Source: Synechococcus elongatus PCC 11801 (lineage in GTDB: Bacteria > Cyanobacteriota > Cyanobacteriia > Synechococcales > Synechococcaceae). From it: a stretch of 64,000 nt of DNA. Positions 1 through 64,000 of this stretch are shown here, piece after piece. How positions within the stretch are numbered: the first letter of the stretch is position 1; every line of letters starts with the position of its first letter. The DNA is taken from contig NZ_CP030139.2 in NCBI RefSeq assembly GCF_003846445.2, positions 868,001-932,000 on the forward strand, read 5' to 3'. The notes under the pieces are model-generated. The model was given only the letters and a program-made list of their open reading frames with translations, was not told the DNA's origin and did not search any database. The translations under genes were made by a program, and so were the position numbers.

Positions 1-720
1 ATCCCCAGTACTAAAGCAATCGATCGTGCCATTGCGCATGCTTTGCAACGTTTCTGCACTGGGAACAGTCAGGAGCTCAATATCCTGATCGGGATCAATC
101 CCAGCTGATGCAAACCAGTAGCGAATCCAAAGATCTTGGTTGGCGTTGGGGAAGGTATAAGAGGCCTTGAACTTACGGCCGTTAGTTTGCGGATAGTTCA
201 GGATAAAGTCGCGATTGGGGGTGAGGTTTAAACCCAGATTCTGGGCTTTGAGCTGATTGGAGACAGCAATGCCATTGCCCTGAGTATTGAGACAAGCCAG
301 GACATACATGGGTACTTTCTGGCCATTACTGATTGCGCCCTCAGTCAGCAAGGCAGGCATGGGCATTTGCCACTGACCACCATCAATGCCACCGCCAGCG
401 GAGCCCAAGATAACGTTATCGCGAGCAGCAGCCCAGCTGGCTTGTTTGGAAACTTCAACATCCAAGCCATACTTGGCAAAAAATCCTTTTTCGCGGCCAA
501 TGATCAGTGGGGCTGATTCAAAAATGGGAATGTAGCCCAATTTGATCGTTTTGACTTCGAGATCACCTGCGCCAGCGGCGATCGGCTGAGTTGTGCTGGA
601 ACTGCTATCGCCAGTAGATGAAGGAGGGTTACCACAGGCTTTTAGCAAAATAGAACTGGCTGCTGTTGCACCAAGGGTGAACAGAAACTGACGACGATTG
701 ACTGGACGAAATTCGTTCAT
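1..720 (-). CDS. cmpA: CmpA, bicarbonate-binding lipoprotein of ABC transporter (partial, 3' end off window)
   Basis: Substrate-binding protein of the CmpABCD bicarbonate ABC transporter, anchored on the periplasmic face of the plasma membrane. About 240 N-terminal residues are visible; the rest runs off the left edge. The ATG is at 718-720. The N-terminus has an RR pair (residues 9-10), a hydrophobic stretch ([15 protein letters not shown]) and a lipobox LKAC with Cys29, so it is a Tat-like lipoprotein. A Ser/Thr-rich linker follows, then the NrtA/CmpA-type domain ([20 protein letters not shown]). The paralogue NrtA binds nitrate and differs in signal and linker; from remembered family sequences this matches CmpA much better. 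cmp operons are induced by low CO2 through the LysR-type CmpR. The long upstream gap may hold that control region. Confidence 0.88.
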
Positions 721-1200
721 ACGTCTCCCCCTACATCCCACAACAGGAGATGCTGCTAAAGATGGACAAGTTGTGCAAATTGCTTCACGAGAGGCGCAGA
801 AACGCTCTGTCTTCCTGACATCTATAGAAAGATGATCTGCTCTCTATAGATGCGATCGCTGACTCCCTAAACGGACGCTCCTAGGTTTTCCTATAGAGCT
901 TAGTCAATGGACTTTGCGCTTTGCATGTAGAGATATTTACGGTCTTTTGACAGGATTACGCAAGCGTTAAACGCTGAAATTGCTCTTATTTTTTCAATCG
1001 CCGAGATAAGTTTTTCTATTCGATAAGCTAAACAATCATCACAATTGAGCTGTTGTAATTATTGCGATGACCAACTCAATCCTCAGTACTGGATTGACTT
1101 AATCGTTCTTATGGCACTTGGGACTCAAGATTGTAGGTAGAATCATGCTTTTAGATGCACCATTGCCCAAAACAATTCAAAAACTAGGAATTTTTAATTG

Positions 1201-1240
1201 TTATTAATCATTGAGTTGAGATGAATTCAATGATTAATAA
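1201..1240. repeat. 14-bp perfect inverted repeat, AT-rich
   Basis: TTATTAATCATTGA at 1201-1214 is repeated as its exact reverse complement at 1227-1240, with a 12-base spacer. It lies about 480 bases upstream of the cmpA start and about 375 bases downstream of the rpsD stop. It could be an operator or a transcript-end hairpin; there is no clear T tract. Confidence 0.75.
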
Positions 1241-1557
1241 AGCGATCGCATGCCAAGACCAAAAGGCTTGTCATGAGGTTGCAAGCTGACTGCGATCGCC
1301 CGCCTCTGGGCATCTCTAATCTCTAGCCTCAGGCAGCCGATAAGTTCAGCCACGATACCTATGGGTGTCACTCATTAAGCTATTCACCGCATCAGCAGGG
1401 CCGTAGGACGAGTGCCTGCCAGTGCGTTGCGAGGCTATCAACCTAGTCAACTCGCTCAAGCAGACGTCTCGATCGCGATGAAGCACTGCCCATCCAACCG
1501 TGCTTTTGATTGGGATCAGGGGGAGGATGGTTGCAACCGCTGTAGATGCACAAACAA

Positions 1558-1589
1558 CAACAGCCCCCACCCAAAGGCAGGAGCTGTTG
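1558..1589 (-). terminator. Probable rpsD terminator hairpin
   Basis: CAACAGC (1558-1564) pairs with GCTGTTG (1583-1589). It lies just downstream of the rpsD stop, and the minus-strand transcript continues into a short T-containing stretch. The loop is long (18 bases), so this is a moderate call. Confidence 0.45.
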
Positions 1590-1613
1590 CGGTCAGAGTA
1601 AGGGGTGGGGAGT

Positions 1614-2222
1614 CTACACTTTGCGCGAGTAGTACTCGACCACCAGTAGTTCGTTAATTTGCAGCGCAACCCATTCGCGCTCGCAATTACCGGTCACTTT
1701 TGCTTCGAGCTTGTTTTTGTCAAGGTCGAGGTGCACAGGCACGTTAGAGAGACCTGGGTATTCCAGGTTGGCCGTCACCAGTTTGCGAGAGGCTTCTCGC
1801 TGACGAACTCCAATCACTTCACCGGGGCGGCAGTTGTAGCTCGCAATGTCCACGACGCGGCCATTGACCGTGATGTGGCCGTGGTTGACCAGCTGACGAG
1901 CACCCGGGATCGTGGGCGCAAAGCCAAGACGAAAGATGATGTTGTCAAGGCGCATTTCCATCAGCTGCAGCAAGTTGGTCCCGGTGGACCCTTGCATACG
2001 GCGCGCCTTCTTCACGTAGCGAACCAGTTGTCGTTCCGACAAGCCGTAGTTAAAGCGAAGCTTTTGCTTTTCTTCAAGACGAATCGCGTACTCTGAGCGC
2101 TTGCGCCGGGCTTGGCCGTGCTGACCAGGGGGGTAAGACCGACGAGCAGCCTTACGGGTGAGACCAGGTAGGTCCCCCAAGCGCCGTACAATTCTGAGGC
2201 GTGGGCCTCTATATCGAGACAT
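1614..2222 (-). CDS. rpsD: 30S ribosomal protein S4
   Basis: Primary 16S rRNA-binding protein of the small subunit that nucleates 30S assembly. It is 202 residues, the usual length. It opens with [20 protein letters not shown] and contains the typical SYPPGQHG stretch. The S4 RNA-binding domain lies at about residues 90-150 ([23 protein letters not shown]), and it ends EYYSRKV. It is a single gene divergent from yidD, and a hairpin lies downstream. Identification is firm. Confidence 0.98.
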
Positions 2223-2294
2223 CGGGCAGTCCTCTGAAGGATTTGTCCAAAACTCACATCATACCGCGATTGCGCAACCTCGCCGGATGAACGG

Positions 2295-2543
2295 ATGAAA
2301 TTGCTGCTTATGGCCTTGATCCAGTTCTATCGCCGCTGGATTTCGCCATTGACTCCCGCTAGTTGTCGCTTCTATCCGACCTGCTCCCAGTACGGGCTGG
2401 AAGCGATCGATCGCTTTGGCCCCCTCAAAGGCAGTTGGCTAACCATTCGTCGCATTCTCCGTTGCCACCCTTTTCATCCCGGCGGTTATGATCCGGTTCC
2501 GCCCTTGCCCTCCTGTGCCTGCGGAAAGACACCATGCGACTAG
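2295..2543 (+). CDS. yidD: Membrane protein insertion efficiency factor YidD
   Basis: Small (82 aa) membrane-associated protein that helps YidC-dependent insertion of inner-membrane proteins. The family core is clear: an amphipathic N-terminal helix ([15 protein letters not shown]), then [11 protein letters not shown], and the [14 protein letters not shown] stretch near the C-terminus. Its last 10 bases overlap the next gene, so the two are probably translated together. It is divergent from rpsD. Confidence 0.95.
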
Positions 2544-2800
2544 TGCTCTACAGCAAAGACGGCTGTCATCTCTGTGAGGGACTGGCCGAAAAGCTGCAAC
2601 AGGTGCGATCGCTGCCGATCGAGTTGGAAGTCCGCGATATCAGCCTCAATGCCCAGTGGTTTGCGGCCTATCAGTTTGAAGTCCCGGTACTTTGTCGAGT
2701 CGAATCCGATGGACGCGAGACCCCCTTGCCACGCTTAGCCCCCCGCGCCAGCCTCAGCCAAGTCGAAAGCCTGTTGCAACGCTTTAACGATCGCGCCTGA
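2534..2800 (+). CDS. Glutaredoxin-like (DUF836) thiol protein
   Basis: Small thioredoxin-fold protein of 88 residues. It starts as a beta strand ([10 protein letters not shown]) followed by a CHLC redox motif at residues 11-14 and an amphipathic helix. A cis-proline region follows (FEVPVL, residues about 50-55). This is the DUF836/glutaredoxin-like arrangement. Its start codon overlaps the end of yidD and murE follows closely. The redox partner cannot be told from sequence. Confidence 0.88.
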
Positions 2801-2839
2801 TCTGCTACAACACGCTAACGCCCAATGCGGAGGGAACCC

Positions 2840-4333
2840 ATGAACCTGCGATCGCTGCTCGCTTCAACTCCGACCCAGGTCCTCCAACCGCAACATGCTG
2901 CCTTAGATTTAGCGATCACCGGTCTGCAGACCGACTCGCGCCGTTGCCAACCGGGGGATCTGTTCCTGGGGATGCCCGGCACCCAAGTGGATGGCGGCCA
3001 GTTTTGGCCAGAAGCGATCGCGGCTGGGGCGGTTGCTGCAATTGTCACCCCCACTGCTCTGGCGCAACGTCCGCTCTCTGCCAATCCAGATGCTTGCTTG
3101 ATCCTGAGTGATCAAATGCCGGTCACTGCTGGGGCGATCGCGGCAGCCTTCTACAACCAACCAGCCCAGGCCTTGAAGTTAGCAGGGGTGACGGGCACTA
3201 ACGGTAAAACCACCACGACCCATTTAATTGAGCACTTTCTCAACGCTGCAGACACAAAGACAGCGCTGTTAGGCACGCTCTATAACCGCTGGCCTGGCTA
3301 CTCCGAAGTGGCGCAACATACAACGCCCTTTGCTACTGATTTACATGCCCAACTAGCGACCGCCGTTGCAGCAGACTGCCAAGCTGCAGTCATGGAAGTC
3401 AGTTCCCACGCGTTGGATCAGGGTCGGGTTAATGGTTGCGGCTTTGATGTCGCCGTTTTCACGAACCTCACCCAAGACCACTTGGACTATCACCAAACGA
3501 TGGAGGCCTACTTTGCAGCCAAGGCAAGGTTGTTTGCGCCGCCCTATCTGCGCGGCAAAGCTATTATCAACGCCGATGATGCCTACGGTCAGCGCTTGAT
3601 CGCCATGACGCCGCCCGAGCAATGTCTCACCTACAGCGTTTCAGGCACGGCAGACTTTTGCACCACAGACTTGCAGTACGGGCCAACCGGCGTTGAAGGC
3701 ACCATCAAAACGCCAGAGGGGGCTTTCCCCTTCCGATCGCCTCTCGTCGGTCAATTCAACCTCGCCAATTTGTTGGGGGCGATCGCGGCGGGCTGGACAC
3801 TGGGCTTATCGATCGAGACGATGCTGGCTGCCGTCCCTGACTTTGCTGGTGTACCCGGTCGCATGGAACGGGTTGTGGGTCGGGAGACAGACCCGACGGT
3901 GATTGTCGACTATGCCCACACGCCCGACAGTCTTGAAAACCTATTGAAAGCGGCTCGTCCATTTATTCAGGGTGAGCTGATCTGCGTGTTTGGCTGTGGA
4001 GGCGATCGCGATCGCACCAAGCGGCCCCTGATGGGCGAAATTGCGGCACGGCTGGCCGATCGGGTGATTGTCACCTCTGATAACCCGCGCACCGAAGACC
4101 CGCGTCAGATTTTGGCGGATATTGTGGCGGGCATCCCGGCAGAAAGCCCGGTCGTCGTCGAAGCCGATCGCACGGTGGCCATTCGTCAGGCGATTCTCTC
4201 GGCTCAGCCTGGGGATGGTGTGCTCTTGGCAGGGAAAGGCCACGAGGACTATCAGATTCTTGGCACGACGAAAATCCACTTCGACGATCGCGAGCAGGCA
4301 CGGCTAGCTTTAGCCGAGCGTCAGTCTGCATGA
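2840..4333 (+). CDS. murE: UDP-N-acetylmuramoyl-tripeptide synthetase MurE
   Basis: Cytoplasmic Mur ligase that adds the third amino acid to UDP-MurNAc-L-Ala-D-Glu in peptidoglycan synthesis. ATP-binding loop GVTGTNGKTTTTH lies at about residue 116, and a HTPDSLENLL region is in the C-terminal half. The DNPR motif (TSDNPRTEDP, about residue 415) marks meso-diaminopimelate as the amino acid added. I chose the ATG at 2840 over the one at 2825 because GGAGGGA lies just upstream, giving 497 residues. The stop overlaps the HIT gene start in ATGA. Confidence 0.96.
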   Translation: MNLRSLLASTPTQVLQPQHAALDLAITGLQTDSRRCQPGDLFLGMPGTQVDGGQFWPEAIAAGAVAAIVTPTALAQRPLSANPDACLILSDQMPVTAGAIAAAFYNQPAQALKLAGVTGTNGKTTTTHLIEHFLNAADTKTALLGTLYNRWPGYSEVAQHTTPFATDLHAQLATAVAADCQAAVMEVSSHALDQGRVNGCGFDVAVFTNLTQDHLDYHQTMEAYFAAKARLFAPPYLRGKAIINADDAYGQRLIAMTPPEQCLTYSVSGTADFCTTDLQYGPTGVEGTIKTPEGAFPFRSPLVGQFNLANLLGAIAAGWTLGLSIETMLAAVPDFAGVPGRMERVVGRETDPTVIVDYAHTPDSLENLLKAARPFIQGELICVFGCGGDRDRTKRPLMGEIAARLADRVIVTSDNPRTEDPRQILADIVAGIPAESPVVVEADRTVAIRQAILSAQPGDGVLLAGKGHEDYQILGTTKIHFDDREQARLALAERQSA

Positions 4334-4767
4334 GTGATGGATTAGCCGCTTTTGGCGGACGAGCCTCTTTAGACCTGCTGGCCGAAAATGACTGGGCAGT
4401 GGCCTTTCGCGATCGCTATCCAGTCTCACCAGGACATAGTCTGGTCGTTCCCAAACGAGCAGTCCAGTCCCTATTCGAGCTGCCACCTGAGGAGTTTCAA
4501 TCCAGTTGGGAACTCGTCGCGATCGTGCGATCGCAGCTACAAGAGCGCTATCAACCTGATGCTTTCAATATCGGCATCAATGACGGGCTGGCAGCAGGTC
4601 AAACGATCACCCAAGCTCACATTCACCTGATTCCCCGTTATTCAGGCGATCGCCCCGATCCGCGTGGCGGTATTCGCTGGGTCTTGCCAGAGCAGGCTGC
4701 CTATTGGCTGCCATCCTCAAACACAAACAAAGCAGATTTCAACCTGAATAGCAAAGGAGATAGTTAG
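4330..4767 (+). CDS. HIT family nucleotide hydrolase (atypical triad)
   Basis: Histidine-triad protein, 145 residues, with the Ap4A-hydrolase-like layout: FRDRYPVSPGHSLVVPKR, then GINDGLAAGQT and QAHIHLIPR. In the HxHxH motif the first His is replaced by Gln, while the middle (nucleophile) and third His remain. This is compatible with activity. It overlaps the end of murE by four bases and is probably co-transcribed. The C-terminal 20 residues look unstructured. The true substrate is unknown. Confidence 0.88.
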   Translation: MSDGLAAFGGRASLDLLAENDWAVAFRDRYPVSPGHSLVVPKRAVQSLFELPPEEFQSSWELVAIVRSQLQERYQPDAFNIGINDGLAAGQTITQAHIHLIPRYSGDRPDPRGGIRWVLPEQAAYWLPSSNTNKADFNLNSKGDS

Positions 4768-4785
4768 AGGGACTTTCTCTAGATG

Positions 4786-7700
4786 CTAAAAAGTCAGTCG
4801 GAGGCGATCGGAACCTTGCAAGTGTTGATGATTGGACAAAAGGGATTCAACCTCTTCTGGACTAAGAGGTCTTGCGAATAGGTAACCTTGACCATACTGA
4901 TAGCCAAGCGTACTCAGTAAATCCAATTGTTCACGCGTTTCGATACCTTCGGCAATCGCTTTTAGCCCTAGCTGGTTATTAAGAGCAATAATTGTGCTGA
5001 CGATTTGATAGTTATTAGGATTATGAGTGATTTCACCAACAAATGAGCTGTCAACCTTCAGGTTGTTGACTGGCAGAGTGTGTAGATAGCGAAGCGACGA
5101 ATATCCAGTTCCAAAGTCATCAATGCTAATTTGGATGCCTTGTTGGTTGATTTCAGAAAGCAGCTGAATCGTTTCATCCGTATTCTCAACCAACATACTT
5201 TCAGTAATTTCTAGCGTGAGTAAGCTAGGACTGATTTTTGAATCTTGCAGAGCGGATTGAATCTCTTGCATCAGCTGACCATACTTTAGATCTTGAGCTG
5301 ATAAATTCACGCTCATATTGAGATTTGAGGTCTCAGGATAATGAGACTGCCATTCTGCTAGTTGGCAACAAGCTTGAGTCAAGACCCAATAGTCAATTGT
5401 GGTGATTAAACCCGTTTCTTCCGCGATCGGAATCAAATCCTTGGGAGGCTTGATTCCCTGTGTTGGATGTTGCCAGCGAATGAGGGCTTCAAAACCCGTA
5501 ATTTCACCCGTCTTTAATTGAATAATAGGTTGGTAATATAATATAAATTCTTGACGGGCGATCGCCTGACGTAAATCATTTTCGAGATGAAGACGCTCAA
5601 GAGCCTGAGCATGCATCGCCGTATCAAAGACTTCATAACGGGCCCTGCCGCGAGCCTTAGATCGATACATCGCAATGTCTGCATCTCTCAGAAGATGATT
5701 GGCATCCTTATAGTCACTACTACCCAGGACAATGCCAATGCTAGCTGAGGTGTAAATTAAGCGATCTTCTAATTCCAAGGGAGCTTGAACGGATGCTAGA
5801 ACCCTCTCTGCAATTTTGATCGGCTCTTCTAAACTCTGGATGTCTTCGATTAAAAGCACAAATTCATCCCCACCTAGCCGTGCCGCTAGATCATGGGAAC
5901 GAATCATTGATTTTAGTTTGTTCGAAATTTCGACTAATAACTTATCACCAACTAGATGTCCTAAGCTATCATTAATGACCTTAAAGCGATCGAGATCTAA
6001 AAATAGCACTGCAAACTTATAGTTTTTGATTCGCTTAGCTCGATGAATCGCAAGTTCTAAGCGTTCGATCAGAAGATTTCGATTAGATAAGCCAGTTAAA
6101 TCATCATGCCAAGCATCATGCTGAAGTTTATTTTGAATTTCAATTCGTTGAGTCACATCTCGAGAGGTTGTCTGAATCCCAGTAACTTCTCCCTCTGTGT
6201 TAAAAATTGGTTTCGTTAATGTTTCAAACCAAATATAACCCTCTGATTTCTTGCGCATCCGATAGACAACTGGGACTTCAGCTCCCTGAAGAACAGCGCG
6301 ATGGACTTCTTCACGAATGCGATCACGGTCTTGCGGATGGAAGAATTCATAGGGGCTTTGACCAATCATTTCCTCACTGGAAAAACCTAAGAGGGATTCA
6401 ACAGAAGGGCTGATATAGAGATAGGCACCATCTGCTTCATGCAGGCAAATCAGATCACTGGTATTTTCTGCAAGCAATCGGTAGCGCTCTTCACTTGCTT
6501 GTAATTCAGCTTCTATTTTTTTGCGATCGCTAATATCAATAATTAAGCCATCCCACACCGTCTCCCCATTGTCTTGGCGGGTCGGTCGAGCCCTCCCTTG
6601 CATCCATTTCAAATCTCCAGCAGAAGTAATAATGCGAAACTCAACTTCCCAAGTCTGTAGAGTATTCTGGGATTCTAGAGTTGCAGCTCTCAGAACCTCA
6701 ACGTCTTCAGGATGAATCATTTGCCAGACAACATTGCTGTCCTCTAGTGCTCTGGCTGGATCAACACCATAAACTTCTTGGAAGCCAGAGCTAATGTAGG
6801 TAAACTCATCACTGCCATCCGTCTTTAGCTGATAACCATAAATAACACCAGGCAAGTTATCAGCAATTTTCTGAAAACGAGTCTGACTTTCCTTTAGAGA
6901 TGCTTCTGCTTTGCAGCGATCGCTGAGTTCTTGCTGAACTTTTTGATAGAGATTGGCTTGCTGAATCGCGACTTCTAGCTGGCTCGCGACACTGCAAGCT
7001 AAATCAACTTGACTCTCAGTCCAGACAAAAGGCTGTTGTGTCGCAATGATAGTAAAGCTTCCCCAGAGCTTCTCCTCAACGACCAAAGGAATTAATAACC
7101 AGGCACCTGGGATAGACTTAGCCAGCTCTCTGTTAACTTCATCTTTAATATGCTTAGTATTTTCAACACGGACAATCTGAAACTTTTTAAGCTGCTCAGC
7201 AAACGGGTTGTTCAAGTCTGAAATTCTTGTGCCAACGGTTGATTCTCGGCTCTTATCATATTGAAAGTCTGCAACGTGAATCCAAACCTGTTGATCACTG
7301 AGATATTGGACAATCGAACAACTGAGTCCATCGAGGATTTTTGCAAACTCAGCTGTTGCAGTTTCAAAAACAGTTTTCAGATCCAGCGATTTACGGATAG
7401 CTTCAAAGACATGGTTAAGGGTTTTCTCCTTCTTAATTTGCTCGATCAAGGTTGTCACATCTCGACCGACTGACTGAATCTCAATCAACTGACCAGAATC
7501 GTTAAAAATTCCCTGATTAACCCACTGAATCCACTTGATTTTTTGCTCTTCTCCGTAGTTGCGATTTAGACTCTCAAATGTTGGGCTCTCGAGACTTAAT
7601 CCAGCAATTTTGTCTTGGAGTTTTGTGAGATCATCAGGAGGAACAAGGCTATCCCATGCCAGCCCACTAATCTCGCCTACGGGCAGTCCGAGAACCTCAC

Positions 7701-7971
7701 ACAGTGGTTTGTTTGCAAAGACGACAGTCGTATCTGGACGCGATCGCAAAATTAAATCTGTCTGTGCCTCGACGACCTGTTGATAGCGCAAACTCTCGCG
7801 GAGAAATTGATTGATGGCTTGGCGACCCGCACTGGTTTGGGTGCTTTTTTGCGCGCTCAGATCGGCCACGCTCAACAAAGCCTGGATCAATTGCTGCACA
7901 CTTTCCGGCGTTTTTTCCCAGTCCTCGCGGCTAATTTGCTCAAACAACGGACCTGTAGGCTGTTCTAACAT
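4786..7971 (-). CDS. Multi-PAS/GAF diguanylate cyclase-phosphodiesterase (GGDEF-EAL)
   Basis: A 1061-residue soluble signalling protein that should make and/or break cyclic di-GMP. In order: an N-terminal region, a PAS domain (about 58-175), a GAF domain (about 190-340), two PAS domains with PAC motifs (about 365-480 and 490-610), GGDEF (about 625-790) and EAL (about 800-1055). The cyclase motif is an intact GGDEF in ARLGGDEFVLLIE. The phosphodiesterase has intact EALIRW and DDFGTGYSSL. No membrane segment is apparent, so sensing is probably cytosolic. The GAF lacks an obvious bilin Cys motif. It stands alone, convergent with the HIT gene. Confidence 0.93.
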   Translation of the reverse strand: MLEQPTGPLFEQISREDWEKTPESVQQLIQALLSVADLSAQKSTQTSAGRQAINQFLRESLRYQQVVEAQTDLILRSRPDTTVVFANKPLCEVLGLPVGEISGLAWDSLVPPDDLTKLQDKIAGLSLESPTFESLNRNYGEEQKIKWIQWVNQGIFNDSGQLIEIQSVGRDVTTLIEQIKKEKTLNHVFEAIRKSLDLKTVFETATAEFAKILDGLSCSIVQYLSDQQVWIHVADFQYDKSRESTVGTRISDLNNPFAEQLKKFQIVRVENTKHIKDEVNRELAKSIPGAWLLIPLVVEEKLWGSFTIIATQQPFVWTESQVDLACSVASQLEVAIQQANLYQKVQQELSDRCKAEASLKESQTRFQKIADNLPGVIYGYQLKTDGSDEFTYISSGFQEVYGVDPARALEDSNVVWQMIHPEDVEVLRAATLESQNTLQTWEVEFRIITSAGDLKWMQGRARPTRQDNGETVWDGLIIDISDRKKIEAELQASEERYRLLAENTSDLICLHEADGAYLYISPSVESLLGFSSEEMIGQSPYEFFHPQDRDRIREEVHRAVLQGAEVPVVYRMRKKSEGYIWFETLTKPIFNTEGEVTGIQTTSRDVTQRIEIQNKLQHDAWHDDLTGLSNRNLLIERLELAIHRAKRIKNYKFAVLFLDLDRFKVINDSLGHLVGDKLLVEISNKLKSMIRSHDLAARLGGDEFVLLIEDIQSLEEPIKIAERVLASVQAPLELEDRLIYTSASIGIVLGSSDYKDANHLLRDADIAMYRSKARGRARYEVFDTAMHAQALERLHLENDLRQAIARQEFILYYQPIIQLKTGEITGFEALIRWQHPTQGIKPPKDLIPIAEETGLITTIDYWVLTQACCQLAEWQSHYPETSNLNMSVNLSAQDLKYGQLMQEIQSALQDSKISPSLLTLEITESMLVENTDETIQLLSEINQQGIQISIDDFGTGYSSLRYLHTLPVNNLKVDSSFVGEITHNPNNYQIVSTIIALNNQLGLKAIAEGIETREQLDLLSTLGYQYGQGYLFARPLSPEEVESLLSNHQHLQGSDRLRLTF

Positions 7972-8115
7972 CCGGTTTCTGCAAATTGAGCGGCGACTGA
8001 TCTAGGCAGTGTAAATCTTTCTGTGACCACTCCGGAGTCCTAGACGATACCATCTCGTCCGCATAGTGCCAGCAACTACAGGTATTGGCTAGAGCAGGCA
8101 GAAAACTATTCGTGA

Positions 8116-9315
8116 TTAGTCAGTCGTATCAATAGAACTCTGTTGTTTGAGAACGGATATCAGAATTTCTTTTGCAGCCCGATCGCAAACACCGGGTTCA
8201 CCTAGACTTTGGCGCATGCGTCCGTAACCAGCTTGAATTGCCGCCTGCCGCTCAGGATCCAGCAGAATAGTCTTCGCTTCCGCCGCAATGCGATCAGGGT
8301 TGGCCTCATCCTGCAGCAGCTCCGGCACAATCGCCTCCATATTCACCAAGTTGACGGGCGACATGAAGGGAATCGAGAAGCGCAAAATATGACGCGCAAT
8401 CCAGGCGGTCACTGCACCAACCCGATAAATCACAACTTGGGGAACACCCTGTAGGCCAATTTCGAGGTTGACGGTTCCTGACTTCGCGATCGCCAAATCC
8501 GCCGCCGCTTGCACTAGCCTTGTTGTCTCACCACCAACAACTTGCAAGGGCAGGCTTAAATCTTGAGCAGCTTGCTCAATCGTTGCTCGAAACTGCTCTT
8601 GGGAGAGTGGTACAAAGAAGCGGAGATTCGGCAGCTCGTTGTTGAGTTGCTGAGCCGCAGCAAGGACAGTCGGTAGCAGAAACTTTAGCTCTTGAGGTCG
8701 AGAAGCCGGATAGAGAGCGATCGCCCGCTCCTGATCCTGCAAACCCAGCTGGGCACGAGCCATGGCGCGATCGGGCCGATTTTGGAGTTCGTCAATCAGG
8801 GGATGGCCGACGAAACTCACAGCTGCCCCGCGTTCGCGGTAGTACTTGGCTTCACCGGGGAAGATGGCGAAAATGCGATTGCTGAAACCGACGAGTTGAG
8901 TCGTCTTGCCCTCACCAAACGACCAGACCCATTCCTGAGGTGCGATGTAATAAAAGATCGGAATGTTGGGATGGGATTTTGGCAAACGCCCGCCCCAGCC
9001 AATATTGGGACCGATGTAGTCAATCAAAATTGCAGCATCGAGTGGCGTTTCACGAATCTGCCGCGCGATCTTTTGCTGTAAACGCCACGTTGGCCAGACG
9101 TAGGGCAGCGCTTCCCAGATGCCAATTGAACTGATGCCGATCGTATTGGCCAGCAGCGTCGCACCGGCTGCTGCCATGCGATCGCCTCCCAAGGCGAACA
9201 CTTCCAGCTCAATGCCTAGCTGCTGAGCCTGCCGAAACAGCGCCGCAATCAGCAGGCTGCCCTGCAAATCGCCTGAGACTTCGCCGGTGCTGATGAACAG
9301 TCGAAGTGCTGCCAC
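8116..9315 (-). CDS. lpxB: Lipid-A-disaccharide synthase
   Basis: Glycosyltransferase joining lipid X and UDP-diacylglucosamine to form the lipid A disaccharide at the membrane. It is 399 residues and starts LFISTGEVSGDLQGSLL, the family's N-terminal signature. A C-terminal donor-binding stretch AKSGTVNLEIGLQGVPQVVIYR is present. Its start abuts the lpxA stop with no gap, making it the last gene of the purC-bamA-lpxC-fabZ-lpxA-lpxB run. Confidence 0.96.
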   Translation of the reverse strand: MAALRLFISTGEVSGDLQGSLLIAALFRQAQQLGIELEVFALGGDRMAAAGATLLANTIGISSIGIWEALPYVWPTWRLQQKIARQIRETPLDAAILIDYIGPNIGWGGRLPKSHPNIPIFYYIAPQEWVWSFGEGKTTQLVGFSNRIFAIFPGEAKYYRERGAAVSFVGHPLIDELQNRPDRAMARAQLGLQDQERAIALYPASRPQELKFLLPTVLAAAQQLNNELPNLRFFVPLSQEQFRATIEQAAQDLSLPLQVVGGETTRLVQAAADLAIAKSGTVNLEIGLQGVPQVVIYRVGAVTAWIARHILRFSIPFMSPVNLVNMEAIVPELLQDEANPDRIAAEAKTILLDPERQAAIQAGYGRMRQSLGEPGVCDRAAKEILISVLKQQSSIDTTD

Positions 9316-10122
9316 TTACTTGCTACCCGGAGTCGGACCCCGACGCTCGCTCCCTTGAGAAGCTTCGAGGAAGTTACAGAGGTGTTGTAGGTGCTCAAGG
9401 TCTGAGATCTGGCGAATTTCCGCGATCGCTTCCTTCAGCAAGAGATCCGAGCGATAGAGCAGCCGATAGGCCTGCTTCAACTGCTTGAACACCTCGCCTT
9501 CTTGTCCATCCCGCAGCCCTGCCCGCTCTAGCCCTACGAGGTTGAGCGATCGCACGCGGGCCGGGTTGCCTTCCACCAGCATGTAGGGCGGCACATCTCG
9601 CTCAACCCGACTCATGCCACCGATCATGGCATTGCGACCGACATGGACGAACTGATGCAGCCCCGACATGCCGCCAATCACCGCTCCTGACTCGACCACA
9701 ATGTGTCCCGCCAATGAGACCGCGTTGGAAATGACAATCCGGTTCTGAAGGACGCAGTTATGCGCCACATGGACATAGGCCATCAGCAGATTATCGTTAC
9801 CGATAATCGTCGCCTCGCCCGCTTTGGTGGCACGGTTGATGGTTACGTACTCACGAATGCGGTTGCGATCGCCGATCCGCACAACGCTGAGAGAACCATC
9901 GGTTTTTTTGTCCTGCGACTCCAGTCCGATCGCCGCTCCTGGAAAGATCCGATTCTCTTCACCAATTTCGGTCCAGCCATCGATAACGGCATGGGCACCG
10001 ATAGTCGTATGCGCCCCAATTCGCACATGCTCACCAATGACGGCATAGGGGCCGACTTGGACGCTGGGGTGAATCTCGGCCCCCGGCGCGATGATTGCGG
10101 TGGGGTGAATTACTGCACTCAC
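9316..10122 (-). CDS. lpxA: UDP-N-acetylglucosamine acyltransferase
   Basis: First enzyme of lipid A synthesis; it transfers a 3-hydroxyacyl chain from ACP to UDP-GlcNAc. The 268 residues begin with left-handed beta-helix hexapeptide repeats (IHPTAIIAPGAEIHPSV, VGPYAVIGEHVRIGAHTTIG). The catalytic-region motif AYVHVAHNC is present, and a helical C-terminal segment follows. It lies six bases after fabZ and abuts lpxB, so the three are surely co-transcribed. Confidence 0.97.
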   Translation of the reverse strand: MSAVIHPTAIIAPGAEIHPSVQVGPYAVIGEHVRIGAHTTIGAHAVIDGWTEIGEENRIFPGAAIGLESQDKKTDGSLSVVRIGDRNRIREYVTINRATKAGEATIIGNDNLLMAYVHVAHNCVLQNRIVISNAVSLAGHIVVESGAVIGGMSGLHQFVHVGRNAMIGGMSRVERDVPPYMLVEGNPARVRSLNLVGLERAGLRDGQEGEVFKQLKQAYRLLYRSDLLLKEAIAEIRQISDLEHLQHLCNFLEASQGSERRGPTPGSK

Positions 10123-10128
10123 CAGCCG

Positions 10129-10596
10129 TTACTCCACGAGCGAGAACAACAGTTCTCCGCTGGCTGCCAGCTGGCCATCCACCATCGCCTCACCTTGGAT
10201 TTTGCAGAAGCGACGGCGCTTAACGCTGAGGAGTTGGGCCGTTAAGACCAGCTGATCGCCGGGCACCACCGGCCGCCGGAAGCGCACTTGGTCAATGCCC
10301 GCAAACACAAACAGACCTTTCGGCATATCTGGCATCAGGGTGACAATCACGCCACCGACTTGGGCCATAGCTTCCACAATCAGGACTCCCGGCATCAGCG
10401 GTCGCCCTGGGAAATGCCCCTGAAACTGCGGCTCATTAAAAGTCACATTTTTAATCCCAACCGCTCGTTCACCCGGTACATAGTCAATGATGCGATCGAC
10501 AAGGGCAAACGGGTAGCGGTGGGGCAGCAGGCCTTGAATCGTCTCCACGGCCAAGGGCAACGTCGGCAAGGCTGGAGCATCCGGGTTGGCGGTCAT
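10129..10596 (-). CDS. fabZ: 3-hydroxyacyl-ACP dehydratase FabZ
   Basis: Hot-dog-fold dehydratase of fatty-acid elongation, 155 residues. The active-site His is in [20 protein letters not shown], and the catalytic Glu lies in VEAMAQ of the same stretch. [11 protein letters not shown] is the substrate-pocket segment. It sits between lpxC and lpxA, the usual arrangement, because both pathways draw on 3-hydroxyacyl-ACP. The start follows the lpxC stop by 18 bases. Confidence 0.97.
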
Positions 10597-10614
10597 GTAG
10601 AGAGCGAAGAAAGG

Positions 10615-11469
10615 TCAACAGGAAGCAAGGCTAGTCAAGCGGGCTTGGAGTTCACGGGCAAAGCGAACATGGAGCCGATGACTGGCTTTGTAGGCAAGGA
10701 TGTGGGCCTGGGGCAGGACACCGAGCAAGCTCAGGTCCCCAGCCAGATCTAAGAGTTTATGACGCACGGGCTCGTTTGAAAAACGCAGCGGCGGATTCAG
10801 CCAGCGATCGTGATCGCAGACCAAAGCATTTTCCAAGCTACCCCCGCGAATCAAGCCCTGCTGGCGCAAGGCTTCAATTTGAGGAGCCAGACCAAAGGTT
10901 CGAGCTGGCACCACCTCGCGCTCCCAGTCATCAGGCCGCCAGCGCACACTAAACCATTGATTTCCGATTGGGGCAAGATCAAAGTCAATACCGTAGCTGA
11001 GACGCGTTTCTTCAGCAGGCACGGCTGTGACAAAGGCATCCCCTTCAGTCACCGTCAGTGGCTCGGTCAACATAGGAACTGGCAGGAAGCCCGCAATTTC
11101 GACCGTACCGACCGCAGCGATCGCAGCTAGCCATTCCGCCCCTGAGCCATCGAGCAGCGGTAGCTCCGGTCCATCGATCGCAATTCGAACATCTGTGACG
11201 CCCAAACCAGCGAGAACAGCCAGTAGATGCTCAACGGTGCGAACACTGGCTTGCTCCGTTGCTAACTCTGTTGAGAGCAGCGTCTCGTGGACGTGATCGA
11301 GGTGAACAGGAATCTCCGGTGAGCCCGGCAGATCAGTACGAACAAAGCGGCGATCGCTGCCACTCACTGCGGGCTCTAGGCGCACGGTGACTTCCACACC
11401 GCTGTGAAGCCCTACACCCGTGCAGTCAACAGGCCCTGCGAGAGTCCGACGGGGAATTGCGATCGCCAT
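10615..11469 (-). CDS. lpxC: UDP-3-O-acyl-N-acetylglucosamine deacetylase
   Basis: Zinc-dependent deacetylase, the committed step of lipid A synthesis. It is 284 residues. Zinc/active-site motifs are visible: [14 protein letters not shown] near residue 80 and [15 protein letters not shown] near residue 235 with its conserved His and Asp. The N-terminus [16 protein letters not shown] is typical. The gene lies 9 bases downstream of bamA. Confidence 0.96.
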
Positions 11470-11478
11470 AGTCTCGCC

Positions 11479-13638
11479 TCAGAATTTTTCGCCAATCGCA
11501 AACTGGATGCGGTTGCCCTGATCCGGCGTGAAACCCAAGTCCAGCCGTACTGGTCCTACCGGTGTAGCAATGCGAACCCCAAAGCCGTAGCCAACCCCTC
11601 CGCCAGGCTTACCACGCACCACAGCCGGCGCCCCAATCACGGCACTATCACTACCCAAGGATGTACCGGCATCAGCAAAGAGGGCGCCACCGAGGAATTG
11701 GCTGATGATTGGGAAGCGATATTCTGCGCTTGCGACAACAAAACTACGGCCACTGGCAAGGCCGCATTCTTCATAGCCCCGCACCGTGTTGACACCGCCA
11801 ATACAGAAGGCTTCGTAAGGTGGCAAGTTACCGAGGGCTGTACCAGCTTGGATATTGAAGGCCAAGGTTTGAGGGCATTCCTCTGCCGTCGGATTGTCCT
11901 TACGGCAGCCCTCTTGGAAGCGGAGCAGACGCACCGGTACGTAAAAGCTGTAGCCCGCCCGAATCCGGTTGTAGAACACCCCATTCGCAGTGATCGGGAG
12001 GAACTGGTCGATGTTGAACCGGAAGAAGTTACCGCGAGTTGGTGTGGCGACGTTGTCACGAGTGTCGCGGACTGCACCAAAAATGAGGCCAAACAGGGTG
12101 TCTTGCGAGCCGCCAGACGCTGTTAGCGGGTTCCCAAACTCATCTTGGGCAAAAGCCGTACCGTTGATGTCCGTGATGTCAACGATGTTAAAGCTGACGC
12201 CGCCAAACAGCGTCCACTCTGGCCGCGTGTAGGGGTCAGATTGGGGACGCGTGAAGAGAATTTGAGTCCCCGTCCGTTGCGTGATGATGCTATTCCCGTT
12301 GGGCAAATTGACATCGATCGGCCCATTGGTAAATTGCAGCGCCAGCTCTGCACTGCGGAATACATTGACGCTGTAGGACGATCGGAAGGGATCGCCAGCA
12401 ATCCACGGATCACTGAAGCTAATGTCAAACAGGGCTTGGCGCTGACCCAGTGAGAGCTGGAAGCCTAGCTTCTGGTTATTCCCGCCAAAGTTTTGCTCTT
12501 GTAGGCCAATGGTCCCGAACAGACCGCTGGCATCACTAAAACCCACGCCAGCTGAGAAGTTACCAGTTGAGCTTTCCTGCACGTTGGTAACGACAACGAC
12601 CTTCGTCGGATCGCGGGGATCCGGCTCAAGGTTGAGACGTACGTCACTGAACAAGCCTAGGCCAAAAATTCGGCGCAACCCCGCTTCTGCTTGGGGGCGG
12701 TTAAAAACGTCACCTTCTTTGAAGGAATATTCCCGCGTGACGATAAAAGGCCGAGTTTTGCCACGAATGGGATTTCCTTCTTCATCAGTCGATCGCCCTT
12801 CCGCATTTTGGAAACGGACGATCAGCTCACTGATGACACCTTCCGCAACTCGGAGCGTCACCTCACCGTTTGGACTAATCCGCGAAGCATCCACCACCTG
12901 AGCCAACACATAACCGTTCTCGCGGTACCAAGTGTTGAGAGTACGGATCCGAGCCTGCAGGGTTTGCAGGTTCAAAATCTTGCCGTAGTCGTCCTTAAAG
13001 GTTTCTTGAACGACTGAATCGGGGAGAACCTTGGCTCCGTCCAGTTCAATTTTGCTGAGAACGGGATTGGGCTCAACCACAAAGGTGATCTGCACCCCGA
13101 GCGGTGTGTCTTCAGGCAACACCTGAACATTGCTGAACAAGCCCGTGCCAAAGATGGCATTGACGTCATTTTGGAGCTGCGTCCGTGTTGATGTCGCTCC
13201 CGCTTGAGTACGAATGGCGCCGTAGATTGCATCCAGGAGCTGCGCTTCATCGGGATTTCCTGCCACCCCGACAATCTGCACTTCAGAAACAAGAACTTGG
13301 GGCTCTGGTTGAGCCGGTGTTTCTGCAGCAGGAACAGGTACTGTTGCCGGAGGAACCGTCGGGGGCGTCTCGGGGGTCGGAGACGGCGTTGTTGGGGTCG
13401 GAGTAGGAGTGACCCCGCCATCAGGCGCAGGCGACGTTTGTGCCAGCGGCACTGGGCTGGCGATCGCGGCCGGTTCAGGAACTGCCGTAGGACCTTCAAT
13501 CTTGAAATTAGCCACCGTCGGCTTAGAAGGCGCCGGCGTTGCTTGGGTTTCAGCTTGAGCGGGTGACGCTGCGATCGCGATCGCGGTGGCACAGTAGACG
13601 CTTAAGGCTAGGCGTTGCACCTGATTGGATTTCGACAT
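11479..13638 (-). CDS. bamA: Omp85/BamA outer-membrane assembly protein
   Basis: Outer-membrane beta-barrel insertase. From the ATG at 13638 it is 719 residues; an upstream in-frame ATG exists, but the chosen start leads straight into a signal peptide (LALSVYCATAIAIAASPAQA). A long Pro/Thr/Ala-rich linker follows, then POTRA repeats (VSEVQIVGVAGNPDEAQLL, KIELDGAKVLPDSVV and a third) and a C-terminal barrel with VRGYEECGLASGRSF, the loop containing the conserved VRGY. The last residues are typical of outer-membrane barrels. The low-complexity linker is longer than in proteobacterial BamA, as known for cyanobacterial Omp85. Confidence 0.93.
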   Translation of the reverse strand: MSKSNQVQRLALSVYCATAIAIAASPAQAETQATPAPSKPTVANFKIEGPTAVPEPAAIASPVPLAQTSPAPDGGVTPTPTPTTPSPTPETPPTVPPATVPVPAAETPAQPEPQVLVSEVQIVGVAGNPDEAQLLDAIYGAIRTQAGATSTRTQLQNDVNAIFGTGLFSNVQVLPEDTPLGVQITFVVEPNPVLSKIELDGAKVLPDSVVQETFKDDYGKILNLQTLQARIRTLNTWYRENGYVLAQVVDASRISPNGEVTLRVAEGVISELIVRFQNAEGRSTDEEGNPIRGKTRPFIVTREYSFKEGDVFNRPQAEAGLRRIFGLGLFSDVRLNLEPDPRDPTKVVVVTNVQESSTGNFSAGVGFSDASGLFGTIGLQEQNFGGNNQKLGFQLSLGQRQALFDISFSDPWIAGDPFRSSYSVNVFRSAELALQFTNGPIDVNLPNGNSIITQRTGTQILFTRPQSDPYTRPEWTLFGGVSFNIVDITDINGTAFAQDEFGNPLTASGGSQDTLFGLIFGAVRDTRDNVATPTRGNFFRFNIDQFLPITANGVFYNRIRAGYSFYVPVRLLRFQEGCRKDNPTAEECPQTLAFNIQAGTALGNLPPYEAFCIGGVNTVRGYEECGLASGRSFVVASAEYRFPIISQFLGGALFADAGTSLGSDSAVIGAPAVVRGKPGGGVGYGFGVRIATPVGPVRLDLGFTPDQGNRIQFAIGEKF

Positions 13639-13754
13639 ATCTCTCTCACACCACCGACGGACAGACCGATATCGCATAGCCCTCGCCCAGGACGTCATGG
13701 CAACCGGAAAGTTGCACACGGCCAGAACGCCGCAATTCTACCCCACACTTTTTG

Positions 13755-14480
13755 TTACGCCTGCGCTTGCTGGGCCACTAAATCTAAAACACGTGCGTAG
13801 GCAGCTTCCACGTCTCCGAGATCGCGGCGGAAGCGATCCTTGTCCAAAATGCGCTTTTCAGGATCGGATTCCTGCTGATCCCAAAGTCGACAGGTATCTG
13901 GGCTAATTTCGTCAGCGAGGAGAATTTGACCTTGGCGATCGCGGCCGAATTCCAATTTGAAATCGACTAACGTGATGCCGCAGCGGTTGAAAAAGGTCTG
14001 GAGCAACGCATTGACCTGAAGGGCAGCCGTTTGCAGGTGCTGCACTTCTGCCTCAGTCGCAATCTTCAGAAGACGAAGGCGATCGGGGGTGAGCAATGGA
14101 TCCCCGAGGGCATCATTTTTGAGGTAGAACTCTACCAACGGCGGCGCGATTGCAGTTCCTTCAGCCAGCCCTGTTTGTTTGCAGAGGCTACCCGCCGCTA
14201 AATTCCGAACGACAACTTCTAAGGGCACAATCTCAACAGCTTGAACGTTCATCTCCCGCTCGGAGATCTGCTCGATGAAGTGGTTGGTAACACCGGCCTG
14301 AGCTAGGACCCGAAACAGATAGCTGGAGACAGCGCAGTTGATCGCTCCTTTGCCACTGATTTGTCCCCGCTTTTGAGCATTAAAGGCAGTGGCATCGTCC
14401 TTAAAGTAAGTACGATAAACCTGTGGATCATCGGTGGCATAGACGATTTTGGCCTTGCCTTCGTAGAGGGGAGCGCTCAT
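13755..14480 (-). CDS. purC: Phosphoribosylaminoimidazole-succinocarboxamide (SAICAR) synthase
   Basis: Purine synthesis enzyme coupling aspartate to CAIR with ATP. It is 241 residues. N-terminal LYEGKAKIVYATDDP is the ATP-binding signature. VVRNLAAGSL and LVDFKLEFGRD with LLADEISPDTCRLWD are the other conserved SAICAR synthetase motifs. It is the first gene of the minus-strand run; bamA follows after about 115 bases and may have its own promoter. Confidence 0.97.
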   Translation of the reverse strand: MSAPLYEGKAKIVYATDDPQVYRTYFKDDATAFNAQKRGQISGKGAINCAVSSYLFRVLAQAGVTNHFIEQISEREMNVQAVEIVPLEVVVRNLAAGSLCKQTGLAEGTAIAPPLVEFYLKNDALGDPLLTPDRLRLLKIATEAEVQHLQTAALQVNALLQTFFNRCGITLVDFKLEFGRDRQGQILLADEISPDTCRLWDQQESDPEKRILDKDRFRRDLGDVEAAYARVLDLVAQQAQA

Positions 14481-14601
14481 GTAACTAGGGCGGAGTGACG
14501 TTCCATTTTACTGCGCTGGTACACTGCGAGAGCCAGCGGCAATGTTGAGGACCCTGAGGATGATTAGGAGGCAAGCAGCGCTTATCCTCGGATCCCGTGA
14601 A

Positions 14602-14877
14602 TCAGGGGCGATCGCTGGAAGCAGGCTGATTACCCGCTGAGGGATAGCGGCGATCGGGCAATAGGCCCCAAGCTGCAGCATCTGCTGCCCAATTGCGCAA
14701 TGGCCGCGACTGACAAAAGATTTGGGCAAAGCGGTGGTTATAGTGCCGCTTCCACGCCGTAGGCCATTCTGTTGTTTGATCTTGCTGTTGCAGCGATCGC
14801 ACATCAGCTTCCAGTTCAGCAGCTTTCGTCAGCATCAGGGCTTCCAAGTCTTGGAAATGCTCAGCAGGCGATCGCAT
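14602..14877 (-). CDS. Small hypothetical protein
   Basis: A 91-residue frame (ATG at 14877; another in-frame ATG is at 14880). It has a predicted amphipathic helix (HFQDLEALMLTKAAELEADVRSL is helix-like in pattern) and a Trp-rich middle (WPTAWKRHYNHRF). No family is recognised. It lies in the gap between purC and the pterin gene on the same strand. It is supported by protein-like composition and no overlap with another gene, but not by homology. Confidence 0.5.
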   Translation of the reverse strand: MRSPAEHFQDLEALMLTKAAELEADVRSLQQQDQTTEWPTAWKRHYNHRFAQIFCQSRPLRNWAADAAAWGLLPDRRYPSAGNQPASSDRP

Positions 14878-14958
14878 CAACCTTCAATCCAAAACGATAG
14901 AGATGACTAGCAGCCATCAAAATGACTGCAGCCCAACGCAGGTCAGTGACCATCGCGA

Positions 14959-15825
14959 CTAGAGCAAGACCGGAACTGCTGCTTCTACGTCAGATGACAG
15001 GCGACTAGGCTGTGGGCAATAGACTTCTGCAGAATTGTTAGGACTTTCGATCAGTTTGACCTTGTATAGGCGTGCGCCCAACTCACGGATCGGCCCCGCC
15101 AGCAGATCGCGGATGTGGACAGCGATATTCTCTGCCGTCGGTACCACCTCAGCAAAGTAGGGAATGTCCTTGTTCAAAAAGCTGTGGTCAAAAGGCTCGA
15201 CGACTGTGTCTTGCACCACTCGTTGTAGGGCTGCCAAATCCGCCAGCATACCCGTGCGCGGATCAATCTCGCCCGCAACAGTCACTTCGAGGTGATAGTT
15301 ATGGCCGTGGCCATGGGGGCGCGCACATTTGCCATAGATTTCACAGTTTTCCTCAAAGCTAAGGCTCTCTTTCGCAAGGCGGTGAGCAGCACTGAAGTGG
15401 GTCTGAATGGTCAGGTAGGCTTCCATGGCTTGTCCTAGATAGTCAGCCCAAAGGCTCGGGCTCTCGAACAGTTGAATGCGCACGATCGGCAGGTGAGGCG
15501 CCAGTCGCTGCCAGATTACCCGCGCTAGGTTTTCAGTGGTGGGCAAGCTCGCCTGAAACTCTGGCCAAACATCATTGAGATAGGCATAGTCCAGTTGACT
15601 GGTGACTTCGTCTTTAATGACCCGCTTCACGTCTGAGAGGTTGAGCACCATGCCGTACTCATCCAGTTCGCCCCGCATGGACACGTAGAGCACATAGTTG
15701 TGTCCGTGGCCAGGGAAGCGGGCACAGGCACCAAACAATTTCTGGTTCTCGGCCTCACTGAGTTCCGGGAGCCAATAGCGGTGGCTCGCAGAAAATAGTG
15801 CCCGACGGTTGATGATGCACTCCAT
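14959..15825 (-). CDS. Tandem 6-pyruvoyl/6-carboxy-tetrahydropterin synthase family protein
   Basis: Two PTPS/QueD domains in one chain (288 residues from the ATG at 15825). Domain 1: SASHRYW, then GACARFPGHGHNY. Domain 2: SAAHRLA, then GKCARPHGHGHNY. Both keep the zinc histidines and the catalytic Cys. Domain 2 also has the catalytic Asp-His (FDHSFLN), while domain 1 reads LDYAYLN with Tyr for His, so domain 1 may be inactive or altered. S. elongatus makes biopterin glucoside, which needs a PTPS, so a pterin role is likely. QueD is the alternative. Confidence 0.88.
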   Translation of the reverse strand: MECIINRRALFSASHRYWLPELSEAENQKLFGACARFPGHGHNYVLYVSMRGELDEYGMVLNLSDVKRVIKDEVTSQLDYAYLNDVWPEFQASLPTTENLARVIWQRLAPHLPIVRIQLFESPSLWADYLGQAMEAYLTIQTHFSAAHRLAKESLSFEENCEIYGKCARPHGHGHNYHLEVTVAGEIDPRTGMLADLAALQRVVQDTVVEPFDHSFLNKDIPYFAEVVPTAENIAVHIRDLLAGPIRELGARLYKVKLIESPNNSAEVYCPQPSRLSSDVEAAVPVLL

Positions 15826-15889
15826 GGCGTGGCGATCGCGATCCCGTGATTGGCTGTCTCTCATTAGGATAGTGGCTTTATCCCAGACC

Positions 15890-16726
15890 CTAGGGTTGCG
15901 CAGGGAGCGTCTCGGTTGTGGTGGTGCGAGGGTTGAGCTGCAGAGGCTGCGGTGCAGCCGCCAGCAATGCTCGATCGCTGCGACGATCAATCAGGCTCAA
16001 AGCCAGCTCTCGGATGCTGTCCTCCGTTTCTTGACGCAGCAACAAGAGCAACGCGTCTTGCAATAACCGTTGCTCGCTAGGTTCGAGCAACTGTTGGGCT
16101 TGTAACCGCTGTAGCGATCGCACGGCTAAAAGTCGTTGCAACGGATCTGCCGCCGTCAAGGTTACCAATGCTTGATCAAAAATGCCTTCGCGATCGCGGT
16201 GCTGTTGCTGACTGACAAAACCAACCAAGAGAGCCGCTAAAGCAAGCAATCCCATGGTTTCAGCGAAGTTACTGAAGGCGAGCCAAGGCCGACCTTCTTC
16301 CGTCCAAATACTGCTGCTCGTGTAAAGCGCTAAGGACACCAAGCCACCCCCACCAGCAGCCAATAACCAGCGGCGATCGCGCCCCCGCAACCAACGCTGC
16401 ACTTGCTGCTGACGTCGAGACCAATCAAGGCGCTGCAGGCGGTACAGCCACAGCGTTGCGCCAGCTCCCAGCGTTAACGACAGCGATATCTGCCAGTCCC
16501 AAAGAAAGAGGAGCAGTAATGCCCCGCCGTAGAGTGCGCTTTTGGGAAGTGGCAAGCTGCGATCGCCCCAAGGCAAGGGCAGTCGCCGGACAGGATGCCA
16601 AAGAGTACGGGAGCGAACAGGCACAGCAGCCACCAAGCATCGCCAGCGCTTCAGGCCTATTCTACCGGCGTTCCCATAGATGACCGCAAGCACACTGAAG
16701 AGCAGCCCCCATCGCAACCACTGCAC
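15890..16726 (-). CDS. Hypothetical membrane protein
   Basis: A 278-residue protein of no family I recognise. It has an N-terminal hydrophobic helix (WGLLFSVLAVIYG), hydrophobic segments near residues 65-75, 78-95, 122-137 and 153-170, and a soluble Leu/Gln-rich helical C-terminal half. The pattern suggests four or five membrane segments with a cytoplasmic alpha-helical tail. The Arg/Leu-rich tail (LQRLLAVRSLQRLQAQQ) resembles HEAT-like helices. It lies between the TerB-like gene and the pterin gene on the same strand. Confidence 0.72.
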   Translation of the reverse strand: MQWLRWGLLFSVLAVIYGNAGRIGLKRWRCLVAAVPVRSRTLWHPVRRLPLPWGDRSLPLPKSALYGGALLLLFLWDWQISLSLTLGAGATLWLYRLQRLDWSRRQQQVQRWLRGRDRRWLLAAGGGGLVSLALYTSSSIWTEEGRPWLAFSNFAETMGLLALAALLVGFVSQQQHRDREGIFDQALVTLTAADPLQRLLAVRSLQRLQAQQLLEPSEQRLLQDALLLLLRQETEDSIRELALSLIDRRSDRALLAAAPQPLQLNPRTTTTETLPAQP

Positions 16727-16745
16727 AACAGTCCAATGACAGCGG

Positions 16746-17162
16746 TCATGACATTACAAGACAGTGATGGAAGAAAGTTTGGAGGCGATCGAGCAGACGC
16801 AAGGCCGGCCGATGCTCCAGTTCTTGCTCAATTTCGCAGAGAACAGCCGCCTCGCGGGCATCGATGAGACTGTCAGCGTAGATGACGCTGCTGATTTGAT
16901 CGAGCAGACTTTCAACATCTTCTCGACGTGGATGCTGTCGTAAATAAGCGCTTAACCACTGCTCAAAAACAGCTGGAGAAATGGGTAGCGATCGAGCCAT
17001 GAGATCCTGAAATTCTGGATCAGTCGCTAAACGATATTTTTCTAATAAGCCTTGCAAGTAATGCCTTTCCTCGGGCTGCATGTCGCCATCTAGCCAAGCA
17101 GCACCAATGAGCAAGCGTAAGACAGATCGTTGATCGTGAGGCTCAAGAGTGGAAGGACGCAT
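16746..17162 (-). CDS. TerB-like (tellurite resistance B / DnaJ-N-like) helical protein
   Basis: A 138-residue all-helical protein. LLIGAAWLDGDMQPEERHYLQGLLEKY matches the acidic metal-binding helix pair of the TerB fold (D-G-x-x-x-x-E-E), and YADSLIDAREAAVLCEIEQEL forms the second half. I chose the ATG at 17162, since the upstream extension is not protein-like. TerB-domain proteins bind divalent ions; no resistance role is implied. Confidence 0.78.
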   Translation of the reverse strand: MRPSTLEPHDQRSVLRLLIGAAWLDGDMQPEERHYLQGLLEKYRLATDPEFQDLMARSLPISPAVFEQWLSAYLRQHPRREDVESLLDQISSVIYADSLIDAREAAVLCEIEQELEHRPALRLLDRLQTFFHHCLVMS

Positions 17163-17951
17163 GGTTACAGACACCAATGCAACTGAGAGAAAGATTTTTG
17201 AGTCTAATCTCACCTCTACGATAGAAGCTGCTCGAAAAAACTGGGCCTTTCGCAAACCATTCTTTATGTTTGTCCCTGCATTTCTGAAGACAAGTCAAGA
17301 CGCGGTCTCACGCCTAGATGAACCGCACAGTTTACGGCGATCGCTCTGTTAATAACGTTGAAACATTGATATTTTTGATGTCAAATATAATCAACAAAGA
17401 CCCCAATACAACCATCGTCCGACATTAATTATCAAAGTCTCACTACTTAAATAACCAATATTCTCTATTGAATAACTATCATGAGAAGCTCAATTTCCTT
17501 CAAAAAACAGCAAGGCTTTGACTGCTGAGTGAGCGTCTCAATTCTTACCTATGAAATAAGAACTCACTATCAAATCAAGATAAATTTCAAAGCAGTAATT
17601 GATTGCTTGTATGAGTTCGCAGGGATTGAGGCAGGCAGTTGTCAATGATCATGGAACTCAGGGATCAGGGATTGGTCAGCCTAGTTCCTGCCTAAATGAG
17701 GTTTTGGTTGTTTCTCAGTCGTCAGAGATTCCAGCAGTGCAACTGTTCGGTAGACTCAGCGATCGCGACAGTGACTTCACGCTCGGTAGGTATGGATAGA
17801 GATATGAGTGCCCCAGCAGTCTTGGTTTGCACCACTAGCCAGTCTGAAGTCAGGTTTCGGTCGGAGAGCACAACAATGCCACAGAATTAATGGCCAGCCT
17901 GCTTGACAGTTACGGTTAGAGGCTGCAATATTAATAACTGCGCAAAGGCGC
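17163..17951. other. Long gene-poor region before tRNA-Val
   Basis: About 790 bases without a convincing gene. 17340-17600 is clearly AT-rich compared with its surroundings. A minus-strand frame of about 54 codons ending near 17730 encodes a protein-like stretch (LVVQTKTAGALISLSIP) but has no recognisable family or start, so it could be a gene remnant. Nothing else stands out. Confidence 0.4.
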
Positions 17952-18023
17952 GGGCGATTAACTCAGGGGTAGAGTACCACCATGACAAGGTGGGAGCCAC
18001 TGGTTCAAATCCAGTATCGCCCA
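17952..18023 (+). tRNA. tRNA-Val (anticodon GAC)
   Basis: A full cloverleaf of 72 bases. Acceptor GGGCGAT pairs with ATCGCCC; D arm ACTC/GAGT; anticodon stem CCACC/GGTGG with loop ATGACAA, so the anticodon is GAC; T arm ACTGG-TTCAAAT-CCAGT; discriminator A. CCA is not fully encoded. Its acceptor and T stems are the same as those of the CAC isoacceptor at 29953. Confidence 0.97.
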
Positions 18024-18116
18024 TACTAAACTTCTCAAATTCAGCGCTTGCTGGTCATTTTTTGGGCTGCTAGAGACCAGACATAGAGCAGAATCGAGGT
18101 CAAGAGCAGTCCAAGC

Positions 18117-19046
18117 TCACCCACTATCAGCGTGGTAGGAACTGCGGACTAGCGGTCCCGATCGCACCATTTGAAAGCCCAACTCACGGGCGATCGCACC
18201 CAGTTCTTCAAACTCGGCTGGTGTCCAGTAGCGCTGCACGGGCAAATGGGCCAGGGAAGGCTGCAGATATTGGCCAAGGGTAAGGCGATCGCACCCTACC
18301 TGCCGAAGCGCTTGCAAGGTTTCAATGATCTCAGCTTGAGTTTCACCCAAACCCAGCATCAAGCCTGATTTGGTAGGGATGGCAGGTGCCAGGTGCTTAG
18401 CGAGAGACAACAACCGCAGGGAGCGATCGAAGCGTGCCCCACGTCGGACTTGCCCTTGGAGTCGCTCGACGGTTTCGAGGTTGTGGTTAAAGCAGACTGG
18501 TTGCTCGGCCAAAACCACAGCCAAGCGATCGACTTGTGCCTGCTCTGCGCGATCGCGATCGGGGTCACCGCCCCAAAAATCCGGCGTCAGCACTTCAATC
18601 TGTGTCTGAGGGCAGCGCTGGGCGATCGCCCGCATCGTTGTAGCAAACTGGCCTGCCCCTTGATCCGGCAAATCGTCGCGGGCAACCGCCGTCAGCACCA
18701 CATACTGCAATCCCAAAGTCTCAACTGCTTCAGCAATCCGACTGGGTTCAGCAGGATCGATCGGCTGCGGTGCATGCCCCTTATCCACCTGACAAAAAGC
18801 ACAGGACCGTGTGCAGGTGGGTCCCACCAGCAAAAACGTGGCCGTTCCTCGGGCATAGCATTCGCCGCGATTAGGACAACGTCCTTCCTCGCAAATGGTG
18901 TGAATCTGACGCTGCTTGATGACCTGCTGGACTCGGGAAACTTCACTGGCACGCCCAAGGCCTGATCGCAACCAAGGGGGCAAGGTAGAAGCAGGCTGGC
19001 GAGAAGCATTCACCGCGAACGTCCAATGCTGCAGGCATTGTGACAT
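18117..19046 (-). CDS. lipA: Lipoyl synthase
   Basis: Radical-SAM enzyme inserting two sulfurs into octanoyl-protein to make lipoate. It is 309 residues. The auxiliary-cluster motif [12 protein letters not shown] and the radical-SAM motif [10 protein letters not shown] are both intact, and the C-terminal RSSYHAD supplies the conserved serine ligand. Cyanobacteria often carry two lipA copies; whether this is the main one cannot be told here. It stands alone, downstream of tRNA-Val in the opposite orientation. Confidence 0.96.
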
Positions 19047-19191
19047 GGCTGCCGAGAGGCTGCGTCGCTAGCCAATGACAAACACGATCGCCTCTGCCCA
19101 AGCACCTGTAGAGAGACTCTGACAAGCGAAACTACAGCTGCAAGTGATAAGTCATAGGATCGAGCGCAGGGCAAGATTGCTTCGAAATGCA

Positions 19192-19911
19192 CTAGCCGCC
19201 GTAGTAAATACGCACTGTTTGTAGGCCCGCTTTACGGAGCGTCTGCAACACAGTATTCAGTTGACTCGACTGGGCATAGGGACCAATCACGACAAAGTTC
19301 CCAAGGGGGAGCGATCGGCTTTGCACCTGACCGCCCTGCAAATCGTAGCGGGTCAGCAAACTCGTGAGAGTTGGTACATCTTGGCTAAAGCTCGGAATCG
19401 CTAGGTAATAGCCGCGATTGTAGGTGGTGGGGATGGGGCGCGGCGTGTTGGCAAAGGGACTGGGCAGTTCCAAAGCCGGAATCAACCGACCATCCACTGT
19501 ATTTTTGGCAAAGCCGGTGATGCCCAAGGCTTGAAATTGCTGCAGCCGTTGTTTGGCTTCGGCCGCCGTGGCAAAGGTGCCCAAGGTAATGACCGTCCGC
19601 CCTTCAAAATTGAGAAAAGCAATGCTGGGATCAACAGCCCGCATGATGTCGAGTAGGGCCTGACTCGAACTATTGACGAAGACCACATAGTTGCCAGTGC
19701 TTGGCACTGATTCACCGGTGGGAACGCCTACTGATGGACTGGGGGTGACGGGTGGGGCCACATTGGCCGGCGCGGGCTGGACCGGAATTGGAGCAGAAGG
19801 GACAGCAGTTGGAGGGGGCGGCGGCAAAATATCTTGGGCGATCGCAGCAGCAGTGGAAACCAGGCTGCCCAGCAGTCCACTAAAGAGGAAAATTGGCGAT
19901 CGCACAGGCAT
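19192..19911 (-). CDS. Secreted SPOR-like hypothetical protein
   Basis: A 239-residue exported protein. It has an N-terminal signal peptide (FLFSGLLGSLVSTAAAIAQ), then a Pro-rich linker to about residue 70, then two related alpha/beta units (YVVFVNSS with VITLGTFATAAEAKQRLQQF, and YYLAIPSF with NFVVIGPYAQSSQLNTVLQTL). The pattern G-x-F/Y-x-x-x-x-x-A-x-x-x-L matches the SPOR fold, which binds denuded peptidoglycan. No exact family is assigned. It probably acts in the periplasm. Confidence 0.72.
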   Translation of the reverse strand: MPVRSPIFLFSGLLGSLVSTAAAIAQDILPPPPPTAVPSAPIPVQPAPANVAPPVTPSPSVGVPTGESVPSTGNYVVFVNSSSQALLDIMRAVDPSIAFLNFEGRTVITLGTFATAAEAKQRLQQFQALGITGFAKNTVDGRLIPALELPSPFANTPRPIPTTYNRGYYLAIPSFSQDVPTLTSLLTRYDLQGGQVQSRSLPLGNFVVIGPYAQSSQLNTVLQTLRKAGLQTVRIYYGG

Positions 19912-20031
19912 TTAGGGTCGGGGCTCCAAGCCCTCTGCTCGTTGGCTGTGAGTCTAACGGGTTGCTCTCCGGCTCGCAAGTCGTCGGTGTTAGCCTAGAA
20001 CTGCTACTGCTGCCCAACATTGACAGAAATA

Positions 20032-21102
20032 ATGGAGCGCGTTGTCGTCGGACTCTCAGGCGGAGTCGATAGTTCCGTCGCTGCGGCGTTACTGCACCGC
20101 CAAGGCTACGCTGTGGAAGGACTAACGCTCTGGCTGATGAAGGGCAAGGGACAGTGCTGCTCGGAAGGCATGGTGGATGCGGCAGGCATCTGTGAGCAGA
20201 TGGGTGTGCCTTACCACGTAGTCGATAGCCGCGATCGCTTCCAAGAAGCCATTGTTGACTATGTTGTGCAGGGTTACGAAGCCGGAATTACACCTCTGCC
20301 CTGCTCTCAGTGCAATCGGGCGGTCAAGTTTGGCCCGATGCTGGACTATGCCAAGACAGAGCTGAAAGCTGATGCGATCGCAACAGGACACTATGCTCGG
20401 CTGCGCCACAACCCTGAGACGGGACGGACAGAGCTGCTGCGTGCTGTCGATCGCAATAAAGACCAGACTTATTTTCTCTACGACCTGCCCCAATCGGTTC
20501 TCCAGTCCGTCAAATTTCCCCTGGGAGAACTGACTAAACCGGAAACCCGCCAAATAGCGGCGGAGCTGGGATTGCGCACTGCTGAAAAACCCGAAAGTCA
20601 GGATCTCTGTCTGGCGGAGGTTCATGGCTCAATGCGCGCTTTTCTCGATCGCTATATCCAAGCTCGCGAAGGCGACATTGTTGATCAAAGCGGTCGCGTC
20701 CTCGGTAAACACACGGGCATTCATCACTACACGATCGGTCAGCGTAAAGGCTTGGGCATTGCCCACAGTGAACCCCTGTATGTCATTGCGATCGACCCTG
20801 TGAATAATCGTGTTGTGGTGGGCGATCGCAACAGCGCTGCTCAGGCTGAATGCACTGTTTCGCGGGTCAACTGGGTCTCGATCGCAGAACCAGAAATACC
20901 GATTCCAGCAGCCGTTCAAGTGCGCTATCGCTCAGCACCAGTGCCTTGTTCTGTCATTCCCCTGCCGGGCGATCGGGCTCGCATCTGTTTTGAAGACCCC
21001 CAGTTCAGCATCACGCCGGGCCAAGCAGCTGTTTGGTACGACGGCGATCGCCTCTTGGGTGGCGGCATCATCGATCGGGCAGAGTCTTTGGAGCATGCCT
21101 AA
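20032..21102 (+). CDS. mnmA: tRNA-specific 2-thiouridylase MnmA
   Basis: Thiolates U34 of tRNA-Lys, Glu and Gln. From the ATG at 20032 it is about 356 residues; a TTG 12 bases upstream is possible. ATP PP-loop [15 protein letters not shown] is at the N-terminus. The catalytic Cys pair lies in [12 protein letters not shown] and [19 protein letters not shown] marks the central domain. It stands alone on the plus strand. Confidence 0.96.
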
Positions 21103-21212
21103 GCGACTCCAGAGCAAGTAGAAGAACTGAATGATAGATAGGCTGTCTGCCCTCACAATCCAAGCGGCTCTTTCCTGCACAGCAACGTCAAATCAATAAA
21201 CTGTTGCAGGGT

Positions 21213-22307
21213 TTAAGCGGACGGAGAAGCTGGATCCCAGAAGGGATTGTCTTCTGGCCAGCCGCCCAGCCGCAGCAACAGGCGACTGATCAAGGAGCGT
21301 TCCTGCAAGAGCGCTAGACCACGCAGTAAATCGGACTCATCCAGCGATCGCAGCGCCCGTTGTTGTCGCAGAACTCGCAGATGCTCAAATTGCGCTTCGA
21401 GAACGCTGGCAAGTTGCTGGCATAGCTCCGGTGGGAGGCTGAGGGTTTCGGCCAGTTTTTGGAGAGCCTGTTGAATCATGTGATCCAGCTCAGCGATCGC
21501 TAAATCGGCAGGCAAGGGACCTTCTCGACGCAGTTCCACCAAGGCATGCAGGGCAAAGACTAAGGTGTCGGCTTCTCGGGCTTGGAGTTCTAGCTGGCTG
21601 TGCCGTTTGAGGTCTAGCCAAGGTTCATGCTGCGTTTCCTGCAGGCTTTGGCGATTGCGCCGGAGCTGTTGCCGCAGCAGTTGGAGACTCGTCAAACGCT
21701 GGGGTTCTGCGATCGCATCATCCTGCTCGCCACTCAAATTCAAGGCAGCGTATAACTGTGCTGCATCGGCAAACAGCGATCGCAACCCCTGTTCTAACTG
21801 CAGCAGAGCTGGTCGAGGCCAGAGCAACAACGACACGCCAACCGCGATCGCAATTCCAACAAAGACACTGGTCAAACGCCCAAGACCGACCAGCCAAGGC
21901 TGACTGACACCGATGGCAAAACTACTTTGGACGATTAAGCTCGTCAGTCCCGCTAATCGTAGAGCATCATTTAAGCGGGCGGTCAGACAGAAAGCAAGGG
22001 AGAAAAAGACGGCAACACCGGCACTCCAAGGTGTAAAGCCAAGCAGGAGACCGACCAACGTACCGCAGGTGCCACCGATGATGGTGCCTTGGAGACGACT
22101 GCTGCTGGCTTGTAACAAGCCACCTAGATTGGCTTGGAGGACAACAAGAACCGTGACGGCACTCCAAGTGGTATCGCTGACGCTCCAGATATCGGGTTCT
22201 AGGCGATCAAGCTGATTGCCAATCGCCACAGCGATCGCGGCACCTGAAGCACTTTTCCAAAGGTGACGCCATTGTCCTCGGGTCAGTGTCGTTTGCAACG
22301 ACTTCAT
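21213..22307 (-). CDS. FUSC/ArAE-type aromatic acid exporter family protein
   Basis: A 364-residue membrane protein. The first half holds about six hydrophobic segments in the FUSC pattern: SDTTWSAVTVLVVLQ, LGGLLQASSSRLQGTIIGG and TLVGLLLGFTPW are the family's typical repeat start. The second half is a soluble helical domain rich in Leu, Arg and Gln. It overlaps the upstream gene by four bases (ATGA), so the pair is co-translated. The substrate is not known. Confidence 0.82.
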   Translation of the reverse strand: MKSLQTTLTRGQWRHLWKSASGAAIAVAIGNQLDRLEPDIWSVSDTTWSAVTVLVVLQANLGGLLQASSSRLQGTIIGGTCGTLVGLLLGFTPWSAGVAVFFSLAFCLTARLNDALRLAGLTSLIVQSSFAIGVSQPWLVGLGRLTSVFVGIAIAVGVSLLLWPRPALLQLEQGLRSLFADAAQLYAALNLSGEQDDAIAEPQRLTSLQLLRQQLRRNRQSLQETQHEPWLDLKRHSQLELQAREADTLVFALHALVELRREGPLPADLAIAELDHMIQQALQKLAETLSLPPELCQQLASVLEAQFEHLRVLRQQRALRSLDESDLLRGLALLQERSLISRLLLRLGGWPEDNPFWDPASPSA

Positions 22308-23005
22308 GCTTGCAAGGACAGATCCGTCGGTTCAATCGTCAACCGACCAAAGAAGTCTGCCGTGGCCTGAGACACCGATCCGTTGAGCACCAGCAACCGA
22401 CCCAGAGAGAGAGGCAACCATTGCTGACATTGCAGAGCACGATGTACATCGCGATCGTCCACGACTCCAGCAGCTTGCAAGCGTTCACCTAGGCGCAGGG
22501 TCAAAAATGCCGTGTTCATCTGCGTGACAGGATCGAGGAAAAACTCCATGGTCTTATGGCGGAGATAGCCGCGACCACAGAGAATTTCACCCACTTGTAG
22601 GTGAGGCATCTGTTCTTGGATACCCTTGAGCGCCTCATCCAATTGCTCTTTGGTCACCAGACTGGCCGCAATCAGGCGTTCGCCAAGACGCATCGCCGCC
22701 ACTTGGGAGGGATAGATGGGTTCCATCGCCGCGAACTTCGCGTCTTCCCGCTGCGCTGGGTCTGGCTCGCCATCCTTCACCACAGCTTCAAGGCGAAACC
22801 AGTGGCGGAAAACCGGATCGTATTCGCAGAGGCTCAGCAAATCCTCAGAGGTAGCCGATAGACCTGTTAAGGACATCTTGAGCAGGGTCGAAACCGTACC
22901 ACAGAGATTGGCTGGCCCCGCCATTTCAATGGGCGCTGCCGGATTGCCAGGTCGCAGATAAAGGACAATTTCTTCGCCCGAGCGGCTACGGAGATGGAAG
23001 CGCAT
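22304..23005 (-). CDS. Hypothetical protein with tandem GspE/PilB N-domain-like units
   Basis: A 233-residue protein. Two related segments (RLGERLIAASLVTKEQLDEALKGIQ with VGEILCGRGYL, and RLGERLQAAGVVDDRDVHRALQCQQ with LGRLLVLNGSV) have the LGE-L--G-(I/V)-----L--AL pattern of the type II/IV secretion ATPase N-terminal domain, here without any ATPase. Such domains can bind cyclic di-GMP in some proteins. The N-terminal part matches nothing I know. It overlaps the FUSC gene by four bases. Confidence 0.68.
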   Translation of the reverse strand: MRFHLRSRSGEEIVLYLRPGNPAAPIEMAGPANLCGTVSTLLKMSLTGLSATSEDLLSLCEYDPVFRHWFRLEAVVKDGEPDPAQREDAKFAAMEPIYPSQVAAMRLGERLIAASLVTKEQLDEALKGIQEQMPHLQVGEILCGRGYLRHKTMEFFLDPVTQMNTAFLTLRLGERLQAAGVVDDRDVHRALQCQQWLPLSLGRLLVLNGSVSQATADFFGRLTIEPTDLSLQA

Positions 23006-23218
23006 TTCTCTACCTCCCTCCTTGTGCGATAACTCGTGCCAGTTGTGGTTGCCTGATTAGCGCCACCATTCACTCCAATCCAGTGCAGCTGAACGTCCGA
23101 GAGCGTTTGCCAGTCGACACTAGGGTAACCCAGGCCACAGACAGCTAACTTTGCAGTTGCTTTTCTTGATTGGCAGTTACAGCCTCCGACGAGTCCACAG
23201 GCAAATGAATTGTCGGCG

Positions 23219-23722
23219 TTAGATCAATCCGGGAATAAAGGCCTTCACGCGGGATTGGTAATCGGCGTAGTCAGAGTAGCGATCGCGTAACCAGCGTTCC
23301 TCAAGCCGTGCTTTACCGATCAGCACCAGAATTAACACGAAAGCGATCGCAGCCTGACTCAGACTCCAGAGGGCGATTGCCCAACCGATGCTACCGATCA
23401 TGAGACCGCTGTAGAGAGGATGGCGGATCCAAGCATAAATGCCAGCTTGAACGAGGGTAGATTCTGCATGAGGAGCCGGCAAAGGCGTGAGGCTGTCGCC
23501 CAAAAAGCGAAGACCCGCGATCGCTAGCCCAGCCCCGATCAATAAGAAAGGCAGTGCAATCGCCCAACGCCAGACAATCCAATCTGCTGCGATCGGAATG
23601 GGCCAGCGCGGCACCACAACTAAGGCTGCCAGCAAAGCCAATTGTGCGAACAGCCAATACTCACCGCGATCGCCCCGATACCAATGTTTCCAGTCAAAAC
23701 CCCAACGCTGAAACAGATCCAT
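23219..23722 (-). CDS. Isoprenylcysteine methyltransferase-like (ICMT/PEMT) membrane protein
   Basis: A 167-residue integral membrane methyltransferase-like protein, started at the ATG giving MDLFQRWGFDW. It has four hydrophobic segments, then GIYAWIRHPLYSGLMIGSIGWA and a C-terminal EERWLRDRYSDYADYQSRV, which match the SAM-binding region of the family (RHP-Y, E--L---Y--Y--Y). The substrate is unknown; bacterial members methylate lipids or small molecules. Confidence 0.86.
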   Translation of the reverse strand: MDLFQRWGFDWKHWYRGDRGEYWLFAQLALLAALVVVPRWPIPIAADWIVWRWAIALPFLLIGAGLAIAGLRFLGDSLTPLPAPHAESTLVQAGIYAWIRHPLYSGLMIGSIGWAIALWSLSQAAIAFVLILVLIGKARLEERWLRDRYSDYADYQSRVKAFIPGLI

Positions 23723-23996
23723 GGTTATCTCCAATCACTGTTTTCACCATTGCCAGATTGTCATTAATATCTGGCGAAAACCGAGAGTTTATCTTAAATT
23801 TTATCGATTATTTATAAATAAAATTCATGAAAGAACCATTCAAGTCTTTCAATTGCTTTTTGAATTTATCCAAGATTTTCCCTATTCACCCTCTACCGAT
23901 CGAGTCTCGATCCCCAGTCCGAAACAAACGTTGACTTCTCTAAGTGTGCTTGAAATGATGGGATTAGGCTATCCATGAAAGTCGACCAGTGAGGGT

Positions 23997-24683
23997 ATGA
24001 TGCGGTGGCAGTTTCTTAAGCTTTCTCTTGAACGGCCCTACAATCAACTGTTGTTTATCCTAATTAGCATTGTCTCAATCGGCGTTATTTTTAAGATAGA
24101 CAAAATTGAAACAATTATTGTCTCCTTTATTTTACTCAGTAGCTTACTGCAAGTCCTGAAAATCACTCGTCCCTCGCAACACATCTCGCGATTGCTTCTA
24201 GGACTGACCATTGTCACCTTCGGGACGATTGTCACTAATGAATTAGGTGGCTTTCAGTTCTTCCCGGTTCTCAGTATTCTCTTTCGCTTTATTACACTCT
24301 TAAGCTCTTCTCTCTTCCTCGGAGTAGTGATCACATTGCTGATTCAAACTCTGCTGCGTCAATCCCAGGTCACTGCGGATCTTGTCAAAGGCGGAATTTG
24401 CATCTATCTGCTAATTGCAATTCTTTGGTCGATTCTCTACCAAGCGATCGCTGTTTTAGATTCTCAAGCGTTCTTAATCCTGCCAGAACATCAGGACAAC
24501 AATCCCTTTGTCTACTTCAGTTTCATCACTCTGACGAGCACAGGCTTTGGCGACATCGTTCCAATCAATCCAGTTGCCAAACTGCTCGCTGGCTTTGAAG
24601 CGATGTTTGGCCAACTCTATTTGGCTATCGTGATCGCTCGTCTCGTCAGTCTTTACAGCAGCCAAAATTCGCCCAGAGCCTAA
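23997..24683 (+). CDS. Potassium channel-like ion channel
   Basis: A 228-residue membrane protein with about four hydrophobic segments before the pore and a last one after it. The selectivity filter is TSTGFGDI (about residue 185), a K-channel signature with F in place of the more usual Y. There is no voltage-sensor Arg ladder or cytoplasmic RCK domain. It is AT-richer than neighbouring genes and lies alone upstream of petC. A second ATG three bases on is equally possible as start. Confidence 0.85.
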   Translation: MMRWQFLKLSLERPYNQLLFILISIVSIGVIFKIDKIETIIVSFILLSSLLQVLKITRPSQHISRLLLGLTIVTFGTIVTNELGGFQFFPVLSILFRFITLLSSSLFLGVVITLLIQTLLRQSQVTADLVKGGICIYLLIAILWSILYQAIAVLDSQAFLILPEHQDNNPFVYFSFITLTSTGFGDIVPINPVAKLLAGFEAMFGQLYLAIVIARLVSLYSSQNSPRA

Positions 24684-24717
24684 ACAGCAGACTCCTACCG
24701 TCAGGCAATGCAGAGTC

Positions 24718-24735
24718 ACCCCAGTTCGCTGGGGT
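24718..24735. terminator. UUCG-capped hairpin after the channel gene
   Basis: ACCCCAG-TTCG-CTGGGGT, a 7-bp stem with a stable tetraloop, starting 35 bases after the channel stop. It has no T tract on the plus strand, so it may be an mRNA-end stabiliser rather than a full terminator. Confidence 0.45.
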
Positions 24736-25014
24736 AAAAGACTTCAGCCTGACTCCATCCAGCCAAGTAGCATCACCATTCCGCCCTAGCAAAGTTCCCA
24801 GAGCCCCAGCAACCACCAACAGATGGCTTGCTCACAGTTGCTGAGTTGTGAGTTAGCGATCGCCAGTCTGGCTAAGGCTTTTCATCAGAGATAGCGCTAG
24901 CAGAGGCGGCTTTCAGAAAGTTACAAAACTCAATACTTGACCGCTAATTTCTTAACGATACAGGGGGAGTGCGATAATACATCCTTGCAGGATAACCATT
25001 GCAGCGTCGGTTTT
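24736..25014 (+). promoter_or_regulatory. petC upstream region
   Basis: With the hairpin this makes a gap of about 330 bases before petC. It holds no gene. TTGACC at about 24938 and a GATAAT hexamer at about 24973 are possible promoter elements, but their spacing is not canonical, so I do not fix a start site. Confidence 0.35.
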
Positions 25015-25554
25015 ATGACTCAAGTATCGGGAGCTTCAGACGTCCCCAGCATGGGGCGTCGGCAGTTCATGAACCTGCTGACCTTCGGCTCAGTCACAGG
25101 TGTCGCCCTGGGTGCCCTCTATCCGGTGGTGAACTACTTCATTCCGCCTTCCAGTGGTGGAAGTGGCGGCGGTGTCTCGGCCAAGGACGCGCTTGGCAAT
25201 GATGTCGTCCTCTCTAAGTTTTTGGCTGATCACAATGTGGGCGATCGCACCTTGGTGCAAGGCCTGAAGGGCGACCCCACCTACCTCGTGGTCGAAAGCA
25301 CTGAAGCGATCAGTGACTACGGCATCAACGCGGTTTGCACCCACTTGGGCTGCGTGGTGCCTTGGAATGCGAGCGAAAACAAATTCAAGTGCCCTTGCCA
25401 CGGTTCGCAGTACGACGCGACCGGCAAAGTGGTCCGCGGTCCCGCACCGTTGTCCTTGGCACTGGCGCACGTTTCTGTGAACGACGACAAAGTCTTCCTC
25501 TCGCCTTGGACCGAAACCGACTTCCGGACCGGCGACAACCCCTGGTGGGCTTAG
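25015..25554 (+). CDS. petC: Cytochrome b6f Rieske iron-sulfur protein
   Basis: High-potential 2Fe-2S subunit of cytochrome b6f that takes electrons from plastoquinol. From the ATG at 25015 it is 179 residues, the family length. [20 protein letters not shown] is the Tat-type anchor, followed by the Gly-rich hinge (SSGGSGGG). Cluster ligands are in CTHLGC and CPCHGS. petA follows 46 bases later, the standard petCA operon. Confidence 0.98.
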
Positions 25555-25600
25555 TTACTCCCTCCGTCCTCTGAAGACTTCCGAGCCCTGTAGTAAAGCC

Positions 25601-26575
25601 ATGAACATGCGTTTTTCTCCAAAAGCTCTCGTGCGCCAACTGGGTCGCCTGAGCTTGGTTGCCTGCCTCAGCCTAGGACTGTTGGGAGCCGCAGATTGGC
25701 TCCAGCCCCAAGCTGCTGCTGCCTACCCCTTCTGGGCCCAAGAAAACTACGCTTCGCCGCGGGAAGCGACGGGCAAAATTGTCTGCGCAAACTGCCACTT
25801 GGCCAAAAAGCCGACTGAAGTGGAAGTGCCTCACTCGGTCTTGCCTGACACCGTGTTCAAAGCCGTTGTCAAAATCCCCTACGATCGCTCGTCCCAGCAG
25901 GTCTTGGGAGATGGCAGCAAAGGTGGACTGAACGTCGGTGCTGTCTTGATGCTGCCCGATGGCTTCAAGCTCGCACCTGAAGACCGCATCTCTGAAGAAC
26001 TGAAAGAAGAGATCGGCAACGTCTACTTCACCAACTACTCCGCAGACCAAGAAAACATCATCTTGGTTGGTCCGCTGCCCGGCGATGATCACCAAGAGAT
26101 TGTCTTCCCAGTGCTCTCGCCCGATCCGGCCAAAGACAAAAACGTCTTCTTTGGCAAATACCAAATCCACGTTGGTGGCAACCGTGGCCGGGGTCAGGTC
26201 TACCCGACCGGTCAAAAGAGCAATAACGGCGTTTATACCGCCCCTGCTGCTGGCGTGATCGATGCGGTCACCGAAACGGCAAGCGGCTATGACATCGTCA
26301 TCCGTAAAGAAGATGGCACGACTGTGACCGAAGCCGTGCCGGCTGGCCCCACCCCGATTGTGGAAGTGGGCGCGGAAGTCGCTGCAGGTGCAGCCTTGAC
26401 CAATGACCCCAACGTCGGTGGCTTTGGCCAAATTGACACCGAGATCGTTCTGCAAAGCAGCAACCGTGTCTTGGGTGTTGTGGCCTTCTTCTTCGCCGTG
26501 ATGCTGGCGCAAATGCTGCTGGTGCTCAAGAAGAAACAGGTCGAGAAAGTGCAAGCAGCTGAGCTGAACTTCTAG
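25601..26575 (+). CDS. petA: Cytochrome f
   Basis: c-type haem subunit of cytochrome b6f passing electrons to plastocyanin or cytochrome c6. It is 324 residues including a signal peptide ending AAAA before YPFWAQ; the mature N-terminal Tyr is the axial haem ligand. The haem site is CANCH. A single C-terminal membrane anchor ([17 protein letters not shown]) is followed by a basic tail. A second in-frame ATG is six bases on. A strong terminator follows. Confidence 0.98.
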
Positions 26576-26600
26576 TCAGAACTCAATCACTGCTGTAAGG

Positions 26601-26627
26601 AAGAGGGCAGGCTTCGCTTGCCCTCTT
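26601..26627 (+). terminator. petA terminator
   Basis: AAGAGGGCA (26601-26609) pairs exactly with TGCCCTCTT (26619-26627), followed by TGTATTTGTAT. It lies 25 bases after the petA stop. Confidence 0.85.
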
Positions 26628-26657
26628 TGTATTTGTATAGATAAGGACTGCGTAACG

Positions 26658-27527
26658 GTGGCGATCGTGACTCTCTTGGCCCTGCAATTCACCTCCCCAG
26701 GTCCAACCATCGTCGAACTGGGACCTATCAGCATCCGCTGGTATGGCGTCTTGATCGCCTCGGCAGTGCTGTTGGGGATTAGTCTGTCATCGCGTTTAGC
26801 TCGACGTCGCGATATCGATCCCAATGCGATCGCGGATCTCGCCGTCTGGCTCGTGATCGGTGCAATTCCTGCCGCTCGGCTTTACTACGTTCTGTTTGAG
26901 TGGCGTCAGTATGCCAGTCGACCCGCTGAAATCTTTGCGATTTGGCACGGGGGCATCGCAATTCACGGGGCAATCCTGGGTGGAACTGCAGCGCTCATAC
27001 TCTTTGCTCGCCAACGCAAAATTTCCTTGTGGCAGCTTACCGATGTGGTGGTGCCCTCGCTGGCTCTGGGTCAGGCGATCGGGCGATGGGGCAACTTCTT
27101 TAACTCTGAAGCCTTTGGTACGCCGACCGATCTACCGTGGAAACTCTTCATTCCCATCGATCGCCGTCCACTGGACTACATTCAAAGCGAGTATTTCCAT
27201 CCAACGTTTCTCTACGAATCGCTATGGAATTTACTGCTCTGTCTGTTGCTGATCTGGCTTTTTCGCCAAGGTCTACGCCAGCGCTTACCACTCAAAGCTG
27301 GTGCACTGACCTGCATTTATCTGATTGGCTACAGTTTGGGTCGTGTTTGGATTGAGGGACTGCGGACTGACAGCTTGATGCTGGGTTCCCTGCGCATTGC
27401 CCAAGCCGTCAGTCTGGTCTCGATCGCCTTTGGGGTGCTGGGATTGGTCTGGATCTATGGCTTGAAGCGATCGCTGCCAGATGTGGTTCGTCCGGCACTC
27501 TCGGGGGAGTCGCGCAGTGAGCTTTAG
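26658..27527 (+). CDS. lgt: Prolipoprotein diacylglyceryl transferase
   Basis: Inner-membrane enzyme adding diacylglycerol to the lipobox Cys of prolipoproteins. It is 289 residues with a GTG start. The family signature [17 protein letters not shown] is intact, as are the N-terminal [11 protein letters not shown] and the C-terminal [11 protein letters not shown]. Seven hydrophobic segments are apparent. Its end overlaps the cobM start by 11 bases. Confidence 0.96.
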
Positions 27528-28311
27528 TGCAGGCGTTTACTTCGTCGGCGTTGGCCCAGGCGACCCGGAGCTAATGACGGTACGGGCTCAAAAGCTGATT
27601 GCCGCCGCCGATGTTCTGCTCTACACCGATTCATTGGTACCGCCTGCGATCTTGGCTGATGCAAGGCCAGACGCAGAACGACTGCCAACGGCCCATCGCA
27701 CGCTAGAAGAGATTCTGCCGATCCTCAAAGAGCGAGTGGCAGCGGGGGCGATCGTGGCGCGACTCCACGATGGCGATCCCAGTCTCTACAGCACGATCGC
27801 GGAACAAATCGCCGGTCTGCGATCGCAGGGCATCCCCTACCAAGTCATTCCCGGCGTCAGTGCCTTTCAAGCAGCAGCAGCTCGACTGGGGCAAGAGCTC
27901 ACCCTGCCAGGGCTTGTGCAGACGATCATTTTGACTCGCTGCGCCGGTCGGATTGGGCTGCCCGATCGCGAATCCCTATCGTCTTTGGCCGCGCATCAGG
28001 CCAGTCTCTGTCTCTATCTCAGCGCTCGCCAAGCCGAGAAAGCACAGTCGGAACTGTTGGAGCATTACCCGCCAGAAACCCCGATCGCAGTTTGCTATCG
28101 ACTGGGTTGGCCGGATGAAGCGATCTGGCTAGGGAAGCTATCGGAGCTGGCGCAGATTACCCAAGATCAGCAGCTCGATCGCACGGTGCTGTATCTAGTC
28201 AGTCCCGCTTTGGATGTGGCGGATGCAGGGCGATCGCAGCTCTACAACCCCGATTATCACCATCTGTTTCGACCAGAAGCTACAGCAGCACGATCGCCCC
28301 AGCCATCATGA
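27517..28311 (+). CDS. cobM: Precorrin-4 C11-methyltransferase
   Basis: SAM-dependent methyltransferase of corrin (B12-type) synthesis. I use the GTG at 27517, giving about 264 residues; it opens with [19 protein letters not shown], the family's SAM-binding start. [15 protein letters not shown] and [12 protein letters not shown] are the other conserved motifs. It overlaps lgt, and its 3' end overlaps the convergent EamA gene by 32 bases. Confidence 0.95.
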
Positions 28312-29149
28312 GGGCTGCCCCAAAAAAGCGCTGACGGAGCTGCTTTTCCCCGAAGAAGACAGCGCCATAGACCACGCCGATCAGGGTGCTGAGGCGTTTG
28401 ACGGAAATGATTTGTACGACCGTCGCTTGGTTGAGCGCCACCATTTGAGCCACAACACCGACGCTATTGAAGATCGCCATGGCACTGAGCGATCGCCAAG
28501 GATATTTGCGGACAGGCCCTAAACCGCGCCCCAAGATCAGCAGAACGATGCCAGTACTGCCAAACAGGCAGAGCAGCCAGAAATAGGGATCAGACGACTG
28601 GACACCAATTTTGTCGAGGTTGCTGGTGATGCTCCAAAGAAACGCCACAAACACCATGATTCGTTGAGCCGGCTGCTGCCAGAGATCAATGAGGGGTTGC
28701 AAACGGGAGCTACTGTCGCGATCGCGGCGATTTAGTTGATAAGCCCCGATGACCAGCAGAATCACGCCAGCACTGTCCTGCCAAGCCAAATGTTCCGCCA
28801 CAATCAGCGGTGAGGTCAGCAGCAGAAACAGGGGTGTCAAGTTGACGATCGGGGCTACCAGCGACAACTCGCCCATCTGCAGCGCCCGCGCGTAGAGCCA
28901 AAAGGCCACTAAATTCAGACTGCTGCCCAGCAAGCAGCTCCACCAAAAGTTGGGCCCGATCGCTGGAATCCCCTGCCAGAGCACAATCGGCAAAAGCAGG
29001 AGCGTCGTTAGCAGCGAGAGCAAAGCGGCTAGACGAGTGGCGGAGAGTTGCTGCAAACTGCGCTTGGCGAATAGATCTTTGGTCGCCTCACAGGTGGCTG
29101 TCAGGCTGGCAAGTAGTAACCAAGGTGCCAAGCGAATCTCCGTGGGCAT
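28280..29149 (-). CDS. EamA/DMT-family transporter
   Basis: A 289-residue protein with about ten hydrophobic segments in two EamA repeats (first ending [11 protein letters not shown]; second ending [14 protein letters not shown]). [26 protein letters not shown] is the characteristic last-repeat motif (F-GE). The substrate cannot be told. Its 3' end lies antisense to the last 32 bases of cobM. Confidence 0.88.
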
Positions 29150-29176
29150 GCTGAGGAAGCGTCTCTCTGCAATCCT

Positions 29177-29911
29177 ATGGCGACTTCTGGTTTGCGCGTG
29201 GCTGATCTACCCGAAGATGAGCGACCGCGGGAGCGGCTGATGCGATCGGGGCCGAGTGGTCTTTCGACGGCTGAATTACTGGCGATTCTGTTGGGAACGG
29301 GACAAGGGCCGGGTGGTCTATCAGCCGTTGGGCTAGGTCAACTCTTGCTCAGTCAGCTCGGTCAACACCAGCGCGAACCACTGCGGGTGCTGCGGCAAAT
29401 TACCGTCGCTGAGCTGATGCAAATCCCCGGCATTGGTCCGGCCAAGGCGACGGCGATCGCGGCTGCGATCGAGTTAGGAAAACGGGTTTATCAAACCGAT
29501 GTCAACACAGTCCTGCCGATTACTTCCCCAGAAGCAGCTGCCAAAGCTCTCAGTGCAGATCTAATGTGGGCGGAGCAGGAACGCTTTGCCCTGCTACTAT
29601 TGGATGTCCGCCACAATCTGATTGGCCAACGGGTGTTGACGATTGGCACGGCGACTGAAACCTTGGCCAATCCCCGCGAAATTTTCCGAGAGGCGCTACG
29701 ACTTGGGGCAACCCGCTTGATCGTGGCCCACAACCATCCATCCGGTCAGGTCGATCCCAGCAGTGCCGACCTCAGTTTGACGGAACAACTGCTGAAACTC
29801 GGGCAAGCACTGGAGTTACCCGTGCTCGACCACCTCATTCTGGGACAAGGACACCACCGCAGCTTGCGCGATACGACAGGACTTTGGCAGAAATTTCCCC
29901 AGGGTGACTGA
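29177..29911 (+). CDS. radC: RadC family JAB-domain protein
   Basis: A 244-residue protein. An N-terminal UPF0758/HhH-like region ([22 protein letters not shown]) is followed by a JAB metalloprotease-like domain with [14 protein letters not shown], the zinc motif HxHPSG...D. Despite the name, a role in DNA repair is doubtful and the function of the family is open. It is divergent from the EamA gene and is followed by tRNA-Val(CAC). Confidence 0.93.
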
Positions 29912-29952
29912 GCTTGCGCGATCGCTAAAGTCACCGTAAGATTAGAGCTTGC

Positions 29953-30024
<72 letters not shown>

Positions 30025-30169
30025 TCTTTTTAAGCCTCCCGCTTGTAGGCTTTTAATTGCTTGCAAGGCTGCGATCGCAGTTCTCTGGGTGTTTTTCCAG
30101 AGAGCAGCAGTCGAGCCTTAACCGATTTGGCGGCGTGACTCATAACCCTTGGCTCGGTCTATTGAGTTA

Positions 30170-31744
30170 TCAAAAGCGTCGGAGGTCGCGATCGCGAATG
30201 ACCGGCTGCAGTTGGCCTGCAGAGACTGGGTCGAGGGTGTAGATCGAAAAGACCTGTGGCGGTGTTGCATCAGCTGGATAGAGCAGGGTGGCTCGCACCT
30301 TGCGCATCTCTTGGGGCTTCAAATTCAAAATAATCAGCGGTTCCCCAAGCTGGCCACGCTTCTGCACGATGTGAACAAAGCGCGTTTCCTCACGACCGCG
30401 ATCGTTCTCAAACTGTAGGCGGACCGTCCCCCGATAGAAGACGCGATCGGGAGGCTCTCGCAGGAAGCGCAGGATGCCCCCGTCATCCGTTTTGACAGGC
30501 GTATGGAAGACGACAGCAACGGCTTGACTGCGATCGCTGCCATTAAACAGCGGGAAGGTCAGGTCGTACTCGACCCCGTAATTGCCATGGGAGAGATAGG
30601 CCGAGAAGGGATAGCGCGCTAACATCGGTGCGCTTTGCACCTGTTCGGTTCCCAGTGTGCCCCGCGGCAACGTGCTGATTGGATAGGCGATCGCTCGGCC
30701 CGGTCCCGCAATAGTGAGTTTGTCGCTGTTTGGGTCGGTGACGGTGGTGCGCCAGACTGAGCCTTCGGCCACTCCCGCCACTCGACCATAGATCAGACGG
30801 CTGACAAAAAAGACCGATCGTGGTGGAGTGGGAATCGCATCATTAGGCTTGACGAGCGATCCAGTCTGCAGGGTTGTCCAATAGTCCTCAAGGCTGGGTG
30901 CTCGCTCGTTGCCCTGTTCATCTCGAGGGGCATACAGTGCCACATTCGCGGCATAGACTTTGCCATCGCTCTGCAAGCGCATCAGTAGCGATCGCGTGTT
31001 GGATGAGGGGGTCAGCGGCCCAACTGGAATCGGCAGATTGAGCAGCAGTTGGGGCGATCGCGGTGGAATGACGATCGACTCCGGCAAAACTCCCTGACGG
31101 TTACCTCGCAGGACTTCGTTGACAACGCGGCTCCCAGGACCCGAAAACACACTGCCTCGAGAATCTTCCAGATAAGACTCAAGGGGCAAGAACAGCGCAT
31201 CGGGTCGCGTCAGATAGGTTGCGCCGTTCAACACCTGCACCGTGACTGGGCGATCGCTAGGGTTGTAGAGCACAACCCCCTGAAACATCGTCCGCACCTG
31301 CTCTGGGGTTGCAGCTCGGGAAATGTGGTGCGTGAAAATATCGAAGCGCCCCTCAAAGGCATAGCCGAGATGGGCCTCCGCATTGACCATGCCCTCAGGC
31401 GGCAGGGTCGAGAGCAAAATACCCTCACCAGAGACAATCTCAGGATTGTTGCTATTAAAAACCGGCACTGAATCGAGCCGACCCGGTAGGGGGCGAATCT
31501 CTTGGGGCTGGCTAATTTCAGGCTCTAGGGCTGGCGGCAAATTCGGCGCCAGATTAGGACGGAGGGGTCGCAGTGGTCGCAGACGCGGTGGTGGAGTGGT
31601 GGGAGGATTGGTTGTAAAACCTGGCAGCGGTTCTGCTGCTGGATTCGGATCGGTAGGAACTTGACTCAAGGATTGTTCCGTCAGCCCTTCAGTTAAAGCG
31701 GGAAGGACAAACGCTGGCGGCACAGGAAAAAACGGAAACAGCAT
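30170..31744 (-). CDS. DUF3370 family exported protein
   Basis: A 524-residue protein typical of a cyanobacterial DUF3370 family of unknown function. A hydrophobic N-terminus (FPFFPVPPAFVLPAL) is followed by a long Pro-rich linker to about residue 100. The globular part has GVVLYNPSDRPVTVQVLNGATYLT, LLMRLQSDGKVYAANVALY and LSHGNYGVEYDLTFPLFNGS. Probably an envelope or surface protein (inference). It stands alone. Confidence 0.8.
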   Translation of the reverse strand: MLFPFFPVPPAFVLPALTEGLTEQSLSQVPTDPNPAAEPLPGFTTNPPTTPPPRLRPLRPLRPNLAPNLPPALEPEISQPQEIRPLPGRLDSVPVFNSNNPEIVSGEGILLSTLPPEGMVNAEAHLGYAFEGRFDIFTHHISRAATPEQVRTMFQGVVLYNPSDRPVTVQVLNGATYLTRPDALFLPLESYLEDSRGSVFSGPGSRVVNEVLRGNRQGVLPESIVIPPRSPQLLLNLPIPVGPLTPSSNTRSLLMRLQSDGKVYAANVALYAPRDEQGNERAPSLEDYWTTLQTGSLVKPNDAIPTPPRSVFFVSRLIYGRVAGVAEGSVWRTTVTDPNSDKLTIAGPGRAIAYPISTLPRGTLGTEQVQSAPMLARYPFSAYLSHGNYGVEYDLTFPLFNGSDRSQAVAVVFHTPVKTDDGGILRFLREPPDRVFYRGTVRLQFENDRGREETRFVHIVQKRGQLGEPLIILNLKPQEMRKVRATLLYPADATPPQVFSIYTLDPVSAGQLQPVIRDRDLRRF

Positions 31745-31940
31745 AAAGGCTAGGAACTGCGGACTACGCAGGTCGGCGGCAGTACAACAAAAGCTCTAAC
31801 CAGCGGTGCATTACGAAAGGCAAATGCCGCCAAAGCTAAAACTCTAGGCGATTCCTGCACCAGGGGCAAGTCTGAGAGCGACTGGCTCCCATTGGCTCTT
31901 AAGATAAAAGTCGACTCTGTTTCTGCTGAGCTGCAACGTC

Positions 31941-32594
31941 ATGGCCTCCACTCCTCAAATTGCCGTGGTTGACTATGACATGGGCAACTTGCACTCTGCA
32001 TGCAAAGGGTTAGAGGCAGCGGGTGCCAATCCCATTGTGACGGCTGATCCGGCAACGATTCTGGCGGCAGATGCAGTCCTACTGCCGGGTGTTGGATCGT
32101 TTGATCCAGCCATGCAGCACCTGCGCGATCGCCAGTTAATTGAGCCACTGCATCAAGCAGCGACAAGCGGCAAGCCTTTTCTAGGCATTTGTTTAGGTCT
32201 GCAACTACTGTTTGAGTCCAGTGCTGAAGGTCAAGAGGCTGGATTAGGCATTCTGTCGGGGCGAGTGGAGCGGTTTCGGAGTGAGCCTGGCTTAGTGATT
32301 CCCCATATGGGTTGGAATCAACTCCAGCTCCAACAGCCTGATTGTCTACTCTGGCAAAATCTGGGTTCAGATCCCTGGTTCTACTTTGTCCACACCTACC
32401 ACGTGGTTCCCAGCGATCCAGCTGTGACTGCAGCGACCGTACAGCATGGATCTCAACAGGTAACGGCTGCGATCGCCAGCGATCGCCTCTGGGCGGTGCA
32501 GTTTCACCCGGAAAAATCCGCGAAGACGGGCTTACAGCTCTTGGCAAACTTCGTGGCACAAGTGGCGGCTAGCCAGCTCCAACCAGTGGCATGA
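31941..32594 (+). CDS. hisH: Imidazole glycerol phosphate synthase subunit HisH
   Basis: Glutaminase subunit feeding ammonia to HisF in histidine synthesis. It is 217 residues. It starts IAVVDYDMGNLHSACKGLE; the nucleophile Cys is in GICLGLQLLFESS, and the His-Glu of the triad is in VQFHPEKS. It overlaps rsmD by four bases (ATGA). Confidence 0.96.
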   Translation: MASTPQIAVVDYDMGNLHSACKGLEAAGANPIVTADPATILAADAVLLPGVGSFDPAMQHLRDRQLIEPLHQAATSGKPFLGICLGLQLLFESSAEGQEAGLGILSGRVERFRSEPGLVIPHMGWNQLQLQQPDCLLWQNLGSDPWFYFVHTYHVVPSDPAVTAATVQHGSQQVTAAIASDRLWAVQFHPEKSAKTGLQLLANFVAQVAASQLQPVA

Positions 32595-33139
32595 GCATCC
32601 GTCTGTCGGGCGGCCGATCGCTGCAGACCCCTGCTGGTCTGACCACGCGACCCACACCGGCTCGAGTCCGCAATGCCGTGTTCAACATCTGGCAACTCCA
32701 CGTTCCTAACTGTCGTTGGCTTGACCTGTGCACGGGCAGCGGGGCCATGGGGGGCGAAGCCCTATTACGGGGCGCCAGCGCTGTCTGGGGCATTGAGCAA
32801 TCCCCGAAAGCTTGTCGCGCGATCGCCCACAACTGGCAAAAGCTGCAAGCTGATGACCAAGAGGTACGGCTGTTGAAGGGAGAGGTCTGCCGGATATTGG
32901 CCACCCTGATGGCTGCGCCCTTCGACCTGATCTACTTCGATCCTCCCTACGACAGCGATCTCTATGAGCCAGTTTTAGCTTTGTTGGCTGAGCGATCGCT
33001 CCTGAAGACTCAGGGAGAAATTGCGGTAGAACATCGTCCTGATCGGGCGATCGCCCTTCCCCCTGGGTTCACACTCAAACAATCTCGCCGCTATGGCAGT
33101 ACCGCTATTAGCCTGATTACTTGGAAAACCAAAGCTTAA
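32591..33139 (+). CDS. rsmD: 16S rRNA (guanine-966-N2)-methyltransferase RsmD
   Basis: SAM-dependent methyltransferase acting on G966 of 16S rRNA. It is 182 residues. It opens with GGRSLQTPAGLTTRPTPARV and RNAVFNIW, the family's N-terminal signature. SAM motif WLDLCTGSGAMGGEAL and the catalytic DPPY in YFDPPYDSDLY are intact. It is coupled by a four-base overlap to hisH. Confidence 0.95.
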   Translation: MSIRLSGGRSLQTPAGLTTRPTPARVRNAVFNIWQLHVPNCRWLDLCTGSGAMGGEALLRGASAVWGIEQSPKACRAIAHNWQKLQADDQEVRLLKGEVCRILATLMAAPFDLIYFDPPYDSDLYEPVLALLAERSLLKTQGEIAVEHRPDRAIALPPGFTLKQSRRYGSTAISLITWKTKA

Positions 33140-33226
33140 TGCTTATTGAGCAGCTTGGCTATTGCACTCGACAGGTCAATTAGACCAGTTGCATCAAGCC
33201 TGCCGGCCTTGAGGTTGAGCAGGAGA

Positions 33227-34189
33227 TTAAACCAGTTCTAAGAGCGGGGTTTGAGCCCGCAGTGCCGCTAGAACTGCAGCATGACAGGCAGCATTACTGG
33301 CAGCAATGCCTTGGTTGTTGAAGAGCTTACTGCCAGCACCAAAGTCCAGCGATCGCCCGGTTTGGTCACTGACGCAGCCACCCGCTTCCTGTAGCAAGAG
33401 AACGCCCGCTGCATGGTCCCAAATGTTCTCGCGGCGATCGCTCTCGGGATTGACCAGCCGTAAGTAAAGGTCCGCTTCGCCGCGGGCAATCAACGCATAT
33501 TTGACCAAGCTATCGACAGCCCGAGCCGGGGTGACTAATCCCGCCCGAGTGGCGATCGCATCCTGCCAAGCGGGATGGCCATGCTCCCGTTCCACGCTTT
33601 CGAGTCGGAGGGCAGCGGTAGCTTGGCGATCGCTGACTTGAAGGGGAATGACGCGATCGCCCTGAATTTGCCAAGCGCCTTGTCCCCGCACCGCTGCAAA
33701 GAGCGCACCATCCGGACCATCAAGGGCGGGTGCTGCAATCGCTGCCACTTCTACCTGGCCTTCAACGATCAGAGCCAGCGCGATCGCGTATTGGTCGCCT
33801 CGCACGTAGCCTTTGGTGCCATCAATTGGGTCAAGAGTCCAAAAGCGATCGCCGGGTTGACCTTTACCCCGCTGAATCCAAGCCGCTACGGTATCAGGTG
33901 AGGCTTGTGGTCGCTGCAGCCGGACATAGTCGGTAATCTGATCCAGCACATCAGCTGCCAAAAGACTGGCATCCTCTTCACCGACCAGCGGATCGGCTGG
34001 AAAGGTTTCACTCAAATGCGCAGCAATCAGGGCTTGAGCACCATAGTCCGCTACGGTCACCGGACTTTGATCCGGTTTGCACAGAGCCGTGGCTTGGCGA
34101 TCGCGACGCACGGTTTGGCAGAGTTGGGCAGCTGATTGCACCGCAGTCAGGGCTGCGTGGAGTTCAGGACAGACAGGAAGCAGGGTCAC
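33227..34189 (-). CDS. 3'(2'),5'-bisphosphate nucleotidase (CysQ/Hal2-like)
   Basis: Mg-dependent, Li-sensitive-type phosphatase expected to hydrolyse PAP to AMP in sulfur assimilation. It is 320 residues. Metal site motifs are present: VGEEDAS, WTLDPIDGTKGYVRGDQYA (DPIDGTKG) and NIWDHAAGVLLLQEAGG (WDHAAG). Length and motifs fit the plant/yeast-like PAP phosphatase branch better than inositol monophosphatase. It lies 14 bases from the next minus-strand gene. Confidence 0.9.
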   Translation of the reverse strand: MTLLPVCPELHAALTAVQSAAQLCQTVRRDRQATALCKPDQSPVTVADYGAQALIAAHLSETFPADPLVGEEDASLLAADVLDQITDYVRLQRPQASPDTVAAWIQRGKGQPGDRFWTLDPIDGTKGYVRGDQYAIALALIVEGQVEVAAIAAPALDGPDGALFAAVRGQGAWQIQGDRVIPLQVSDRQATAALRLESVEREHGHPAWQDAIATRAGLVTPARAVDSLVKYALIARGEADLYLRLVNPESDRRENIWDHAAGVLLLQEAGGCVSDQTGRSLDFGAGSKLFNNQGIAASNAACHAAVLAALRAQTPLLELV

Positions 34190-34202
34190 GCGCAGGGTCG
34201 GG

Positions 34203-34727
34203 CTAGGTGGCAGGCGTCGATGTGCCGCGAGGCTGTTCTGCCGGAGGAGCAGCTTTAGGCGGATTGGCCGATGGAGTGGTGGCTTTCATTTCCGGCACGA
34301 TCGGGAAGCCGCGACCGAAGCACATATTGCCGAACCGGAAACAACCACTGGCTTCGAGTTCTAGCCAGGTCGGCTGGGTGTCGAGCCAACGCTTGCCCGT
34401 CGGGTCATACCAACGCCATTCGCCTGTCTGCGATCGACTGAAGTCGCTGAGGCCGCCATAGCTCCATTTGATTTGGACGCCGCTAGGGTAGGGCTGTTTG
34501 CTGGTATAAATCGCGATGATCTCGCAGTCGTAAGGCGTCAGTGAGGCTGGATCACGACCGATGTAGCACTTGGAGGGGGTTCTCGCTAACTCCCGAATTT
34601 GCGGGGGCTGAGCCGGGGGAGAAGGAGGCGTGGCTGGGGGAGGAGTCTGGGCGATCGCGGGCAGAACAGCGCCCAAGCTTATGCCAAGGGCAGAAACGAG
34701 GGTGTGAGCGATCGATCGAAGCATCAT
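34203..34727 (-). CDS. Exported hypothetical protein
   Basis: About 174 residues from the ATG at 34727, chosen because it leads into a signal peptide (RSIAHTLVSALGISLGAVLPAIAQ). A Pro-rich linker follows, then a globular part with two Cys pairs (KCYIGRDPASLTPYDCE, GCFRFGNMCFG) that could form disulfides, and a Pro/Ala/Thr tail. I do not recognise the family. It lies upstream of the nucleotidase on the same strand. Confidence 0.72.
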   Translation of the reverse strand: MMLRSIAHTLVSALGISLGAVLPAIAQTPPPATPPSPPAQPPQIRELARTPSKCYIGRDPASLTPYDCEIIAIYTSKQPYPSGVQIKWSYGGLSDFSRSQTGEWRWYDPTGKRWLDTQPTWLELEASGCFRFGNMCFGRGFPIVPEMKATTPSANPPKAAPPAEQPRGTSTPAT

Positions 34728-34940
34728 TGATAGAGTCTCCAGTCGCGTCGGGCAGAGTGTTCCAAGCCACTGCTCAGGGAGGAGTTGTCCTTGATTTTGA
34801 CATCCGATCGCAGTCTCTGACTGTTGGGATTGTGACGATCGCCCCTGAACTCGCCCTAAGATCAGCAAAGGCGACCGCCCTCATCCCAGCGATCTCTGAT
34901 CACCGAAATTCCTGATACTGATGCGCTGTTCTGTCACCAG

Positions 34941-35321
34941 GTGAGTACCTACGATCAGATTTACGCAGTGGTTCGCCAAATTCCCGTTGGCTGCGTTGCC
35001 ACCTACGGACAAGTCGCAACCTTGGCTGGACTAGCGGGAAAACCTCGGGTCGTCGGCTATGCCCTCTATCGGGTCGCGCCCAGTCTGACCGACACGATTC
35101 CCTGGCATCGGGTGGTCAATGCACGGGGAGAAGTATCCATGTCTGCGCTGCGGCATGGCAGTGATTATTTGCAGCGTCACCTGCTCGAAGCTGAAGGAAT
35201 TGAATTTGACTCACAAGGACGCCTCAGTCTCCACCGCTACCGCTGGCAACCCGACTCTGCCGCGTCCCAGTCGGGGCAATGCCCGTTGGGTAGCGTTTCA
35301 AACCCTGACGACAATTCGTGA
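34941..35321 (+). CDS. Alkyltransferase-like protein (ATL, MGMT family with Trp for active Cys)
   Basis: A 126-residue member of the O6-alkylguanine-DNA alkyltransferase fold, with a GTG start. It keeps the DNA-binding helix and Arg finger region (IPVGCVATYGQVATLAG, KPRVVGYAL) but reads PWHRVVN where MGMT has PCHRV, so Trp replaces the catalytic Cys. This defines the ATL family, which binds alkylated guanine and hands it to nucleotide excision repair. The 3' end overlaps the rsmB start. Confidence 0.93.
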   Translation: MSTYDQIYAVVRQIPVGCVATYGQVATLAGLAGKPRVVGYALYRVAPSLTDTIPWHRVVNARGEVSMSALRHGSDYLQRHLLEAEGIEFDSQGRLSLHRYRWQPDSAASQSGQCPLGSVSNPDDNS

Positions 35322-36612
35322 CGGAGCGTTTGCGGATCTTGCCCTCGATCGCCATCTACAGCGATCGGGCTTGGCTGGAGCCGATCGCCGGCTGGTGACG
35401 GAATTGGTCTACGGCTGTGTGCGACGCCAGCGCACCTTGGATGTCCTGATCGATCTGCTGGCCCAACGACCTGCAGCCCAGCAACCTCCGGTGTTGCGAA
35501 CAGTGTTGCAACTGGGGCTATACCAACTGCGTTATCTCGAACAGATTCCAACAGCAGCTGCCGTAGCGGAAACTGTGCAGCTCGCCAAACAACTGGGATT
35601 AGGGGGGTTGGCTGGGGCCGTCAACGCGATTTTGCGCCAATATCTCCGCCAGTCTGAAGAGCGCGATCCACTGCCGCTACCGAGCAATCCAGTCACAGCC
35701 TTGGCTATCCACCAAAGCTTTCCCGACTGGCTCGTGCAGTTCTGGAGCGATCGCCTGGGCTTGGACGAAGCCGAATTTCTCTGTCACTGGTTCAATCAGC
35801 CACCCAGCATCGACCTGCGGATCAATCCCCTGCGCTGTGAGCGATCGCAGGTGCAAGCAGCACTGGAAGCCGTGGCCATTCGCAGTACCCCCGATCCACA
35901 ACTGCCCCAAGCCCTGCGACTGATCGATCCGCCCGGCCCGATTCGACAGCTCCCGGGCTTTGACGAAGGCTGGTGGATGGTCCAAGACAGCAGTGCCCAG
36001 TTGATTGCTCACCTCGTCGATCCGCAGCCGGGTGAAACCGTGTTGGATGTCTGCGCTGCGCCAGGGGGTAAATCCACTCATTTGGCCGAATTGATAGGCG
36101 ATCGCGGTCAGGTAATTGCCTGCGATCCATCCGCCAAGCGCCTGCGTAAGGTGCAAGAAAATGCCCAGCGCTTGCAGTTGAAGAGCATCACCACCCGTGC
36201 GATCGACGGACGCCAGCTGCATGGCATTCAGGCCGATCGCGTTTTAGTGGATGCTCCCTGTTCGGGCTTAGGCACGCTGCATCGCCATGCCGACGGTCGT
36301 TGGCGGCAGAGCCCTGAGAGCGTGGCGGAACTGGCGCAGTTGCAGGCAGAAATTCTCGAAGCTGCTGCCACTTGTCTAAAACCCAATGGGATTTTGGTCT
36401 ACGCCACTTGCACCCTCCATCCAGCCGAGAATGAAGCTGTGATCGAGCAGTTTTTGCAGCGCCACTCCGATTGGCAACTAGCTCCCCTCCCTGAAGAGAG
36501 TCCTTTTCAAGCTTGGGCTGAAGCAAACGGCACCCTGCGCATCTGGCCCCATCGGCACGATCGCGATGGTTTCTTTGGGGCACGACTGCAGCGATCGCCG
36601 CTGAGCGCTTAG
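35206..36612 (+). CDS. rsmB: 16S rRNA (cytosine-967-C5)-methyltransferase RsmB
   Basis: An N-terminal NusB-like RNA-binding domain (ALDRHLQRSGLAGADRRLV) is followed by a Fmu/Nop2 methyltransferase domain. SAM motif VCAAPGGKSTHLAELIG, DAPCSGLGTLHRHADGRW with catalytic Cys, and YATCTLHPAENE with the second Cys are intact. The start is uncertain: an in-frame TTG at 35206 (or 35200), preceded by GAAGGA, gives about 468 residues and overlaps the ATL gene by about 116 bases. Confidence 0.93.
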   Translation: MTHKDASVSTATAGNPTLPRPSRGNARWVAFQTLTTIRDGAFADLALDRHLQRSGLAGADRRLVTELVYGCVRRQRTLDVLIDLLAQRPAAQQPPVLRTVLQLGLYQLRYLEQIPTAAAVAETVQLAKQLGLGGLAGAVNAILRQYLRQSEERDPLPLPSNPVTALAIHQSFPDWLVQFWSDRLGLDEAEFLCHWFNQPPSIDLRINPLRCERSQVQAALEAVAIRSTPDPQLPQALRLIDPPGPIRQLPGFDEGWWMVQDSSAQLIAHLVDPQPGETVLDVCAAPGGKSTHLAELIGDRGQVIACDPSAKRLRKVQENAQRLQLKSITTRAIDGRQLHGIQADRVLVDAPCSGLGTLHRHADGRWRQSPESVAELAQLQAEILEAAATCLKPNGILVYATCTLHPAENEAVIEQFLQRHSDWQLAPLPEESPFQAWAEANGTLRIWPHRHDRDGFFGARLQRSPLSA

Positions 36613-36634
36613 GCTCTCCTGCTTAGGAAGAGCA

Positions 36635-37645
36635 TCAATTGGCTTCCGCACCGGCGGGCGGTAAGGGCAGAAAACGGCCAACCTCCGTTTTGAACCAATC
36701 CCAACCACTGCTCGAGAGGGGGGACGGTGTAATCTCTTGGGCCACCCAGTCATCGATCGCGTTGTAGTCCGGCAGCCAATAGCTAATCGCGTAGCTACTG
36801 CCGCTGGGCTGCCCCGGCAAGGTCGAGACTTCGACGGGTTTATTGCTGGCAAGAAAAGCTGCGATCGCCAACACCTCTGCGCCGCTTAAATCGCTGTCGA
36901 TGTAGGGCTGGCTCAGGGCAAGGCCGAGGGGCAACCGCAGGATTCCAAGGGGGTTGAGCACTTGCTGCTGCAGCGCTTTCAGGAGGGCTTGCTGCCGTTG
37001 AATACGACCGACATCGCCCAGCCCATCCTGCCGAAAGCGGAGAAACTGCACAGCGCGATCGCCACTGAGATGCTGTTGCCCCGCTTCGAGATCAATCGTC
37101 AGGTTTTGGGTCACATCCCGATACTGCATCCGCTCTGGCACCGTAACGGTCAGGCCACCAATGCCATCGATGAATCGGGCGATCGCTCTTTGTTCAACCC
37201 GGATATAGCGATCAACGGTGACTTTACCGAGGAGGCTCTGGGTGGTTTCTGCTGCTAAAACAGGCCCACCATAGACATTGGCCGCGTTGATTTTGTCGAT
37301 GCCGTAACCCGGTAGTTCAGTGCGGGTATCCCGCGGGAGCGATACCACCAGCGATCGCCCCCGTTGTGGATCGAGGTAGACAAACAGCATCGTGTCGCTG
37401 CGGCCTCGAAACATCGCCTCGGGCGAAGCTTCCGGATCCGGTACTTGGTCCACCCCCAAGATCAAGAGACTGAAGGGGCGCTGTAAACCCGTTAGACCGA
37501 GGAGTGGTTGACTCGAAGCGGTTGGTAGGCGATCGCCGTTGTTGACTTTGCGCAGGGGCAATGGCTGGAGTCCAAACCAAACACAACCGGCCAGAAGTCC
37601 CACCGCAGTGAGCTGCAGGCTGCGTTTCCAAAAGCGACGCGCCAT
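36635..37645 (-). CDS. LytR-CpsA-Psr (LCP) family protein
   Basis: A 336-residue membrane-anchored phosphotransferase-like protein. A single N-terminal membrane segment (LQLTAVGLLAGCVWFGL) is followed by the LCP domain: LLILGVD, RSDTMLFVYLDP, VVSLPRDTRTELPG and KINAANVYGG. C-terminal QFLRFRQDGLGDVGRIQRQQ completes the active site Arg set. LCP enzymes attach polymers to peptidoglycan; the ligand here is unknown. It is convergent with rsmB. Confidence 0.93.
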   Translation of the reverse strand: MARRFWKRSLQLTAVGLLAGCVWFGLQPLPLRKVNNGDRLPTASSQPLLGLTGLQRPFSLLILGVDQVPDPEASPEAMFRGRSDTMLFVYLDPQRGRSLVVSLPRDTRTELPGYGIDKINAANVYGGPVLAAETTQSLLGKVTVDRYIRVEQRAIARFIDGIGGLTVTVPERMQYRDVTQNLTIDLEAGQQHLSGDRAVQFLRFRQDGLGDVGRIQRQQALLKALQQQVLNPLGILRLPLGLALSQPYIDSDLSGAEVLAIAAFLASNKPVEVSTLPGQPSGSSYAISYWLPDYNAIDDWVAQEITPSPLSSSGWDWFKTEVGRFLPLPPAGAEAN

Positions 37646-37733
37646 AGAAGTTTTGAGGAGGCGGGATCTAGACTAGCGCTTCTGCGATCGCAGAATTGCG
37701 GGTGGACGGTCGCTCCGCAGAGCTGGCACAGAC

Positions 37734-38921
<1,188 letters not shown>

Positions 38922-39020
38922 GTTGTAATCCCGGCCTAAGGTCGGGAACAGCTTAGCACTCGTGACTCCGGCAACCGATCGCAGCGACCACTTAAAATGG
39001 AAGTTTGATTCCTCAACGCC

Positions 39021-40052
39021 ATGCAGTTCATTGATCACGCCACAATCTGCGTCAAAGCAGGCGATGGAGGCGATGGCATTGTGGCATTCCGCCGAGAAAA
39101 ATATGTGCCGGCTGGCGGCCCCTCCGGTGGCAACGGTGGGCGCGGGGGTTCCGTCATTTTGGTTGCGACGGAGCAACTGCAAACCCTGCTCGATTTTCGC
39201 TATCTCCGCCTCTTCAAAGCTCAGGATGGGGAGCGGGGTGGCCCCAAGGGAATGACCGGTGCCAGCGCTGATGATCTGATCATTCAAGTGCCCTGTGGCA
39301 CGGCGGTTTATGACGCTGAAACCGATGAATGTCTCGGCGATCTCACCAGTGCAGGCCAAATCTTGAAGGTGGCGCAGGGCGGTAAGGGCGGCCTAGGCAA
39401 CCAGCATTTTCTCAGCAACAGCAATCGCGCACCTGAACATGCTCTGCCCGGGCTGCCAGGAGAAGAGCGGCAGTTACGGCTGGAGCTGAAGCTACTGGCG
39501 GAAGTGGGACTGATTGGCCTGCCCAACGCAGGTAAGTCGACGCTGATCTCGGTCCTGTCTGCAGCCAAGCCCAAGATTGCTGACTATCCATTTACAACGC
39601 TGGTGCCCAACCTCGGAGTCGTGCGCCGAGAAACCGGCGATGGCACCGTTTTTGCGGACATTCCCGGCTTGATTGAAGGAGCCCATCGGGGCGCCGGTTT
39701 GGGTCACGATTTTCTCCGCCATATTGAGCGGACGCGCTTGCTGATCCACCTCGTTGACCTGACTGCAGAAGATCCGATCGCAGACTGGCGGACGATTCAG
39801 GCAGAACTCAAGGCTTACGGTCGCGGCTTGAGCGATCGCCCACAGATTCTGGCTCTCAATAAAATTGATGCCGTCCTCGATGAGGATCTCAGCTTCTGGC
39901 AAGCCGAATTTCAAGCACTGACGACGGTGCCGCTACTCTGCATTTCCAGTGCCGATCGCCGGGGTCTGGAGGCTTTGTTGCGCTTGGTCTGGCAGTGGCT
40001 GGATGAACTAGATGCGGCAGCAGAGCTCAGTGAAACGCGCGTCTTGAACTGA
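39021..40052 (+). CDS. obg: GTPase Obg/CgtA
   Basis: Ribosome-associated essential GTPase. It is 343 residues. The Gly-rich Obg fold occupies the first 155 ([21 protein letters not shown] is its start). The G domain has [24 protein letters not shown] and ALNKID. The short C-terminus lacks the OCT domain. It is divergent from the ABC ATPase, with about 100 bases between. Confidence 0.97.
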
Positions 40053-40171
40053 CGTAGGACGCTTGAATTGGCAAACACTGGGGCTATTTTGTGCACTCTC
40101 AGTCTGAGTGCAGCCGCTCTTGGCTTTCCTCCCAATGCTGTCTGTTCCTAAAGACCTTGTATTGACTGGCT

Positions 40172-40801
40172 ATGTCGAGTCTCATCGTGCCCGATCGCTC
40201 TCCTACTGAGTCCTCAACCTCGATCGCCTTGGGGGTGTTGGCCTCTGGCAATGGCAGCAATTTTGAAGCCTTGGCACAGGCGATCGCGGCAGGTCAGCTG
40301 CAGGCTGAGATTCGGCTGCTGATTTACAACAATCCTGAAGCTTACGTGCGCCAACGAGCCGAGCGGTTGGGAATTCCAGCGCTGCTCTTGGATCACCGTC
40401 AGTTTGCCAGTCGAGAAGATTTGGATGCGGCAATCATTACAGCATTCCGCGATCGCGGGGTCGAGTGGATCGCCATGGCGGGCTGGATGCGCCTTGTCAC
40501 CGAAACACTGATTCAGGCCTTTCCGGAGCGAATCATCAACATCCATCCCAGCTTGCTGCCCAGCTTCAAGGGCATTCGGGCGGTGGAGCAGGCGATCGCG
40601 GCCAAGGTGCGGATTAGTGGCTGTACTGCCCACTTAGTCACTCTCGATGTAGACAGCGGCCCGATTTTGGTGCAAGCGGCTGTGCCTGTCTTACCAGACG
40701 ATACGGTGGACAGTCTCCAGCAGCGGATCCAAGTGGAAGAGCATAAGATCCTGCCGCTGGCGATCGCCCTTGCTGCTGCGCGATCGCCCCTGCCTGTTTA
40801 G
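40172..40801 (+). CDS. purN: Phosphoribosylglycinamide formyltransferase
   Basis: Purine synthesis step 3 using 10-formyl-THF. It is 209 residues with LGVLASGNGSNFEALAQA (substrate loop), RIINIHPSLLPSFKG (catalytic Asn-His) and the downstream SGCTAHLVTLDVDSGPIL, where Asp completes the site. It ends seven bases before the convergent cobO stop. Confidence 0.97.
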   Translation: MSSLIVPDRSPTESSTSIALGVLASGNGSNFEALAQAIAAGQLQAEIRLLIYNNPEAYVRQRAERLGIPALLLDHRQFASREDLDAAIITAFRDRGVEWIAMAGWMRLVTETLIQAFPERIINIHPSLLPSFKGIRAVEQAIAAKVRISGCTAHLVTLDVDSGPILVQAAVPVLPDDTVDSLQQRIQVEEHKILPLAIALAAARSPLPV

Positions 40802-40807
40802 CAGTGT

Positions 40808-41455
40808 CTAAAACTCGATACCGGCTTGCGCTTTCACACCCTGCTCTCGGAACGGGTGCTTGACCAGCTTCATCTCGGTGACCAAATCCGCCACTTCCAC
40901 GATCGCGGCGGGCGCCCCGCGCCCCGTCAGAATCACATGGCTGTCGTCGGGCTTTTCGGTCAGCCCTGCCAGAATTTGCTCGGGCGCTAGGTAGCCCAGT
41001 TTGAGGGCGACGTTGACCTCATCCAGCAGCACCAAACGGAAATCAGGGTTGCGGATGTAGCTTAAGGCTGTCTGCCAAGCCGTTTGGGCACTTTGAATAT
41101 CTCGCTGCCGGTCTTGGGTTTCCCAAGTGAAACCGTCGCCCATGGCATGAAATTCGAGGCGATCGCCCCAGACTGAAAAAGCCGCTTTTTCTGCCGGTTC
41201 CCAAGCGCCTTTGATGAACTGCACGATCGCGACGCGATAGCCATGGCCGAGGCTCCGCAGCACCATTCCCAGAGCGGCTGTCGTCTTGCCCTTGCCGTCG
41301 CCGGTGTGGACAATCACCAGCCCTTTTTCGCGATCGCGGCTGGCCAAACGCTGTTCTTGCACCTGTTTGCGGCGCAGCATTTTGGCACGATGCTGCTCAT
41401 CACTCAGGCCAGCAACCTCATTGAGCGCGATCGCAGTTTGATCTAAATCGGTCAT
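40808..41455 (-). CDS. cobO: Cob(I)yrinic acid a,c-diamide adenosyltransferase
   Basis: ATP:corrinoid adenosyltransferase of the BtuR/CobO family, 215 residues. The P-loop-like VHTGDGKGKTTAALGMVLR is at the start of the core; VLLDEVNVALKLGYL follows. The N-terminal extension of about 40 residues (RAKMLRRKQVQEQRLA) is usual. It lies three bases downstream of the CobW-type gene, so the two are likely one transcript. Confidence 0.95.
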   Translation of the reverse strand: MTDLDQTAIALNEVAGLSDEQHRAKMLRRKQVQEQRLASRDREKGLVIVHTGDGKGKTTAALGMVLRSLGHGYRVAIVQFIKGAWEPAEKAAFSVWGDRLEFHAMGDGFTWETQDRQRDIQSAQTAWQTALSYIRNPDFRLVLLDEVNVALKLGYLAPEQILAGLTEKPDDSHVILTGRGAPAAIVEVADLVTEMKLVKHPFREQGVKAQAGIEF

Positions 41456-41458
41456 GGT

Positions 41459-42613
41459 TTAGCGCCCAAACCCTTTGCCGCGAGTTGTACTTGGCAGTGT
41501 CAAACAGGCCTCTAGCTGCTGTTGGAGTTGAGCATGGTCCAGACCCTGACCAATCAGCACCAATTGATTGCGTTTTGGCCCTGTCCACTCGCTGTCGTCA
41601 ATACTGAAACGCTTGCCGCTTAAGTGGAAAATGTGGCGTTTTTCACTTTCATCAAACCAAAGAATGCCCTTGGCTCGAAATACATTGATCGGCAGCTGAT
41701 TATCAAGGAAATTCTGCAGCTTTCGAATCGCAAAGGGGCGATCGCTCTGGAAAGAGAGCGAGGTAAAGCCATCAATTTCTAGGTGATTGGCGGCATGATC
41801 ATGGTGGTGATGGTGGTCATGATCATGTTCGCAATGACCATGTTCGTGGTCGCAGGCTGAGTGATCGTGATGCTCGTGCTCAGCGTGATGATGATCATGT
41901 TCTTCGTGGGTGCAATGCCCATGGTCGTGATCGCAATCACTGTGGTCGCGGCTATCGAAATAGCGATCGGATTCAAACAGTGCCACACTCAAAATCAACG
42001 GCAGTGGCACTTGGGCTTGAGTCGTGCGGAGAATGCGCGCATCGGCTTTAATCTCGCGAATCTTCGTCTCCAGATCCTGCAAGCGAGACTCTGAAACCAA
42101 GTCACATTTATTCAAGAGAATGATGTCGCCGTAGAGCAGCTGGTTATAAGCCGCTTGGCTATTGAATAAGTCGAGACTGTAGTTCTCAGCATCAACAACG
42201 GTGACAATCGAATCGAGTCGCGTTAAATCCCGCAGTTCCGAGCCCAAGAACGTCAGTGCCACGGGCAGCGGGTCTGCCAAACCCGTCGTTTCGACGACGA
42301 GATAGTCAATTTTTTCAGGGCGTTCTAAGACGCGATAGACCGCATCCATCAAGTCGCTATTGATGGTGCAGCAAATGCAGCCATTGCTCAGTTCCACCAT
42401 ATCTTCGCCGGTGGAAACAATCAGTTCGTTATCAATGCCAATTTCACCAAATTCATTGACGAGAACCGCCGTTTTAACCCCCTGCTGGTTGGTCAAAATG
42501 TGGTTGAGCAGAGTGGTTTTGCCACTGCCCAAGAAGCCTGTGATGATCGTGACCGGCAGGCCGAGTTTCGGAGCATCTAGGGCACTAGAGACGGCAGAGC
42601 TGGCAACAGTCAT
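41459..42613 (-). CDS. CobW/COG0523 GTPase metallochaperone with His-rich linker
   Basis: A 384-residue G3E GTPase. GFLGSGKTTLLNHIL is the P-loop, and the metal motif CxCC is in NGCICCTINS. Between the GTPase and the C-terminal CobW domain lies a segment of about 60 residues (about 220-285) made almost only of His, Asp, Glu and Cys, a strong metal-binding stretch. Next to cobO, a cobalt role is possible; zinc delivery (ZNG-like) is the other option. Divergent from the next gene. Confidence 0.9.
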   Translation of the reverse strand: MTVASSAVSSALDAPKLGLPVTIITGFLGSGKTTLLNHILTNQQGVKTAVLVNEFGEIGIDNELIVSTGEDMVELSNGCICCTINSDLMDAVYRVLERPEKIDYLVVETTGLADPLPVALTFLGSELRDLTRLDSIVTVVDAENYSLDLFNSQAAYNQLLYGDIILLNKCDLVSESRLQDLETKIREIKADARILRTTQAQVPLPLILSVALFESDRYFDSRDHSDCDHDHGHCTHEEHDHHHAEHEHHDHSACDHEHGHCEHDHDHHHHHDHAANHLEIDGFTSLSFQSDRPFAIRKLQNFLDNQLPINVFRAKGILWFDESEKRHIFHLSGKRFSIDDSEWTGPKRNQLVLIGQGLDHAQLQQQLEACLTLPSTTRGKGFGR

Positions 42614-42780
42614 GGCAAATTCCGAGACAAGCGATCGGGCAGCATTGCAATCCCATTATGCCGTTCCCCTTGAGTTCGCTTGGCAGGGGAGCGATCGCGC
42701 CAGTCAAGCACTGGGGCTGAGTTAGTCGTTTGCGATCGCCCGCGACGGCTAACAATGGAAACAGCGATCGCCCCTGAACT

Positions 42781-43299
42781 ATGCCGCCAACCTTTGCCAG
42801 TGATCAGGCTTGGCAAGCTGCCGAAGCCGTTCTCCAGCCCAGCTTTATTCGCCTGATCGACAACCTACGGCAGGTACTAGAAGCCAGCGACTGGCAACAT
42901 CAAGTCGATCAACAACTGCTGTGGCCAGAGGGCACCAGCGATCAAGAGCAGCAGCGCTGGCAAGATCTAGAGCTGCAACTCTATCGAGCCTCAGAGGCAG
43001 AAGCGCCCGCCCTTGAGCAAGAACTGGCTGCTTTACCGACCCCCCAACCGGTCTACACTCTGCAACTCGACCAAGGCGATCGCCACCACCAATTTGATCT
43101 TTGGGAACTCTGCTGGCAGCTCTGCTGTCCCGCTTGGCAGCCCAGTGGCGACTACGACGGTCAAGTCGATCCAGTGCTTCTAACCCCCGATGGGGAGTGC
43201 GACTGGGATCGACTAGAAATTAAGACGCGCCAGTTTGTCGAGCAATTGCTGGCGCAGGTGAACGCGGCTAGCGCGCCAGAAACGGTCAGCGATCGCTGA
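42781..43299 (+). CDS. Conserved-looking hypothetical protein
   Basis: A 172-residue acidic soluble protein of no family I recognise. It is Gln/Glu/Trp-rich and helical in its first half (FIRLIDNLRQVLEASDW, QDLELQLYRASEAEAPALE). A beta-like middle (PVYTLQLDQGDRHHQFDLWELCWQLC) follows, ending in a helix (LEIKTRQFVEQLLAQV). No signal or membrane segment. It lies 31 bases before ygfZ and probably shares a transcript. Confidence 0.75.
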   Translation: MPPTFASDQAWQAAEAVLQPSFIRLIDNLRQVLEASDWQHQVDQQLLWPEGTSDQEQQRWQDLELQLYRASEAEAPALEQELAALPTPQPVYTLQLDQGDRHHQFDLWELCWQLCCPAWQPSGDYDGQVDPVLLTPDGECDWDRLEIKTRQFVEQLLAQVNAASAPETVSDR

Positions 43300-43330
43300 A
43301 GATAGAACATGCTGCGCTCTGCCAAGCTTT

Positions 43331-44305
43331 GTGACGGAATCGGTGCTGCTCTTTGAGCCATCGCTGTGGAGTGTGATTCAGGTCAGCGATCGCGATCGCC
43401 TCACTTTTCTACATAACCAAAGCACCCAGGCATTTCGACAGCGTCAACCCGGAGAAGTCTGCGAGACGGTGCTGGTAACGGCCACTGCCCGCATCTTGGA
43501 TCTGGCGATCGCCCTGATCGATCAAGAAGCAGTTTGGCTACTTGTCTCGCCCAATCGGCAAGCGGATCTGTTGCAGCGCCTCGATCGCTACATTTTCTTC
43601 TCTGATCAAGTTGCCGTCTCAGATGCAGATTCCACGCTGGCCGTGTTGACCTTGGTCGGGGATGGGACGCGATCGCTATTGCACACAGTGGTGGCAGATG
43701 CTCTGCCGGAAATAACGGAGAGCCAGCATGCAACTCTGGCGATCGCTGGTCAGTCAGTGCAGTGGGTCAACTACTCCGGACTGAGGTTGCCCGGCAGTTT
43801 GCTGCTGGTACCTGTCAGGGGATTAGCAGCAGTCCAAGCGGCGCTCCAAACCGCCGGTGCCCAGCCTGCCACTGCTGAACAGTGGGAACTGTTGCGGATC
43901 CAGCAAGGACGGCCCGCTGTCGATCGCGAGCTAACGGAGGACTATAACCCGCTGGAAGCAGGCCTCTGGCACACCCTCAGCTTTGACAAGGGCTGCTACA
44001 TCGGCCAAGAGACGATCGCTCGGCTCAATACCTATAAGGGCGTCAAGCAACGTCTCTACGGCTTAGAGCTGACGACTATCCCCAGCCAGTTACCGGCTCC
44101 GCTATCTCTGGAGGGCGAAAAAGTCGGTGTTCTCACCAGTGCGATCGCCACAGCAACCGGCGCGATTGGCCTCGGCTATCTGCGGACGAAAGCAGGGGGC
44201 GCCGGTCTGACGGTGGACTGCGAAGGTCAGCCAGCAACCGTGGTGAATTGTCCTTACTTGCATCACACCTACTTTGAGCCAGAGTCCTCGGGCGTTCCCC
44301 GCTAG
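43331..44305 (+). CDS. ygfZ: Folate-binding YgfZ/GcvT-like protein
   Basis: A 324-residue GcvT-fold protein involved in iron-sulfur enzyme maintenance in other bacteria. It has the family signature KGCYIGQETIARL, with conserved Cys, near residue 220. N-terminal RLTFLHNQSTQAF is the typical folate-pocket start. The start is GTG at 43331. Its place beside a hypothetical gene and an EVE gene gives no further hint. Confidence 0.9.
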   Translation: MTESVLLFEPSLWSVIQVSDRDRLTFLHNQSTQAFRQRQPGEVCETVLVTATARILDLAIALIDQEAVWLLVSPNRQADLLQRLDRYIFFSDQVAVSDADSTLAVLTLVGDGTRSLLHTVVADALPEITESQHATLAIAGQSVQWVNYSGLRLPGSLLLVPVRGLAAVQAALQTAGAQPATAEQWELLRIQQGRPAVDRELTEDYNPLEAGLWHTLSFDKGCYIGQETIARLNTYKGVKQRLYGLELTTIPSQLPAPLSLEGEKVGVLTSAIATATGAIGLGYLRTKAGGAGLTVDCEGQPATVVNCPYLHHTYFEPESSGVPR

Positions 44306-44362
44306 AGCGATCGCCGGTCTGGCGCTAGGCTATGGAGCGTTGTGCGTCTTTCCGCTTGGGTC

Positions 44363-44827
44363 ATGGCTTTTTGGTTACTCAAATCTGAACCGGATGTCTA
44401 TGGCATCGCCGATCTCGAACGGGAGGGCGAGACGCTTTGGGATGGCGTTCGCAACTATCAAGCACGCAACTTTCTGCGTCAGATGGCAGTCGGTGATCGC
44501 GCCTTTTTCTATCACTCCAACACCAAGCCACCGGGCATCGTCGGCTTGATGACGGTCAGTGCGACTGAGCAAGTTGATCCCAGCCAATTTGACCCCAACA
44601 GCGATTACTACGACCCGCGATCGCAGCCGGACAATCCGACTTGGATCACCGTCAAGCTGTCTTTTAGCGATCGCTTTCAGCCGGGTTTAACCCTGGCGGA
44701 GTTGCGGACTGAGTTTACTGCCGAAGACTTACTGATTCTGCGTCCGGGCAATCGCCTCTCCGTGACTCCAGTGGCAGATCCTGTGGCCGACCGCTTGCTG
44801 CAACGCTTGCGATCGCCGGCACGCTAG
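44363..44827 (+). CDS. EVE domain-containing protein
   Basis: A 154-residue EVE (PUA-like) protein, started at the ATG leading to MAFWLLKSEPDVYGIADL, the classic opening. WDGVRNYQARNFLRQM and GDRAFFYHSN follow as in thymocyte nuclear protein 1-like members. EVE domains bind modified bases in DNA or RNA. It follows ygfZ closely on the same strand. Confidence 0.94.
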   Translation: MAFWLLKSEPDVYGIADLEREGETLWDGVRNYQARNFLRQMAVGDRAFFYHSNTKPPGIVGLMTVSATEQVDPSQFDPNSDYYDPRSQPDNPTWITVKLSFSDRFQPGLTLAELRTEFTAEDLLILRPGNRLSVTPVADPVADRLLQRLRSPAR

Positions 44828-44903
44828 TCAATTCTCAAACTGCCTGGAATGGGCCCATCAAAGTCCAAGCCGAAGGGTTTTCTAATTGAGTGATCGCGAT
44901 CGG

Positions 44904-45929
44904 TTAGGGCAACCCAATCAAAGCGCCATCACCAGCTACCACTTCCCCCAAGGTCCAAGCTGTCTGCCCTTGGGTCTTGAAGAACTTGAGTACCTGAGTC
45001 TCAGCCGCGGCAGGGACAATCACCACCAAGCCGACGCCCATATTGAACGTGTTAAACATTTCCGAGTCAGCAATATTGCCCTGCTTCGCCAGCCAACGGA
45101 AGACAGTCGGCCACTCCCAGCTTTCCAAATCGATCGCCACGCTCTGATTTGGCCCGAGGCAACGCGGCAGGTTCTCCGGAAGACCGCCGCCCGTGATATG
45201 CGCCATGCCGTGAATCGGTAGACCCGCTGCCTTTGCAGCCAGAACTGGCTTGACATACAGGCGCGTTGGGGTGAGAAAGACGTCGCCGAGACTTTTGCCA
45301 CCAAAGAATTCTTGTGGGGTTGTCCAGTCCAAACCACTGTTTGCCACGACCTTACGCACGAGGCTATAGCCATTGCTGTGCACCCCAGAACTAGCCAGAG
45401 CGATCGCCACATCACCCAGCTGAACTTGGCTGCCATCGAGCAACTCTGACTTCTCAGCAATGCCGACAGCAAAACCAGCCACGTCGTACTCGCCAGCGCC
45501 GTAGAAGCCTGGCATTTCAGCTGTTTCGCCTCCGAGCAGTGCACAGCCCGACTCTCGGCATCCCGCCGCAATCCCTTGCACCACTGCCGTCAGTTGTTCG
45601 CGATCGAGCCGTCCCGTCGCCAGATAATCCAAAAAGTAGAGCGGTTCTGCCCCCGCCGTCAGAATGTCGTTGACGCACATCGCCACGAGATCGATGCCAA
45701 TGGTGTCGTGACGCCCCACTTGATGAGCAATTTTCAGTTTTGTGCCGACACCATCCGTCCCTGAAACAAGAACAGGCTGGCGGTAACCGCTGGGCAGTTC
45801 AAAAAAACCACCAAAGCCTCCCAGCCCTCCCAGCACACCAGGACGACGGGTGCTTTCCACGAGGCTGCGAATATCCCCGACAAAGGCCCGCCCTGCTTCG
45901 ATGTCTACACCAGCTTCGCGGTAGTCCAT
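44904..45929 (-). CDS. purM: Phosphoribosylformylglycinamidine cyclo-ligase
   Basis: AIR synthetase of purine synthesis, 341 residues. It starts [30 protein letters not shown] and [13 protein letters not shown] are the ATP-site motifs, and [16 protein letters not shown] is the C-terminal one. It stands alone; upstream is a 700-base gap. Confidence 0.97.
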
Positions 45930-46628
45930 GTCCGGTTAAGGCTCCAAGTGAAACCGTTATTGTACCGGCTGAGCCTCAGGGACAGACAGGAGCAGCATGA
46001 AAGGCATCAGGTTTAACAGGACAAAAAAAGAGGCCTAATACGCTCTAAACTGCAACTCGTTAAAACCCTCAGAACCAGATAGAAAAACCGAAGGAGCATT
46101 CACCCTGATAACTATGCAATGTCCTAACAAAGGGATCATTCGAGGTTAGATGAATCATTGATCTCAAGGAGCGATCGCCTGCCCAACCCCTCAGAACAGT
46201 CAATCTCTCCGTCGTCTTACTCAGAAAATTCACATTTTGTAACACTAGTGAATTATCTGTCCTCTTCCACAATCTCTCCACAGCTAGGGGCAAGATTTCC
46301 ACAACTCTTCTCACTGGTTTTCCACAGGGCGATCGCGTCAGTCCTAGAAACTCGGCTGGTTCTGGGGAAAACAAAGGTCAGTGGTCGGCCTCGGATCCAA
46401 ATTGTGACTTCTGAGGATGGAGGCGTAAGAAACCAGCGAGGCGACTGCATTCTTTGCGCTTGCTCTCAAGTGAGTCTCAGCAAAATCCCAGGGTCTCGTG
46501 GAGATTGACAAGCCCTAGGTCCCTTGCCGCACAATGATGCGACCTAAGCCCCTGTGGCCTCGGCGTCGATCCTGTGCGATCGCCTCCGAGTTGTTTGGGC
46601 TGTCCACTCGCTGCCTTGGAGACGCTCT
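45930..46628. other. Gene-free region with DnaA-box-like cluster
   Basis: About 700 bases with no convincing gene. It contains an inverted repeat AATTCAC/GTGAATT (46227-46233 and 46248-46254) and, just after, four TCCACA motifs on one strand. It also has to contain the purM promoter (left) and the promoter of the small DUF2811 gene (right). Confidence 0.5.
46264..46327 (+). promoter_or_regulatory. Cluster of four DnaA-box-like motifs
   Basis: TCCACA occurs at 46266, 46277, 46298 and 46321, all on the plus strand, in contexts CTTCCACAA, TCTCCACAG, TTTCCACAA and TTTTCCACA. The last is a perfect match to the cyanobacterial DnaA box. Spacings of 11, 21 and 23 bases are close to whole helical turns. 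An AT-rich inverted repeat precedes the cluster. Confidence 0.55.
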
Positions 46629-46829
46629 ATGCCCGCAACCGTCAGCATCCTTGCTGAAATTCCCGAGGAGCTGCACGACTCACTCAAGGCCTATCTGGAA
46701 GGGCATCCAGATTGGGATCAAGATCGCGTTTTTACGGCGGCACTGTCTCTGTTCTTGCTGCAGAACACAGGAAGCGATCGCCGAGCTGCCCGCGTCTACC
46801 TCGACTCTTTGTTTCGTCAAGCCGTGTAA
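46629..46829 (+). CDS. DUF2811 family small protein
   Basis: A 66-residue protein typical of cyanobacteria: VSILAEIPEELHDSLKAYLE, then HPDWDQDRVFTAALSLFLLQN. The strand-helix-helix layout resembles ribbon-helix-helix regulators, but no function is known. I chose the ATG at 46629, where the family sequence begins; an upstream in-frame ATG gives a non-family extension. Upstream of hemJ by about 70 bases. Confidence 0.88.
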   Translation: MPATVSILAEIPEELHDSLKAYLEGHPDWDQDRVFTAALSLFLLQNTGSDRRAARVYLDSLFRQAV

Positions 46830-46898
46830 CTGAAAGGCCGTTTGCAGCTCGATCAACGGCTAGATTAGGAAACGTTGCGCTCTCTTGAGGCCGATCGC

Positions 46899-47489
46899 GT
46901 GGCCTACTACTGGTTCAAGGCTTTTCACATCGTTGGTGTTGTGGTTTGGTTTGCGGGGCTGTTTTACCTCGTGCGCTTGTTCATCTATCACGTTGAAGCC
47001 AATGACAAGCCAGAACCGGCTCGGAGCATTCTGCAAGAGCAGTATGGCCTCATGGAGAAGCGCTTACTGAACATCATCACCACGCCTGGAATGCTGGTCA
47101 CGGTCAGTATGGCGATCGCCTTGCTGATTACCCAGCCAGACTATCTGCAACAGGGCTGGATGCATGCCAAGCTGGCCTTCGTGGCGGTTCTCCTCGGCTA
47201 CCACCACTATTGCGTGCGTCTGCTTAAGAAGCTCCAAGCCGGAACCTGCCAATGGACCGGGCAACAACTGCGTGCCCTCAATGAAGCGCCCACCCTGTTG
47301 CTGGTCTTAATCGTCATGCTGGTGATTTTCAAAAACCAGTTCCCCACCAGTGCTTCAGTCTGGCTAATGGTGGGCTTGGTCGTGACGATGCTGGCGACCA
47401 TTCAGCTTTATGCCCGTAAGCGCCGTCTCGATCGCGAGCGGCAAGAAGCAGCAGCCACCTCCTTAGAGGCTGCATCAACTCAATCCTGA
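46899..47489 (+). CDS. hemJ: Protoporphyrinogen oxidase HemJ
   Basis: Haem/chlorophyll pathway membrane enzyme oxidising protoporphyrinogen IX. From the GTG at 46899 (opening AYYWFKAFHIVGVVVWFAG) it is about 196 residues. A TTG 24 bases upstream is possible, but the family begins here. Four hydrophobic segments; conserved His in KAFHIVG and Lys/Arg in YGLMEKRLLNIITTPGM. The C-terminus is basic and Ala-rich. Confidence 0.94.
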   Translation: MAYYWFKAFHIVGVVVWFAGLFYLVRLFIYHVEANDKPEPARSILQEQYGLMEKRLLNIITTPGMLVTVSMAIALLITQPDYLQQGWMHAKLAFVAVLLGYHHYCVRLLKKLQAGTCQWTGQQLRALNEAPTLLLVLIVMLVIFKNQFPTSASVWLMVGLVVTMLATIQLYARKRRLDRERQEAAATSLEAASTQS

Positions 47490-47820
47490 GTCCAGCGCGC
47501 AGTATTAAGGAACGGAATCGATCAATCCTGTGGGGGGAGAAGCACCTCGTAATGAGCACTACTTGTCCCCCTTTCCTCATCCTTGTTGTGCACTGACTGT
47601 GTGTGAGGGAAAGCTTATTCTTCTTTCTGGATCTCTGCCTCTGTGCAGGGAGAGGATGCTTGCATTTCCCTAAATGACCTGTCTGCACTGAGTCACTGTA
47701 GACAACAGGACTATACTCCTCAGCCCGCGATCGCGCCGTATTTAGTCATTCGCACTAATTCAAGCGCATTGCCTTGGGGACGAACCTAGCATCAGGGCGT
47801 TCTGGGTTCTGCTGGTGCTT
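47490..47820. other. Gene-free region after hemJ
   Basis: About 330 bases. I see pyrimidine-rich stretches and short hairpins but no gene, no clear terminator and no RNA gene that I can name. Confidence 0.4.
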
Positions 47821-48585
47821 ATGAAACCTCATCTCTCCCTAAAGTCACTACGGGGTCAAGTTCATCGCTTTACGGGTGTTGTCGATCGAGTCAGTCGGTT
47901 TTCTACTGCTGAAGGGTGGCAGGAGACGATTTGTATTCGGGACTTGCATTTGGCTGATAGCAATCGTCCTATTCAGCCCGATCACTGGTGGTTTAAGCTG
48001 CGGGACTGCTGGCTAGCAGCAGGAGTTCAATCGGGCGATCGCGTCTTGTTTACGGCGAAGGTTCAATACTGCACGAAGGGGTTGGATGGTCCGGAGGTGC
48101 AGAACAGCGATAACCCACGGCGAAAGGTGATTGGTTTTGGCAGTAAACCGCGCAGTGTGGTGATTCTGCAGCGTGCAACTCCGTCCATGCCGATCGAGCT
48201 GGAACTACAAACACAACTAGCGATCGTCGTGCACGAGTACGAACAGCTCCAGCAGCTTGTCACACAGAATGGGACCCTTGCTCAAAAACTCTCACAAACA
48301 CGGACTGAAGTTGAGCAAGGCCAGCAGGAGCTACGTCATCAAGAACAGGTCTGTACGCAACTCCGTTTTGCGCTCCGCCTTGCCCAGTACGGGTCACGTC
48401 CCGTTGTCACAGCCGGCACTGCGCTGGTGATTGGACTAGGGTCAGGTTTGGGTCTTGCTCGACTGGCTCCAAATGCAACTCAAGCGCAACAGCCACAGAG
48501 CGCGGATCAGGTTTGCACCCTCGAAGAGCGGAATCGACGATCGCAAGTCAGTTCTCAGGAGTGGCTAGCGTGGCAAAGACGCTAG
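47821..48585 (+). CDS. Hypothetical protein with beta domain, coiled coil and membrane segment
   Basis: A 254-residue protein of no recognised family. The first 110 residues look like a beta-rich, possibly OB-like domain (GQVHRFTGVVDRVSRF, GDRVLFTAKVQYC). A Gln/Glu-rich coiled coil at about 125-190 follows (LELQTQLAIVVHEYEQLQQL), then a Gly-rich hydrophobic segment (VTAGTALVIGLGSGLGLA) and a short Gln-rich tail. The layout suggests a membrane-tethered binding protein (inference). Confidence 0.68.
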   Translation: MKPHLSLKSLRGQVHRFTGVVDRVSRFSTAEGWQETICIRDLHLADSNRPIQPDHWWFKLRDCWLAAGVQSGDRVLFTAKVQYCTKGLDGPEVQNSDNPRRKVIGFGSKPRSVVILQRATPSMPIELELQTQLAIVVHEYEQLQQLVTQNGTLAQKLSQTRTEVEQGQQELRHQEQVCTQLRFALRLAQYGSRPVVTAGTALVIGLGSGLGLARLAPNATQAQQPQSADQVCTLEERNRRSQVSSQEWLAWQRR

Positions 48586-48656
48586 GTGAGCACTATCACG
48601 ATGGCCTCAGTAGTTACGAGCAATCCCCCCAATGCCATGTTGATCTGAGTCGCTGC

Positions 48657-48833
48657 TTAACGGTGACGGACTTTCCAAGTACCGCCATAACGGTAGTGAG
48701 GGTTCCCCTGACTCAGATGAGCTTGGCAATCGGGACAAACCAGCTGCCACGGCCCTTGTGCTTCGCTTTGAATTCGATAGCGGATGGCAACTACGGCCTG
48801 GCAGCGATCGCAGGGTTGAGGATCGCGAGCCAT
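48657..48833 (-). CDS. 58-residue zinc-ribbon protein downstream of raf1
   Basis: A short gene on the minus strand: ATG at 48833, stop at 48657. The product has two Cys pairs, PCDRCQAVV and LVCPDCQAHL, spaced about 22 residues apart as in a zinc ribbon, and a basic end (YRYGGTWKVRHR). Its ATG directly abuts the raf1 stop, so translation is surely coupled. The knuckles and tight spacing make it credible; function is unknown. Confidence 0.78.
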   Translation of the reverse strand: MARDPQPCDRCQAVVAIRYRIQSEAQGPWQLVCPDCQAHLSQGNPHYRYGGTWKVRHR

Positions 48834-49904
48834 TTACTCTTCGAACTGCCAAGGGGTGGCGATCGCTGCTTCGTCGAGCACCCGCTTCGGACGCAAAATC
48901 AGGACCAATCGTCCCAGAATGGGAGCGGCGATCGCCTCAGGCGACCACTGAACCCGAGCCCCTTCTGCTTGTTCAACCAAGAAAAAGTGCTCGGCGTCCC
49001 AAGTGCGATCAGCACGATCGATCACCAAGATCACCGTCTCTGTTGGCCCTTCCGGTGCATTGGGCAGACGATCAATCTCTTCCAAGCAAGCGATTGGATC
49101 TTGAGCACCCAAAACCGCTTGCCAGCCGGGCAAGGCCAGCCACTGTTGTCCAGCAGGACTAGTGACCAAACCAAAGGGGCCTTCTGCTTCGATCGCCGCG
49201 ATCGCCTCAATTTGAGGACTGGGAAGCGGCAAGTGACCGGCGAAAGGCAACAAGCGGGGCAAATCCTCTTCCGTTTCTAGCCGATAGAGCGGCAGCATCG
49301 GCGGTTTGCGACTGGGGACGCCGCTGAGATCCATCAGCAAGGTCTCGATTTGGGCGCGGGCCCCAGCCGACTGAGCAAATTGCAACCCCCGCGCAATCAA
49401 CCGCGATCGCTCGGTCAGATCCGTTCGCTCTTGGGCAAGCCGCCAGCATTGATAGGCAACCGCATCCCCCGGATGGCGGTCAAAGTGATCAGGCTGCTTG
49501 GGCAATCGACAAAAATCCTTCGTCGCTTTGGCAACCTCACGGATTTGATCCGCATCCAAATTGCGTTCGAGGGCAAGTTGTGCGGTGAGCGATCGCTGCT
49601 CTTGGTCGAGTTCGCGCAGCTCATAAAGGAGATCACTGCCGCGTTCTTGGTATGTTTCGCGGACATGGGCAGGAGGGTCTTGCCGCAGGATCGAGTCATA
49701 AACCTGCATCGCCACCGTAATTTGATTCTGCTGAATCGGCTCAAAGCCTGTGGCTTCAAACAGCGCCTGCGGACTCAGGCCACTTTTTAAGAGCGTTTGA
49801 CAAGCCCTCGCCCAAGCTAGCCAGCGACCTTCCTTGCGGCGCAGTTGTCCCAATAACTCCTGCTGCTCTTCGTCGCTGAGGGTAGTTGGAGTGAACTCAG
49901 TCAT
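48834..49904 (-). CDS. raf1: RuBisCO accumulation factor 1 (Raf1)
   Basis: Assembly chaperone that dimerises RbcL subunits before RbcS joins. It is 356 residues, the family length. The helical N-domain (LLGQLRRKEGRWLAWARACQ, LSPQALFEATGFEPIQQNQ) carries RGSDLLYELRELDQEQR. The beta-rich C-domain follows (PLYRLETEEDLPRLLPFAG). It lies downstream of psbA on the same strand, separated by a strong terminator and about 170 bases. Confidence 0.95.
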   Translation of the reverse strand: MTEFTPTTLSDEEQQELLGQLRRKEGRWLAWARACQTLLKSGLSPQALFEATGFEPIQQNQITVAMQVYDSILRQDPPAHVRETYQERGSDLLYELRELDQEQRSLTAQLALERNLDADQIREVAKATKDFCRLPKQPDHFDRHPGDAVAYQCWRLAQERTDLTERSRLIARGLQFAQSAGARAQIETLLMDLSGVPSRKPPMLPLYRLETEEDLPRLLPFAGHLPLPSPQIEAIAAIEAEGPFGLVTSPAGQQWLALPGWQAVLGAQDPIACLEEIDRLPNAPEGPTETVILVIDRADRTWDAEHFFLVEQAEGARVQWSPEAIAAPILGRLVLILRPKRVLDEAAIATPWQFEE

Positions 49905-50000
49905 AGCCAGAACAGAGGAATGTAAATGGGCCAGATCTCAGCATAAACAACGACTTCAACCTGCGATCGCGCAGCCATCAAAGCAATCTTGCCAAAAGCG

Positions 50001-50027
50001 AGAGGGCTCTGGATTCCAGAGCCCTCT
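50001..50027 (-). terminator. psbA terminator
   Basis: AGAGGGCTCTGG (50001-50012) pairs perfectly with CCAGAGCCCTCT (50016-50027) across a 3-base loop. On the minus strand it is followed by CGCTTTTGGC. It lies 50 bases past the psbA stop. Confidence 0.85.
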
Positions 50028-50076
50028 CACAACTACTCAACTATTCAATTGAGCAATGACTTTGCATCAGCGGGAA

Positions 50077-51159
50077 TTAGCCGTTGATAGCAGGAGCGGT
50101 CAGAGCAACGGGGGTTGCTTCGCCAGCAGCCAAGTCGAGGGGGAAGTTGTGAGCATTGCGCTCGTGCATCACTTCCATACCCAGGTTGGCGCGGTTCAGC
50201 ACGTCTGCCCAGGTGTTCACCACACGACCTTGGCTATCCAAGATCGACTGGTTGAAGTTGAAACCGTTCAGGTTGAACGCCATGGTGCTGATGCCCAAGG
50301 ACGTGAACCAGATGCCCACTACCGGCCATGCAGCCAGGAAGAAGTGCAGCGAACGGCTGTTGTTGAACGAAGCGTATTGGAAGATCAAGCGACCGAAGTA
50401 ACCGTGGGCTGCCACGATGTTGTAGGTCTCTTCTTCTTGACCAAATTTGTAGCCGTAGTTTTGGCTCTCAGCTTCGGTCGTCTCACGCACCAGCGAGCTG
50501 GTCACGAGCGAACCGTGCATTGCCGAGAACAGCGAACCACCGAACACGCCAGCAACGCCGAGCATGTGGAAGGGGTGCATCAAAATGTTGTGCTCAGCTT
50601 GGAACACGAACATGAAGTTGAAGGTGCCGCTGATACCCAAAGGCATGCCGTCCGAGAACGAACCTTGGCCGATCGGGTAGATCAGGAACACTGCAGTCGC
50701 TGCTGCAACCGGTGCGCTGTATGCAACACAGATCCAGGGACGCATACCGAGGCGGTACGACAGTTCCCACTCACGGCCCATGTAGCAGAAGACGCCGATC
50801 AGGAAGTGGAACACTACCAATTGGTAGGGGCCACCGTTGTAGAGCCACTCGTCGAGGCTAGCGGCTTCCCAGATCGGGTAGAAGTGCAAACCAATTGCGT
50901 TGCTGGAAGGAACAACAGCACCAGAGATGATGTTGTTGCCATACATCAACGAACCAGCAACAGGCTCGCGGATGCCGTCGATGTCGACGGGAGGTGCTGC
51001 GATGAACGCAACGATGAAGCAGATGGTGGCGGTCAGCAGGGTGGGGATCATCAACACGCCGAACCAGCCCACATAGAGGCGGTTGTCGGTGCTGGTCACC
51101 CACTCGCAGAACTGCTGCCACAGGCTGGCGCTCTCGCGCCGCTGCAATGCAGTCGTCAT
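50077..51159 (-). CDS. psbA: Photosystem II D1 protein, form II (D1:2)
   Basis: Reaction-centre subunit binding P680, the manganese cluster and QB. It is 360 residues with five membrane helices. Tyr161-region, His198-region and QB-pocket sequences are standard. Residue 130 is Glu (CYMGREWEL), the marker of the high-light form; form I has Gln there. The N-terminus [16 protein letters not shown] also fits form II. A C-terminal extension after the processed Ala344 is present. Form II genes in this genus are induced by high light. Confidence 0.97.
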
Positions 51160-51189
51160 TTTGCGATGAGTCCTTAGTTGAACTATTTA

Positions 51190-51243
51190 CGAGGCTTAAT
51201 ATCCTCGTGAGTAGAATCTAACAAGTAGATTGAGTTTTGTAAA
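51190..51243 (-). promoter_or_regulatory. psbA promoter and 5'-UTR hairpin
   Basis: On the minus strand a TTTACA -35 box (51238-51243) and a TAGATT -10 box (51215-51220) stand exactly 17 bases apart, a near-consensus sigma-70 promoter. Transcription should start near 51208, right at a small hairpin CGAGG-ATATTAAG-CCTCG (51190-51207), leaving a leader of about 50 bases. Confidence 0.75.
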
Positions 51244-51260
51244 GAACTTTCAGATTGTTC

Positions 51261-51677
<417 letters not shown>

Positions 51678-51692
51678 TCAGGGATCGGAACG

Positions 51693-53231
51693 ATGCATGC
51701 TCGGACTTGGAGTGCTGCCCTGATCGGTTTAGATGCGGTTCCAGTCTGCGTCGAAGCCGATGTCTCGGCTGGCTTGCCAGGCATGGTTCTCGTCGGTTTG
51801 CCAGATACAGCAATTCAGGAATCGAAGGAGCGGGTGCGAGCTGCGATTCGCAATGCAGGGCTCTCATTTCCCATGCAGCGAGTGGTGGTCAATCTGGCAC
51901 CAGGCGATCTGCGCAAGGAAGGTCCCAGTTTTGATTTGGCGATCGCCATGGCGGTCTTGGCAGCATCAGGACAACTGCCGAGTCCGCAACTTGATCGCTT
52001 CTTACTACTGGGAGAGGTTGCTCTCGATGGCAGTCTTCGCGCGATCGCAGGTGTTTTATCAGTGGCGGTCGCTGCTCAACAGCTGGGCTATCAAGCACTG
52101 GTGCTGCCTGCTGCTAATGCTGCTGAGGCCACGTTGGTCAAAGGATTGGCAGTCTATGGCTTCAATACCGTTGCAGAAGTGGCTGAGTTTCTCCGCCATC
52201 CTGATCGCGGAAATCCGTGCCCTGCGACGCTGCTGGAGTCGGAGGATAACAGTCAGCCGTCATCAGCCTCAAGCCTCGACTTAGCTGATGTGCAGGGCCA
52301 ATTGCAGGCACGGCGGGCATTAGAAATCTCGGCGGCGGGGGGACACAACCTCTTATTTATCGGGCCGCCGGGCAGCGGCAAAACAATGTTGGCGCGGCGT
52401 CTGCCAGGTATTCTGCCGACCCTCAGCTTTGAAGAAGCACTGGAAGTGACGCGCATCCACTCATCAGCAGGCCTATTGAAAGAACGAGGCCACTTGATTC
52501 GCGATCGCCCGTTTCGCAGTCCGCACCATTCCGCATCGGGGCCGTCCCTCGTAGGCGGCGGCTCTTTTCCACGACCTGGCGAAATTTCCCTTGCCCATCG
52601 CGGTGTGTTGTTTCTCGACGAACTGACGGAGTTTAAGCGGGAGGTGTTGGATTTCCTGCGGCAGCCGTTGGAAGACGGTCAAGTGATGATTTCACGAACG
52701 CGGCAGTCAGTCGCCTTTCCCGCCCGATTTACCCTCGTCGCCAGTGCAAATCCCTGCCCCTGTGGTTATTTTGGCGATACGCTACAGCCCTGCACCTGCG
52801 GTCTGAATCAGCGGCAACGCTACTGGAATCGTCTTTCGGGACCACTGCTCGATCGCATTGATCTGCAAGTGAGTGTGCAGCGGTTACCTCCGACGGATCT
52901 GGCACGAAGTCAACTCGGAGAGTCGACAGCGATCGTGCGCGATCGCGTGGCACGGGCTCGCAAGCAAGCGCAAAGCCGCTTTCAAGGTCGCCTACGCTGC
53001 AATGCCGAAATGCAGAGTGCCGACCTCCGACACTGGTGTGCTTTAACCGAGTCAACCACTGTGCTGTTAGAAAAAATCATCACCAAGTTACGGCTGTCAG
53101 GGCGATCGACGGCTCGCATCCTTAAAGTGGCTCGCACGATCGCTGATTTGGATAGTAGTGAACAGCTCCAGAGTCAGCACTTGGCAGAAGCCGCGCAGTA
53201 TCGTGGCCTCGATCGCTTGATGGAGGGCTGA
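51693..53231 (+). CDS. YifB/ComM-type Mg chelatase-like AAA ATPase
   Basis: A 512-residue protein. The N-terminal Lon-S5-like domain (VLVGLPDTAIQESKERVRAA) is followed by AAA+ with GPPGSGKTMLARRLPGILP, the FRSPHHSASGPSLVGGG loop and LFLDELTEF. A C-terminal Mg-chelatase-like domain (ARILKVARTIADL) ends the chain. In Haemophilus and Vibrio ComM is a branch-migration helicase used in natural transformation. S. elongatus is transformable, so that role is plausible here (inference). Confidence 0.93.
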   Translation: MHARTWSAALIGLDAVPVCVEADVSAGLPGMVLVGLPDTAIQESKERVRAAIRNAGLSFPMQRVVVNLAPGDLRKEGPSFDLAIAMAVLAASGQLPSPQLDRFLLLGEVALDGSLRAIAGVLSVAVAAQQLGYQALVLPAANAAEATLVKGLAVYGFNTVAEVAEFLRHPDRGNPCPATLLESEDNSQPSSASSLDLADVQGQLQARRALEISAAGGHNLLFIGPPGSGKTMLARRLPGILPTLSFEEALEVTRIHSSAGLLKERGHLIRDRPFRSPHHSASGPSLVGGGSFPRPGEISLAHRGVLFLDELTEFKREVLDFLRQPLEDGQVMISRTRQSVAFPARFTLVASANPCPCGYFGDTLQPCTCGLNQRQRYWNRLSGPLLDRIDLQVSVQRLPPTDLARSQLGESTAIVRDRVARARKQAQSRFQGRLRCNAEMQSADLRHWCALTESTTVLLEKIITKLRLSGRSTARILKVARTIADLDSSEQLQSQHLAEAAQYRGLDRLMEG

Positions 53232-53268
53232 CCAATCAGTGAATTGTGCTGCTGAGTTCGAGACTGAC

Positions 53269-53844
53269 CTAGCGTAAAAACTGTAGCGATCGCAGAATTT
53301 GCTCGGCTTGGCTGGGAGTGATACCGCGCCGACATTGGGGATCTTTCTGGACATAACTGACACCGTAGAAAGGTCCTTTGCCAACCCAGTCCGATCGAAG
53401 ACTTGCTTGGGGTTGCTGCCGCTGCTGAGCAGTTGGAACACGGTAGCGACTGTTGGTGTTGAGGTCGCCAAACCAAAGCATGACGCGATCGCGAAAGAGA
53501 GGAACGTCAACCTCGTAGCCGTAGGCTTGGTCAACACCGCCAACACCCCCGCCAACGGCAACCATCGTGAAGCAATTACCTTTGCTGTTGTGATAGAGGA
53601 TTTCGTAGTCGGGGCCAAAGCGACAGACCCCTTGCCCCTCCCGTAGTGCATTGGGAGGACAGGGATCAACAGAAATCTTTTTGACTTGAAAGCCCGCTGG
53701 AACCTTCCCAGGAACAATGACTGGAATACCAAGGCTTTTCAACTGTTGTTGTTGCGACGGCGTCAGACTCACCGCCGGAGTTGCCCAACCTAAACTCAGC
53801 CCGATCGCGATCGCGGCACCTCGGCTCCAGCGTCCTGCTTGCAT
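53269..53844 (-). CDS. Exported hypothetical protein
   Basis: About 191 residues from the ATG at 53844, which leads into a signal peptide (AAIAIGLSLGWATPAVS). The mature part holds VIVPGKVPAGFQVKKISVD and GPDYEILYHNSKGNCFTMVAVGGGVGG, with four Cys that could pair. I do not name a family. Probably periplasmic or lumenal. Confidence 0.75.
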   Translation of the reverse strand: MQAGRWSRGAAIAIGLSLGWATPAVSLTPSQQQQLKSLGIPVIVPGKVPAGFQVKKISVDPCPPNALREGQGVCRFGPDYEILYHNSKGNCFTMVAVGGGVGGVDQAYGYEVDVPLFRDRVMLWFGDLNTNSRYRVPTAQQRQQPQASLRSDWVGKGPFYGVSYVQKDPQCRRGITPSQAEQILRSLQFLR

Positions 53845-53964
53845 CTGACCTTCCTGAACTCCCAACCCCCGCGATGCTAACAGGGGTGGGTCGGTTCAAC
53901 TGGACTTCAACGCGATCGCTTAAGACAAGCAAGTTTCAGCGATCGCGTGTGGGATCTCAGTGAT

Positions 53965-54744
53965 CTAAGACGGCGTTTCACTGGTTTCCGGTTCGGCAGG
54001 TTCAGGATTCTCACTTGCCGCTTCCAATGCGGGCGCTTCAGCTGCTGCGGCTTTCGCCAGTTTTTCCTGCTCGCGCTGCTCCCGCTTGCGGCGATCGGCT
54101 TGGATCGCTTCTTCCATCGTGATCCGCGCCTGTTCCATCTTCTCGAGGTTGCTGCGGTACAGCTCGAGATCCTTGAGCAGCTTTTCGCTGGGGAGATGGA
54201 AGCGCTCGGCGATCGCAGTCACCGTTGCTTTCAGCGCATCGTTGTCTTGCACCAAATCTGGTGCAGCACTTTCCAGCAAACTGAACAGCCCGATCGCAAA
54301 TAGACGGCTGTATTTGAATTCCGAACGACCTGCGATTGATTGGAAGCCATTGCGAACCAGATCCGGTGCGCCGTTGAGGGCTTCGGCATCTGTCAACCAC
54401 TGACGAATCGTGTCGCTGCCAACCCCCTTGACTTGCTCCGCGATCGCATTGGCGTCGTGACGATATTGATCGGGATTTTGGCGAACCGCTTGGGTCAGTG
54501 CTGTAAACAAAGGCCCCACTGCTTCGATTGGGCGGTAGCTGCTCATAAAGGAGTCGAAAGCCGTGACCACACCCAAGGCAAACAGCGGGTCATAGACAAA
54601 ACTCGTATTAACCGAGAGGAGGTGGATTTCCACCAACAGCTCCTCTACGACGCGCCGATAGAGGGGGTTAATGGGGCGCGTATAGGCAGCGTAGAAGGCA
54701 CGCTTGCTATCTGAAACGGTAGGAACAGAGGTCACGTTAGGCAC
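53965..54744 (-). CDS. thf1: Psb29/Thf1, photosystem II biogenesis protein
   Basis: A 259-residue protein from the GTG at 54744 ([17 protein letters not shown]). Family motifs: [38 protein letters not shown] and [15 protein letters not shown]. The C-terminus is a long Lys/Glu/Arg coiled coil then an Ala/Pro/Glu tail. Thf1 helps PSII biogenesis and FtsH-linked repair. It is divergent from clpP. Confidence 0.94.
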
Positions 54745-54865
54745 TGAAGCGTGGGAGCTGGAACAATTGTGAGCCGCGATCGCCAGCTTTGCCAAGCAAC
54801 GACCGAAGGGCACCTCTGGCTACAATAACGAAGTCTTCACCGACCGTGCAGCAACCGAGAACCTC

Positions 54866-55459
54866 ATGATCCCCATCGTCGTCGAAGAATCTGGACGGGG
54901 CGAACGCGCCTTTGATATCTACTCGCGTCTGTTGCGGGAGCGGATTATCTTCTTGGGCGAGCCTGTCACCTCTGATGTCGCCAACCGCATCGTGGCGCAG
55001 TTGCTGTTCCTCGAAGCCGAAGATCCCGAGAAAGACATTTACCTCTACATCAACTCGCCGGGCGGCTCGGTCTACGACGGCTTGGGCATTTTCGACACGA
55101 TGAACCACATCCGTCCTGACGTTTCGACAGTTTGTGTCGGTCTGGCGGCCAGTATGGGCGCATTCCTGCTGGCGGCGGGTGCCAAAGGCAAGCGCACCAG
55201 CTTGGCTCACTCGCGGATCATGATTCACCAACCCTTGGGGGGTGCTCAGGGTCAGGCTAAGGACATCGAAATCCAAGCCAACGAAATCCTCTACATCAAG
55301 CAGAATCTGAACGAGGTATTGGCCGAGCGCACCGGTCAGCCCCTCAGCCGCATTGAGGATGACACCGATCGCGACTTCTTCATGTCCGCCAATGAAGCGG
55401 TGGAATACGGTCTGATCGATCGCGTCATCGATCGCCGTGCCCTCAACACCGCTGCTTAG
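54866..55459 (+). CDS. clpP: ATP-dependent Clp protease proteolytic subunit
   Basis: Serine peptidase subunit, 197 residues. It opens [22 protein letters not shown]. The catalytic triad is visible: Ser in [11 protein letters not shown], His in MIHQPLGG and Asp in the [11 protein letters not shown] region. Cyanobacteria have several ClpP copies plus ClpR. This one stands alone, without clpX or clpR beside it, which fits ClpP1 (inference from gene context). Confidence 0.96.
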
Positions 55460-55468
55460 GCTCATCCC

Positions 55469-57482
<2,014 letters not shown>

Positions 57483-57490
<8 letters not shown>

Positions 57491-57696
57491 TTGCATCCAT
57501 TGCTAACAGCAGTCTTCTCAGCAGTGGCACGAGTGTCGCCAGCTCCTCGGAAGTGGCAAATTCGGAGAGCAGCGCCCCTTCTTGAGCGAAAAAACGGGCA
57601 TCACTATCATCCGCTAGCGCAATACCTTTGGGCGTCAGTTGCACAATCACGCTACGGCGATCGCTACCATCCCGCGATCGCACCACAATACACGGC
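57483..57696 (-). pseudogene. C-terminal fragment of a MarR-type regulator
   Basis: About 70 codons on the minus strand. CIVVRSRDGSDRRSVIVQLT and then PKGIALADD are the wing and following helix of MarR-family winged-helix repressors. The N-terminal two thirds are missing: upstream of the Cys codon the frame runs straight into an integrase remnant (IELP). Thus a chimera of two broken genes. The stop overlaps the edge of the left direct repeat. Confidence 0.8.
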
Positions 57697-57967
57697 AACT
57701 CTATTTGTAAAACCTGCCGATAGAGAAACAGTCAGGCGCTCAAAGCAACGGTTTGCGTTACGGGGCCACATGACACTGAATCGCTAAGTGAGATAGGTAA
57801 GCTCGAATCTTGTCGCTCCCCATCTCTCTCAGATGGCGCTTGTTGTAGAACAGGATGAAATCTCGAATGTAGTAAAGATACGACTTCTTGGTCTTGAGGC
57901 TGAAATGTTTAAGGCGAATCGCTTCTCTCACCTGATCAAGCAGGTGCAGTGGTTATGGTGATGACAT
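57697..57967 (-). pseudogene. Truncated, frameshifted integron-type integrase (IntI-like) relic
   Basis: Minus strand from an ATG at 57967. After an in-frame TAA at codon 5 comes LLDQVREAIRLKHFSLKT, then RDFILFYNKRHLREMG and AYLSHLAIQ, the N-terminal (SAM-like) domain of IntI-family tyrosine recombinases. A stop at 57758, a frameshift and a TGA follow; a last piece LFLYRQVLQIELP matches the next IntI segment. The catalytic C-terminal domain (R, HxxR, Y) is gone, replaced by the MarR tail. Too short and broken to be active. Confidence 0.85.
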
Positions 57968-57974
57968 AGGTAGA

Positions 57975-58068
57975 TGCTGGATAACCCCGACTGGGGGGGT
58001 ATTGTCCGTCAAAAGTGCTGGATAACACCCCAAAACCACGGTGTCATCCCGTAGATCCGGTGGATAAT
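57975..58068 (+). repeat. Three spaced TGGATAA repeats next to the attI-like site
   Basis: TGCTGGATAAC occurs at 57975-57985 and 58016-58026 (41 bases apart), and a third, shorter match GGTGGATAAT lies at 58060-58068 with TGGATAA at 58061. The TGGATAA cores are 41 and 42 bases apart, about four helical turns. They lie between the integrase relic start and the recombination point, where attI direct repeats are expected. Confidence 0.6.
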
Positions 58069-58087
58069 ATTCGGCATCACGGTAGTT

Positions 58088-58123
58088 ATCTAACGGATCT
58101 GACGCTTAATACATAGTTAGCTG
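58088..58123 (+). other. attI-like recombination site
   Basis: ATCTAAC (58088-58094) faces GTTAGCTG (58116-58123). GTTAGCTG is the same octamer that ends the attC at 62879, as required when a cassette is inserted at attI. It lies 149 bases from the integrase relic's start codon and on its upstream side, the standard integron position. Only the R-like box is strong. Confidence 0.6.
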
Positions 58124-58208
58124 TCCTAAAAGTAATAGCTTGTGTGGCGATTACGGATTTGGAAAAGCTATATTGGCTTGGGCCTTCTAGATTATTTGGA
58201 GTCCACAT

Positions 58209-59084
58209 TTGTTCTGCAACTGGTTTGCCATCAATAAAAGAGAGCCTTGCCCTTACAATTTTTTAGTTGAAGATATTACAGAAAGTAGTCAACCGAACCT
58301 TGCAGATCCAGATGACTCTATTCTTGATGATTTTGCCAAGTATCTTTTGACTGCACATGCAGATCCTGAGATGATCAAGAATGAATGCACGATTCTCCTT
58401 AAAGACTTAGAGGATGTAGATTTACCTATAATTAAAGAAGAAATTGAGCAAAAAATTTTCCAGAAATACGCCGAAGAAGAAGTTTTACCTGTTAGGACAT
58501 CTGGCTTTAAAGGTTTAGCTTGGTTTGGTAATTTTGGTGAGATCTTATCATCACTGATTTTGATAAAATTTCAAGGTTTTTCGTCACCTATTTACAAATT
58601 GAGGTATCGCGAAAAAACCTCTTGGGCAATGAAATTGACAGATTTTTGTCTTATCAAAAATTGTGAAAGATTGGCTAAACCTTTGATTTGCTATGGTGAA
58701 GTCAAAACTAAATCTAGTCATTTTGATGCCGATCTCGGAATTCAAGGTCATGATAGTTTAATCAAGGATGATGCATTAGAAGACCCTGAAATACTTAAAT
58801 TTTTTTGTAAAATGCTTTACAGCAGGGAGAAATTTGATGAGGCAGACTTCTTCTCAAAAATTAGGCTTGGAAAAATAGCTTACGATAAACACTTCTATCT
58901 TTTTCTTGTGCATGAAAAACAAACTTGGAGTGATGAGATCTTAGATAAGCTTAATACCCATTCAATAGATGAACGATTAGAAAATTTCTGCGTCAGTGTA
59001 GTACTTATTCAAGAACTAAGAAAAATTATTGATGAGTCCTACGCACGAGCTTGGAAAGGGGTGAGAGAAATTGTCAATGGATAA
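58209..59084 (+). CDS. hamA: HamA (DUF1837) nuclease of Hachiman defence system
   Basis: A 291-residue protein with the DUF1837 layout. A nuclease-like core is visible: E111 in GNFGEILSSL, D145 in WAMKLTDFCLI and E164-x-K166 in CYGEVKTKSS, matching a PD-(D/E)xK-type arrangement. TTG start at 58209, supported by GGAG at 58198-58201 and a 7-base spacer; the first in-frame ATG (codon 55) would cut conserved-looking sequence. In Hachiman, HamA is a DNA nuclease held in check by HamB and released on infection. Low GC. Overlaps hamB by 8 bases. Confidence 0.85.
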   Translation: MFCNWFAINKREPCPYNFLVEDITESSQPNLADPDDSILDDFAKYLLTAHADPEMIKNECTILLKDLEDVDLPIIKEEIEQKIFQKYAEEEVLPVRTSGFKGLAWFGNFGEILSSLILIKFQGFSSPIYKLRYREKTSWAMKLTDFCLIKNCERLAKPLICYGEVKTKSSHFDADLGIQGHDSLIKDDALEDPEILKFFCKMLYSREKFDEADFFSKIRLGKIAYDKHFYLFLVHEKQTWSDEILDKLNTHSIDERLENFCVSVVLIQELRKIIDESYARAWKGVREIVNG

Positions 59085-62000
59085 GCAGACCTTTCTGAAA
59101 AACACCTCTAATAGCCTCAGAGAATTAAATTCAGATCCAATTTTTAGAAATAATTTATATCAAGTTCGAACAAAAGCTATTCAACATGAATTTCTTCCAG
59201 GGCAGTCAGATACTCAGTTTACGTTTGACTTTAAGAGAATCTGGCAATATTGTGACTATCTTCTTTCAGAAAGTATTCTATTGCTAAAAGAAAATTTTGA
59301 CGATAAGAATTATTTACTAGAAAATATTAAAACTGCCGCCCAATCTTTTGAATTTTTGGCAAAGTTTGCAAACCGAGAGGAGCGAGAAACTTTGCTAATA
59401 AACTCTGCTATTTGTTATCAAATATCGGGATATCAAGCAAACTCATTTTGCATTAGTAGACTCATTGAAGCTGAATTTTTGAATCAGGCAAATATCCCAC
59501 AGCCTGGAGAAATAGATTCTGAATTGACAAGATTTTTTAGACAAGCCTTTATTAATTTTCTGCGTCGAGAAGTCCGACGAATGCAAGAAGTTTCAAGTCT
59601 TGCAATTGATAGAATTAATGGTTTCCAGACTACTATTTCTCAACAGATAAAACATCCAGACTTTTCAATAAATGATGTTTTTGCGTTGACTGCTCATGCA
59701 TTTTTTCATCGCTCGATTAGCGATTTTTCACAGTTTTGTCTAAGTGGCAACCTAGAAATTTTTGAAGAGTGTAAAAGGAAACTTCAAAAGAGCCAATGTA
59801 ACTTCTCAAAGGCAGGTGATTCCACCTTTGCTGTAATCGTTTCAGAACTTCTGGCTATCCTTGATTTATTCTCTGAGCGTTCAACATGGATTAACATAAA
59901 TGAATATGCTAGCAATTTGCTAAATGACCCAATTTGGCGGTTCTACCTTAGAAATCTAGCCCAGGAGAAATCGATTGTTGAGTTTTGGGTATCTCAACTA
60001 AAAGCCATTCAAAACCACTTACTCACAAGTAATGATAGCTTTGTTGTACAAATGCCAACTAGTGCAGGGAAAACCTTTATTGCAGAGTTGGCTATCTTAG
60101 CATCTCTGACTGCTGGAGCTGATACTCGATGTCTTTATATAGCTCCATACCGAGCATTAGTAAATGAAGTTCAAAGCCACTTATCAAATGTGCTTAGTAA
60201 ACTTGGATATCGTGTATCTAAACTTGTTGGCGGTTTTGAATTTGATACATTCCAGAATTTTCTGCTGACTCAAGCCCATGTTCTTGTAACTACTCCTGAA
60301 AAGGTAGATATGCTGTTAAGAACAAAACCAGATTACTTTAATGAAATAGGAACTATTATTGTTGACGAAGGACATATGATTGATGAGGGGATTTCTACAT
60401 TAGAAGATCTCCCTGAGGGTAAAACACTTTTGGAAGAGCTGCATGAGCAAGAAACGCTAGGTAGAGGAGTTCTTCTTGAGTTTTTGATGACTCGACTTAA
60501 GGCTAAGATTCCACAGAGCCGTTTCATTTTTATTTCTGCGGTTATGCCTGAAGTTAATTCCGATGATTTTGTGAGGTGGTTATGCAGTAGCCAGCAGGAT
60601 GCCTTGCACATCGATCCTTCTGAGCGCCCTTCGCGTCAAGTAATTGGAAAGTTCGAATGGCGCTCAGAAAATAATGGCGAAATTCAGTATTTGAACTTAC
60701 CTCAACTTTCTACAGGTAGACAACCATGGGTTCCAAGTTTTATTCAGCGGAAACAATACTATACGGGTGAATTAACGCCTACAGGTCGAAGAGAAAGAAA
60801 AAGTTGGCCAGATATTAATAATAAGAGCCAGACATCAGCAATGCTTGCAGTAAGACTTGCTAAAACAGGTCCAGTTCTGGTTTTTTGCGCGCAAACTCGA
60901 GATGCAAGAGATGTCTTAAATAATCTTGTCAAAACCCTCAAATATCTTGAGGCTTCAGAGGAACTACCTACTGATGATCTTCGATATGAAGCTGAACCAA
61001 ACTTAGCCTCCTATCATGAAGCAATTGAATGGCTAGGCGAAGGTCATCCTTTAACGCAGGCTCTCCATTACCGTGTAGGCTTACACTATGGACCGTTACC
61101 AGACCCTGTGAGGCAAGCAATTGAAGAGGAGTTTCGAGATAACCGCTTAAGGATTTTAGTTAGTACTAATACTTTAGGACAAGGAGTTAATTTGCCTGTT
61201 AAGACGGTAATTATCCATAGTCTAGAACGACGTTGGTCTGAATCTACAAATGATGGTGAACCAGTTATTTATTCGAATAGCCTGAGAAAACGAGATTTTT
61301 GGAATATTTGTGGGAGAGCAGGCAGAGCTGGAAAGGAAACTGAAGGACAGGTTGTGTTTGTAAAAATTACCTCTCATGATGAGGAACTGATTCGAGAATA
61401 CCAGAATCAAGGAAATCTTGAAGAAGTAGATAGTGGGTTATTCAAAATACTTCAGGCTTTAGTAGAGAGGCGAATCAGTCAAAATGATCTAATTGGCTAC
61501 CTCGATTCTCACCTACTAGCGTTGCTAGCTGAAGAGGCAGTAGATACTCAGGATGAAGCTAATATTTCGAGTTTTCTTGATACTAGTTTAGTCGGAGTAC
61601 AGGCGAATCGAAAGCAAGTAGAAAAAACTCCTTTAGCCTCCGCAATGAGGACGGCCTCAGCTTGGATACTTGATCAAGTTGAAGATGAGGGACTAAGGAA
61701 AGTATTTGCTGCAACTGGCTTAAGAGTATCTAGCTGTCAGGCTATTGAAGCAAATATAAATCAGTATTTTGAAGAAATTAGATCGGAATTGGAAAATATA
61801 GAGAATGTAGAATATGTAGAGAATACTCGTTTTCGAAATAGTGATTTCTTCATCCAGGTTGCTTTTATAGCCTGCCAAAGTTTACCAGAAATGAGATTAT
61901 TGCATACTATTGACTACCATGGGCCTGAAGGCGATGAATTCTCTTTAATTAGAAGCTGGGTAAATGGTGCACCGATTCGAGAATTGCGGAATAATCTTTG

Positions 62001-62739
62001 GGATCCTGATAAGGAAGAGGATTTTAGCCGCTATTTAGCAGATAGAATCACTTACAAGCTACCTTGGGGAATCAATGGTTTCCTAAGTATTTTGGCATTC
62101 AAATTAGGAAGAGAATATACTGATTTGCCAGTTATATGGCAGCATCTTCCATCCATGGTAAAGTTCGGCGTTAATAGTATCTTTAGTTGCTGGGCTAGCA
62201 GCCTCGGTATCACCTCAAGAAACTCAGCATTACAAATAGGCCAAGCATACTTATCTGAAAACCCTTTTCAAACTCTTGACTATAGTGACTTTGTTCGATG
62301 GTTTGTAAACTTACCCAATGACTATATTTTTAGTGAGATAAGTGTTTCGAATTTTGAGTATTCCAGTATGTTTAAGATTCGAAATGGAATCGTTTTTGGC
62401 AATGAAAGTCTGCAATGCTTGCGTGAAGAGATACAGGAAATTGAATCTCCAGTAAGAGAAATTTCATACGTGGATAGTCGGGTGACTGTAGCAGCAAAAG
62501 TAAGAGAAGGAGATGTCTTGGAACTGAATTTAGAACCTGATAATCCTTACGATCCCACTGCTGTTAGCGTTTCCTTTGACGGGGAACAAATTGGCTATGT
62601 ACAACGCGACAAGGCAATCATTATTTCAAGAGAACTGCAGCTTGGCAAGCAAGTAACGGCTCGTGCGACTCGGGTTAGATTTATTGATGATCAAGCTAAT
62701 CAAGATCCTTTAATAGATATGCAAATCATGATTGAGTGA
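59077..62739 (+). CDS. hamB: HamB, superfamily 2 helicase of Hachiman defence system, with C-terminal HIRAN-like domain
   Basis: A 1220-residue Ski2-like helicase. N-terminal helical region (1-315), then motif I MPTSAGKTF (about 326), Ia APYRALVNEV, Ib TTPEKVDML, motif II VDEGH (about 429), III FISAVMPE, IV VLVFCAQTRDA, V STNTLGQGVNLP and VI CGRAGRAGKE (about 745). A long C-terminal region follows, and the last 85 residues (about 1135-1220) read LEPDNPYDPTAVSV and GEQIGYVQRDKA, the HIRAN signature. The ATG at 59077 lies inside the end of hamA. HamB is thought to sense DNA damage or phage DNA and free HamA. Confidence 0.85.
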   Translation: MDKQTFLKNTSNSLRELNSDPIFRNNLYQVRTKAIQHEFLPGQSDTQFTFDFKRIWQYCDYLLSESILLLKENFDDKNYLLENIKTAAQSFEFLAKFANREERETLLINSAICYQISGYQANSFCISRLIEAEFLNQANIPQPGEIDSELTRFFRQAFINFLRREVRRMQEVSSLAIDRINGFQTTISQQIKHPDFSINDVFALTAHAFFHRSISDFSQFCLSGNLEIFEECKRKLQKSQCNFSKAGDSTFAVIVSELLAILDLFSERSTWININEYASNLLNDPIWRFYLRNLAQEKSIVEFWVSQLKAIQNHLLTSNDSFVVQMPTSAGKTFIAELAILASLTAGADTRCLYIAPYRALVNEVQSHLSNVLSKLGYRVSKLVGGFEFDTFQNFLLTQAHVLVTTPEKVDMLLRTKPDYFNEIGTIIVDEGHMIDEGISTLEDLPEGKTLLEELHEQETLGRGVLLEFLMTRLKAKIPQSRFIFISAVMPEVNSDDFVRWLCSSQQDALHIDPSERPSRQVIGKFEWRSENNGEIQYLNLPQLSTGRQPWVPSFIQRKQYYTGELTPTGRRERKSWPDINNKSQTSAMLAVRLAKTGPVLVFCAQTRDARDVLNNLVKTLKYLEASEELPTDDLRYEAEPNLASYHEAIEWLGEGHPLTQALHYRVGLHYGPLPDPVRQAIEEEFRDNRLRILVSTNTLGQGVNLPVKTVIIHSLERRWSESTNDGEPVIYSNSLRKRDFWNICGRAGRAGKETEGQVVFVKITSHDEELIREYQNQGNLEEVDSGLFKILQALVERRISQNDLIGYLDSHLLALLAEEAVDTQDEANISSFLDTSLVGVQANRKQVEKTPLASAMRTASAWILDQVEDEGLRKVFAATGLRVSSCQAIEANINQYFEEIRSELENIENVEYVENTRFRNSDFFIQVAFIACQSLPEMRLLHTIDYHGPEGDEFSLIRSWVNGAPIRELRNNLWDPDKEEDFSRYLADRITYKLPWGINGFLSILAFKLGREYTDLPVIWQHLPSMVKFGVNSIFSCWASSLGITSRNSALQIGQAYLSENPFQTLDYSDFVRWFVNLPNDYIFSEISVSNFEYSSMFKIRNGIVFGNESLQCLREEIQEIESPVREISYVDSRVTVAAKVREGDVLELNLEPDNPYDPTAVSVSFDGEQIGYVQRDKAIIISRELQLGKQVTARATRVRFIDDQANQDPLIDMQIMIE

Positions 62740-62791
62740 AAAAGGGCATTCCATCTCTCAGCAGTTACATGCTAGATAATCGGTGTGATAA
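62740..62791 (+). other. Short spacer between hamB and attC
   Basis: 52 bases after the hamB stop, no gene. Base composition changes from AT-rich to host-like within it. Confidence 0.5.
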
Positions 62792-62879
62792 CAGCTAACA
62801 CCGCGTTGGTGCGGACGGGAAAGAGGTTATTGGTAGATGTTCAATGTTGTCTGCCGCCGCACAACTACACAGTTAGCTG
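62792..62879 (+). other. attC recombination site
   Basis: An 88-base imperfect palindrome. Outer boxes CAGCTAAC (62792-62799) and GTTAGCTG (62872-62879) are perfectly complementary. After spacers of 5 and 6 bases come inner boxes GTTGGTGCGG (62805-62814) and CCGCACAAC (62857-62865), complementary except for one unpaired G, the extrahelical base expected in the L-double-prime box. The boxes deviate from RYYYAAC/GTTRRRY at one position each. The central part is an open terminal structure. Confidence 0.8.
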
Positions 62880-63022
62880 GCTCCGCAGAGAGCCTTTCCA
62901 CTTATCCTTTGAGGTTGTCGGTCAGCCCGAAAGCACCCTGCAACAACTCTGCCAATATGGCAACCGCTTAGTGCGGCAACATGCCCAAGACAATTTGGTG
63001 AGCCGTGGCCTTGCTGTCTAAC
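62872..63022 (+). pseudogene. Possible C-terminal gene fragment
   Basis: Beginning in the attC end, an open frame runs to a TAA at 63019-63021: WLRREPFHLSFEVVGQPEST, then QLCQYGNRLVRQHAQDN. Composition is host-like and protein-like, but the start lies inside the attC and no family is recognised. It may be the tail of a disrupted gene or of a lost cassette. Confidence 0.35.
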
Positions 63023-63036
63023 AGCATCCCAACCAA

Positions 63037-63071
63037 CAACAGTTCTTGGCAACACAAGCTAGGAACTGTTG
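63037..63071 (+). terminator. Hairpin CAACAGTTC/GAACTGTTG
   Basis: Perfect 9-bp arms at 63037-63045 and 63063-63071 with a 17-base loop. No T tract. It may be a terminator remnant or another degraded attC. Confidence 0.4.
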
Positions 63072-63132
63072 AATGACCTTCGGCGCTGGTGCGATCGGCC
63101 TGCAATTCGCAGTTATTCAATTCCTGAAAGAT

Positions 63133-63190
63133 GGAGCTAAGGGGGATTCGAACCCCTGGCCTTACGGGTGCGATCCGCGAAACCCAAGGC
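63133..63190 (-). other. 3' end of a tRNA- or tmRNA-like gene (fragment)
   Basis: On the minus strand AGGGGTTCGAATCCCCC is a textbook T arm, followed by TTAGCTCC, an acceptor-like 3' strand (AGCTCC is typical of tmRNA ends). Upstream I find no matching D arm, anticodon arm or 5' acceptor strand, and no CCA follows (it reads AT). Such 3' fragments are left where integrases insert into tRNA or tmRNA genes. Confidence 0.5.
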
Positions 63191-63348
63191 ATTGACGTTA
63201 ATCGGCAGGTGGCTTTCACGACTAATCGGAACAATCAATAACCATTGCCGCATTAACAGCAAGTTGCGAGCGGGCGGGCGATCGATGTCAGTTGAGTCTC
63301 TAACTGAATCAGAGTTTAGTTGGCTGCTCGGATCCGCCTTGGCCTGAA

Positions 63349-63438
63349 ATGACCGTCATGCGCTACCTAGAAGCTGAGCATCCGATCGAGTCGGTGGGCA
63401 AAAACCCGCGGGCTATGTTTAGCTGGCTGAAGAAGTAG
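63349..63438 (+). pseudogene. Duplicate 3' end of ilvC
   Basis: Codes for [20 protein letters not shown] and the final KK-stop, the ilvC C-terminus with changes (KDLR to KNPR, TATRR to TVMRY). The upstream 300 codons are absent: it begins after an unrelated sequence. It is the right copy of the direct repeat starting at 57257, and it stands 18 bases before the recombinase-like gene. Confidence 0.88.
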
Positions 63439-63455
63439 CCTACTGCCGGACGGTC

Positions 63456-64000
63456 GTGGCGATCGTCGCCTATTACGCTTTGAACCCGATTTGGGAAACG
63501 CTGGTCGCCCCCGAGACTTGGCCAGAGTCCCCCGATCGGGTTTTTTGCGACCTGTTGCCCGCCCCCGATCGCCCGCAATTACAACAGCTTTTGACTGAAT
63601 TGCAGCCGGGTGATCGCCTTTGGCTTCGGCAACTCCACGATCTGGGCGATCGCCTCGATGCCTTGTTGCCCGTCCTGCAGAACTGCCAAAAGCAGTCAGT
63701 GCAAGTGCAGATCCTTGGACTGGAAGAGCCGCTGCCACTCGATTCCGCTGCAGGACTCGACTTGCTGCCGCTCTGGGCCGAAGTACAGCGATCGCAGCAA
63801 CGCGATCGACTCAAAGCCGGACATGCCAAAAATCGTCTGCAAGCTCTACCGCCACCGGGACCGGCTCCCTTTGGCTACCGACGCGGCAAAGAGCGCTATG
63901 CGATTGATCGGGCAGCCGCAGCCTTGGTACGGGATGGAGTTGCACATTTCCTGATCTACGGTTCGCTGCGAGGAGCTGCTCGCTACGTAACGCAAAAACA
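63456..64000 (+). CDS. Serine-recombinase-like protein, apparently without catalytic Ser motif (partial)
   Basis: At least 181 residues, running off the right edge, from a GTG at 63456. LWLRQLHDLGDRLDALLPVL resembles the resolvase R-x-x-DLG helix, and PPPGPAPFGYRRGKERYAI with FLIYGSLRGAARYV matches the start of the Recombinase domain (PF07508-like). At the N-terminus, where recombinases read Y-x-R-V-S, this reads AYYALNP, so no nucleophilic Ser is seen. Cyanobacteria carry such vertically inherited recombinase-like genes; activity is doubtful. Its 5' end is duplicated, degraded, at 57380-57485. Confidence 0.72.
   Translation, partial: MAIVAYYALNPIWETLVAPETWPESPDRVFCDLLPAPDRPQLQQLLTELQPGDRLWLRQLHDLGDRLDALLPVLQNCQKQSVQVQILGLEEPLPLDSAAGLDLLPLWAEVQRSQQRDRLKAGHAKNRLQALPPPGPAPFGYRRGKERYAIDRAAAALVRDGVAHFLIYGSLRGAARYVTQK

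Follow-up and report, generated by a model that had tools for sequence, protein, structure and literature searches.

The window, that is, the whole 64,000-nt stretch of Synechococcus elongatus PCC 11801 DNA analyzed in this study, carries a short gene directly behind raf1 (Table 1). The initial annotation had placed an unlisted 58-codon gene at exactly these coordinates, leaving its strand unstated, and had described two CxxC knuckles, a basic tail and an ATG abutting the raf1 stop. All of these were found: the knuckles are C8-D-R-C11 and C33-P-D-C36, the tail is KVRHR, and the raf1 TAA (48836-48834) is followed by the ATG with a gap of 0 nt. The identity of the neighbor was likewise confirmed by three Pfam Raf1 domains. 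The 58-aa product, translated from 48833 to 48657 on the minus strand and followed by TAA, is MARDPQPCDRCQAVVAIRYRIQSEAQGPWQLVCPDCQAHLSQGNPHYRYGGTWKVRHR, and its layout is MARDPQPCDRCQ...CPDCQ...YRYGGTWKVRHR.

Table 1 Features of the raf1 and small-gene locus, numbered by position in the window
Feature	Position	Strand	Description	Basis
Small zinc-finger gene	48657..48833	minus	58 codons plus TAA; ATG 48833-48831	Sequence, ORF list, relatives, dN/dS
First zinc knuckle	48801..48812	minus	CDRC, C8-C11	Sequence; Cys conservation
Second zinc knuckle	48726..48737	minus	CPDC, C33-C36, at the start of a predicted helix	Sequence; model
YGGTWK family signature	48672..48689	minus	Residues 49-54, within the final predicted strand and ahead of the basic tail	Sequence; conservation 0.92-0.99 per column in 166 copies
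raf1	48834..49904	minus	Rubisco accumulation factor 1, 356 aa	Pfam Raf1_HTH, Raf1_N and RuBisCo_chap_C, each over its cut-off
Two-gene unit, raf1 and small gene	48657..49914	minus		blastn, 78% identity over 1260 columns, E limit 1e-10

The next gene ahead of raf1, also on the minus strand and 172 nt away (50077-51159), is one that we take to be psbA, encoding the D1 protein of photosystem II; blastn found no counterpart of this block in a 14 kb locus from another species of the genus. A convergent 256-aa ORF beside the small gene (47815-48585, plus strand) matched nothing in Pfam at E 0.01, and its DNA had no match in the same 14 kb locus. The 255-aa antisense ORF at 48513-49280 (plus strand) is a mechanical reading over the small gene and part of raf1. 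An RNA element at the junction of the two genes was also sought and rejected: there was no Rfam match at gathering score between 45000 and 52500, no sigma-70-like promoter within 48000-50200, and the four terminator-like sites in the latter interval (2.7 expected) lent no support either.

The small gene is almost certainly a real and conserved zinc-finger gene. Compared with the copy from another species of the genus (74% identity, no indel), pN was 0.13 against a pS of 0.65, and the Nei-Gojobori estimates of dN 0.143 and dS 1.48, the latter rough because it is near saturation, gave a dN/dS of about 0.10. The differences at codon positions 1, 2 and 3 numbered 8, 7 and 28. When the same alignment was read in antisense, pN exceeded pS in frames 0 and 2; frame 1 had a pS of 0.47 and a pN of 0.16 but was interrupted by 9 and 6 stops. 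A chance ORF was rejected on the conservation and the dN/dS. The initial annotation had named an unconserved frame or neutral substitution as grounds for discarding the gene; conservation and purifying-type ratios were found instead, and its view of a genuine gene that is easily missed was upheld.

Relatives of the small protein are widespread. A single-sequence search found them encoded in 20 of 59 genomes, and an 18-row profile search in at least 161 of 388 genomes of the class (at least 139 of the 334 of good quality), the genome of the window being counted in both searches. The family also reaches Planctomycetota and Pseudomonadota, with relatives in at least 2 of 199 genomes from the phylum of a Rubripirellula genome, itself one of the two, and at least 4 of 299 from the phylum of a Lysobacterales MAG, which counts among the four; another of these four was weak and had an internal stop. 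These three totals are lower bounds, because the candidates of many genomes were scored in part (up to 16, 31 and 21 per genome in the three surveys). The loci survey kept the best 80 of 336 relatives. For the alignments, the 18-row set was the 20 loci minus L018 and L020, and the larger set comprised 77 sequences after removal of L038, L046 and one identical copy, or 76 plus the window protein after removal of L096.

Of 166 aligned copies, 163 retain all four cysteines. The other three, L018, L020 and L038, are single copies without one or more of the zinc ligands and are possibly decaying or misassembled. Conservation of R20, W29, Y47 and the YGGTWK motif is close to that of the cysteines (0.92 to 1.0 over the 166 copies), and the family signature is CxxC ... 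W..vC..C ... NP.YrYGGTWKarkr. The proteins are strongly basic, with a median pI of 9.6 and a net charge of +7 among the 164 copies of 80 aa or less, and a median net charge of +4 from the signature lysine to the C-terminal end in the 151 copies that showed the motif; the window protein itself has a pI of 9.2 and a net charge of +4. The four near-invariant cysteines would suit a metal-handling or redox-sensing zinc protein with no nucleic-acid or partner role, but a mere metal store would not need R20, W29, Y47 and YGGTWK to be kept about like the cysteines, and this reading is regarded as highly improbable.

An origin as a phage or plasmid gene was considered and rejected, since neither the 50,697 phage records nor the 72,556 plasmid records searched by tblastn with the L022 relative gave a match. 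One contig of a viral collection (L101, 10.4 kb) does carry a relative at 3873-4052, its ATG placed immediately after the TAG of a gene for a 345-aa protein that Pfam does not match; the contig also encodes what appear to us to be recombinase-like proteins. Two further loci, L102 and L103, showed a 17-residue match only, and in PHROGs the window protein weakly matched a family of unknown function (E 0.00065).

The initial annotation had called the product a zinc ribbon, which is probably the wrong name for its fold. In a treble clef, a knuckle and a beta hairpin are followed by a helix whose start holds the second ligand pair, whereas both knuckles of a classical zinc ribbon sit at beta-hairpin turns, with no helix at the second one. 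The AlphaFold2 model (77 sequences; pLDDT 84.8, pTM 0.64), which is built without zinc, places strands 17-22 and 30-32 after C8/C11, lets helix 34-41 begin at C33/C36, and ends in strand 48-54 with the YGGTWK signature. The predicted order is that of a treble clef, and the helix at the second knuckle departs from the classical zinc ribbon. The small protein would bind zinc, and it is probably a one-zinc treble clef of an unnamed family.

No Pfam or NCBIfam family could be assigned. The window protein reached no Pfam model at its cut-off; its best match was DUF7573 (PF24458) at residues 4-37, with 22.9 bits against a cut-off of 30.2 (E 8.2e-5), and this 39-position profile stops short of the YGGTWK part. 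Among 18 members of the family, the cut-offs being compared for the first only, no E-value was better than that of the window protein, the other 17 giving 0.0013 at best or DUF7573 matches; DUF7573 was found in five of the 18 at E 0.1, and ZZ (1), CEBP_ZZ (3) and B-box (2) matched weakly. In NCBIfam, the window protein matched four families at E up to 1, none at the cut-off, and none of 77 members had a match at E 0.01. The family is thus one that matched no NCBIfam model and, judged by the window protein, reached no Pfam cut-off. The best PDB sequence match was the RPB9 zinc ribbon (E 0.15, not significant), which shares the CxxC...CxxC spacing and differs in that the small protein has a predicted helix at its second knuckle. 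The DnaJ-type zinc finger of BSD2, a Rubisco assembly helper of plants with CxxCxGxG repeats, is similar in being a small zinc protein near a Rubisco-assembly theme; no such repeats occur in the 58 residues.

The top-ranked Foldseek matches were mostly ZZ domains, all weak (E 0.31 or worse), and VIA-align placed ZZ and B-box first, with RING and LIM also present, again weakly (Z at most 4.5). Domains of these four types bind proteins or peptides. Like the ZZ domains of p62/SQSTM1 and CBP/p300, the small protein is predicted to have a hairpin and a helix around a zinc site within about 50 residues. The ZZ domains matched are eukaryotic, however, the window protein has no match to ZZ (PF00569) at E 1 or better, and a ZZ domain has two zinc sites, whereas the four conserved cysteines of the family allow one. 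The main rival to the interpretation developed below is that of a ZZ-like adaptor, which would bind proteins or peptides in quality control, as an enzyme partner or as a regulator, and would not bind nucleic acids. Besides the Foldseek and VIA-align rankings and the few ZZ, CEBP_ZZ and B-box matches in Pfam, it could draw on a fusion behind DUF924 in marine picocyanobacteria (L019 and L220); against it stand the weakness of every fold match, the single possible zinc site and the strongly basic character of the protein. It is considered rather unlikely, if still a serious competitor.

The initial annotation had coupled the small gene to raf1, and within the genus this held. By blastn at E 1e-10, the 64 kb window had a single block in common with the 14 kb stretch from the other species (L142), namely 48657-49914 at 78% identity. 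As this block consists of raf1 and the small gene, the two form a true two-gene unit in the genus, and they stayed together while the gene order on both sides changed. The raf1 frame of L142 (6693-7778) has one extra base near its 3' end compared with the window, either a sequencing error or a real change, so that its last codons differ and it ends 7 nt before the small gene; the former junction, with TAG directly before ATG, is still visible. In this genus, the small gene is probably co-transcribed with raf1, and the stop abutting the start would probably couple its translation to that of raf1.

Outside the genus the coupling was not found. Among 167 distinct loci, two have raf1 as a neighbor of the small gene, and both are from this genus; in two further genomes raf1 lies farther off on the opposite strand, at 2.9 kb in the filamentous cyanobacterium CCP2 (locus L088, with L143 on the same contig, judged by length) and at 10.9 kb in L144. 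A Gloeomargaritaceae copy that joins the two raf1-linked copies in the family tree (98/86) is not beside raf1; it sits between two genes which, judged from their sequences, are presumably asd-like and ispF-like. Occurrence is uncoupled as well. When genomes with no match to the Raf1 C-terminal domain were taken as Raf1-less (80 in all), the small gene was present in 12 of the 20 listed (G025, G054, G077, G089, G113, G125, G131, G138, G145, G152, G159 and G166). Conversely, a Raf1 match in 308 and the small gene in 161 of the 388 class genomes imply that the small gene was not found in at least 147 Raf1-bearing genomes, a figure that may be lower in truth as the small-gene survey undercounts. 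The raf1 pairing is thus very probably specific to the genus and not the function of the family.

The published genetics of raf1 bear on the same point. In PCC 7942, raf1 (synpcc7942_0833) has been replaced with a resistance cassette; according to the main text of that study, plasmid-borne raf1 alone restored carboxysome formation in the deletion strain, and the degree of rescue appeared to depend on the Raf1 content (PMC7382273). As far as this text goes, the small gene is unnecessary to explain the carboxysome phenotype; the effect of the cassette on small-gene expression is not stated there, and the words polar, operon and cotranscri are absent from it. In the open-access papers searched, the raf1 tag Synpcc7942_0833 occurs in one, the tags Synpcc7942_0832 and _0834 in none, and YGGTWK was not found; among the titles and abstract beginnings listed by broader open-access searches, nothing concerned the small gene.

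These results also weigh on the suggestion in the initial annotation of a link to carbon-fixation gene control or assembly. A Rubisco or carboxysome factor coupled to Raf1 could be argued for from the abutting stop and start, the same junction in the other species, and the pair being the sole block common to both loci. Yet raf1 adjoins 2 of the 167 loci, the sister copy in Gloeomargaritaceae lies elsewhere, the small gene and Raf1 occur apart, relatives are present in Planctomycetota and Pseudomonadota, and raf1 alone restores carboxysomes in the text cited above (PMC7382273). Such a factor is considered very unlikely. The survival of the pair through rearrangement leaves room for a functional link to raf1 at the level of the genus; beyond this operon, the carbon-fixation link is not supported, and the small gene is a real, ordinary-looking gene for a conserved small protein. 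In practice, deleting raf1 in S. elongatus may also affect the conserved gene that lies downstream of it.

The neighborhoods of the family were compared across the 167 distinct loci, which derive from 230 with a profile match among 232 fetched; the loci of the 161 class genomes are represented in part, by 30 matches that came as loci and 80 that were fetched. Neighbors were counted with our own ORF caller and tblastn (E 1e-8) on flanks that varied greatly in length. In 95 of the 167 loci (166 with an upstream ORF), the distance to a same-strand gene upstream is at most 60 nt, with an overlap of 1 or 4 nt in 16 of them; a same-strand gene follows within 60 nt downstream in 25 of 163, and an opposite-strand gene comes next downstream in 85. 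The small gene is therefore typically the last gene behind another, and this is the commonest layout of the family. The most frequent upstream partner, in 58 of 167 loci, is a PIN-domain protein, identified by Pfam on one representative and presumably of the PIN-TRAM type; it was counted up to 151 nt away, and two distant matches (L041 and L100) were left out. A DUF2805 protein is the upstream partner in 12 of 167 loci by tblastn, or in nine by ORF clustering alone. In addition, gatB lies 284-453 nt upstream in 5 of the 167, the glycyl-tRNA synthetase beta subunit and a class II D/K/N tRNA synthetase are partners in single loci, and a thylakoid-formation protein, a phycobilisome protein, ExoD, COQ7 and more precede the gene in one or two loci each. 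With relatives standing behind so many different genes, the product is probably a small protein of general use, perhaps one that binds RNA, rather than a factor in carbon fixation.

DUF2805 was found directly upstream in Pirellulaceae (L067, L075, L079 and L082) and in Nodosilinea-type cyanobacteria (L050, L057, L062, L073, L076, L203, L213 and L218). On the family tree the pairing needs two label changes, so that most simply it was apparently gained twice, once in the Nodosilinea-type cyanobacteria and once in the Pirellulaceae (Planctomycetota); this tree comprises 165 rows and 61 columns, leaves 62 of its 162 inner branches open and includes 94 rows that belong to no labelled group, and its bootstrap had not settled. 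In the tree of DUF2805 itself each paired group is a clade, the separateness of the two not being resolved. A functional link by co-occurrence was rejected: 9 of the 20 genomes with the family and 9 of the 39 without it had DUF2805, a difference short of significance (one-sided Fisher p 0.077). The PIN-domain protein is present in 57 of 59 relatives, with or without the small gene, and lies about 474 kb away in this genome, where DUF2805 was not found. Neither is therefore an obligatory partner. As partners change while its own sequence is kept, the small protein would have a function of its own and be expressed from whichever operon it has joined.

As to what that function is, a role in RNA metabolism or translation is proposed tentatively, at somewhat less than an even chance, because of the basic tail, the PIN-domain and DUF2805 partners, and the position of DUF2805 beside translation domains, in passages of a study of marine metagenomes whose correlation network has it in a spoke linked to translation (PMC3597751). 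The hairpin, the YGGTWK strand and the basic tail would bind RNA or a ribonucleoprotein, and the protein would act in RNA turnover or translation. Several observations count against this: no RNA-binding family matches the sequence, the structure matches are weak and mostly to protein- or peptide-binding domains, the PIN-domain protein is near-universal and distant here, and DUF2805 is missing from the matches in this genome and its co-occurrence with the family is not significant. The open-access literature gave nothing for PIN TRAM together with cyanobacteria. A small basic zinc finger might also be a DNA-binding or RNA-polymerase-associated regulator of gene expression, as the RPB9 match and the metal-sensitive repressor family protein encoded upstream in one locus (L026) could suggest; that match is far from significance, though, the partners differ between genomes, and a regulator of this kind is judged unlikely.

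Taken as a whole, the reading that we prefer, with reservations and somewhat short of an even chance, is that of a basic single-domain zinc protein with a role in RNA metabolism or translation, whose gene is placed opportunistically at operon ends and whose pairing with raf1 would provide expression and no shared function. A bolder version, to which we give little credence, holds that the YGGTWK proteins are a widespread RNA-binding module and a swappable partner of RNA-acting proteins (mostly the PIN-domain, probably PIN-TRAM, nuclease; apparently twice DUF2805; the DUF924 fusion), which the raf1 operon captured in the genus of S. elongatus, thereby fixing the ratio in which Rubisco assembly capacity and an RNA function would be made. 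If the RNA role is true, it would give a function to a family present in about two fifths of the sampled class genomes (161/388). The small gene now has a family with a clear signature and a large neighbor map. The in-frame fusion seen in marine picocyanobacteria, with a Pfam DUF924 domain ahead of the zinc finger (L019, 931-1722; L220, 2486-3265), offers a lead on both unknown families.
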